DNA from: Paramacrobiotus metropolitanus | Taxonomy: Eukaryota; Tardigrada; Eutardigrada; Parachela; Macrobiotidae | DNA: 64,000 nt | NCBI RefSeq assembly: GCF_019649055.1 | Contig: NW_026570265.1 | Coordinates: 620,001-684,000 of the forward strand | Direction of reading: 5' to 3' | Shown: positions 1 to 64,000 of the stretch, piece after piece | Position numbering within the stretch: position 1 is the first letter of the stretch | Layout: every line of letters starts with the position of its first letter | Notes under the pieces: generated by a model | Seen by the model: the letters and a program-made list of their open reading frames with translations, nothing else | Told to the model about the DNA's origin: nothing | Database searches by the model: none | Translations under genes and position numbers: made by a program

Positions 1-38
1 TTGAAGCGTACTTTAATTTTACAATGAACCCCGCAAAG

Positions 39-1717
<1,679 letters not shown>

Positions 1718-2450
1718 GTAAATATGTTGGGAAAACTTGCGACATTCATATCAGCGTTGGTGCGTGAAATACGATTATTCGTTTAATTTTCCAGATTTCG
1801 CACAAGAGGGAAAGGCATCCCGGAAACCCTCTTTTTTTATGGTGTTTTCGCTCTGTTCTTTTCGCTTTGTTTTTATGGTGTGCGTATGTTTTCGCTCTAT
1901 GCAGACTTACATTGTCTTGTTATAACAGTCGATAATGTACTAGTATCTACACACCAGAAATGTCAACGCAATGCGATACAAATGGCATGCATGATCTTGT
2001 ATAGAGTAATTAAACTTTGGATTACGCCATCATGATTACACAAGGTGTTGTTAAGGAAAGCGATTTGTAAAAGCCTTCGTATAAATCTATTCGCTTAAAC
2101 GAGTTTCCATATTTATTAAGAATCTACAACACAATATATCAATCTGTAGCAAGCGGACATGACGCAACACAGAACGGGTTTGAGGAAATGGTCAAAAGGA
2201 TAAAAATACATAATACAATACACAAGTGCATACATAGCTGCACTGCTTTTGCAGGTCGTCGTCAAAAGAACGGAAAACCAAATGGATATACAAGCACGAC
2301 TACGAGCCTCGCTGGGCAACCGTAATCGATTAAACCCGATTAAACGATTTTCAAAATAACAAAACTTTTACGCAAAAGAGATAAACACGAACCAACCGGT
2401 TAAAGCTATAAAACACGAGATAAAACGATAATAAGCAAAGCACAACCATG
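1718..2450. other. Convergent intergenic spacer between KAT5 and KDM5
   Basis: It holds the 3' flanks of both genes. I see no coding exon. It is AT-rich with a few short open frames and no conserved motifs. Confidence 0.6.
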
Positions 2451-9030
<6,580 letters not shown>

Positions 9031-9104
9031 CGTGCCCAATATCGGCTGCTGTCTTCTATATGGTATTCCTTAGCGGGAAAGCAGATTGATAGCGGCTACT
9101 CTGA
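9031..9104 (-). other. Probable 5'UTR part of a KDM5 exon
   Basis: An acceptor-like TTTCAG ends just 5' (minus strand) of 9104, and the KDM5 start codon lies 75 bases downstream. No ATG lies in between in the KDM5 frame. A 5'UTR intron is inferred. Confidence 0.4.
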
Positions 9105-10514
9105 AACACCATAAACGTTGTTTTCTTAAATACTCAGAAATAATTTCCTCAACTCATTTCTGCAGAATTTTCAGCACCGAACACGAAAGGTTACGAAACC
9201 TTACAATGGAACGTAATAAGATAGACACTGTACAGTAATACGTAATACAGTACTACACCCAAAAATGGCGTACAAGTAATTACTAATTATACAGATGTTT
9301 CTGTTGCATTGTGATTCAACCAAACTTTTGCTTTTTAAGAAGATTATGGTATATTTTTAAGGGATAATTTTTTATGTTAATGCAAGATGAAACGGCACGA
9401 ACGAGGCGATTTCTGTTTCGATAAGTGATTGTGCCAGTCTACGTGCTATAGTAACACTGGTTATTACGCGGTCACAGAAACCTGAAGTCCAAAACCGTAA
9501 AACGCCATGTCGCCTCAGTTACTATAACCTGAGAGCAAGTATACTCAGTATTTGCACAATAATGAATTTATGATATCAGAAATTAGAAGTTAGTTGTAAC
9601 TTGTAACAAACAACATCCTTCGTCAAGGCTCCATGGCTACTCACCGGATGCAAACAACAGGCTGGAAAGCAGTCACAGTGCACTGCGTGAATACTCGTAC
9701 ATTCATCATGCCCCTCTACACATGCTCCAGATTAGTCCATAATACTTCTACTGGCAGTTGATACAAGCTTCCTTCGCTAAGCAAACCCAGAAGAAAATTC
9801 TCGATCAACAAGAGCATAAAATAATAAGAGGCAAAATAATGCCTTCTTCAGTTTTAAATTTTCAAAAACACAGATCATAACTGCTTTCTAATTACAAAAT
9901 GCCAAACATGAATTTTGCAGAATCGCTGATAGTAGTAGTACAAGCACGCCCTCAGCTTACATCTAAACCCACCACATGCGGGTCAATCAACGCTGTGCTG
10001 TACAGGGACAACAGAGGGCACCACAAATATCGTGTCCCATAGTGATAGTGATAAAACCCGGTATCACACGCACAAACGTGTAACATTTGCATTTTAGAAA
10101 CATTACAAATACTTCGAGTTCACCGCACACAAACGCAGAGAATCAGATGATAATTCTTTAGTAACGACTATTACCTAACAGTTACTGCAAAGGCAAGATA
10201 CTGCTGTCAACATGAAAGATGTTGTTATCCCTTACTGTCGTTCTTACTTGCTTGCTGTCGCCCGACGAGCCGACTGGTACAATAATCACACAGGATCACT
10301 CGGTTTGTTAAAAGGCATACCTTAAAACTTAAAACTTATTAAATTTTGCTGCTGCATCATGCATAATTAAGGGATCACTGCATTGCACCATTTAAAAGTA
10401 CTTAGTTAACCTACAGCTTTTGAACAATCAAAGTTCAAAAAACAAAACGAACGAAAAATATTATTTAGTTTTGTACTGTACGTATTAATCCGTCAGAGGA
10501 AACGCCTTATACTC
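9105..10514. other. Gene-poor stretch, possible KDM5 5'UTR intron
   Basis: AT-rich with short open frames only and no recognisable coding exon on either strand. If the exon proposed at 10515-10760 belongs to KDM5, this is its first intron. Confidence 0.4.
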
Positions 10515-10760
10515 ACCCGCCACCAGTGCATTTTACAGCTGTAGCGACTAGCGAGCGGTATCGTACGGACTTGTACGGTGGACTCTAGTGAATGCCACTG
10601 AATGGAAATCCGGGTCCACCGCATTTTCGCGGCGTGCTCGTTGCAGAATTTGACAACGATTTCTACTTCGAGTTTCACTTCGAGTTGAAGCTTTTGTCGG
10701 AAGTAGGCCCAGAACAAGTTAAGTACTTCCCGCATAAGTAGCGCGTAAAAAGCGATGTCC
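10515..10760 (-). promoter_or_regulatory. Putative 5' exon/promoter region of KDM5
   Basis: A GC-richer island in AT-rich sequence. On the minus strand it ends in a strong donor, TGGCGG|GTGAGTATAAG, after a run with the repeated phrases CTCGAAGT and TCGAAGTGAAA. The open frame across it has no recognisable domain, so I read it as untranslated first exon and promoter. Not proven: no transcript evidence. Confidence 0.3.
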
Positions 10761-10891
10761 GGCGGCGTCCGGCCGGAATCATTTTAAAAAAAAAAGTGTA
10801 ATTGAAAATAATTAAAAAAATTTCATTCTTAAACATCTACTTTCGATTTATCTTATCGTTTTACCAATTTCTTTAATCTATATCAATTTTT

Positions 10892-11290
10892 ATGAAGTCC
10901 CTCAACCATGGTGAGTCTCGGGTCTGGGATGTGACCTGCCTAGGAGACCATGGCCAATGGGAAGACGTCTCAGAAAGCCGGCGGCGGAACGTTGATGGTG
11001 GGGATGAAGAAAATTCAAACGCATGGCAGCTTCTGTGCGACAAATTCATTTTTTCTGCGTTGGTTTTGAAGCAGTGGATGCGGTCAGCGGTGCATGGGGA
11101 GTTTGGGGACAGGCGGGACTCAGTTAAAAAGAGGCAGGTGCCGTACGAACATCTTCGGCAAGAATCAGACGATCTTCATAAAAGACGCATGAAAGAACGC
11201 ATGAGAAACGTTCCCACTAAGTTTTTTTTAAGCCTTTTTGTGCGGAAGCGCAGCTCACTTGTCAGTGCGTTCAAAAAGCGTTGTGTTTAA
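10892..11290 (+). other. Unrecognised 132-codon open frame of unusual composition
   Basis: An open frame from ATG to TAA, rich in charged residues (Arg, Lys, Glu, Asp), in a patch clearly more GC-rich than its AT-rich flanks. I recognise no domain. It could be a single-exon gene, an exon of a non-coding transcript diverging from KDM5, or a transposon scrap. A second frame starting at the nearby ATGGCC also stays open for about 39 codons, so frame choice is unsure. Confidence 0.2.
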
Positions 11291-13072
11291 GTATGACGGT
11301 ACCTAAATCAGTAATGCCGACTAATGCGGTTCGCATCCTTAATTTATGAGATTGGATGAAATTACTAATAAAGCATAATATTGTGCCGTGAAACTGCTAT
11401 TAGTCTGGTACAGAAATCTGCAAATAGCTTAGAAACTTTCATTGAAAAACTTCGAAACGGGGAGTGACTGACTGGTGTAATTGGGCAGAGTGACCGAGCA
11501 GAAAACGTTTCTCTAAATACTAAAAAAATTATTTTGCCTAACCCGATGTTAACACGATTCCGCAAATAATTATCGGTTACCTTAATCTCGGGCAGATTAA
11601 AAAAATTTCCAGATCTGGAAGATTCTATAAAGGGTAACGAGTTCACAAGCAAAAACGAACTTAAAAGAAATGTTGATGGTGCCATCGCTTAATCCTTAAA
11701 CATTCTGTGATTTTTTTGTTTTTATATTTTCAATCGGGTCACACGTGCAAACAATACGTAGCGAGTGTATAAACAGCATGTCGAAAATATTAGCAAATGT
11801 GTGAATCCTGGAATAAATAAAATATTTAAGCATTATTTCTAAGAACCCTCGTGAAAGACGACGACCGTCAATTTACAATATTGCAGTGCAACTTGAAAAA
11901 TTCCCCTGCATCTGACAGTGACATCATCAAACAGCATCATACTGTTTTTTAGCCTTGTAGGTTTCCGTAAGTACTGGTAAAGAGTATCTGTTTACTGTTT
12001 TGGTCGTAAAAATGGACTTGTGCCAAATGAATCGTTTCTCGGACTTGACGAAACGGGTTGCCGCGCCCGGCCAGAACGTTCCATCACTTTTACCGGTTTG
12101 TACATCACACAGCGTATCCGGCTTTTTATTAGTGCGCAGTCACTACTTATTGTTAGTGCTTACTTAAAAAATATTACGACAGTGTTCCAAATTTCAATCT
12201 TTGCGAGATTTAACAACAAAAAATAGAAGCAGCATAATTAATATTATCTTATTGTTAGCGAAAATCAAAATTTTAAATTCCAGCAGTCCAGAAACGGCCG
12301 GTATCGTTTTTGTAGTCGATTTTACTTTTATCATAGCCCACTATGTCCAGCACTTCATAGGTACATAGTACATACTCAGCAGTACGAATTATGATTTTTA
12401 TACGCGTTCGCATCCTACATCGGCGTCCCTCAAGTAAAGGTTTTTATCACTCACAAAATAACGAGATCTTCAGTCGTTATCAATAAAAGTCGCTGCAAGC
12501 AAAATTACACCATTTGCATAATATGCAGAAACATTCCGTTGGCACGAAACGGAAGTTTCCGTTTACTCGATAAAATCAGTTAAAAATGTTCCATTCTAAA
12601 AAATCAATAATACAAATACCTAAAAAAGCACTTTCCAGCGCAAATAATGAAAAAACAGAGTAATCAGGAAGAAACGGTAAAATCAAAAAGTGACTACATT
12701 TGAGCACCGTCAAATTCAGGACTTCGTAAAGAACGCACCATCCTAGCAAAAACGCTAACGGATGCCGGTAGATGCAGAGTGCAAAATAAGTTGCATATCT
12801 AACAACAGGATCTTTAATCACATTTGATATTTGCCGCTTTTCCTCGTGAAAAAGCTGCCGAAAAGGGAAGGTTTGGTCATTTTCGAAGGTGGAATGGGTC
12901 CATCAGACGACGGGGTGCTCTGTGTGCTGGCGGTACTCGATCCTGGCATGCACATACCGCTGTCTAAAGAACCAGTACTCAACCTCCTCACGACCGGAAC
13001 ATCTGTAAAATTAATAGAAAAAGTTAACTACAGTGAATTTATCACCCAAAGATTCTAAACCAGTAAAACCGA
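11291..13072. other. Intergenic, no supported gene
   Basis: AT-rich. The open frames here have low-complexity or random-looking translations and no splice-consistent partners. Confidence 0.5.
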
Positions 13073-13074
13073 TA

Positions 13075-13317
13075 CGAGGATGCACGCAGTCAAACCGACA
13101 GTCAATTTTTTCAGCGAGACCAACCGACAACCACGCACACAGGCAAATTATTTTTTAACATAACAGCCACCCGTGAAAGGGAGGTATCGTTTGCACTGTA
13201 TGCGTGGAACAGGTGACAGCCATCCGTGGATGGTTGGCAGTCGCTTGCACTATATGCACGGTTGTCGGTTGGTCTCGCTGAAAAAATTTACTGTCGGTTT
13301 GACTGCGTGCATCCTCG
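13075..13317. mobile_element. MITE with 58-bp terminal inverted repeats and TA target duplication
   Basis: Arms 13075-13132 and 13260-13317 are reverse complements with one mismatch and begin CGAGGATGCACGCAGTC. TA dinucleotides flank both ends (13073-13074 and 13318-13319), as expected for a Tc1/mariner-type insertion. The 127-bp centre holds two imperfect copies of a GCACT-TATGC phrase and no coding capacity, so it is non-autonomous. Confidence 0.85.
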
Positions 13318-13319
13318 TA

Positions 13320-13728
13320 CTAAGAATAACAGATGCATTAGACTTTGAGCAGAGCGAGTAACGAAACTGACAAAGTACTAATAAATAAATATATGTTGGT
13401 AGTTGGTACCACCCAAGCCGAGTCTAAAACATCACGTAGAAGCAACGTAATAATCGCTAATTACCATCCGAAACATCCAACAGCCAACTAAGCAAGCCTG
13501 CTGCATGCTCAGCTCTTTTGAACTACCATTTCCAGTGCATATGCACTTTCTTCTTATACATTCGCAATAACTCTGTTCTTCATGAAGTTGATTCTTGCTA
13601 ACTTCAGTGTTCCCAAACCAAATCAGGTAATCCACTAGCTAATATTTCTTGTGACCGCTGTAGACAATGTTCCCAGATTATTCTCACATTGTTCAGTCGG
13701 TTCTTAATCACTTCACGGTTAATCGCAT
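13320..13728. other. 3' flank of the IQSEC gene
   Basis: No coding exon seen. It is probably the 3'UTR and downstream flank of the minus-strand IQSEC gene, whose stop is at 13729-13731. Confidence 0.45.
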
Positions 13729-16700
13729 CTAACATCGGCCGTGTAAATTTGTTGACTCCAAGTACTCACGTCTAAGGGTCTGCTGCTCAGTCACATCTAA
13801 CAACGAACTGGAGAGGAGAACTGTCCGTTTTGCCACGTTCTGGTCAGGTGTCATGCTAGATGCACTAGAATTCGATTTACAATCATCCACATCCGCTACG
13901 CCCGAATCACGATTCTCAGCACCGCGAGTAATACCGGCGAACTGCTGCTTTTCCAGTTCGGATTCGATTCGAATAACTTCCATTTCATCCATCTGAAATA
14001 CAAAAAACAATTACAGCCAAAGACTAAGAAACATCGTATCAATTTTACTACAGAAAAATGTTCACAGTTTAAATGATCTAAAGGCAACGACATCAATACA
14101 AACTCATACGTAAGTATTTAGCAAATCCCCACATAAAATGACTAACGATAAGGACATAAGAACATTAAATGTAGTACCTCCATTATCGATTCTCGTAAAT
14201 CCTCTACAAATTTATCACGATCATGTTCGTTCCGCGCGTTGAGCATAATGAGAGTCTTCTGGTTAAGAGTGTTGACGAGTTTGAGGCCATTGGGATGCTG
14301 TGGAGTGGAAAATAATTGCACTTTCGTTCGCAGTAAGGGAAATGATGTGCGGCAACGGTAAATTATGGGAGAGTTCTTCTTTCGTGCTCCATTTTGTTTG
14401 GTCACAACCATGAGATCATTAAACAGGAACACCTCTCGTTGATGAGCGCGTTCTTTTTTATTCTCATCATAAACTTCATATAACCGGCAAAAACACACTA
14501 ATCGCCGATGTGGAACAGGAAGAACCTATAAAGAGCAGAGAAATTGTCAACATTTTCGTGACCTTGATGGTGTACATCTCAAGCAACAAACTTAAGTACA
14601 AACATACTTGAAGTACTCTCAAATTTCGTTATTGATAGGCGCAACCTCATTTGTCAGACATTTTCTCTGATTAAGGCCTGCAGTATTATTTTCACACCAG
14701 CCATAAAACGTCCGTTCTATTGACAAGAGCTACATAAAGTCCTCCCAAACTATCGAGAGCTTTGTTCGTTAGTTTCGCACAAATCATCTCTAACATACAA
14801 AGCTCCGCAAAGAGAAACATACGATTAGCGCACGTACAGCATCCTGCTTAGGCGTCGGATTCGAACATTTTTAGCAAACAAACAGCAATTAAATAAACGA
14901 TTAATAGATCATTTTTTCGTACGGCACTGGCCATCGGCGACAGCTTAACGGTTGGATAAACCCATGTACTCTGCGTTACGTTCCACATAGATTCACTGAA
15001 GTCGACACTAGTGCAGTACTGTAAACCATCTCATAAGAATAAAAATTCGAACAGAAATTTCAACGAGTGGAACACTAGGCATTATAAAACCACCTGCTTA
15101 ACTGCATATCCGATTAAATTTTCTAGACAAGCACAACTGCTTCACTTCTCCTTCAGTAAATATTATCAGCGGTTGCAGACTGTAATTAACAAGAGCGACC
15201 TACATGCCCAATTGGCAAAAGTATCGGCAATAAAGTTTACATTTGTTCGAAAGTCAAGCTTAAGAGTAGCACCGAATTAATACAATGCGCATAAAAGAAA
15301 ATTAAATGAACGACTTACTGGTTTATTGTCACCGATTATCTGTTTATCCACCCGTTGAACTTGACTGACATGATCATTGCCGGGCTTGAATTCCTCCGCT
15401 TTTATACGAACATAGATATCACGCAATATTTGCTCGTCCACCCCACTCTTATCGCCCAGTGCACCGCGCATATTTTTCAGAAAATCCTCCAGCTTCATCT
15501 TGCGCTCTTTTTTGATGCTCGGATTGTGCAAATCAGTATTGAGCAAAATTATGCCGTATGCCATGCGCAGCACGGTTAAGCTGTCGCCGAAAATCTTCTC
15601 CGTTTTCGGATTGCATGATAAATATCGATCGCTGAACACCTGAAACCAAAAAATATAATGTGATACCCGCACCCAACCGCGCGCGCGCAACTTCTGTGGT
15701 GACCTTCAAAAATTCACATCAAGGAATCTTGGACACTAGATTACAATCACACTAATTATCAAAAAACGGAGGAGAAATACGTTTATACTAAAAGTTTTGA
15801 CCACACCACGTTGTGTTCGTCATTACCAATAATTTAAAACAACTTCCATCATGACTAATCCAGCAATCCATAAAAAGATTATTTAAATAGTCTGCGCAAT
15901 ATTATAAACTAAGTCTAGATATAAAAATAAATCACGTAACAGTCTTTTATTATATTCACTAATCATTATGGCGCAACACGTCACATCTCATAAATACAGT
16001 GTAATAAAACCAGTCTGCTGATGACGACAGCACAATGCGATAAATCCGGGTAATAACGGCTCCCTTACCTCCATTACACGCTCGATTTTTTGTGCCTCAC
16101 CCGGAAGGCGGAAGTATGTCTGAAACTTGCGTAATGCTTGGTCAATTTCCAATCCACACAGGTCGACCTCACCGGCAAAGCACTGCAAGACGGCAATACA
16201 AAAGTCCGTCTGACAACCTAAATACTCTCCAATCTTTTGTTTGCTCAAGCCCTTCCGTGAGATCAAAAAACGAGCAACTGCCGAGGGGCTCTCAACCACG
16301 AAGCCCTTTTCAATTAGATATTCCATTCCACGTTCAGGTTTTCTGTAATACATCAAACACATTTTGAATAGTGATCAGTTAACAATAAACTTCATTAACA
16401 AATTACACTGCGCATTTAAGGGTTGCGGCACGTCAAAGCAAACGTATAATTACATCCAATAGAGCACTGTTATTACTTCAGTCATGCAGCTAAACGCACT
16501 TGTTAAATAAATTTAGGCCAACGCGGTACTGTCGTTTCCGTCTGGTTTCCGATATTTTTGGTTGGATGGGAACGCGAGACGCCGAAACAGCTCGCCGTTG
16601 GGTTTTCGTCCGTTCCATATTGGATGCTCGACTGACATCCGATTTTCTCCTACTTGGACTGCCCTGCTGCAACAGGGAGGAATTCGGCAGTGATGTTCCT

Positions 16701-19700
16701 AAAATGTAAACCGCAAATTAATAATCCTCACTTACTTTTGTGACTGACAGCGGCAATGAAAACTGAAAACCAGTGAAATTCAATATTTGCATGATGTGAA
16801 GTCCTTGAGTAAAAATATCAATTGTCAATCATGGTAAAATCTTGAGCACTCATAGGTACTATGGATTATGGAACCTCAATAATAACAACTATACCAGACG
16901 TTTATCATTTCAGTACCAGAATGCAGATATAGCCGACTTCCAAAAGTCAGTGCTACATTTTCTACTCCAGTTACACTGAATATTAAAAATCCAGTTTCTT
17001 CTCTGACGTACCAAATCAATATTTTTCTTATTTATTGTATTTGATAAATATGTAATCCTTTATAAAAAAAATAATCGTCTTCTAAATATCTTAAAACGCA
17101 TAATTTCCAGTTTTATATCAAACTGCAAAAGGTCAGGTCGCAGCCAACATACGAAGTTACGAACACTGCAGCACAAACGGCACAGTCATAGACGACGCAC
17201 CCATATGGCGTAAGGATACAATGATGCTGACTGTTTTCTATTTGTAAGCGAAAAACAGAAGCGCGTCGTTGTTAGAGATATGCAGTGAAGCGCGTAAGAA
17301 ACATGGCCAAATTACCGTGTCTAAATGCATAAATACATAGAAAAAGATTGTTATTACAGATGTCATAAAAATTAGGACAAGCGCTGTCTGCGGTAAAGCC
17401 ACTTGAATTAGATTCAATAATGATGGACTGGAAATAAAAACACTATAACCCATCACAACCACTTAACGAGTTAATACCCTATTCTCCACACGAAAATGAC
17501 GTACAAACATACTGACTTACCCAACGGACCATCCGTGCTCGATTCTCCGCTGGTGTTAACAAACTTCACCACGTTATCGTAATCCAAAAACGCAGTATGG
17601 AGGGGCGAGGGATGGCTCAGCTGTCCGCTGGAGCCCACCCCGCTGTCCTGATCAGTCAGTTCATCCAGGCGCTTCCACACGGGCGACGTATTAGCCAGGT
17701 CGTGGACTGCACTAACTGCGGCAAAACCTGGGGGAGATGGCTCATCACAGATAGATACACTGGACATTGCGCTCAAGGGGGGGAGAACGCTCTGACCGCC
17801 CCTTACAGGGGATATCGACTGGACATGGCTCCGCGTATGAATCTCTGTGCGCAATGAGCGTCTGACACCGTCCTGATCAGTTCGCACAATGTGGGTAATT
17901 AGTTTGGACTGAGTAGAATCGATAACAATGGGCCGTGAGGCTGGTGCGTCCTTACGTCCCCGTACTGCTGGAACGTTATCGTACACACCGATGCTAGGCG
18001 ACAGATCGATCATTCTCGACTGTGGCTGCACGACAGCTATCCGGGCCGTTGCACTGCTCGAACAGGAACGCGTCATTCCCAGTTTCGATCGTGCGGAATG
18101 ATAGATTTCCGCTGTGGCAGCATGGCCATTCATTGTTACATGCTCCGCATCGCAGGCACTCTTGGTTTTAACCGCATAATGCAGCTTGGCGGATGGGGAC
18201 TGGGAGTGATGGGTGGTAGTGGTGTTAGAGGAGAGTCGATCGAATTTCTTCTGCATGGAATAGCGACGGTAGGCACGCTGAATAACTAGGGCTGCATGCC
18301 GGCTGCGCAATCGACCGCCGTATTTCTTTTCTAACAGTTCCAGTTGCTTATCCTAGAAATAACAGACACATCCATTGCAGGTACAAATCCGATTTTGTAA
18401 ATTTCACCCGATAAATACTTGAAATAACAAACGACAAACAAAGCAGAACCGTCCTAACATGTACTAAGCTCCACAAAGGAAAACACGAGCGTGAAAGAGT
18501 GAGCGTTAGCAAGATAAACACAACACCATTATCAGGCTCGCACATGCCATCACAGTATAAACCAAATAACATAACTGCAAGAGTTTTTCTCCGCCTGAAC
18601 CCGTGTTATGACTGGTTGACACAGGAAACGGTTATGTTTGATAAGGCAAAAATACTAAAACGACGAGCGTCAAGCTTCCGGCCTCCAGAATTACCAACTA
18701 CAGACTACTTTACGCTCAAATATCAAATCCCCTGCACGCAGCATACCACTCTCACAAGGCGAGGCATACTTACAAATTTCAAGTATGGAAATAAATATCA
18801 TGTTTAAATTACCACTCTCAATGGTAAGTTATCCCAATACTAGAATGTTGCGCAACGTCACAAAAAGCCTTTCGTAATCCCGTTGTAGCCAGGGAGGCAA
18901 TTCGCAAGTTTTTTCTTAACCGAGAAACCAGTATATTTCGGAAGGCGCACTATATACCGCAAACAGCGTCTACTGTGTTCAGCGAGTAACTATCGAAATA
19001 CAACTAAAAGCTCGCAGAGAAAAAGAATGTTTACCGCTTATGTCATCGGCTGTCATCGTGATGAACGAGAAGAAATCAACAGCCGACGACCGACTACACC
19101 CATGGCATTTTTAGAATCTGATCATATCTGCATACATAACACAACGTACAATAAGCTAAAACGCCAGTGCACGAGTACCGTACAATCAAAGCATTCTCAA
19201 AATGGTTTGTAAGGCAGTCGAGCATTTCCTGCTAGACCAGAGTTTCCTCCAAATGCAAAGGCCAGCGATCCGTATCACCAAATATCGTCGGAAATTAACG
19301 CAACAACGTTACAGCAAGCTGTAAACCTTGCACTTGTGACTCGTCTTTGCTGCGAGCTATTACTGTAATTAATATCAACTTCTAGGACAGTCGATTACTT
19401 TTGCACTGATATCTTCAGTTAATTTTTCTTGTACGGTTATGAGTTGATCATGAATTACAGCGGATATAACAAAAGTCCAAACTTCCTGAATCTACGAGGA
19501 AGAATTGCAAAAAGATTCAAAAAGAGAACAAATAATATGAAAAGTTAAAACTGTTGGAAGTTTATCATATAAACGCGCGAAATCGCCATAAATTAACTTC
19601 GAAATTCAGAATAAAAGAAAATATCCCATTAATGTAAGCAGACACATGTTCAGCATGTTTAATTAAAGACAGGAGAATCATCCAAATATCTTCTGACTTC

Positions 19701-22700
19701 TGTGGTTTGCCGAAACTACGACACTACTGTACTGTGGCAGAATGCAGACATGCTCCTACGACTGTTACAGAACATATCACTATAACTCTATAAGCAATTT
19801 ACAAACCTGTAAATCTTGGCTTAGCTCATAAACAGCACTTCGATATTCTCGGGAATAACGCCGTCTGATGACACCAGCAGCGGTAGGGTGGTTATCGTTC
19901 CGATTAACTCCGATCGAAAAATTGAAAACGGGATGCACTGGGTACTGATCCAGGAAAGCGGATTTGGGACGGACTGGGGCAGCAGTGCCTGCAGCCGGAT
20001 GAAGAGGCACGAGAACACCGTTCTTATTAATCCACTGTCCGTTGTCTGCAGTTCGTGAGCGAGGTATTCCTTCGGCGCTAAGACACAAGGGCAACTTAGT
20101 GGGCAACTTAGTACAAGATGGAATCCAAATGCCGATTTCGGATTTCTCAACAAATCAATCCAAAATTCCAAACACACATCAGAGTGATACGATCATATGA
20201 CCACGCAACAATTCTACTGTTTCGATTGGCACGAAAAAAAACTTACCAATTTACCACAGAAACTACTTATCAATTCAAATAAAAAAACTAATTTTCCTTC
20301 AGTATTAACAGTCAAGGAAGTTGGTTCATGTAAACTGGTTCTGCTATAAAAGCACGACTCTCAAAAGACCACAACAAACGATACTGATATTACTGAGGTA
20401 CCGTACTTACAGCTTACGGTACGATCGAAGAGCGGCTGCATGCTCTCGTGACACGATCGGCCATTCAAAACGCGTGGGGAACGTGTACTGTACTACACTT
20501 GCTGATGCCGTTAATGTACTGCCCGACTGATTAAAGGCGTATTCGGTTATTTCCCGAAACGGTTGATTAAACTTCGTTATCAACTATTTCGACGGATATT
20601 GAAAATATTTGTTAATCTGTAGATGTAAACTTTGGTATAAAATTATCAGTGGGGCACATATATGTTACAGTCTTACAGACAAGTTACAACGAAACACGCT
20701 TAAACTATTTAATTGTACTGACATTATAATACGACAGTAGAAGTATTATAATTAGTCGAAACCATTGGCAGATGAGCGCCCTCGTCTTTGTCCATCAGAA
20801 AAATTACTCGTATTCAACAATTCTTAAATCTTTGAAACATATATTGACAAGATGAAAAAGCAATGGCAGAGTATCGTCATGCTTTTTTCAGACTCATGAT
20901 GATGGTATTACTGGTGTATCGCGCAGTCGTACGATATGCGAGCCAACGGAGCAGCCGAAACATAATATAGTCTATATAGCGCAATGATTTCGCCTTTCGG
21001 CGTCCGCAAATTACGTGTTTTAAGACCACTTATGGAGGTTTAATCACGAACTTTTCTGTTAGCGATTATCGACAACATCAACGTTAACGCATAATCAAAA
21101 AAATTTTGGCAGGAAAAAAGAAACGGAATATTCAGAATCTACACAGTAACGTACTGCTGCTTAGTACTCGTACAAAAACTACCGGTATACTAGTACTTAT
21201 AGATATCACCATAAATAAAATAATATAACTAAACTGACTAATATTACTAAATATTTACTAAACCAGCTAATATTAGCTTAGAAATAAAAGTATTACGATA
21301 TCAACTACCAAAGAAGAATCATTTTAATTTAAGGACTTCAGTACGGCGTGTATGTATACGGTGTACCAAATGCTTACACGGTATTCAATTAAGTTAATAT
21401 CAGTGCACCGCTCTCTAGAACGAGATTGAAGCACAATATGGTTCTATCATCTTTGTGCAGCATTCAACAAGTTATGAATTAGCGTGATCAGCAAAATTAA
21501 AAAACACTACAAATATGCTTGCTCTATAGAAATGTAAAAACCACCTTCTTTCGTTAATACGATTAAGTGCACAGACGCGTACAACGGGGAAAATCTTGGG
21601 CCACAAACTTAGAATTACGCCATACCGCGAGACCACATCAGCGGAGTGGACACTTTGGGACTTAAGTTAACAGACGGTAACAGCAATCAGCAAATAAATA
21701 TTTGAACGTAAATTATTATTTACTCAAGTTTATAACGAACGAGCTGGTTTTCTGTATAGCATATCATTTATTACAGTATCTATATGCAACACATGACAAT
21801 AAGTACATTATAACTCAGCCGGCATAAACCGAAACCGCAAAAAAAAACAGTTTGTTGTTAAAGTCTGAACTCACTGCAAGTAGAACCGATCGATCTTACG
21901 CAAATCATGTCGAATTTTTTACGGGTTACGTGACGTATGCTGCTAATTTCTTAACACTACCGTAAAAAAATTTTCAGAGGAAAACAACTTTTGCAATTGG
22001 GATTGCTGACGCACAATCTGACACTCGCAGCCGTATTGGCGCTTGATTGCCGCGCAATACAACTGCGATATTATCGCAGTAAGAGAAAATACACTAGTAG
22101 TTTATTAATTTTCAGAAAAGATAAATTTAACGTAAGCAGTATTAAACCGTAAGGACAATAATCATATATAATGTGACTCATAATCATATAAGAATGATGA
22201 CAATAATCATATATAATGTATCACGGTTAGTCGGTTATCACCAAGCAAGAATAACCTTTAATTTGTGCAACATTTTTTTGTATATCGTTTAACTCTACCG
22301 AGATTGATGTTGTCAGAGGTACTAAAACCCTTCGAAAACGAGTTGCAAAAGATTTTCCTTACAATTAAGCAAAATATTCGTGACCAGGGCGCAGATCAGT
22401 CGGATCAGCTGTTAATTATTCTTGGGTTGCACAAAGAATGCCAGGCATTCAATGCGCACATTAAAAACGTAACCGGTAGGTACAGTTCTTTGCTCCGCGC
22501 TCTAGGTAGTGATTTGCTAAATTTCAGCGTCTGTCTTATGATCATTTTCGGTAATAAACTACTGCACAAAGCGCTGTTTCATTTTAATATTGCTCAAGGA
22601 GATTTACGAGAGCAATCGCATAATTCTCCATAGCACTCGTCTGGCGCGTGTAACTGATTTCACTTACACTTCTTACTCTTGTGTCATCGCGCAAAGTCAA

Positions 22701-25700
22701 AAAAAGAACAAGTTACTCGTATATTGCAAGCTTTGAAAACTGCTTGCGCTATTATACAAATTATAAAAGCGAAAGAATCTACTTACGTGTGGTCGGTTTA
22801 TCTGATTGTGAGCATAAGCTTTTCATAGGCTTTTATCATTACAGAGCCAATCCTCTATCAGTTATATGCAACAATAATTTGAATTAATTAATTAAAAAGG
22901 GTACATCAAATATCTAGTAAGCTGTGCGTTAAACTTACCATAATAATTATCTTATTTAAACTTAACACAAATCGGTGCACTGACGTTCACAAGAGTACGA
23001 CAACTTACCAGACTGGATCCGGTGCGAAATGCTATGACGTACCGACACAAAATCAACGATTGCTATTTTTATGGAATGTATGCATTCTGCTCAAACTTTT
23101 AACAATAAAAAACTAGAAATAAAATCAAGTATCGATTAATAGAAGTATGGTTAAAATTTGAGCAGGCGACTTTCAGGCTTTGCTCTTTGCGCTGTGCGTG
23201 TAACATATATTTCGAATTTCCGACACAAAATAGCACCGTTGAAAACGGTTTTGTAACTAGAATCCGTCGAAGAGCAACGGCACCAAGTTATGGTTAATCC
23301 ATTAACATTAGTTCGGTTATATCCGTAGATGGGGCGGCAGATGGTCAGCCAGCCAGCCATACATGCAGCACTATTAATATTTTCGGCGTATACTGAATTG
23401 TGTGGTCCAGTAGTATGTAAGTCAATATGAAATCCCTAGTTTAGACGTGCGGAACAGATACTCTGCTGCGAGAATATCAGACGATTGCGACGATGTTCCG
23501 CACGATGGCTATCTACTGCACAGGGGCAAATGGGACTAATTGCTGACCGGTCATTTGAGTGCACGCGTCTGCCAGGAATTAATAAACTGTCTGCCAGACA
23601 TTTAGAGGAAAACGCTTTAATCCTAGCCGCAGTCGGTTTGTTTATAATTACCACACCTCGCGGTCAGCGTTTACCTGTCGTGCTGGACGATAAAATTTAT
23701 GCACTGCATCTCTCACATGAAACACACACATATAAATAATTGTGACATAATACAAAGCATGCAGTTCTATTCCATAATTACGTTGAACCGTACAGCGGTA
23801 CAATCATTTTAGTTGTACTCGTACACAAAAAATCATCTGGTATGTTGTGTAGCATCTCTATAGTTATATTAAAAGAATAAACCTTCCCCATAAAAGCCAG
23901 TGATCGACATATCTACCAAACAAACCGACTTACCTGTGCCGAATTTCGAAAAACTGTAAATGAGATAAAGACATTCTTTTTTCTTTCCACAATCAAAAAT
24001 ATCAACAGAAGATATTGTAGTGGAGGTATAAAAAAATGTTTAGATAGCTGTTAACTCAAAATTAATTAATTTAAGCTACCGACGTGCAACTGTGGACCAG
24101 GTCTGTGGTTACTTAACGGGCAAGATCGTGCTGTTACACTCGTAATTATTTACTACAGATAGGCACTTACGAAGTTACAATTGCTTTTAAAATTATAAGC
24201 GCATTTACAACTAAGTTTCGTAGGTATATCTCGTATAGCACAGAGCTTTATGTCACTGATCAGATGGGATTTTTCAATGTTCTCAATCCATGTTCTCAGT
24301 TCTTACATATTGTTAGCAATATACTTTGTACCCTCGTATAAGGTTGCAAACCATATAATAAAACTGCAAAAGCAATGTCCCGTACGCTTGATAAAACAAC
24401 ATGTAAAGCCGACTTGGTTCCAATTTTCAAAGAGCACTTGAAATAATTTTAGAATGCTTTCAGATAATTACCTGAATATCATGGAAAAGTCTGATTCGAT
24501 CAGTAATACTGGCGCACGAGTGCTGGAGTCTGTATATAAACAGTGTGCTCCTGATACAACGTATCCGGCGGCATAGCCACAGTTGTGCCAGCGTAACCAT
24601 TAAGTAATGACTATGCTCCATATATGTCCCGGCAGCAATGGGGTTTCTCTTGTGAAATTGATAAATATTCATTGTATGCCAAACGGAATAAGTAACCGTT
24701 TTGTTTACCGAATGGCCGAGACCTACAGCATCTGGCGGTTATTAGCAACTCTGTACACAAACCGATTTCAATCCAGCCAGTTTGGAGTATTCATCAATTA
24801 TCATCTTCTTCACGTCGATATAATTTTATCTATACTTTTACAGAATATGCGGTCGCTACCGTTTTGCGCATATACAAGTACATATGCGATATGCCCACAG
24901 TTCCACACAGGACCACACTCATCCCGTCCATGTCCAGTTATTTGCAGCAAGCCATATGCTGCCATAAAGCTTCTTAATTACCAGAATAGATTTGGCTGCA
25001 TGTTTTATAAAGTAAGCACCCTATAATTACGAATTATGAGAGAATGTTTGCACGCAATAATTCGTTACTCTACTCCTTAAGGAAGCGAGTGACTCGTGCT
25101 AGCAAATACTTATGTTAACGTAAATTTTACCACGCATGTATATTTCCTGTTTGTTACCATCCCACTTATTTTTTACCTTTCACACATTTAATTTTTAGAT
25201 GCGTATTAACTCACGTACACTTATTGCGAAAATCTCAGCAAAGAAAACAATGATCTCCTCCATAATGTTTATTAAATTATTTTTATAATTGAAAATATAA
25301 GAGAACGGAGCATCCGTAAATTTTTTATAAAACGTGTTCGGTTAAAGAGAAATATTATAACAGATGCCAGTATATTATCAAGAGCAGCACCGTACCGGCG
25401 AAGCCTGGTTTGCATTCTAAACTTCCAAATCATAAATCTTCGCTTTCTCAACCGTTGTTAAGGCTGCTAGCTCTGAGAGAAACCTTAACAATACCAGTTT
25501 AACAGGCTTAACAGCCTAGAAAGGCAGTTAAGTGATTATACAATTATACTGTACAGTAATTTTTAATGAAATCGACTACCATGAATTGTTAACACAAATG
25601 TATGCCAGATTGCATTATATATTTACAACATTTCTTTATAATGGGGCGCAAATTTATTCGTAAAAGAGTAGTGCATTAAAGCAATTTCCAGAATGGATAA

Positions 25701-26053
25701 ACATCGCAGTTTGCTTGGGTTATATACGATCAGCTGAATATTTAATCTATTATTGAAATAAAGAATAACTAGTACTACTAAACCAATAAGCTCAATATAA
25801 TACTGCTAGTTAAAATTAATTTTCTGTTCGCAGTGTGACCCACGCGCGAGGGTTCACAAAACTATGTTGAGTACATACCCATATCTCTGATTTGCACATA
25901 CGCTTAAGCTTACCTCCAGCTCCTGCGACCCAAACGATCGAACGACACTTTTCGTGCGTTGGCCACTTCCCTTGGGGATGTACTTAAAGAATCTACATTT
26001 TCAATATCAGTAGGAAAGGATCTTCTCCTGCGAGGATTGGAACGATATCCCAT
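13729..26053 (-). CDS. IQSEC: IQSEC/BRAG (Schizo/Loner) Arf guanine-nucleotide exchange factor
   Basis: Activates Arf GTPases (Arf6 in the family) at the plasma membrane and synapse. Eight phase-consistent exons give 882 residues: 26053-25914, 20077-19807, 18352-17521, 16698-16500, 16342-16069, 15639-15319, 14525-14178, 13992-13729. In order: a basic N-terminus MGYRSNPRRRRSF; a helix YELSQDLQDKQLELLEKKYG; an IQ motif AALVIQRAYRRYSMQKKF; a long Ser/Thr-rich linker; RRKRQYRVGLNLFNKKPERG; a Sec7 domain with RLPGEAQKIER (the GEAQ glutamate is the catalytic glutamic finger) and LLNTDLHNPSIKKERKMKLE; and an IQSEC-type PH domain (HRRLVCFCRLYEV ... HQREVFLFNDLMVVTK). The tail RIESELEKQQ matches vertebrate IQSECs, but no PDZ-binding motif follows. 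The 5.8 kb first intron is unusually long for this window. Other first exons are possible. Confidence 0.93.
20089..20112 (-). repeat. 12-bp tandem duplication in an IQSEC splice-acceptor tract
   Basis: GGGCAACTTAGT is repeated exactly at 20089-20100 and 20101-20112. On the minus strand it places two extra CTAAG tetramers within 35 bases upstream of the used acceptor (CTTAG ending at 20078). These could act as branch-point-like or decoy acceptor sites. Confidence 0.6.
22307..22633 (+). CDS. Hypothetical small protein nested in the IQSEC intron
   Basis: ATG at 22307 opens 108 codons. The first 57 residues look like real protein: an amphipathic, charged helical stretch (MLSEVLKPFENELQKIF, then IRDQGADQSDQLLIILG) with balanced codon use unlike the AT-rich surroundings. 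A donor-like G|GTAGGT at 22480 could end the exon there; reading through adds a hydrophobic stretch and a stop. I do not recognise the family. It could be the middle exon of a nested gene or an orphan. Confidence 0.35.
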   Translation: MLSEVLKPFENELQKIFLTIKQNIRDQGADQSDQLLIILGLHKECQAFNAHIKNVTGRYSSLLRALGSDLLNFSVCLMIIFGNKLLHKALFHFNIAQGDLREQSHNSP

Positions 26054-29000
26054 TTTGGGCAAAAGACGTCGGAAAGATCACGGCTAAATGACTTCGGTGC
26101 AGTAACTTCCGGTTGGGTAATGACTGCAGGCCTGGTATGGTTTTCGCAACCCCCCGAACGGGCTATGCTTCGTTACTGATAATCATTCCAGTTAACAAAA
26201 GCTATTGCCGAATTCATGTGGTGCAAAGACTATGATCGAAAAACTTAATGTAGATAAAAACGGATAAAAAAGAACGTCCCAGATAACGGACTCGCGATAA
26301 AGCTATTGTTTTGCGATAAAGCGCTTGTAATTTCCACATCGGTAAGTATCATCAGCATAGTCATAAAGAAACAATATTCTGTTCGAAATCATCAGTTAAT
26401 TTCAGTCATTCGGCATCCCCAAAAAATTACGCAGTCATCTTGCGCATAATTAATTTTTTAGCTGCGCAAAGTATCACATTTCCGTGCTGTTGCAGCAGTA
26501 GTGAAATCGAAGATGCTACCTGTATCTTATTTTGTTAGAAGCAACCAGGAAACATCACGGCAGGAGAAATGCAAGCCTCCTCTTTTTGGCTGTATTGGAT
26601 ATGTAGTACTTAGTTTGTAAATTAAGTCACGAGACCAGTTCTTTGCACTGTGTTTGTATTGTATATTTTTGTATATAGCAGAGTTGGTAAATGCAGGGCC
26701 GTTGGTTGTACGTAGTTCATCTTCCAAAAAACTTTTAAACTCAGGTTTGTAAATCAACTCCCGATAACGTTTGAAAGTCAAAGTGGTCATATTATTTTTG
26801 CATAGCAAGTTGCCCTGGTTTCACTAAGGAACCTTGCAATTTTTATCTTGTCTGTGCAAAAACTGCTGTTCGCCATTCCGACAAAATGTAAGTAAGTATG
26901 GAACTCTTTGGGAGCATCTATAACACGGTACATATCTGTTGCAAAACCGAAAATTCGAAACAGTTGATTCAACCTGCTTGCGAGTTCCGATCGTCAATTT
27001 TTTTCTATTCGCTCATTTAGCTAATGCCAAAAACTGTTCTAATCGTATCCAGCGTATTGAAATTATTATTTATGCCTGCTTGTGTATCCCGCTGATCATA
27101 TACTTGTATGTTGCATTCATGACCCCATCCGCATTGAATATTCTGGATGGGATATTTTGATGCTCGTGTGAATCAATCGTTTACTATGCGTAAAAAGCCG
27201 AAAATAGGAAAGTCGGTCACGACTTCCATGTGAGGATGAGTCATCATTCAGATCCCACTTTGCCGAGCAAAACAAGAAGTTCATCGATTGAATTCTGATC
27301 TACATATTACATTCAATATTGCTTCTATAGTTTTCCCAAAGTCGTATTGCTAGCTTTAAAAACGATACTACGTACATGCGAAAGTGAACAGTACGTATAA
27401 CAAAAAAAAATTATACGAGGCTTATATCTGGTATGAAAACATAATTAGGGGTGTACGCACTTTCCTTGCAAATGTATGCACGAGTAACACGAGCATATTT
27501 TGTGATACGACTGTAATCACTATACTGCAAAGACTGAAAAGTAACACTTTAATTGAAAACTTCTTATTTTTAAGGCAACAAAATTTTTAAAGTTATGCAC
27601 TTGATAAATTATTTCACGCAGGCGCTGACGGGCTATTTTTTTAGGTTTGGGAGAGGGAAACAGGTTACGGCCGTAAAATCACTATGACAAGATATTACTT
27701 TGTATACGAGTATGGTTTAACAGGTAACAAATCTGTTTTCCGCCGTGCATTTAATTATAATAAGTACCGCTATCAATGTCAAGCGGTAATCTGTGCACAT
27801 TTTATCGTTAGTCGTGCTACGTAAATCATGATCACGGTTTCATAATAATAATTCCGTTTCTTAAAGTTGTAAGAATTGCGCACCTGCAGTGCTTGCAACC
27901 GTATATAAGACCGCCTATACTCTGCTCCAGGTTTTCTATAAAATGTCTACGGCAGTACAAGTGTAAACAATAATTAAATTCTGTTTCTCCTAACACGCTG
28001 GATTTTACAAACTTAACCATTTTGTATGCCTTACTTCCGCACTGTCATTTTGATATCGTATCTTCAAATTTTTATCAAAAATGTTAATGAATGCGATATG
28101 ATATTAAAACAGTGAAAATAAAACTATTTAACGTACCAATACAGAGGACAAGTCGAAGAGGGCACTCACATACCGAAGCACCATTTCACTCGATACGCGG
28201 ACATTATGTAGACAGTTTCTTACCTGCTTTTCTTTCTCATTTGAATGGAATCGCAACAGATGGGTGGCTTTGTATCGCATTTCACGTTTAGTGTTCCCAT
28301 ATTTGCACAGCTCTGTTCGGAAAACATTTGATGCGAAATGTCATGGAAGTAAACAGTATGAATATATATGTACTGGCTGCGGGGTCCTTAAACGTTAGCG
28401 CTGCTGTCCCGGCATGTCAACACCTTCCGGAAGCAGTAAAAACGGTAGCCGATTATACAATATTTGACTGCTCTGTGTCGAGCTTGACCACGTTTTTGCA
28501 GATCAGTTTGTTGATAAAACAATGGCACAACAGCAGATAATTATCGATACTTGAATCAACAAAACCGCCGCATAAATCTTCTTTGCAAGTGCCAGTAGCG
28601 TTTGTGCAACATAAATTTTTATAATTAAGGTGATCAAATGACACCTTGTATAATCACTACGCTTTAGTTTACAGCAGTAGAAGTGAAATTATAAAAAAAC
28701 ATTCCCTTAATTTTTAAAATTATTTGGCTTTACGTATACTTGTTGCCGCAAAACGATACCACAAACACAATGCAGTTTTGCGCTGAGAAAAAGCTAGATA
28801 TGCAGGCCTCCCAACAGAATTAAGAGTGGCAACATGTGAGAAATTACGAGCATTCTTGAGTAAACTGACTGATCTCGGCTTTTGCAAGAGTAATGTCTAC
28901 AAATGTTCCAGAAGACAACTATAGGGACACAGCAAATTTCGGCCATCCGGATATTGATTCTGCATTCCGTTAATGTCATCGCTAAGAGACGTGCGTCTGC

Positions 29001-30492
29001 ATGTGGTCAAGTACGTACGCGCTACAAGCAAAATTCATCTACATTTAAATGAATCAAGCGCCAGTTTAATCTAGTCCGTGTATCAATCTCGGCAAAACCG
29101 CTGTAAAAATACGCCTCAAATAAAATTTATACCGTGCAATGCACGCGTTAAGTAATAACCTTTTAAGCACACAATGCTACTCTCATGCACTTCATCGTGT
29201 GCAGCTCGCGAACACCGGCAACGCATAATTACATAAAAATTTATGCTAAAACAATTGTTGCCACTTTTTCAAATACATCCATGAATTAAATAGATCTGTA
29301 GGCAATTTCCTGGTAAGGTTTTGTAAATCTGCATCTATTACACAACTTATCCATAACCAGTGAAATAAACTTTTTATCGTTCAGTATGGCAACAAATTCT
29401 GCATTAAGATCTTCCACGGCAATCAGTCACACATTATCGGTTAAGTAACGCAGCTGTCAATTTTGATCCATAAGTTAAGAGGAGTTTTTGACACCTTGCA
29501 TCCTTCGTATTTGTTCGGAAATAACTTAGCACTCCGATGTAGGTTTGTATCATAGGGTCGCTTATGAATGCAACTCTGCACTGGGTTAATCTTTCGGCAA
29601 ACTGCCTTTCCGCAAGACAGTTTGTATATATTATGGCACTGCTCTATACAGGGCTCCCAAAATAAGTCAATACTGACACAGCTTGTACATAAAAGCATAA
29701 TAATTAATAAGCATTCATAGCTGCAGTCAGGAACCGCTAGGATTCGGTCATCTTAAAATATCCTGCGATTATTTATTAAGAAGCATCTGTGGTAGCATAC
29801 TCGTACCGTTAACTGTTATCCCACATAAGGGCTTAATTCTTTGCTTTACCACATATGGCAAAACAATTCTCAAAACTTAGCGCGGCATCGGCATTAGCGT
29901 TAACAACTCAATCTGCCTTACTTATAGTTCTGCAACCTGATATGGTTAACGCACTAACGTTCGCATGTTCTCAGTCCCAGAACGGAAAAGGTAAAAAAAT
30001 TATTCTTAGTGGGTAATACCCTACTGGGCTTTGAATTGTTTTCCCGCAGTGCATTATTTTTCGGAAATCAGATGTCCTCGACAATGTGCTCCCATGATAC
30101 ATACAGTACAAATAATTACAATTACGAGTACTATCATGATTTATTATGATAGTACTCGTAAGTATCACGCGCCCCATAAGTATCATCAGTTTTTAACTTT
30201 CATCCACGAGTGCTATAGCATTGCTAAACAATCAAAATAGTTCAGCTCATGATCCATATGTCCTAAAAAATATACACATAAATCCTGGAATTAAAAAAAA
30301 AGAAAACCGGCTGGCACTTCACCGAGATACAATCCGCAGTGCCGGGGTAATTGCGGAAGATCAACTGCATTAACAATTCAACAAAACTAGACTGAGACTT
30401 ATTCTCAACAAACAACGAATTCACTCAAAGCTCTTAACTTGTAAACATATATCATCAGCGACTACATGCAATTAGCAACACTGTCGCGCGCA
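26054..30492. other. 4.4 kb with no supported gene
   Basis: This contains the IQSEC 5' flank (26054-26200, GC-richer, likely promoter and 5'UTR) followed by AT-rich sequence. Many open frames of 60-95 codons occur, but their translations lack recognisable domains and have no phase-consistent splice partners. A perfect hairpin lies at 30122-30161. Confidence 0.5.
30122..30161. repeat. Perfect 16-bp inverted repeat with 8-nt loop
   Basis: Arm TTACGAGTACTATCAT (30122-30137), loop GATTTATT, and an exact complementary arm at 30146-30161. It lies about 330 bp beyond the stop codon of the PTPMT1 gene. It may be a small transposon remnant or a structured transcript end. Confidence 0.6.
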
Positions 30493-31813
30493 TTAGAAAA
30501 TGGGATTTTCCGGCACATCCGGTGCCACCGGTTTTTCCTCGACTTTTTCAGGCCTGTCCGGGTATAACTCATTGTGAAACAGCTGCAAACTCTGCTTTTC
30601 CTTTGGACCCAGCCAAACCTGTGAGCGCTTTCCATGGACAAATTCAACAGCGGAAATAGCGTCCAACCCTTGTGATTTTATCACATAGGCAGCAGCAAAA
30701 TAAGCACTACGGAATCGACCTACAAAGAAATTATTAAAACTGATTACCAGGCCAACTGCGATTATGGCCAACATATCATGATTCATAACACTACTAATAC
30801 ATGTGTTTTTCTTCATAATTTACCACAAAATAATTATTACAACGTTACACACAAAAATAAAGGAAAAAAGAAAGTCACAACTGTAAGTCAGCGCAGTCCG
30901 TTTTCACCGCAGCAGAACATATTGTTATGTTATTTGTTGACAAACAATATTAAATCTAAGCTTTATTAAGCATTTATTTTACTGTCAGCTGTCAAGTAAA
31001 GGTAACGCCTTAATATTACGTAGAGTCTATAACTATTGCGACCTTCAGAAAATTGTAAATGAAAAAGACAAACTGTTACTGTGTAACATTTAATTTTTCA
31101 ATCCCATAGACAAAATATAAACAATCAAAACTATTAAAAGTTGCATTTAACAATACCATAAGGTACCCATTTCGCTAATCTATGTGGCAGAAAATGGACA
31201 AAAGAATTTCCATACATACTAGAAAAAATATCGAGTTACGTTACTGTAGTTTTAAAATTGTTAAAAGCGAAGTAAAACATTATATGATCCAACTCAAAGT
31301 ATGCTCTAGCACACCTGCTTTGCAGTGGACGTAAACAGTCCCGTTTTCCGCGGCAATCTTGTCGATAAACTCGAGTGCTTTCTGGACTTGTTGGCGATTG
31401 GGGACTCCAACGTAATCTAACACAGGTAGTTGCAGAAACTCCACACCGACGTCTGCGTATTCCTGCAGCGTGGGATACCACAGCTGGTTCAGTTCATAAT
31501 CCTCGTTGAAAGAAATCACCCCCTTGAGATTCTCCTTCTTTTTTAATTCAGCTAATACTGATCGAAATGGTAAAGCACCCAAAATTACGTGTTCGTCCAA
31601 CCGATCGTACCATCGTCGTGAGGTAACCTTCTCCGCAGCCAAATTATACGCCAGAGAAGGAAAGAAGAAAACCTTGCGCCACATCGACATCGGCAAATTT
31701 TGCTCTCTTCCAGAAGAGCTGAATGCGATTAAGACAGAGATCGAGATCACAGCTATCGAGAAACAGGAGCAAAAGTAAAACAAATTTCTACGATTGTACA
31801 AAATTAGAGTCAT
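30493..31813 (-). CDS. PTPMT1: PTPMT1-like mitochondrial phosphatase, copy A
   Basis: Family role: dephosphorylates phosphatidylglycerophosphate in cardiolipin synthesis at the inner mitochondrial membrane. Two exons, 31813-31315 and 30719-30493, give 241 residues. The signature HCKAGRFRSAYFAAAY contains the CX5R catalytic loop (Cys and Arg present); the intron splits the Gly codon inside this loop. The general-acid Asp region LPVLDYVGVP and N-terminal WYDRLDEHVILGALPFRS are typical. The first ATG gives a hydrophobic leader (FCSCFSIAVISISVLIAF), fitting a membrane or targeting segment. An internal start at 31690 (MSMWRKVFFFPSLAYN) resembles the human N-terminus and is the alternative. It is paralogous to the gene at 35565-36119. 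Confidence 0.88.
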
Positions 31814-31906
31814 TAATGATTAATATAAACAAGATGCGGCACAAAGCGAAAAACGAAAGTCAATAAAAACATTGTATATCTTGTACAATATATCCACAGC
31901 TTTTAT

Positions 31907-31948
31907 CATAATATTACTAAATACATACTGTAGTTTAGTAATATTATG
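31907..31948. repeat. 15-bp perfect inverted repeat upstream of PTPMT1 copy A
   Basis: CATAATATTACTAAA (31907-31921) pairs with TTTAGTAATATTATG (31934-31948). It lies about 95 bp upstream of the PTPMT1 copy A start and 190 bp upstream of a possible divergent gene. It could be an AT-rich MITE remnant or a cruciform in a shared promoter. Confidence 0.5.
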
Positions 31949-32134
31949 CTTTTATCTATCGATGAACAGTTGAACACTACTTATTACAGAGTACAATACA
32001 CTGAGGGATGTACCATAGGAATGTACCTGTAGGAGCGGTATTTGTTAGCGTCTTATTATTGTTGTTACTTTATTAATAATAATTCTTTTTGTCATTACAG
32101 TATTATTATTATTATACTTAGAATCAGTAAATTA

Positions 32135-32649
32135 ATGGTTAACAACGAAGAGAAAACAAAATTCATTAGGGAACAAATAAAAAAATCTGGAAATGCAGAA
32201 AGTACAAATCAACCACAAAATAAAATTAATAATGGTTTAGATAACAGCTTTGAGCTTACTTATACCGGTATGCTAGTGCGAACGTGAGGGGAGGAAAATA
32301 ATCTGTATAAAAAACAAAGAATACATGTACCGAATACATAACAGATATAAAAAATAAAATATACATGCATCAAAGAGAAACCAGAAATATTCGACTGGAC
32401 ACTGAAAAATAGCGCACCATTCCCGTGCTCACATTTGACTTCTTGATAGACTACTGACCATTTAAATTTAGCTCACAGTATCTGATCCGAAAACAGAAAT
32501 TAGGTACGCAATCTCATTTTGAAATTCTAAAAGCCAATAATTTCGAGATTGCCATTAAGCAGAAAATTACAGAGTACCACCAGCATAATGGTGATGCTTC
32601 ATCAGCCTTCATGATGTCATATCTTATGATTACGGACAGTTATAAGTGA
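32135..32649 (+). CDS. Hypothetical two-exon small protein
   Basis: Exon 32135-32283 ends at an AAC|GTGAGG donor in phase 2. An acceptor TTTAG at 32471 opens exon 32472-32649, which joins in phase and runs to TGA, giving 108 residues. The product is hydrophilic: MVNNEEKTKFIREQIKKSG at the start, an Asn/Gln-rich linker, then helical FEILKANNFEIAIKQKITEY and ending YLMITDSYK. I do not recognise it. The matching phases and ordinary protein character are the support; lack of homology knowledge is the weakness. It is transcribed divergently from PTPMT1 copy A. Confidence 0.35.
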
Positions 32650-32732
32650 GTGATAATGCACTGCAAACTTTCTTGTAACCTGATTTTAGCCTCTATTTAC
32701 TTACAAAGAAGACGTAACAAATCGTTTTACCG

Positions 32733-32785
32733 TAACAAAATAACAAAATAAACACGTAACAAAATAAACGTAACAAAATAAACAA
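32733..32785. repeat. Short tandem repeat of GTAACAAAATAAAC
   Basis: Three to four imperfect copies of a 14-mer (GTAACAAAATAAAC) follow the hypothetical two-exon gene. It is probably simple-repeat expansion in a 3' flank. Confidence 0.6.
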
Positions 32786-33196
32786 TGCACCTCAACGGTT
32801 TCCTTCTTTTTTTGCTACTATAAATCACAAAATTTAATATTAGTGTTTAGCACAAAAATTTAGCCATCCTTTGGATGTTTTATCAACATGCCATTCCCGG
32901 ATGAACAAAATTCTGTAAAGCGCCGGCGTACTGTTCTCGGGGTGGTGCGTTTTTCATAAAATAATGGAACAAAATAAAGCATAGCACCCAGACCACCGCA
33001 CACAGTTCTGGAATGGACAGCAGGACAGGTACCGCACATACAATAAGACTGTTTGTTAACAGGCTACGCAGTCTAGCATGAACTGAAATCCAAGTTGTGT
33101 TAAAATTCAAAGAGCTCTAAATTGGCCGCAAGTATCACAGACTGGAATTACTGTGTGCAAATCTGCAAATCCAAATGATATTCTGTCAGTTGCGAC

Positions 33197-35011
33197 TCAT
33201 AACAACTTTAAATGGCCGGTTATCTTGTCAATTGCAGTCACTTCACCAGGACCGATTGCGCAAACAGTAACACTTCCGGCAGCAATCTGCGTCCGGCCAG
33301 CATCGCGCACAACGTACGTATTTAAACCAGAGTTTTTCGCGTTCTGCGCCAGTGTAATGAGGGTCGTCTCATCGGGTACTTTCAGTGCAATCTTGGCTTG
33401 TCCACTTCTTTTCCATGATCGCAGATGGATGTCCTTCCGGTGAATGGCTTCTTCATACGCTCCTAGCGCAGCATGTGCACATTGCGCGGCCATTTTGCCT
33501 TTACCCATCTCCAAGTCCATCCGCACCAGGAACACCATTTTACAATCCCGCTGCACTGCTTTCGATCTCGTTCGCGGTCGGGAATGTGAAGGCCGGTCCG
33601 TATTCTACAAGATGAAACACCCCGTAAGGCGACGTAAGCAAACCTAGAGGACAACAGTTATAGTAAGTACTGCAATTACTAATTACCGTACGTCACCAAA
33701 ACATACGGTAGTCAAAGTGACAAAAATTGTCTTTAATAAGAACTGAGTCTAGACTATTTCGATCAAAATTACGGAGATGATAAAAACCATTTTGTCAGCG
33801 GCGTGGATTTTCGCCAATGGTAAATTACAGTTTAAACGAGTGCAGTTTTTAACCACTTTTTAAAACTGCATTTTTCTAAGTACTTTTTTTTTAAAACTGC
33901 AGTTTTCAAACCAGCCAATTACTAAAACATCTGAAAGTTACCTTTAAAGAAATACTTAAAAGAAGTTTCCTTGGATTACATACATGATATCCGAACTGTA
34001 TTGTAACCATCAAAGTCCAGGAATGTTTCAACTTAAATTATTATAGAAAAATTTTATAATTTCAACTCCTTACTCCTACAGACTTAATGGTCATTACGTT
34101 CCTTTGCAATGAAAGTTGTCATCGCGCTAAGTGACCAACGATAGGTCTTACGCAAATGTTATGACTTTAACAGAAATTTTCATCATTTCCTGTAGATAAA
34201 GATAATAACACCGCCACTGTAAACCTAAAACCACAGATCGATCAAAATTAAGAGAAGAGTACGTGAACTGTATTCGTGACTGCAGATAAGTACTATGCAT
34301 GAAAAAGTATCGAACTTTGCGAACACGACGGACGAACCTCATCAGTTTCGCCTTCGGAAGTGTCAGTCCATTCTTCCATAATCAATGGAGACGTGGTACC
34401 TCGTTTGCCCAGAATGGACGGGTTCGGAAGAACCTTAGTCTTAGGATCTGAAAATATTAATAGCTGATCTCAAATCACAGTCACTTCGTAAATGTTGCGA
34501 TAGATAATACACCGTGACTGTGTAACTTTATATCTGTTGTGCGATCACAGCGAAATCCAAGTGCACACGTGGTCATTAACTTGTGAATAAAGGATTCCAG
34601 ATCGCGAAACAAATTACATAATTTACAATAATTAATTAACTTTACAATTGATTACAGTACTTTGGCTGTGCCTGTAATCATCAACAGATCAATCAAAATT
34701 TAACCATTGACAGTACTGTTTAGTAGCAGAATGTTTTCGTCCTTATTTTCCTTAACAACGACGCAGACATCGAGAAAGCGAAGAAAGTTTAAGAATTATC
34801 CCGTCATAAAAGCTTTATGTAATTATGAGCTAATGAATGGGAAAGCGTGAAACTAATGAAATTCCTCTTGATTCTCACCTCGAACTTTAGGCATGAACGC
34901 AGCCTGTCTTCCTCGCACCAGCCAGCCAAGAAAGGCGCCTCCGACAAGACCACCAATAAAAATCCCCAAATGAACTTCCGTATGCCCGGAAGAAAGCGTC
35001 CACTGCGGCAT
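33197..35011 (-). CDS. PTRH2: Peptidyl-tRNA hydrolase 2 (PTRH2/Bit1)
   Basis: Hydrolyses peptidyl-tRNA; in animals it is anchored in the mitochondrial outer membrane and linked to anoikis signalling. Three exons, 35011-34879, 34447-34338 and 33604-33197, all phase-consistent, give 216 residues. Residues about 15-35 form a membrane anchor (LGIFIGGLVGGAFLGWLV). A variable acidic linker follows, then the Pth2 domain: KMVFLVRMDLEMGKGKMAAQ, AAQCAHAALGAY, KVPDETTLITLA, DAGRTQIAAGS and the terminal DKITGHLKLL. The start is the ATG at 35011 just before the anchor, as in vertebrate PTRH2; upstream frame has no ATG. The gene lies between the two PTPMT1 paralogues and diverges from copy B. Confidence 0.96.
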
Positions 35012-35564
35012 TTGCGAATCTGCTCCGTTGAAGTTGCCCAAAGTTTTTGCGTTTGTGAGCAAAGCGATACGCGATAACGCTGCGTATTGCTTACAAATTT
35101 TTAAGCGTCCAAAGACCAAAGTGAAGAATTTTTAAAAGTTTCGTTCGTTTTCACGTACTACCGATTTATGATTTTATCGTAGCACTACTGTACTGCCATG
35201 AACGTGCTACTGGCGGGTGCCTCGTTCGCTTCATAGTATTCGGTACGGACGCTCACGTTTGGCAGTGACGTATATAACGTAAATCGCGAATCGCGATGAC
35301 GAATTACTGCAAAAACACTTTAAAAATTCACAAATAATCGTTTCAAGTTTTATTTTTAAATATTTAACTAGCTGTCTTTGCAGTGCATATCTTATTATTG
35401 TTTCATAGTTTGGATTTAACATGCTTATTGTCGTAACGTTGTTACAGCATGAGTACTAATGCAACTGGCGACAGTTGTTGCGGTTTTATTGCGACTCACA
35501 GAATTCTCGAAAGAAGAACCTGACTCTTTTTGTATGGGGTTCGTTTCACGTACTGCTTAAAGTT
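35012..35564. promoter_or_regulatory. Shared divergent promoter interval PTRH2 / PTPMT1 copy B
   Basis: The two start codons face away from each other across 553 bp, so both promoters must lie here unless 5'UTR introns extend further. I see no clear TATA box at a fitting distance. A bidirectional promoter is inferred from layout only. Confidence 0.5.
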
Positions 35565-36119
35565 ATGTCCGCACTTCGAAAAGCTTTATTTTTCCCAACG
35601 ATTCTGTACAACATTGTCGCGGATAGCATCACATCCCGCACCTGGTACAACCGGATCGATAGACACCTGGTTCTGGGCGCAATACCCTTTCGCAGCGTCT
35701 TGGAAGACCTGGCACCTACGGAGAAGATAAAGGGAATGATCTCCATGAACGAAGACTTTGAACTCAATCCGCGCTGGTATCCGACCTCAAGCGAACTGCA
35801 GCAGTTGGGTATCGAATTTCTGCGACTGCCTGTCAGCGATTACACTGGAACACCTACTCGCGAACAAATTCTGCAGGGGCTGCATTTCATAGACCAGGTA
35901 ATCAAGCGCGATAGCGAAGCCAGCATTTACATTCACTGCAAAGCGGGACGATCGAGGAGTGCCTATTTGGCTGCAGCCTACCTGATGGCCAAGCAGCAAA
36001 AAAAAGCGGATGAAGTAATAAGTTTTCTCAAAGAAAAGCGACCACAGATTTGGATTGGATCCCAGCAGACGAAAAGTCTCGAAGAGTACTATGAAGAAGC
36101 TGTTGCGCAACCGAAGTGA
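35565..36119 (+). CDS. PTPMT1: PTPMT1-like mitochondrial phosphatase, copy B (uninterrupted)
   Basis: One open frame of 184 residues from ATG (MSALRKALFFPTILYN) to TGA. It has WYNRIDRHLVLGAIPFRS, ISMNEDFELNPRWYPTS, the acid loop LPVSDYTGTPTREQ and the canonical signature HCKAGRSRSAYLAAAY with catalytic Cys and Arg. The length fits the family. It shows about 45 percent identity by eye to copy A over the catalytic core but has no intron where copy A has one. It could be a retrocopy or simply an intron difference. The frame is open further upstream to 35475; I chose the ATG that aligns with known N-termini. Confidence 0.92.
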   Translation: MSALRKALFFPTILYNIVADSITSRTWYNRIDRHLVLGAIPFRSVLEDLAPTEKIKGMISMNEDFELNPRWYPTSSELQQLGIEFLRLPVSDYTGTPTREQILQGLHFIDQVIKRDSEASIYIHCKAGRSRSAYLAAAYLMAKQQKKADEVISFLKEKRPQIWIGSQQTKSLEEYYEEAVAQPK

Positions 36120-37006
36120 ACGAGACATGATGCACGGAATGCTGAATGGGAACTAAAGCAATATCCCATTTCCCGTTTCCGTTACTGGTTCACCGGTTAG
36201 TCGAGTGTCTTAGATTCGGTGTACTGCGGCAATGTACGGATGGTGAGCTTTGCTGTGATAAGATCATTAAAATTCATGTAATGTTGTCGTGAAATATTTT
36301 TAATGTTGTTTTATTTTGCGTATGAATGTTTGTTTGATGCTTGACTATTAACGCGATATGATACTTACTTGTTTTTACCATTATGTCGTACGTATGGCTG
36401 GTACGATAAATCCTCATCGTTATGATGTTATCAACTGACTGAGTTTTCCGATTTTCTGTTAAATAGAATAATTATGATTTCCATCACATTCACTTCAGGT
36501 TTCCAAAGACCCGAAGAAAGTTGTCGGGATGAATAGGTCTAGCCGTGTTCCCCCGTTCTAAAGGTTAATATATCCTGGCCGGAACACAACACCGTGTTAT
36601 TAGCATGTGTGTAGAAAGTGTGAGACAGCACCTGCGAATTACTTACGCACAATGGCCATTTTTATGTTGCACGTAAATCCAGTATTAGAATCGACTGCGT
36701 CACTGCGGCATTGTATTAGCTATTTGACAAGTTTATTACTTTTTCCAGATGCTTAACAATTTTTGTTTATAATGAGCAGCAGCACGGTCGGCTTAAAGGC
36801 CAACAGCCAATAGATGTTGTTTAACATCTTTGGTAAAGCTAGAAGCATCTGGCCCGACTGTCCCAGGCATTGGCGAAGCCAATTAGCACAGTTTACAATT
36901 CAAAACGTTGCTGAAGAATGATGGCCGACAAATGCGAGCACTAGATTCATTAATAACCAAACGCGTTCCAGCTTAGTAGACTCTATTAACGATAAGTGGA
37001 GTGTCG
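36120..37006. other. Convergent spacer between PTPMT1 copy B and the Gr-like gene
   Basis: AT-rich 3' flanks of two convergent genes. No supported exon or repeat. Confidence 0.5.
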
Positions 37007-38888
37007 TTATATTATAACCGGTCTGATTTCTCTGATGACTCGCATGAAAGGACGGGAGCTGTTATGGCACAAGGTGCCAGTTCCTGTGGATAGGTCAACC
37101 TGACTTTCCACACGTTCCATCAAAAATATCGTAAATCCGATAATTACAGCGCCAACCTGCAAAAAACCCATCCATTCAAACTTCATAAAAAGCGATATCC
37201 GACAATTACAAAGATCGTATATATCGATACCATCAAACAATAGAGATGCTGCAACTGCTATGTCAGAATATCTATATACTGGTGGTAGCCGTAGATAAGC
37301 TACATTTTGCAGTGTAGTACTAACTCGGAACTTCACGCACCAGGAAGACTTACAGAAATCACAAAAGAGCGAGTCAAATCCATAAATCCTCCCGCAGATA
37401 TTGTCAGCGGCTTCGTATAGGCTCTTTGTAGGAATGCGGCTAAGGAAATAATTTCCATATTATCGACAGCATCAGAAGGATTGTGGCTGGTGGAGGAAAG
37501 TTGTTCGGCTCTCATCATGTGCCGTTTGTGCGCCAAAGTTTGGAGGAATTCCAACGTGCATCCGCTCTTCAAATAGGTATGTAAGTATACGAAATAATTT
37601 TTCTGTCGCTAGCAATTGCTTAGAATCTCGTACATGATGATGATCATCTTGGTGTTCATATACCTGTAGCACTGTACTGCTTTATGTTAGTACTTATTGT
37701 ATTAAAAAGTGTGTAGCAGCAGCTATAGGGTTCCTACGTTATATTAAATGATAAGGTTTTTGACCCAAATGATAAGGTTTTTTTTTGGTTTTGCTAAACC
37801 CAGAAACGCTGGAGAATGAATACCTCTTCGTTCAGTTGTATTGGGAATAACGGCAACAGGAACATAATATAAAGAAAGCCCAAAATCGAGAGTACGTAAA
37901 CACAACAGGCTTCCGTTGATAACGAAGGAGTGAAAAACGATGCCAAAGTGGAAAAAACAATGCAAGCGTTTGTTAGAATACCGAGCAGAATTTGAAACGA
38001 AAATAACTGTTCATGATCGCTGCATGCTTCTATAATATCTTCGTGCAGACACCGTATTTTTAGAACATCGTTCAGAAACTGGACTCGGTTTATTTGATGA
38101 CCTTTCTTGGTATTATCATGACTTAGCTTCTCACGCAACGCGATTATCTGCTTATTAAAGATCCTGCAAAACAACCATAACACTCGGGCAAACGCACTAA
38201 TCTGGATGTACACTGCAAATGATAAAACCCCTCCCAGGAATTCTGCAAAAAAATAAAATGTGTAGCGCGCCCAAACCGGCGCTTGCAGTAGTCCGAATGG
38301 GACGGTTCGATACGCATACGACGACTTTGCAATCACTATAGCGCTGATGAATACACGTAGTCCAATTAGCAAGAACGGGATCAGGTACAAAATGACAAAT
38401 AAGATTCGATTCACCTTTTCCTGCCGACGAGTAATACGCAGTTTCGCTACTAGCGCATTCATTCGTGTCAAGTATATGCTCATGTTGCGAGATTTCAAAG
38501 CGAAAACAAAAACCGCAGTACAGTTTTTGATAAATATCAGTATATAACGCACAGATACTAGTAAGGTGACAATCCGGTTATCCGATTGCATATATGACGT
38601 CCAGAATGCCTTGTCCATAAAGAAATAGATAATATCATGTAAAAGTAACAACGCTAGAAAGGTAAATATTGTAAACGTGGTAACAACCCGCCATATGGAA
38701 ATTCTATGAAAGCGCTGGCAAAAGGTCCCGTTTTCCACTGTTTCATGACGAGGGATCAAATTAAAAAAGGTCAAAATTTGAAAGGATGGGAAAACGTTCA
38801 AAATGCGAGACGTTCGAATTACCCTATGATGTGAGGCCAGAGGAATGTTTCCTGGCGTGATGGTACGCCAAGAGAATTGCATCTGCAT
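37007..38888 (-). CDS. Gustatory-receptor-like (Gr family) 7TM chemoreceptor
   Basis: A predicted ligand-gated cation channel subunit of the insect Gr/Or superfamily (family inference). Three phase-0 exons, 38888-37824, 37566-37354 and 37156-37007, give 475 residues. Several hydrophobic helices are visible, for example FTIFTFLALLLLHDIIYFF, FVILYLIPFLLIGLRVFI and CCVYVLSILGFLYIMFLL. The C-terminal region has the family hallmark PLTISAGGFMDLTRSFVIS in exon 2, followed by a last helix VGAVIIGFTIFLMER in exon 3. The usual TYxxxxxQF motif of that helix is replaced by GFTIFLMER, so this is a divergent member. The long first exon plus short phase-0 3' exons is typical of Gr genes. The start is the first ATG; a second lies two codons on. 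Confidence 0.75.
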
Positions 38889-41008
38889 TGTTGCTGCTGT
38901 TGGACTGCAAATGTGACCCTTCCCGGATTTGAATTCTGGACTTACTACAGTAGTACGTGTATGTAGATTTATTCCTACACAGCAAAACGGTTAACTAACT
39001 GAGTAAAGCTGAAAACCTTTAAGCATGCATTTTATACTTTAAAATGGTCCGCTGCGTAAAGGTGTGCAGAGGTGTGTGTATGTGCTGTAGGTTTCACTAG
39101 CTGTGTTGTAACAATAAAGTCCCGAATCAAGTAATATGACACATTCTAATAAACTATTTTACGATTATTGAATTCCTGGCTCCGAGACAAGTGCAGATGT
39201 TCATATGTGTGCCCGGAAGTATTACCGAATAGACTTCTCGAACTACGTATAATAATAACCACACTAGTGCGACATTTTACCTGAAAATACACGACAAACG
39301 TGGCGCGGAATCAAGTTCGTACACAATACACGAAAATATGATTATACAGCGCAATGCCGTATAATCGTATATATACGAGCATATACACAGGCTACATAAA
39401 AGTATTGCCGAAATGTGAATTCGAGATGTAAAAATAGCACAGAGAACGTTACCAGTTATTGAAATTTATGTTTTGTTAATGATTTAGTAGTTATTAAACT
39501 GTAACGGGATTTCGAACTATAACGACCCAAACTTGCTGTAAAATGGGAAAGTATGCGGCGACGACCAATATTAATATGCGAGAGTCGGATTGCAACAGGA
39601 GATACTCAAACACACAGAAATGTGCCGATGCAGGGATATATATCCCTGCACATCACGTCTATAGAGATATCTCTAGACGAGCCCTTCAACCCCCTGCAAA
39701 AAGCAGCAAACATCAAACACTGCGCAATTAACAACAAATTAAAAGGATCAACAGATAACATTTTCATAAGCGTTATTATAAGGAGGACATGCCGATTGCA
39801 TGCCGACGAGCGACTACAAAATAGAAAGGTTATAAACTTTCATGGAAGTGATATAAATATTTGTTTAATGAAATATCCAAATGTTAAGACGGGGTAAGCG
39901 CGTAATAGTAATTAACCTTATGAAAGCGCGTTGTTAGCGCTTACCACGCGTCTGTCTCTCACGCGCGTCAGAGGCGGAAAAACGCCTAATAACACATATA
40001 CATCGTAGAAGACAGGAAAACGGCTGAACCGCCGCGGGTGTGGCCGCTTAAACGCGCATTTTACGCAGATTTTTTACCATAGGGATATATTCGCAATCGC
40101 ACTCACATCTGCTTAATTACATTGAGGTTTTTTGTACTCATAAATCATGGGCCATGTTTTGGTTCGATGCAGCCATTACTGAGCAAAGTTTCGAGTCTAA
40201 ACCTTCCAAGATATCGAAATATATTATATATTTCATATTATCTTGTGAAGTACATGATTTAACAAAAGAAATACCTCTGTTAGCTACGATATTAATAATT
40301 ACTGGACGCAACCACGTAAGCATGCGTAAGAAGTTCTAACGTAAGTGGAAACCTGGTTTGTTACGGTAGTATGACTAATGGTAAGATCTTCGCAGACATT
40401 TTACAAATGAGTGCAAACAGGAAATGGCTGTGCCGAGAGGTGGAAATAAATAAATTATGATCGTAAATAACAAAGTCCAAATCTGCGCTTTTGCTAAAGT
40501 CTGTAAAATTGATAGACAACTGCAAAATACCGAATACGTCATTAGTTCAATACGTATTACAAAATTTTTAATACGTGTAATTAACAATACGTATGACAAT
40601 ACCGCTTAGGAATCTTTGCTCGTTTTAAAACACGAAACTTCGCTTCAGGCGTTCATTTGGGAGTTGGGGTGGCTTTAAGGTTTGCATAGGATATACATAC
40701 GATGCATATCTGCTTTAGGTCGTATGACACATTCATTTTGCAAACGACAATGGTCAAATAACGCGATAACATGTTCATGCGCTTTTAAAAAGTGCTGTAT
40801 ACTCGTATGGCAATGGCGTATTAATTAACTGCTAAACGTTTGTGCATGTGGAAATTTGTGTGCAGCCAGATTACACTTCCACTCACAGAAAGCGGACCTT
40901 GTTGGTAAACTTAACAGTTTTACACTGGTACTACGTATCGGGATACTAACTCTGGATCTGGCTTTACATGTGATTGAATTCAAATTTATATACTTTGTAT
41001 AATCATTC
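38889..41008. other. Intergenic, divergent promoters of the Gr-like and kelch genes
   Basis: AT-rich. One overlapping pair of open frames near 39543-39897 looks non-coding to me. A run of CGCG-containing short palindromes lies around 39895-40010. No TATA box can be assigned with confidence. Confidence 0.45.
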
Positions 41009-43929
41009 ATGACGAAAAAACTAACGTCTTCTGGGCTAAAGGCAGCTGCAAACAAAGACCACGCTAAGGTGATTTCCGCTACCACATTCCAGGTTTCCAG
41101 TGTCGATTCCCCACAAACTCCCTCAGCGAGATTTCGCCATGCGTCGTGCTTCATTGAACCCTACATTTTTGTTCACGGTGGACGGTATGGATTTAGAGCG
41201 TTCCGAGATTTGTGGCGGCTGAATCTGTGTAAGGCGAGGATCTTTCGTTATTATAATTATATTTGTCTGTACATAAAATATACGAGTACTATGTATATAT
41301 ATGAGTATATACATGTGCATAAGATTTTATATACTAAAAATGAAGAGGATGGGAAATGCACCTATTTTTCAAGGAAAAAGGGATGAGTACGCGTTAATGT
41401 TGTTATCAGATAACAACACATGGGAAAAAGTTGAACCTGACAGCAGTGAATTTCCCGGACTGCAGGAGGAGCACTTTTTTGTGAAATACAAAGACGATGC
41501 ATATTTAATTGTAAATGAGAACGGATATCATAATCTCTGTCAGATCGAAGTGTGGATGCTGAACCCAGGTAAATGGCAGTATGTCATATTTATATGCCTT
41601 TACATTATTAAATTATGTAGCGGGATATAGAATAAAATATATATAAATATTGTACATTTTTATAAATCTATATGCGCGTATCAGAAATAAATAAGTATAA
41701 GAACGTATCTGCATTATCTGTCAAAAATGTAAATCGATCTGTGTCAGTACTCATCCTTTCAGGGTCGGCAACCGCAGTATAAATAAGTCCGCCGTAAAGT
41801 TCTTTTTTTTATGTGTACATACATGCATGAGTCATGCATGGAAACGAAAATTAAATCGTTTGAAATAAGTGCACAATCATAACGCAAATTTTCAGTGTGT
41901 TTTGTATTGAATGCTGATTGAAGTAAAACAGAATGGTGCAAACTTCTAAGTATGTGTCTTTACTCTTTAGTATTAATGGTCACCATCACAAGACTGAATT
42001 GAATTATCAGTAAGAACAAATTATGGTTCTTGGCTTCTTGCTAGAAATGCGTTGCGCCATATATTTATTAAAATACTCTGCAAATTTAGTTAAAAGCTAA
42101 CAATTTCCGGAATCAAAGTAATCTCTGTTTTCAAAATTAGGCAGTGTCGCATGGAGAAAATTGCGCACAGATAAACACTACGACATCCCTTTGGCAAGAA
42201 GCGGAGCAACGGGAAATATTGTGGATAAAAAGTTATATGTATTTGGCGGATTTGTAATTTTACATCAGCGACCGACTAATGCACTTCTGGAATTTGACCT
42301 TGGTAGGTAAAGCTGGCACACAGCCATACACCATAAAAACTTATTGACGTTTGTAGAGGTATACCATAAAGCACAATAATACGTACTGCACTGTTCCAGT
42401 TCCAATGATAACCATCCACTGCATATGTAATTAATCGTTCCACTGCATTTGTAATAAATTTTATGCAGTTATAAACCACACTTTTTATTTGTGTGTATAT
42501 ATGTACTATTATGTAGCGTACCACTGTACCTATATACTGTATTATTGCAATAATTATTGTCTTGTAATATTTTAAACAAGCACTCGTAGATTATGAAATT
42601 TCACAAAAGGACTATTTCTTATTTTTTTCTTATTTAATTAATGTGTAATTAATGCCAAGATATTCTTCAGTTTAATTTTGTAATTTAAGGATGGTATTCT
42701 GCTATATTAAGTAATTTACACCGGCTGTATTCTTCCAGACCAGTATAACTGGAAAACGATATGCCCGCATGAATACCCAACATCCACAGCGCCGCCACCA
42801 CTTTATTCGCATTCTTCTGTCATTTTCGAGAAGGAACTGTATGTGTTTGGGGGAACAGCAGGTTACCGAACATACAGCGCGCTATGGAAATTCTGTTTGC
42901 GTAAGTACTTTAAAACGAAATTCGGGTATTAATTGGTATTGGTTCTGTTAATAATGTAGTAGTTAGAAATTTAAAAAAATGTTTTAAGGACAGTTCCACC
43001 ATGTCTATATAAAATTTCAAAAGCATTTTCTGGGTGTGAAAGCTGAAAACTTAAAGATTTTTTTTATTGCAGGGTAATGTGATTTTACTTGCATAATATT
43101 TACGCTTTTGCAGTAATTTCAATATTTTGGAGACTATGCAGACTACTCCAATTTTTCGGAAGTTGTATCACAGTGTAACAGTATAGAGATACAAGCAAAA
43201 TTAATTTTCTACGGATGATGACAGCAGATGTCTGCAGGTAATAAATTTTGGCTGGCTGTGTCGGGAACGAAGGGTCGCTCCCCTTCGGCACGTTATGGTC
43301 ATTCGGCCATCGAAGTCGGAAATTCAATGTGGGTGTATGGTGGCCAAAATGAGCACGTCATCCATAACGACCTGTGGAGGTATGACTTTCCAAGTCGAAC
43401 ATGGACGGAATTTCAAGTAACAGGTTGCCCACCACTTGCACACCACACCGCTTTGATAAGCGCGCGGGAATACACCGATGAAAGCCGTTCCACGCATCCA
43501 GATGTCTCCAGTTACCCAAACGTCAGCCCGTTTCGCTACCCGCGTATTCTGCCAGCTGCCAGTATCCCAGATATTAGACAATACGCACGAACTATTTCCC
43601 AAGAGCCGTTAATCATTAAAAGTAAAATTAGCGACAAAGCCCGTTATCAGTATGACAACGATGCCATTGAGTTAACCGATATCAAAATCTTCGATGACCG
43701 CAATCTTACAGTCAGCACCATTTCTAATCGGGCAAAACCGATCACTGCCGCGAGAAGCACCGTCAGCACACACTCGCTGGCCGAAACGGAGTCGATAGCG
43801 GATTTTAACGCAACCGAAAACGGGAGCAGCAATACGATTTGCATGTTCCTTATTGGCGGGAACACGGCAAATGCTACTGGATTACCAAAGCCTTTAACCG
43901 TTTACACTCTGCGACTTCCTTATACCTAA
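41009..43929 (+). CDS. Kelch-repeat protein
   Basis: Five phase-consistent exons, 41009-41226, 41381-41568, 42141-42302, 42739-42900 and 43238-43929, give 473 residues. At least four kelch blades are visible by their G-G and W signatures: FVHGGRYGFRAFRDLWRLNL, LYVFGGFV, LYVFGGTAGYRTYSALWKF and WVYGGQNEHVIHNDLWRYDF with SRTWTEF. A degenerate one, FLIGGNTANATG, sits near the C-terminus after a roughly 130-residue Ser/Thr-rich linker. No BTB, F-box or membrane segment is present, so this is a free beta-propeller or adaptor. The family member cannot be named from sequence alone. Introns split the blades at G codons (phase 1), as is common in propeller genes. Confidence 0.85.
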
Positions 43930-44262
43930 ATTGCAGCGAGTCTACGAAAAATAGATTAGATATTCTAATTTTGCTCAAATTTTTATGAATTCATGAGTAT
44001 GTAAAAGCGCCGCTTGATTTTGTACAGTGTCCAAAAAAGCGATTTATGGAATTATTGAGATTTAAGAAGATAAACATCGGTAATGCAATTTAAAGTAGCC
44101 AACTTGTTACAGAGCAGATTAAGCGGTGAATCTCTGCGAGTCATAAATTTCTGATAGCGAAGCTAATTATCTCAAGGAGCAGTATCTGCTGCAGTTAACC
44201 AGTATGTATTTTCTTGACCTTTTCCCTATAAGAAGAAAGCATTTGAGAACAGTTTCAAGCAT
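43930..44262. other. Convergent spacer between kelch and guanylyl cyclase genes
   Basis: 3' flanks of both genes. Nothing else seen. Confidence 0.5.
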
Positions 44263-47200
44263 TTAGCTCATCGGTCCCACCTTGATGCTAGTTGTTCCAC
44301 GAAGTTCACAATACATCCCGAATCTTGTTAAAGCATCCTTGGAAGACTGGCTCACGTGAATTTTCAACACTGTAATGACAAGCGTCGACGTGAATACAGC
44401 CTTGTACACAAGAATATCGTACCTGCAGTCGCTACGATCATCACGTTACATTATTTTTATACAGTTAATAATCAAGAATTTAAGGGCCTCCTCTATACCT
44501 TCACCGGTTGACATCATTCTCGATGCAGTGTTCATCGTATCTCCAAATCTAGGAAACAAGTCCATGGAAGAAAATTGGGTAATAAAGCTAGCAAGCACAC
44601 TTTCCCTTACATGCAGTATCGCGGCCGGCGAATTCCAACGACAGCTGTGGCAACGGGGCCTGTAATAAATTCCATACAACAAACATTTTTTGTTTTGAGT
44701 CGCTTTACGAAAGTCATAAGAGCGTACCGGTATTAAATCCAATCTTTAATTGCAGTTGATGGTGTTTACATGCAATTGATTGAAATTGTTGACCAACTAA
44801 AACAAGCGTACGCGCCAGCTGCGCAATCTGTAAAACAAATTCAAATAACAGTAATATCTTTTCCATAACATGTATGTGTTTTACTTTATGACGAGATATT
44901 ACGTGTATATTTTAATGCGTTTAATTTCAAAATATGTATAATAAATTCAGCCCCATCCGACTTGTGACCATCCAGCTTTCATGCTACTATTTCGGATAGG
45001 TTGTATTGCTTATGAAACGTGTTTTATGATACTGACCTGCCGCACATGCTCGTATCCATTTCGCAATGGAAGACCACTCGTAACCTAAAAAACATTCGTA
45101 TCATATTCCCTTCAGTCCCTCGCTCACATTTAAAGTATTTTAATTTAAAGTAAGTAGCTATTTTTTCAGGAGCGTCAGCAACTTACAATGTATGAATCAG
45201 CAACAGTTTCCACTTTGTATACATCATAATCGGAAATTTTGGCGTCAAATATCGTGTACAAGTCATTCAAGAAGCGAACAATCTGATTTGGTGTAAAAGC
45301 AGTTGATAAGGTAGGAAAGTTGTTTATTCCAGTAAAACATATTGTAACCGAATCGTAGCGCTCAGGATACACCGTATTTCCGCTCATAAGAGATTTGGCA
45401 ACCGCTCTACAAATTTGGAGAAAATGTAAAGCGTACAACATCAAGTAGGAAATTTAGATCGCGCAATTCGTTATGTCATGGTGTACAGTATGATACATGG
45501 TGTAGAACTGTTGGCTTCTTACTCTGGAAATATATCCGATAATAGTTGTTCACACTTGCGCTTCTCATCTAAGAAAGCTTCAGTTTTGGCGCCCACGGCT
45601 TCTTCCAGTTCGTTAGCATACTTTTCCATACGATCCAGAATATCGTCCATAAGTGATTTGCCGTGATGGAATTCGGGATGTTGACTCAAGAACGTCTGCA
45701 CTTGTTGTATGGTATATCGCTCGTCCGGAGATTCCGAGCAACACCCGATTATCAAGGCTTTCACATTCTCTGGACAATTTTGCCATTTATTCCAGCGAAA
45801 TAGTGGATGAAAAACGGAAATCACTGAGTTCACGATTTCTGCAAATACAAAGTGTAACAATATCAGCGTACAACAAACAAAAACACAGTAAACATTACCT
45901 GTGCAATATTCTTGAGTGGTAAAGCGACCGGAATGATACGGCAGACATTCGGTGTATAATTCCTGAACAACTATCCCGAAGCTGAATAAATCCGCCGGTT
46001 TGGATTGTGTGAATTTTATAGGTGATCGTAAAACTTCCGGCGCATTCCACAGCAGCTTTAAGACATCGCTCGCAAGTACGGTAGTTCGTTGCGATCGGCA
46101 GATGTCGATGTCCGTCAGTTGCAAAATGAAATAATTATCAATTATGCAATTCGGGGTTTTCAGATTGCCATGGCAGGCAATTGTTGATCCGTGTAGAAAA
46201 GTTAGGCTCTGCGGTCAGAAAGTCCCGTGATATGAATATACGCAAAGCAGTCATAATTAAGGATTTGGTTTACAAACCGCAGCGAGATGATTCACGAATG
46301 AGTTTTTTAGCCACGCATCGAGTTTAACGGTTTTGTTGTTAAGCAGATCCGACAGGCTTCTTCGTTTTCGGTATTCGGTTATCAGCTTGATACATAAAAA
46401 TCCAGGAAGGAGACCCAGAAATGGCACAACATTAGGATGGTTTAATTTTATATACTGCAAAAAAAGCAATTGTGTTACTAATTTTGTAATTTAGCTAACA
46501 CTGCTCCACAAATAGTTTTTTATGCGCAACAACGGTACAATTATAAAAGTATCATTTTCATGTGCAACTGTTTGCATAAATGCGTCTTGCTTTATATGGT
46601 ACATAGTAAATATTAGTACTTACTATGACCTTTTGGCCACTGACCATGCGTATGTCGTACTTTTGCTATAGCGGATGTCGCAGTTGCATCGCATCCAGCT
46701 TTATGTATTGCACAACTGACCTCTCGCAACAGATGCCGCTCCTGATTATTAGGACTAAATGGCTTGGCGGTGTCAATGGATTTGATCCACACCTTTCGCT
46801 GCTCATAGTAACCAATGTGTCCGCTCGGGAAAACGCTGTTTTGTCCCTGTATCATCTGCAAATCCGTATTAGAATTTTCAAAACCTATAATGCGCATGAG
46901 TCAAAAACCAAAACAACCTTACCGTGGCACTCGATACCAAAGCCTGCGGGCGACCTTTTTGACTAAACCAGTCCCAACCTCCAATATAAAAGGGCACGAA
47001 CAGCTTGGCATCTTCCAATTTCCAAGCTGTCTCCAGATCGTTTTGGTGGCGAAACTTTCTTCTGTAAAGAGTCACACTCTTTTTGTCTGACCAATTTTTA
47101 TACATCAGCGTAACAAAAATTTGTGCGCAAAACATTTCTGAATACTGTATGAGTCGATGCGAAACCCAGCTAAAAATGCTTGATAATCAAACCTGGTATA

Positions 47201-50200
47201 AACATGAAGAATAACGCTTCCAATAAGGAGCAATGCTGTTATCGGTATCCATACAATTGCAGAATGGTTTTCTGTTAAAAAATAATTTCATCGTATGCCA
47301 AAAAATTCTTGAAATGCAGTCATATTGGCTAACCTGGCCGCTGAGAGCAGACTGCTTTATTCCCCGTATAACCGCAAACCGGCTCATCCAGTGGCACTTT
47401 TCCACCTGACCACGTAACAGTCTTCCCCGGCACCCGTGCCCAGGTAATCGTACAAGCATCGAAAACGTACACTTCTTCGAACTGACCACTGTCTTGGTTG
47501 AACGACAGCACTGCATACTGCACTTTTTTGTCTCCATTGGGATCAATGAAAATCGGGCCAGCCACATCGTTTTCCAGAGTTTTATTCCACATAAACTGGG
47601 AAACTGCTCTACCATCCAGAATATTCCCAGTTTCATTCCATACTGCGAAATACGCCTAAAATATTCAAACATATGCTCCATTGAAACCCTGAACGATTTC
47701 ACTGATCCCATGCAATTTATGTACTGCAGTTAACGCGAAGTGGCTAGCAACTCGGTCCTTCTGCGGAAAGGGGCATACCGTCGACGCGCTACACTTTTAG
47801 ACAAAACCGTAGCATATGACACATAAAGAAATTATTTTTGTACTTTAAAATGGGTTCAGTAATGGTAACGCATTTGTTTTTGCTGAGAAATTAGCTTTTA
47901 AAGTGAAAAATTTGAAGTCGATTTTCACAGAGTAGAGATGTGAAAAAAATTATTCTGAAACGGCCATTTTATAGAGTGAAGTATTAGAAACTTATTATAC
48001 GGACAGAATTTTGATTGATAAAAAACAGAAAAAGAAAAAAAATCGGGGGTGCCAAAGAAGTGCCTGGGGCACCCTACCCCTGGATAGTTCTGACCATATC
48101 TGCCGAACAAAACCCTAAACAGAGATTCTGTCCGTATAATAAGCTCAGGCTGCGGTACTTTATTTAATGCAATTTTATTCGTAATTTTTGGCACACAAAT
48201 GTATTCACAGCTGATTTTCGAAGTTTTTTTACGTTTTGTTCACTGTTAGCTTGCAAAAGTACACTTCTTTCACGGCTTTGGTGCCGGTACCGAGAGGTGC
48301 TGGCTGCCGCACACAAAAGCACATGCACATGTTGAGCAACGCAGAACAGGCAGGCAGCCATGCAGGCTGTTGCAGTCATAGTCACTAAAACGAAAGACTG
48401 CAATCAGACGGCAGATTTGCGTTTATGGCGTCTTTTGTTCCTCTTTCTTGTCAACAAGCTCAACAAAGCTCGATGGGGCAGTTGCAGATTTTGATCGCAC
48501 CTGATTGCGATTACTTCAATGCCAACCACTGATGTCGGGGGCGATTGAAGGAATATGCCATCACTCACAATAAGTGCGGCGCAACCCATTATTTTGCGGT
48601 TCACCTTACGTGCCCCCCTCTACCACTAGTACAACTTTAATTTTTTGCGTGTTAACGAACAAAGATATACTCATTACAACTAGTATAAGGTCTCATACGC
48701 CCTTAGGGCAAGCGGGCGGCGGTTTTTAATTTTGAGTGAACAACGGCGCAGTTATTTTTTAATTTAGAAATAGTTTCCAGAAATTATAAAAATTATTTCA
48801 AAGCTTGGGGGAAACAGCACACTTTCGTGTGAAATCTCCCCAATTAATGTTGCGCTAAGTTTTTAAGCCCAAAAGGTGTCCATGCTAACGTGTCATCTGC
48901 AGATTAGAAAAAAACTGTCGAAATAGATTTTAAGGAGAATTCAACGTTTCAAATATCCAGAGCTGTTTTTGCAAGAGTTCGTTTTTCTGCCGCATTCACG
49001 AAAGCAAATAAAGACGCATGTTAAAAATGAATTCAAAATGTAATATGGGTTTTCGAGGAGCAAAGATTTGCGGTAACAATTAAAAATTTAATCGAATGTG
49101 GTGTTCGGATTTACCGCTACTGCAACATTAGGAAAAGTAATTTGATAAACTAATTAAAACTTAGTCAGTTTGGAATCATACAGGGGTGCTACTGCTACGC
49201 AAAGTTGGGCAGTTGCGTAAAATAAACTACCAAACAATTTAACACGTAGCATTGCTTTTGATTTTGCACTTTTCTAGCGTAACTGTTTATTGCAAATCTA
49301 GAAATACAGAAACCGCAATCTTTTGAAGCACCAGTAGGGAGCCGAGCACTTATTCAGGGGATGGGGTAGTGGTCATTCTGTGTATGCTTATAGCTCACTC
49401 TATAAAGTATTTCCCAACCGATATATGATTCGTAAACTTTTTTGGGAGCCGTTGAGGGTAACAAAATGTTGTTCGCTATCAGTTAGCCACAAAACCTTGA
49501 GCGATCAGGGTTTAAGCTGACGACCGAAGAAGGTATGTGGCAACAAAGATCTTATCAGGAGTGGTTGTCTGTGGCATTCCGCGACTGTCTAGAGAGTTCG
49601 AAAAGGAGGTCGCCCTCCACTTTGACAGTGCTCGCAGTCTAACTGAAAAGGTCACGCTGGCTAGACTGCAATTCAAGCATGTTAGGCATGATTCAAAGGA
49701 GGATAGAATGACAAAAAAACTTGGCTTATTACCATTAGACTACACCATCAAGTGAAAGGTTAAAAAAATTTCGCATAATAGGAAGGCTGCTCCTGTCCAC
49801 AGGTTGACCAGAATTTTTATGCATGTCAGCTCTAGTTTTCACCTCACTGGAACTCGAAACACGCCCTTAGCGTAGAATATTGTAGTGGAAAAGATGCTGG
49901 AGACATTGAACAGCTATGTAAAAATTAAATAATTATTCATTTGTTGACGGTTGGCTTGTGGCAACTTTTGGAAAAAAGTGTCCCAACTTGGCGAAGCATC
50001 CTGTATCTAAAAGTGATGCATGGAAAATTTTATTGCGAATTCTAAAAATTGGCGATGATTCAGATACAAAAATTACAAAAATAATAGAGATTCAGATTTG
50101 ATTGTACACTTATTGAATGAACAATTGACTGTGCATTAAAAACCGACTGCACGAATCAGCAAAAACAAATTTCAAAAAGTCATCAGATTAAAAACTTGAT

Positions 50201-53200
50201 TTGAAAAAGCATGGCGCGTAAATTTATTTCTTTCATAGTACCTTAGAATTTAACCGTGAGTAAAAACGATTAAAAAATAAATTTGAGAGATAATTTATTC
50301 GTTGGGAGCCATGATTTGGTTTCTGTATGAAAGTTCATAAATATTACATAATTATGGAAATTGAATTAGAAAACTTCGTTATTAATTTTGGAATTTCATA
50401 AAACTTTTGTGCTTTAAAGAGCAAAAGTTTTGGTACATTTGAATTTCGCATTTTAAAGCGGCACACAAAATGTGGGAAACCAGTTTTTCTTCATTAAATT
50501 TCAAAGGCAACTATCAGTTTCTTTGAAGATGAGGCTTTAGATGTATATTTATCTAAGGTATTCTAACGTCCGATATTCCCCCAATCAGCGACCTGAAAAT
50601 TGAGCAAATTTATTATTAATTATTCCCGTAGCTTGCTGCTTAAGATTTCCACGATTTAGTTATCCGGCTATTCGGTTATCTTATTATATAGGTTTTTTAA
50701 CTGATTTGACAATATAAATATTTCAAAACGAAAAGCTTGTAGACTTGTAGTTTTTAAACTTTTCTAGGGGAGAATTTAAGTTTGAAGTAAATAGATATGT
50801 ACGATTGGCTTTTTAATTTCTCAGAGGTACTTAAGATTCAGATAATGAACCTTAATGCTGAATATCCAAATAATTGAATTTCTTACAGGTAAATTACGAA
50901 AAAATATCTAGAGCTTTTTAAAATTATTTAGGAATGTTTAGAAATACTCAGAATTTTTTACTATTTAGAATTATTTAGAATTACTTAGAATTATTTAAAA
51001 TTATTTAGAATTATTTAGAATTATTTAGAATTATTTAGAATTATTTAGAATTATTTAGATTTATTTAGAATTATTTAGAATTATTTAGAATTATTTAGAA
51101 TTATTTAGAATTATTTAGAATTATTTAGAATTATTTAGAATTATTTAGAATTATTTAGAATTATTTAGAATTATTTAGAATTATTTAGAATTATTTAGAA
51201 TTATTTAGAATTATTTAGAATTATTTAGAATTATTTAGAATTATTTAGAATTATTTAGAATTATTTAGAATTATTTAGAATTATTTAGAATCATTTAGAA
51301 TCATTTAGAATCATTTAGAATTATTTAGAATTATTTAGAATTATCTAGAATTATTTAGAATTATTTAGAATCATTTAGAATCATTTAGAATTATTTAGAA
51401 TTATTTAGAATTATTTAGAATTATTTAGAATTATTTAGAATTATTTAGAATTATTTAGAATTATTTAGAATTATTTAGAATTATTTAGAATTATTTAGAA
51501 TTATTTAGAATTATTTAGAATTATTTTATTTAGAATTATTTAGAATTATTTAGAATTATTTAGAATTATTTAGAATTATTTAGAATTATTTAGAATTATT
51601 TAGAATTATTTAGAATTATTTAGAATTATTTAGAATTATTTAGAATTATTTAGAATTATTTAGAATTATTTAGAATTATTTAGAATTATTTAGAATTATT
51701 TAGAATTATTTAGAATTATTTAGAATTATTTAGAATTATTTCGAATGAGTACTAAAGATCGATGCAGCACATCAAACTCTACATTTGTAGTAGATATCGT
51801 GGTGGCGACCTCGGGGACCTGGGTTCGAGGTCCCCGAGTACTTTAGTTCGACTCAGCACATCAGACTGTACATTTGTAGTACATATCGTGGTGGCGACCT
51901 CGGGGACCCGGGTTCGAGGTCCCCGAGTACTTCAGTTCGACTCAGCACATCAAACTGTATAGGAATCACGATGAAAATCGGTGGCGACCCAAAGGTCACT
52001 CGGCGACCCAAAGGTCACTGTCACTTCCGTTACATAGAACCCTCAACATGTCTTGAATTAGAAACGCGGGCTCGCTTCGCTCGCCCGCTTGATTATTGCG
52101 TTATGTAGTATAAAAAAATCTCTGTAAGATGAGCTAAGGTAATTTTTGGGAATTATTTTGAAAATTCGCTAGCCACTTCGCGTTAACGAGCAATGCAGTA
52201 CATAAATTGCTGCCACTCACCTTTGCAGCTTCCGTAATTGCCGAATAGGTATCCACAATATGCAGATCTTTCTGTAGCCGAATGTAAGTTGTATATACAG
52301 CAACCAAATAAATTTTTTTGCACAGCACCTGACCGCTCTTTTCTTTTATGGCTGCTGCTTGGTTTATCGTTGGCATAGTGAAATTGGTAACCAACGGTGA
52401 ATTTACCGCCTTGGGAGTCACAACCAACAAGAACTGGAAAGCGTTCCTTACAATCTAAAAACCATACTTTATCTGCAGCCAGTAACACTCATTAAAAAAT
52501 TAAAGTGTGTTATTTTATTATGACAGAAGGCAGAAGCTAGCAAAAGTGTGTGCAGCTTGTTTGACGTTACAATGTCGCTTGGCTCAAAGTACTGCGTTGA
52601 GAGATTTCCATAATAATCGTGCTGAAACGGCCATATCGTGATGTAGACGAATTCTTCGTTGATCATACCATAGCGATACGCAGTCACCTCCACGCGTAAC
52701 ATATCAAAAACAAAAGCCACACTTTTACTCCGTAAAATAGGTGCTTTAATTCAGCAGATTTACCAACAGCTTCTGAACTTCCAGCATCGGAGCCATTAGA
52801 AAAATCACTAAAAAAACGCACCGTAAAAACCTTCCGTTCTGAACAGAAAACTCGGGCGCACGCATACGGACCTCTTGTAAAGCTTTTTGCCGACTGCAAG
52901 AAAATCTCAGGATCCTTCCAGTTATCTTCATCGCTGACCGTGTCATAGGAAAAGTAAGTGGGGGTAAAATCTTTGTTCCATATCAGCATGTTGTAGACCG
53001 TTGATCCCACGCTGCTGTAGAAAGCACTGCTGGTCTCGTGAATGACGGTGACCCGGTGCCATGAGAATTCGCTAAGCAGGGCGGAAATGCAACCGGCAAT
53101 ATCCTGTGGTTGGTAAGGAATGAAACGGGTCAAGGTGGGAAAACGGACCTTGTCTTCGAGGCGCACATCCGCGGGAAGACTAATAATATTTTAAATGTGG

Positions 53201-53918
53201 TATCAGTGAAAAATAAAAATTATTCATAATCCTTAGCATGTTCAGTTTATTAAAACTAGCACTCACCTCGTGACAAACAGTGCGTTTATTTCTGTGAGAA
53301 ACCCAACAAGTTCTAGTTAAACACGAACAACTTTATAAAACATTAAATAAAAAACAGTTATGATTATGTATATTTTTACATAAACTAATAAAAGAAATTT
53401 ACACACACTGTAATGCACAGTCATTTAGGTTTAAGTGCAACTACCGTACTTGTTACCTCTTGCGTAATCTCCGATAAAGTTCATAACAGCATCGCAAGCT
53501 ACAACGAAAGAACAAAAAGAATCGAACAGGTTTCTCTGAAAAACAAAGAAACAGTAAAATTTTCTAAAAATTTCTAACCTGCAACAAAAAATGCAGGAAC
53601 GGAATCTTGTTCGGCTTCGATATAGTCAAAATAATACTTCGCTCCAAGTTGTCCAATCACCGATAACGTCTGATCGCAGCGGTAGATCGACGGATATATT
53701 TGACGATATTGGGAGAACTTCAAACCAGTTCCCTTGTATTTCTGATTAACATATTCAAATGCTGCATCAATTACCGGTCCTAAAATTTCGTAACTGTACG
53801 TATACTGCGTGTACGGCAAGTGAATAAAAAAACGAATGTCTGTGACATTCGAGCATTGTAGCCGTATTATGCCACTAAACATCAGGAAGAGAAGGCTGAT
53901 AACAACGACAAAATTCAT
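44263..53918 (-). CDS. Receptor guanylyl cyclase with altered catalytic site (probable pseudo-cyclase)
   Basis: Nineteen phase-consistent exons give 1057 residues: 53918-53579, 53498-53457, 53291-53267, 53179-52872, 52743-52571, 52454-52221, 47655-47334, 47271-47193, 47061-46923, 46855-46721, 46454-46278, 46208-45899, 45838-45523, 45406-45187, 45084-45037, 44827-44728, 44659-44611, 44548-44499, 44369-44263. Order: signal peptide (MNFVVVISLLFLMFSG); ANF-type ligand-binding ectodomain (ACDAVMNFIGDYA); TM (WIPITALLLIGSVILHVY, exon 8); kinase-homology domain with ACHGNLKTPNCII and no DFG; helical linker SLMDDILDRMEKYANELEEA; cyclase domain. Kept: KVETVADSY (Glu and second Asp), PRYCIFGDTMNTASRMM (guanine Cys, Asn, Arg). 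Lost: SDIVGFT reads TGINNF, so the first metal Asp is Gly. The domain also stops at KVGPMS, lacking the usual GKG...W end. Exons 4-5 are the least certain. Confidence 0.93.
47712..47748 (+). repeat. Inverted-repeat arm next to the intron 6 acceptor
   Basis: GCAATTTATGTACTGCA followed by GTTAACGCGAAGTGGCTAGC. The exact reverse complement of both blocks occurs at 52168-52210, separated there by six extra bases (GAGCAA). This arm starts 56 bases from the end of the intron in transcript orientation. Confidence 0.9.
47991..48143. mobile_element. Short MITE with 19-bp perfect terminal inverted repeats
   Basis: CTTATTATACGGACAGAAT (47991-48009) is mirrored exactly at 48125-48143. The 153-bp element is too short to code. 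Its centre holds a GC-rich near-palindrome around GTGCCTGGGGCACC. The target duplication cannot be separated from the palindromic TTA ends. Confidence 0.75.
49181..50003. mobile_element. DNA transposon copy 1 (degenerate, TA-flanked)
   Basis: The element starts CAGGGGTGCT and ends AGCATCCTG with TA on both sides (49179-49180, 50004-50005). The terminal repeats are diverged but align with copy 2 at 57442-59005, which lies in inverted orientation. The 823 bp include a short open frame (49537-49755) whose reading frame and stop are shared with copy 2. No full transposase is present, so it is non-autonomous or decayed. Confidence 0.8.
49537..49755 (+). pseudogene. Conserved short reading frame inside transposon copy 1
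   Basis: The frame reads ILSGVVVCGIPRLSREFEKE, then HFDSARSLTEKVT and HVRHDSKEDRMTKKLG, to a stop. Copy 2 (minus strand) encodes the same phrases CGIPRL, LHFDSARSLTEKVT, HVRHDS and the same stop, with one internal stop of its own. Where the two differ inside HFDSARSLTEKV, the changes seen are silent. This suggests an old coding segment of a transposon protein that I cannot identify. The first codon listed is not a reliable start. Confidence 0.45.
50964..51741. repeat. Minisatellite of the 10-mer TTATTTAGAA
   Basis: About 78 head-to-tail copies, nearly perfect. Variants TCATTTAGAA cluster at 51291-51320 and 51371-51390, one TTATCTAGAA lies at 51341, and a register shift (TTATTTTATTTAGAA) occurs near 51521-51535. 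The clustered variants indicate local duplication of unit blocks. It lies within intron 6 of the cyclase gene. Confidence 0.97.
51765..51959. repeat. 89-bp tandem repeat, two full units and a partial third, each with a strong hairpin
   Basis: The phrase CAGCACATCA recurs at 51765, 51854 and 51943, a constant 89-bp period. Each full unit contains the palindrome CTCGGGGACC - (T/C)GGGTTCGA - GGTCCCCGAG, a 10-bp stem with a 9-nt loop. The loop GGTTCGA resembles a tRNA T-loop or RNA polymerase III B box, but no complete tRNA can be folded. It directly follows the minisatellite. Confidence 0.85.
52063..52092. repeat. GC-rich short hairpin
   Basis: GCGGGC-TCGCTTCGCTC-GCCCGC forms a compact hairpin in AT-rich sequence near the start of the cyclase intron (transcript sense). 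Unknown role; possibly a transposon scrap. Confidence 0.4.
52168..52210 (-). repeat. Inverted-repeat arm next to the intron 6 donor
   Basis: Partner of 47712-47748. In transcript sense it begins only ten bases after the 5' splice site of intron 6. The two arms can form about 37 base pairs with one 6-nt bulge. Confidence 0.9.
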
Positions 53919-54956
53919 TTCAGTCGGTAAAGACAAAAGCGGTACAAAACTGCAACTGTGCGAGTACGTAAGCCGTTTTGTTGGCGAGTGCAAGGCTTAT
54001 AACGAAATTAGAAATAACTCATACGCAGGTTGTTGCGAGATATCCAGAGATTTAAGGTCAAGCATTGTAATGTAAATTGTAAACTGAATCAACAGGAAGT
54101 GTCGACATGTCACGAGAACAGAGATGGACGATCGTTGGAAGTTCAAAAATGTTTATTTATTAATTCATCATCTAGATCTACGCAAAGGTAACCAATCCAA
54201 GCCGATATTCGACAGATTAATCGACTCATTCGGGACATAACTAACATAAAAACACGAAGTGGCGTTTTCTTGTCTGCTTCGCAGTCAGCGAAAACATTCC
54301 GTCGCGGACTCGCTGTGCAAATTACGTATTATTATTCGTGTACTATAAATTTGTAATTAACGGTATAGTTAGGGACCATACACAAACTACGTACAGAACG
54401 AATTTTCGGGAACGTAGTTTATACTTTATAGATAGTCCCTTACAGTATCTTCCTTTGTGTAACTTGATGCTTGTGCTGTGCTAAACCACCCCCCTAAAAT
54501 GTGCGAATCAGAATCGTGTAACATTTTGGTTACAGACTTTCCATAGACCTGACGAAAACAAGGCGTAAACTAAATAGTGTACAAAGACTAGTCTTTGTAA
54601 TTATTCTAGTTTAACCGACTGCCAACTGGTGTCAGTCCGCTCCGGAAAAGTTTCGAAATATGTATCAATTCTAAGGGTTTTCAGATTTCATCTTACGTAC
54701 AGTGACCGTGCATCTTCATTTAATTGCAAGTCCATGAGCTGCCACTGCCAGAAAACCACTTTTTTCACACCACGTCGGAGATTATTAAAAACCCTCTTAA
54801 AAACGCTCAAAACTTAAAATAATAAACCTCTAACATGCAAAAATAAGAGCAGCGGGCAAAAGCTGCATAAAATAGAAACAGTTATAAAAACATTGCTACT
54901 TTGTCAACGGAAAAGTGAGTCAGAGCACACAAACATACAAGCTTAACTTTCTGAAA
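53919..54956. other. Intergenic, upstream of the guanylyl cyclase gene
   Basis: It holds the cyclase promoter or 5'UTR and the 3' flank of the TMEM272-like gene. No coding exon is supported. Confidence 0.5.
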
Positions 54957-56611
54957 TTAATTGCGCCGTACCCCTCTTCTTACTCCTCGCCGGAAGTACA
55001 CGACACTAATATACATAACTGCAGTCAAAATTAAAAAAGTCAAAAATATGCAAACGGCGCTGGATACAAACAGGACAGGATGGCAGAATTCGGCGCTTTC
55101 TGGCCTGACTAGATCAACATAAGGAATGCTCCCGTAAACCCACACCAACCCTAAAAAACCAATTTGCATAATTATAATGCGTCACAAGTACAAAACAGCC
55201 GCACGATGACACATGCGATTTCAGTGCTAGATGCAATCCAGTCTCAAAGATAGCAAATTTCTTAGAACGTCGTAAAAACAGAAGGATAATTTCGCTGCTC
55301 TAAAGGAACCCATTAAGACAGCCGTTGTTTTATTCAGTGTTAGTAATACATTTCCCTTAATTCGTAAGCGTGCTATCAAGCTATAGCAAAATTCTTCGGC
55401 ATGCGCATCAATTAAAAGCAAATTACCAGTCGGATGCTCTATACACAATTCCAAGCAGGAAAGCACGCAGTGGAGCAACGAGTCTGTGTTTTTTTCGTCA
55501 TAATATTCTCGAGGGTGCAACACAGAATTTAAGGATCGTTTTGCGGATCAAAAAATTGTCTATGTTCCTCTTCCACTTTTAAATTCTACTGATCACTTCC
55601 TCAACTACTTACCAGCGATACTCCACGCAAAAAGAAACAGTGCTATGGGCAAGCAAATGAGGAAGCCTAATATTTTCCACAATCCTTCCAAGGCTTTATC
55701 CGGTCGATTGTTTCTCATATAAAGTGCAAACAAAACGAGTGGCATCAAAAACACTCCTCCAACGATCATGTATACTGGAATTTTTGCGTCAGCCAGTGGA
55801 CAGCTGTGGAAAAACACTCCTCCAACAACAATCTGCAATATCAATCAGAGGCATTCAACGAAATGTTAGTTAATGACCGGAAGACACTCCTCACCATGTA
55901 AATACCTATGGCGAACAAAGCCAACCTCCATAGTAGCGCGTAAGCTGCAAGAACAATTAAATGGCAATAAAACAACTAGAAAAGCACTTTTCACAAAAGT
56001 CTACAAAAAATTTTTTAACAACAACAGTGTATTCAATAAATCGAGTGCATTGAGTACAGATGTTTCGCAGTACAGCAACCGTAGTCGTACCCTTGCAAAT
56101 GTAATATGTCGGGTTTTTATGCGTCAGTCGGCCATCTTCGGTCAGGTCCCAACTTGTATGTCGCTCCGGAGAATCCGCAACTACAAAACATGCAACCTTA
56201 AAAAAATCACAAGCTTAAAAATCACAAGCTTTTTATATCGTATATCTTCGAAGTTAATTTATCTTTTACTTCTTCATTTCCACTTCTGAGTTCCCATAAA
56301 AAAAACACTCGCAGTGAATGAACGCAGTAACAAAAGCGCGTACCAAGAACAATTTTGAACACACATTTGCAGTGCAATCGCGACCTACGTAAAGTAATCC
56401 TAAAATATTTCGTCTGCCATAAAAGCTGCCCCACAGCAGCCGGGTACTGATCAACAATTTATATCTCTATCAACGACAGATTTCCATACTTGTGCAATTA
56501 AAATTATTAACAGTTTTCACACATACCTCGTGTTCTGTCGTCGCGCACTGTGGTCAGGAGCACTTGAGGATCTCGGGTGTCTTTCCCGATGACGATCTGA
56601 GTTTCGGGCAT
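54957..56611 (-). CDS. TMEM272-like four-transmembrane protein
   Basis: Five phase-consistent exons, 56611-56527, 56180-56091, 55944-55895, 55832-55613 and 55150-54957, give 212 residues. A hydrophilic N-terminus (MPETQIVIGKDTRDPQ) precedes four membrane segments: WRLALFAIGIYMIVVGGVFF; VYMIVGGVFLMPLVLFALY; ILGFLICLPIALFLFAW; SSAVCIFLTFLILTAVMYI. The sequences GGVFFHSCPLADAKIPVYMI and LVWVYGSIPYVDL match the family pattern of Cys-Pro between TM1 and TM2 and WVY after TM3. The tail is Arg-rich. Function of the family is unknown. The start is the only suitable ATG in exon 1. It is tandem with the upstream minus-strand genes but has its own 1 kb spacer. Confidence 0.85.
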
Positions 56612-57439
56612 GTTTCGGCTCTGCGGTCCAATAGAAATAACATTCAACGGTACTCATTCGCATGACACTAACAGGACATCCTTTGTGTATGGAAACTCTC
56701 TGCAACGGAGAACCCGCAGAGCTTGCACAAGTAATGCAAACGTTTTCAAAGCATAATGGGAAAACTGGTTTGCATTCTGAAAGCAGTACGCGCAAGAAAA
56801 ATTTCAAATTTTAATACGCCGTGTTCAGGGGAATGCGAACACAGCTACTGCAGCTCTTCTGCTCGCATCGAATTACAATATAATATGGTTTGTTTACCTT
56901 TCAGTTTATGACTTAACGGCTATCGCTACCAAATTGCGTCAACAAGTAACACAACATTCGCAATACGGCAGTACGTTAGACACGGTGTCACTCACCGGAT
57001 TTCACTGGCAGAAAGAAATATCAAATTTCAAAACATCTCCGCTAGTAGACTTCCTACTTATGGAGTTATGGTTAGGTACTAAAAAGATATATTTGCGAGT
57101 TTCGTATACTATCTCAACGTTCCAAAAAGAAGAATCCAACAGGGAACTGTCAGAAAGGAAAAATTATAACCAAAAACTAAAAAGCGAAAAAAGTGGGATA
57201 ATGCTAATGGAATGATTACCATTTACAACATTAGCCATTGTATTTATTAGTCTATTTCCTTTCTCACTACTTTCGAGTGAGTTTACGACTCTAGACTGAC
57301 AATAATATAAAATTATTTTGTATTATTATGCAAAAGGTACCGTACAGGTAGATTTTCAAATGCTTAATTTTTAGCTTAACTTATGAGCATAAAAACTTAT
57401 GAATTAATTATGACTTAATTATGAGCATATAAATCCTAA
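56612..57439. other. Intergenic, 5' flank of the TMEM272-like gene
   Basis: It includes the likely promoter and 5'UTR just above 56611, then AT-rich sequence up to the transposon. No supported gene. Confidence 0.45.
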
Positions 57440-57704
57440 TACAGCCCTGCTCAGCCAAGTTGGGGCAGTTTTCTCAAAAAATTACCACAAGCCAGCCGTC
57501 AACAAATAAATAATTATTTATTTTTTACATAGTTGCCCGATGTCTTCAGCATCTTTTACACTAAAATTTTCTATAATGAGGGCGTGTTTCGAATTCCAAT
57601 GAGGTCAAAACTAGAGCTGGCATGCATAAAAATACTGCTCAACCCGGGGACAGTGCTAGCCTTCCTCCCATGCGAAATTTTTTCAACCTTTTATTTGAGG
57701 CTGT

Positions 57705-57920
57705 AGTCTACTGGTGATAAGTCTGGATTGTTTGTCATCATAACCTCTTGTGAATCATGCCTAACATGCATGACTTTCAATCAAGCCCGCGTGACCTTTT
57801 CTGTTAGACTGCGAGCGCTGTCAAAGTGGAGGGTGACCTTCTCTTCGAGCTCACTGTACAGTCGCGGAATGCCGCAAGCAACCGTTCTTGATAAGATCTT
57901 TTTTACAACGTACTGATCGT
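57705..57920 (-). pseudogene. Transposon reading frame remnant in copy 2
   Basis: Homologous to the frame at 49537-49755: CGIPRL, LHFDSARSLTEKVT and HVRHDS are conserved, ending at the same TAA position. One in-frame stop interrupts it after KVTRA. Protein family not recognised. Confidence 0.4.
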
Positions 57921-58096
57921 TAATTTTAAATGTTTCGTGCATAAAAAAACCTTAAACTGTTCAATGCAACGAAATAAAACGGCACGCGTAGTCTTTTTTT
58001 GCGATCTGCTTTGGCGGAGTTATTTGCAATCGTCCCGGCCCTTCCGTTTCCCCACCGGTGCGCTGGATATTTGTCGGTACATCAAAACTGACTAAC

Positions 58097-58557
58097 AGTA
58101 CTTCGCTTACTGCCTTATATGGGCTCCCCTTACCTTACTCTCCCTTATCTGGGCTCCCGGCTAGTGAGCAATACCCGTCAAATTATTTATCGGATTTATA
58201 GCAGAACCCTTTTCTACTTCTTTCAACCGGATTTACAAGTGAGCACACCAAAGAATTCCGAAATATCACATCCGAATTATATTTATATAATTATATTATC
58301 TATATATATTTTTCATTAATTTCAACCGGATTCGCCAATGAACAAACTAAAAGATGCCGAAATTTCATATCACATTATTTTTTTTCACAGTATTTTAAAT
58401 AAATCTAAATTTTCATTCAGTCATAACACTGATAACAGCTGCAAAACTGTGAGTAATAACGTAACCGCCGATGTAGAGGGTTGCTCATATTGCTCGGGAG
58501 CCCAGATAAGGGAGAGTAATACATGGGGAGCCCATATAAGGCAGTAAGCGAAGTACT
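58097..58557. mobile_element. Nested MITE with ~70-bp inverted repeats
   Basis: The left arm 58097-58167 and right arm 58487-58557 are near-perfect reverse complements, starting AGTACTTCGCTTACTGCC and including TATGGGCTCCCC and CTCCCTTATCTGGGCTCCC. It is 461 bp with no coding capacity and sits inside transposon copy 2. The target duplication is unclear because the ends are themselves palindromic. Confidence 0.85.
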
Positions 58558-59007
58558 CATGTCTTGTCTGTAAAAAATATCAGTCCAAGGGCACCTACAT
58601 CCGTCAGCTAGGCAACCATATTCTACGACGGGTCATTTTTAACATACAAGTCTATGGGAGAGGCAACTTCTTTGAGCGTTAGCTCAAACCCGGATCGCTC
58701 AAAATTTTTTTGGTAACCGACAGCGAACACCTTTTCTGGCCCTCAACGGTTCCCAGAAAAGTTCACGAAAAAATATCGGTTAGGGAATATTTTATAGAGT
58801 CAATTATAACCATACAAAAAATAACCACTACCTCAGATCCCTGAACCAGTGCTCGGCTCGCTGCTGGTGCTTCAGAAAATTGCGGTTTTGTTATTTCTAA
58901 ATTCGCAATAAAAAGTTACGCTAGAAAAGTAAAAAAACAAAAGCAATGCTAAATTATTTTATAATTTATTTAACATAACTGCCCCAACTTGGCTGAGCAG
59001 GGCTGTA

Positions 59008-60495
59008 AATAAACAACGATTATAAGTTTTTACTTATATATTATTATAGCAAGTACCGTAATGATGTTTTGACTGGAGAGTGGAGATTGCAGGACCCACC
59101 GACCAGCAAGGTGTATACCAGCATAGCCTTATCGTTAATTTGCGCTAAATAAGTGCTATTAACGCGTATAGCACAAAAGTATTGAACTTTAAATTAATAT
59201 TGATAAGTTGAACCCCAGAACAGCTTTTAACAAAAAAACTTGCTTCAATAAATACGATTTTGAAGAGTATGAATCTGAATTATATTGGCAGTATGAATGG
59301 TTATATACGACTAATACGAGCATACAACACAAGTATGCGTATATACCCGAAATTTCGTACATATAATAACCTTTTATATTGCCAATATTATTTACGCCTG
59401 ACACAGAAATAGGGGCATTTAAATGCACATCGCAAGCATTCCTAATAATTTTATATGATTTTTTAAGCTGTGCAACATCCAAATTATAGAGTAGTAATGT
59501 CAGCTGATCCATCAGATATCAGCAAGAAAGACTTAATTATCAGTGATGGTTACAGTCTGTACAGTAGTTATTCTACAGACTCAGACAGAGTACAGAAAAT
59601 CAACTGTGGTTTCCCACCAGCCGGACATTAAACATCAATAACGCTAATTATTTCTGTGGCTGTATTTACCTCAATATATCACAGCGGATAATTAAAACAG
59701 TAACCACTACATCCTATTCACAAGCTCACACGCTGTCAAGCTATAGAAGTACTACTGTACAGATAGTGTACCAGTATTTCCTGGGTTCCGCACGGAAATG
59801 ATCGATCTGTTTACAACTGCGGTTCTGTCACAAGAGACGAACCGGAAATCGGCAATTGTTTCCTTCCCGTTTGTAAAATCACTTGTAAGTACTACTTAGC
59901 AATTCCAATCCGCACTTGTATCCAGACAATGAAGCCAGCTGATTCTCAGAATTTGGCGGACGTGCATTTATCAATAATTAGATGAACATCTCTAAACTAA
60001 ATTAAATTTTGAATTTCCTGCGGCTCTTAATTTCCTTAAAGGTCATCAGCTCTTCTGGTAAGCAAATGATCATTAGGATGGTAGTACAAACTTACGAATG
60101 TTTTGTACTCGTATACATTTTCTACTGGACTTAATGAGGCGCTTCCCGAAAACAGCTTGGTGTGCGTACGGTAGCGAATTTCAATTGCAAACGATGTATT
60201 GATTGTGAGCTTGCAACCACAGGAAGTTGTAGGTTATATGTGAACGCTGCTGGAGACAGTCAGACAGTTGCACTTATAAATCAGGACGACCGATGTAAAA
60301 GAAATAAATAAACTTTTAAAGAAGCGCGGAAAAGCTCAGATGAAAGCTAAGTTAATCATCAAGATATAAAGAACAATTTCAGCATGACCGAGTGACGTTG
60401 TTCATCCTTCCTTGATCCCTTGTAGATCGAGCATTTAAAGAGGAACGGCTTCGAATCGAATCCGCTGCACTAATCGGCGTGCAGTGCCGGTGACC
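59008..60495. other. Intergenic, 3' flank of the DH31 gene
   Basis: AT-rich; short open frames without recognisable domains. It probably contains the DH31 3'UTR at its high-coordinate end. Confidence 0.45.
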
Positions 60496-61063
60496 TTATT
60501 TCCGACCGGGGCCTACAGACAAACGTCACACATTCAAATATCACGTCGTAATCGTATACATACAAAGTACGCGTATGTTGCCAAACAAACAGAAAATTAA
60601 TGGTATACGATGCATTGATTGATTACCTCCTGCGAAGTTAGCCGAATCCAACGCCAGCAGACCATTAGCTGTTCGGGATCCGGAGCTAAAGCGGCCCAAT
60701 CCCAGATCGATCGCCTTCTTGGCCGGACTAGGATATCTGATGTTGATAAAGGAATGTCAGCTGTCGCAATTAATTCATAAAATTCAGATGTGTCAATTTG
60801 ACTTACATATGGTCGGTATTGACTAGATCGTGGACGCGTCCATAATACAGATCGTAAACCGCTCGTTCGTATCCGGCACGGTACGAAGGGTCATTGACGA
60901 AGCGGTTCAAGGACTCTTCGTTGGCGTCATACAGCGTTCGCATCGCGGAATCTTCCACTGCGCCATTTCCCTGTTTGACCGGGTTAGCCAGGACAATTGC
61001 GGTCAGGTTTACCAACAAAGTGACCAACAACAACATGCTCGTGGATTCTTGCACCTTCACCAT
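60496..61063 (-). CDS. DH31: Diuretic hormone 31 (DH31, calcitonin-like) neuropeptide precursor
   Basis: A secreted neuropeptide precursor; DH31 acts through a calcitonin-type GPCR on fluid secretion and muscle in arthropods (family knowledge). Three exons, 61063-60807, 60736-60627 and 60512-60496, join in phase and give 127 residues. The signal peptide MVKVQESTSMLLLVTLLV...VLA is followed by a spacer and a KK cleavage site. The mature peptide is 31 residues, starting AIDLGLGRFSSG and ending DSANFAGGP, then GRK and stop, so the terminal Pro is predicted to be amidated. The last coding exon is only 17 bases and supplies the Pro-Gly-Arg-Lys end. The usual arthropod GRGFSGS reads GRFSSGS here. 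A 5'UTR intron is supported by an acceptor four bases upstream of the ATG. Confidence 0.93.
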
Positions 61064-61067
61064 TTCT

Positions 61068-61991
61068 CTACAAGATTAGAATACCATATATTATTTGAGA
61101 AAAAATACCATCCAATATTGGAAGAACCACAAAGACCCATACAGTGCAAATGTGTAAGTAATGTACTTTTCAATATGCCAGTATACAGAAGTATGCACCG
61201 CCCAGGTTCATGGACTAGCTAGAACTTTCTTTCGGGTAAGAGTTCGTATTAGTTACGTGGTGATTTCTGGTCACCTCCTGGTCATAACCGGCCCCTGCCT
61301 TATGAACGGGTTTTCGTAAAAGAAACTCATGCATATTGATTGCTAAAATGCATTGTACATTGTAGTTAAATATTACTCCTGATATTACCTAATAACCATT
61401 ATAGTTTCGGAATTTAATTTTCTCCATGTTATCGCTACTTGTGCATTCAAATGTTATAACCAAAACGGAGGAAAATCTTTTTCTGATTTCACGAAACACG
61501 CTAATGAACATTGTTACAGACTTGATCGTTAAGCAAATAGCAAGCTCTTGGAGTACCATTCAAAGGCAATGAAGTTTCTAAATTTTTCGAAGTCTCACAT
61601 GTTTAGACTCAAAATGACATAATGGAAAGTTTCGAAATGTTAAAAATTTAAAATCGAAACAAAAAGACACGACTTTGTAATCAGAAGTAACATAATCGTG
61701 TAGGGAAATTTATTTTCAGATCTTCTTGGCTCACCTTGATTATTACGAAAATTTAATTAACATGAAACTAAATTACAGTGGAAAAAAGAAAGGACAAATT
61801 TTAGTCCTTTTGACACGTTTTAGAAAGTAATCGCAGCACTTAAAACGTTTCGGTGCAAACAACGTGCCTCAAATTTCTTTATAGGGTATACAGATACCAG
61901 CATACAATTTATAGTATATGGTGTAGTATTTATAGTATTATTGTATCAATCAAAGCAAATTACTAAATGAGTTATGTCAAAGGTCACTTAC
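61068..61991. other. Inferred DH31 5'UTR intron
   Basis: Bounded by GTAAGT at the donor and TTGTAG at the acceptor on the minus strand. AT-rich and without coding exons. Confidence 0.5.
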
Positions 61992-62149
61992 ATGATCAAC
62001 AGGAAGCTAGCTAAAGGAGTACGTAAATCAGCAACACAGATTTGCGAGCGGCTTATCACTAAATGCGATACGAAGGTATGGAAACGATCCACGAGCGAAG
62101 TCAAAGTATGAATGAACTGTGGAAGAGTGCCCTAGTATCCTTTTTTATA
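61992..62149 (-). promoter_or_regulatory. DH31 TATA-box promoter and 5'UTR exon
   Basis: On the minus strand GCTATAAAAAAGG lies at 62151-62139. About 30 bases on begins a GC-richer stretch that ends in a consensus donor, GATCAT|GTAAGTGACC, at 61992/61991. The matching acceptor (TTGTAG) lies at 61068, just before the DH31 start codon. Spacing of TATA, exon and donor supports one transcription unit with a 924-bp 5'UTR intron. Confidence 0.6.
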
Positions 62150-62151
62150 GC

Positions 62152-64000
62152 ATACATGCACACTTGGAGAAACCACTGCAAGAGCTGAAAGGGTTCAACA
62201 CAGGAAACAATAAGAAATCCAACCTCCAAAATTCCAGCAAATTACCAATTGTGGAGCCGCAGAGCCATAACCGTTAACACAGCGAGCGCTTACCAGGAAT
62301 GAGCTGGGTGGGACGTCCTTATCGGTGCAGGGAATATGGCTCTATATTGCTTGCTGCGTACGAGGCAGCCAAAGAAGCGGATCCCGTGCGCCGGACTTAC
62401 ATTGTAAGTTGTACAGCGTGTTTCCATGTCGCTTATCAATTTATCCCAGCCGTAAATTAAACCCCACATGACTAGCTAGGAACAGATGGACCACCGCTAT
62501 TCAATGCCACCATTGCCCTTGCTGACGTAATACTGTGCACGTTTTAGCGTTAGGGCATTCTTTCTGTGCAACGGATAGTTAAATCCTTTTCCGAATGTAT
62601 TTGAATTGCATGAATTAAATGAGCCCCCGGTTTGATAAAGTGTATCAATTTTCACAATTACAGCGATGCATCCGCCGGCTCGGCAGCAGGGATCAACTAA
62701 TCAAAGCTGATAAGTTGTTAGCGACGTTGGGGTTTTCCGTATTATCAAATTCTGATTCAGTGCGCTTTTAATTCAGTGCTTTTACAAGTGTTTCCCGCTC
62801 GTTGTTGTGTTTTTGTTATATACAGTAATACAATTTTATTTAGAACATATTTACTGAACACAAAAAATCGAAAACGCGACAATGTTTATCGCAATCGTGA
62901 TATATGGATAACGATATCAAAGTTAACTGCAAAAAGTATGAACAACTGCATTAAACGCTTAATTAAGTGTGCCGGCCTCCGTATGGAAGTGTAGTCTTAC
63001 TCACATACTGTATAGAAGTATGCGTTTTATCTGAACGTTGGAATAAAACTACAATGCGATCTTTTGCAAATTTTGTTTTTGAATTAATCTTTTGCATTGA
63101 TAGTTTACTAATGGCACTTAGTGCAGCACTAACGTAGTGTTTCCGTGCCAATAATGAACTACACCAAATCTTCGAAAGTTTACAGTGGAAGCAAGTTTTC
63201 TCCTGAACAAAATTCTACTTGATTCTGAGAAATGGTCTCTAGCTTAAAAACTTTATTTTGCTGCTTGTGATATGGGCCAGTGGTCAGATCATAGCAGCTG
63301 TCATAATAATTAAAATTGTGTAAAGAGAAAACCGTAAAAAAATAGGACATGCCGTAACTGACGGTAAAAAAATATCTTAGCTGTATGAGTATCGTTTTGG
63401 TAAAAAACCTGCAGCTTTGCTTATAGTGATGATTTAAAAGAGTTTTTCCGTGGTAATATAACGTGCAAGTGTACAACCACCCTTACAAGACAAGACTAAT
63501 TAAAAACTTTCATCTTCAATCTAAACCTCATTGTTACTGTAAAAGAGCTAATTTAAAAAGTTACCGTGGTAATTATTTTAAAGCTACAGCGTCTTTTTGT
63601 GAATAACTTCACTCCAGGAAATGCAAACAAATGAATTAAAATTGATTAAATATAGCCTAGTTATAGTAAAAGCTTCGGAGTTTCTTACGAAGATTGCTTT
63701 TGAAATGCAACTGTACATCTATAACGATAGGACCGATATAGTGACAACATTACTTTAAGTATTTTATGCCGTGGATATGAGAGCGCCATACAATGTCTTC
63801 TTTCTGATTCAAGTACAATATGATGTACTAGTGTTCGTATATAATATTATTAATTTCTCCATTAACAATAGTACAAGAACTTATCGGCTTGTCGCACAAA
63901 ATTCTAGTTAAATAGGCTACGTTGTCGTCATCGTTCATGATCAGTATGCGGCCAAATGCAATACATTTTTCCTCCGTTAGAGCTTTCAACTAAAAACGAA
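62152..64000. other. No supported gene
   Basis: AT-rich with a GC-richer patch at about 62280-62420. That patch is presumably DH31 upstream regulatory sequence. Open frames near 62776 and 63180-63476 have no recognisable features. Confidence 0.45.

Follow-up and report, generated by a model that had tools for sequence, protein, structure and literature searches.

The minus strand of the window (the whole 64-kb stretch of DNA analysed here) carries a receptor guanylyl cyclase gene, hereafter the Gly865 cyclase, which extends from 53918 to 44172 in 21 coding exons and specifies 1041 codons plus a stop. The exon model was made by hand from three-frame translations and splice signals, with the ATG at 53918 and the stop at 44172, and comprises the following features:

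52221..53918, minus strand: exons 1-7 with their introns, containing the start codon, a signal-peptide-like N-terminus and most of the ANF_receptor ligand-binding domain (exon model, Pfam)
47656..52220, minus strand: intron 7, 4565 bases, with a 10-bp tandem array and an 89-bp tandem repeat
47193..47655, minus strand: exons 8-9 with their intron, encoding the membrane-proximal ectodomain and the transmembrane segment AIVWIPITALLLIGSVILHVY (transmembrane call from reading the sequence)
45523..47061, minus strand: exons 10-14 with their introns, encoding the kinase-homology domain and dimerisation helix (Pkinase E 2.8e-26, PDB match)
45187..45406, minus strand: exon 15, with both metal loops, FTGINNF and KVETVADSY (exon model, alignment)
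45328..45330, minus strand: GGA codon of Gly865, at the position of the first metal-binding Asp (exon model, alignment)
44499..45084, minus strand: exons 16-19 with their introns, encoding the remaining cyclase core including PRYCIFGDTMNTASR (Cys977, Asn984, Arg988; exon model, alignment)
44281..44369, minus strand: exon 20, encoding LKIHVSQSSKDALTRFGMYCELRGTTSIK, with Lys1024 as last codon (exon model, alignment)
44172..44225, minus strand: exon 21, encoding GKGQENTYWLTAADTAP and the stop, which completes a normal C-terminus and was absent from the first reading of the gene (exon model, NPR-A match)

No internal stop interrupts the 1041 codons. The intact frame described in the initial annotation therefore stands, although its counts of 19 exons and 1057 codons are replaced by 21 and 1041 in the rebuilt model. 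Splice sites were picked as GT-AG, so that the presence of these dinucleotides at 20/20 introns is by construction and, because the sites were selected by hand, independent support for the gene model comes from the open frame and from homology. The introns measure 55-266 bases with the exception of intron 7. Intron 6, at 57 bases, is a multiple of three and open in frame, and its retention would give a protein of 1060 codons as opposed to 1041 when it is spliced. In this hand-built model some junctions of the ectodomain (exons 5-7) are placed with less certainty than those of the cyclase domain. Because one and the same ANF_receptor match extends over the boundary of exons 7 and 8 (residue 346), the long intron 7 does not seem to fuse two unrelated genes. 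Within this intron, the 10-bp array TTTAGAATTA occupies 50917-51746 (83.8 copies) and is adjoined by the 89-bp unit, which is present in 2.4 copies (51747-51959).

Identification of the product as a receptor guanylyl cyclase, first proposed from the open frames, is borne out by three Pfam domains: ANF_receptor (residues 100-400, E 5.5e-15), Pkinase (residues 546-781, E 2.8e-26) and Guanylate_cyc (residues 851-1035, E 1.3e-52). In a PDB search, four distinct sequences pass E 1e-60: natriuretic peptide receptor 1 in three forms, and guanylyl cyclase C (GC-C). The former receptor (NPR-A/GC-A; PDB 9bcv, 9dzh) has the same domain order and aligns over residues 355-1035 (E 2.9e-126), with 103/196 aligned residues of the cyclase domain identical (52.6%). 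The architecture of animal receptor guanylyl cyclases is present in order, namely an ectodomain, one transmembrane segment, a kinase-homology domain, a dimerisation helix and a class III cyclase domain, of which the transmembrane segment and dimerisation helix were assigned by reading and alignment only. Such an architecture indicates that the DNA is of animal origin. Many receptor cyclases carry a chloride-site motif, GPxC, in the ectodomain (PMC5225109, available excerpt). Across the unconfirmed exon 1/2 junction (53579 / 53498) of the hand-built model the ectodomain reads VAAC in its place, and if this junction is correct the Gly865 cyclase may have lost chloride binding.

The most striking feature of the gene lies in exon 15. 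The frame of this exon (45406-45187, minus strand) reads YDSVTICFTGINNFPTLS, in which FTGINNF replaces the FSDIVGF of receptor guanylyl cyclases. In the alignment Gly865 (GGA, 45330-45328) occupies the position of the first metal Asp (D1) of NPR-A, GC-C, the soluble guanylyl cyclase (sGC) alpha1 subunit and AC9 C1. GGA differs at two positions from the Asp codons GAT and GAC, and a single sequencing error as the origin of Gly865 was rejected on this ground. The neighbours of Gly865 are also altered (S to T, V to N, G to N and T to P), which shows that the whole first metal loop has diverged, and FTGINNFPTLSTAFTPN is devoid of any acidic residue. The second metal loop, KVETVADSY, is present with its Asp909 (D2), as is PRYCIFGDTMNTASR, which spans the exon 18/19 junction. 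The initial annotation had reported both the Gly within the SDIVGFT element and the retention of these other motifs, and on each point the rebuilt exons and the alignment agree with it. The idea of a duplicate, alternatively used exon 15 that retains the Asp was rejected after a tblastn search of the window in which the cyclase domains of NPR-A and GC-C served as queries, at E up to 1. The matches were exon 15 and later exons of the Gly865 cyclase itself, together with two weak matches to GC-C, at 24171-24266 (E 0.90) and at 2289-2179 (E 0.99), that are taken as chance.

Eight active-site positions and their roles have been defined for human soluble cyclase (PMC3591389, available excerpt). They were mapped in an alignment of seven sequences, six of them taken from HMMER printouts, with the Lys position left out for sGC beta1 and AC9 C1, whose sequences lack the C-terminal part. 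The guanine-selecting Glu and Cys of animal receptor guanylyl cyclases are found as Glu905 and Cys977, and the ribose Asn, transition-state Arg and phosphate-binding Lys of a complete class III cyclase as Asn984, Arg988 and Lys1024. The position-4 Arg is replaced by Lys956. At the two metal-binding Asp of a catalytically complete homodimeric class III cyclase, the protein has Gly865 and Asp909.

The C-terminus, by contrast with the initial annotation, is not shortened after KVGPMS. The KVGPMS ending, followed by a stop, is a read-through of the splice donor ATCAAG/gtggga at 44281/44280, beyond which lie a 55-base intron and an exon (44225-44172) encoding GKGQENTYWLTAADTAP and the stop. This exon restores the usual KGKG...TYWL end, with the phosphate-binding Lys1024 as the final codon of exon 20, and once it is included the cyclase domain scores 205.5 bits against NPR-A, up from 185.7.

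Where in the cyclase domain have conserved residues changed? Conserved columns were taken as those identical in NPR-A and GC-C in a hand-gapped alignment, so that the change counts of these two proteins are zero by construction. There are 111 such columns, of which the Gly865 cyclase keeps 78 and changes 33. Within the SDIVGFT block 5/7 columns are changed, compared with 33/111 overall, and the excess is greater than chance (hypergeometric P 0.024). This is the top proportion among the 65 seven-column windows that hold at least five conserved columns, tied with the overlapping YFSDIVG; ESTPMQV (3/5 changed) ranks ahead of the second-metal-loop windows (4/7). When motifs are grouped by function, 11/18 metal-side columns are changed and 3/25 on the base side (Fisher P 0.001, for motif sets picked after the changes had been seen). 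The same count gives the reverse bias for sGC alpha1 (metal side 1/18, base side 10/25) and for AC9 C1 (5/18 and 16/22), the AC9 base side differing partly because adenylyl cyclase domains bind adenine. As judged from these sequence counts, the Gly865 cyclase is the mirror image of the known metal donors, alpha1 and AC9 C1, in its distribution of changes. Neither sGC beta1 (5/18 and 4/22) nor AC9 C2 (8/18 and 10/25) has a significant metal-side bias, and the bias alone therefore does not mark a beta-like subunit.

What might a receptor cyclase with half an active site do? The residue states, the gene structure as built by hand and the clustering of changes in the metal-side motifs incline us, with moderate confidence, to regard the Gly865 cyclase as a receptor cyclase that has specialised to provide the beta-like (C2-like) half of a heterodimer. 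The active sites of class III cyclases sit at the dimer interface, where one subunit supplies the two metal Asp and the other the guanine-, ribose- and phosphate-binding residues. The Gly865 cyclase retains the second set (Glu905, Cys977, Asn984, Arg988 and Lys1024) with the first Asp gone, as would be expected if its metal half were no longer used and its base half were. Since that Asp is lost, a Gly865 cyclase homodimer should hold no complete metal site. Pairing with a receptor cyclase bearing both Asp would create one complete site, and the mirror site would be dead or regulatory. We infer, then, an inactive homodimer, a partner and an active heterodimer. The initial annotation had offered three functions, as a dominant-negative partner, as a peptide decoy receptor or as an enzyme active only in a heterodimer. 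The last fits best, because all five residues that bind base, ribose and phosphate have been retained and the changes are focused on the metal side.

Several observations from soluble and nematode cyclases favour assignment to a heterodimer. In human sGC, the nitric-oxide receptor, beta1 also carries Gly at D1 and retains D2 (PDB 4ni2_B), and alpha1 retains both Asp but shows Thr and Lys in place of the Asn and Arg. Isolated sGC catalytic-domain homodimers are described as having no significant activity, the mixture being active (PMC3591389, available excerpt). When the intracellular domains of Caenorhabditis elegans ODR-1 and DAF-11 were each placed on the GCY-14 ectodomain, a response was restored only with both expressed; against this, the same source, as far as its excerpt extends, allows that ODR-1 and DAF-11 could also be homodimers and awaits formal proof in native cells (PMC8045692). 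The retention of Asp909 also counts against the heterodimer, as a pure base-side subunit would have no need of it, although beta1 keeps D2 too. A search of the 64-kb window with the protein itself found no second cyclase, the three other hits having E values of 2.0 to 9.2. Among relatives sought by one single-protein scan of each of two collections, with close-relative reach only, none was confirmed from 36 pattern matches in non-animal genomic contigs or from 3 in viral contigs.

The main rival to the heterodimer is dominant-negative action, in which a regulatory pseudo-cyclase would join normal receptor cyclases and lower or gate their output through its ectodomain and kinase-homology domain, adding no working site. 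A GC-A receptor with a mutated metal-site Asp is reportedly dominant negative, though such dimers should hold one complete site; the name of this mutation was not found among the literature matches listed. Both metal loops are among the most-changed stretches of the conserved core (5/7 and 4/7 columns), as such a protein would allow, and the change of the position-4 Arg to Lys may also weaken the metal-side half. We nevertheless consider a pseudo-cyclase unlikely, as 22/25 conserved columns are kept in base-side motifs that a pure inhibitor would not need, and under the published geometry pairing with a normal receptor should leave one complete site (PMC3591389, available excerpt). It is less probable still that the homodimer remains active, weakly or with Mn, through Asp909 plus a water or neighbouring group that replaces the lost Asp. 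Asp909 remains, as does the Ile whose backbone carbonyl helps to bind metal in adenylyl cyclases, but the first metal loop has no acidic residue. Isolated sGC beta catalytic-domain homodimers, which have the same Gly, are likewise described as showing no significant activity (PMC3591389, available excerpt).

An equally improbable account is that the gene stands at the start of decay, or represents one allele of a functional gene. The divergent ectodomain (ANF_receptor E 5.5e-15) would be compatible with this, but 1041 open codons in 21 exons with usable splice sites, changes that avoid the base side of the active site and a GGA codon two base changes from Asp all argue against it. A decoy receptor that, like NPR-C, binds its ligand but sends no signal is very improbable. 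The protein does have a ligand-binding ectodomain, yet its kinase-homology and cyclase domains are full length and its base-side motifs are conserved. NPR-C, the known decoy, lacks a cyclase domain, and a pure decoy would have no use for a conserved cyclase half-site.

How does the proposed beta-like subunit compare with known cyclases? NPR-A has both metal Asp, whereas the Gly865 cyclase has Gly at the first, and the receptor cyclases of mammals are described as homodimeric (PMC8045692, available excerpt). sGC beta1 (PDB 4ni2_B, 2wz1_A) shares the Gly at the first metal Asp, the retained second Asp and the kept guanine-, ribose- and transition-state residues, but is a cytosolic haem protein as opposed to a membrane receptor, and its identity to the Gly865 cyclase (67/149 aligned residues, 45.0%) is below that of NPR-A. 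Pfam finds no H-NOX match in the Gly865 cyclase and ANF_receptor and kinase domains instead, so that it works at best like sGC beta1 and is not a member of the sGC beta subunits. The Gly common to the two would most simply be convergent. In the C. elegans receptor cyclases ODR-1 and DAF-11 some of the catalytic residues are said to be missing, which a partner would supply, and the likeness to the Gly865 cyclase is taken from this published description (PMC8045692, PMC5225109, available excerpts). Obligate heterodimers have already been proposed for C. elegans receptor cyclases in these excerpts, and the Gly865 cyclase is probably a further example of a known situation, that of a receptor cyclase needing a partner. 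Because the general idea is already in such reviews, the advance is a modest one (PMC8045692, PMC5225109, available excerpts).

If correct, the heterodimer would offer a natural example of how receptor cyclases pass from homodimers to heterodimers, with one active-site half free to change and the other fixed, as in soluble cyclase, and it predicts a specific kind of partner. It would also caution against deducing an autonomous enzyme from nothing more than a cyclase domain hit. More tentatively, and with some doubt, the membrane receptor cyclases of this animal lineage may have diverged into subunits for the metal side and subunits for the base side, arriving anew at the sGC alpha/beta division by the same Asp-to-Gly change, with receptor pairing choosing the ligands that raise cGMP.

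Other features were observed elsewhere in the window, in which Rfam and tRNA scans gave 0 matches each. A kelch-repeat frame (Pfam Kelch families; 43222-43926, plus strand) converges on the cyclase gene from the opposite strand, its end at 43929 lying approximately 240 bases from the cyclase stop. A 398-codon open frame (37797-38990, minus strand), with no Pfam match at E 0.01, has many hydrophobic stretches and resembles a multi-pass chemoreceptor by eye. The frames at 536-964 (plus strand), 6679-7110 (minus strand) and 8169-8552 (minus strand) look by eye like a MYST acetyltransferase and a KDM5-type demethylase (JmjC and ARID parts). Two similar dual-specificity phosphatase frames, PTPMT1-like by reading, lie on opposite strands at 31283-31819 (minus strand) and 35460-36116 (plus strand) and form an inverted duplicate pair by eye; the latter, the only frame of the pair to be scanned, matches Pfam DSPc (E 7.8e-22).
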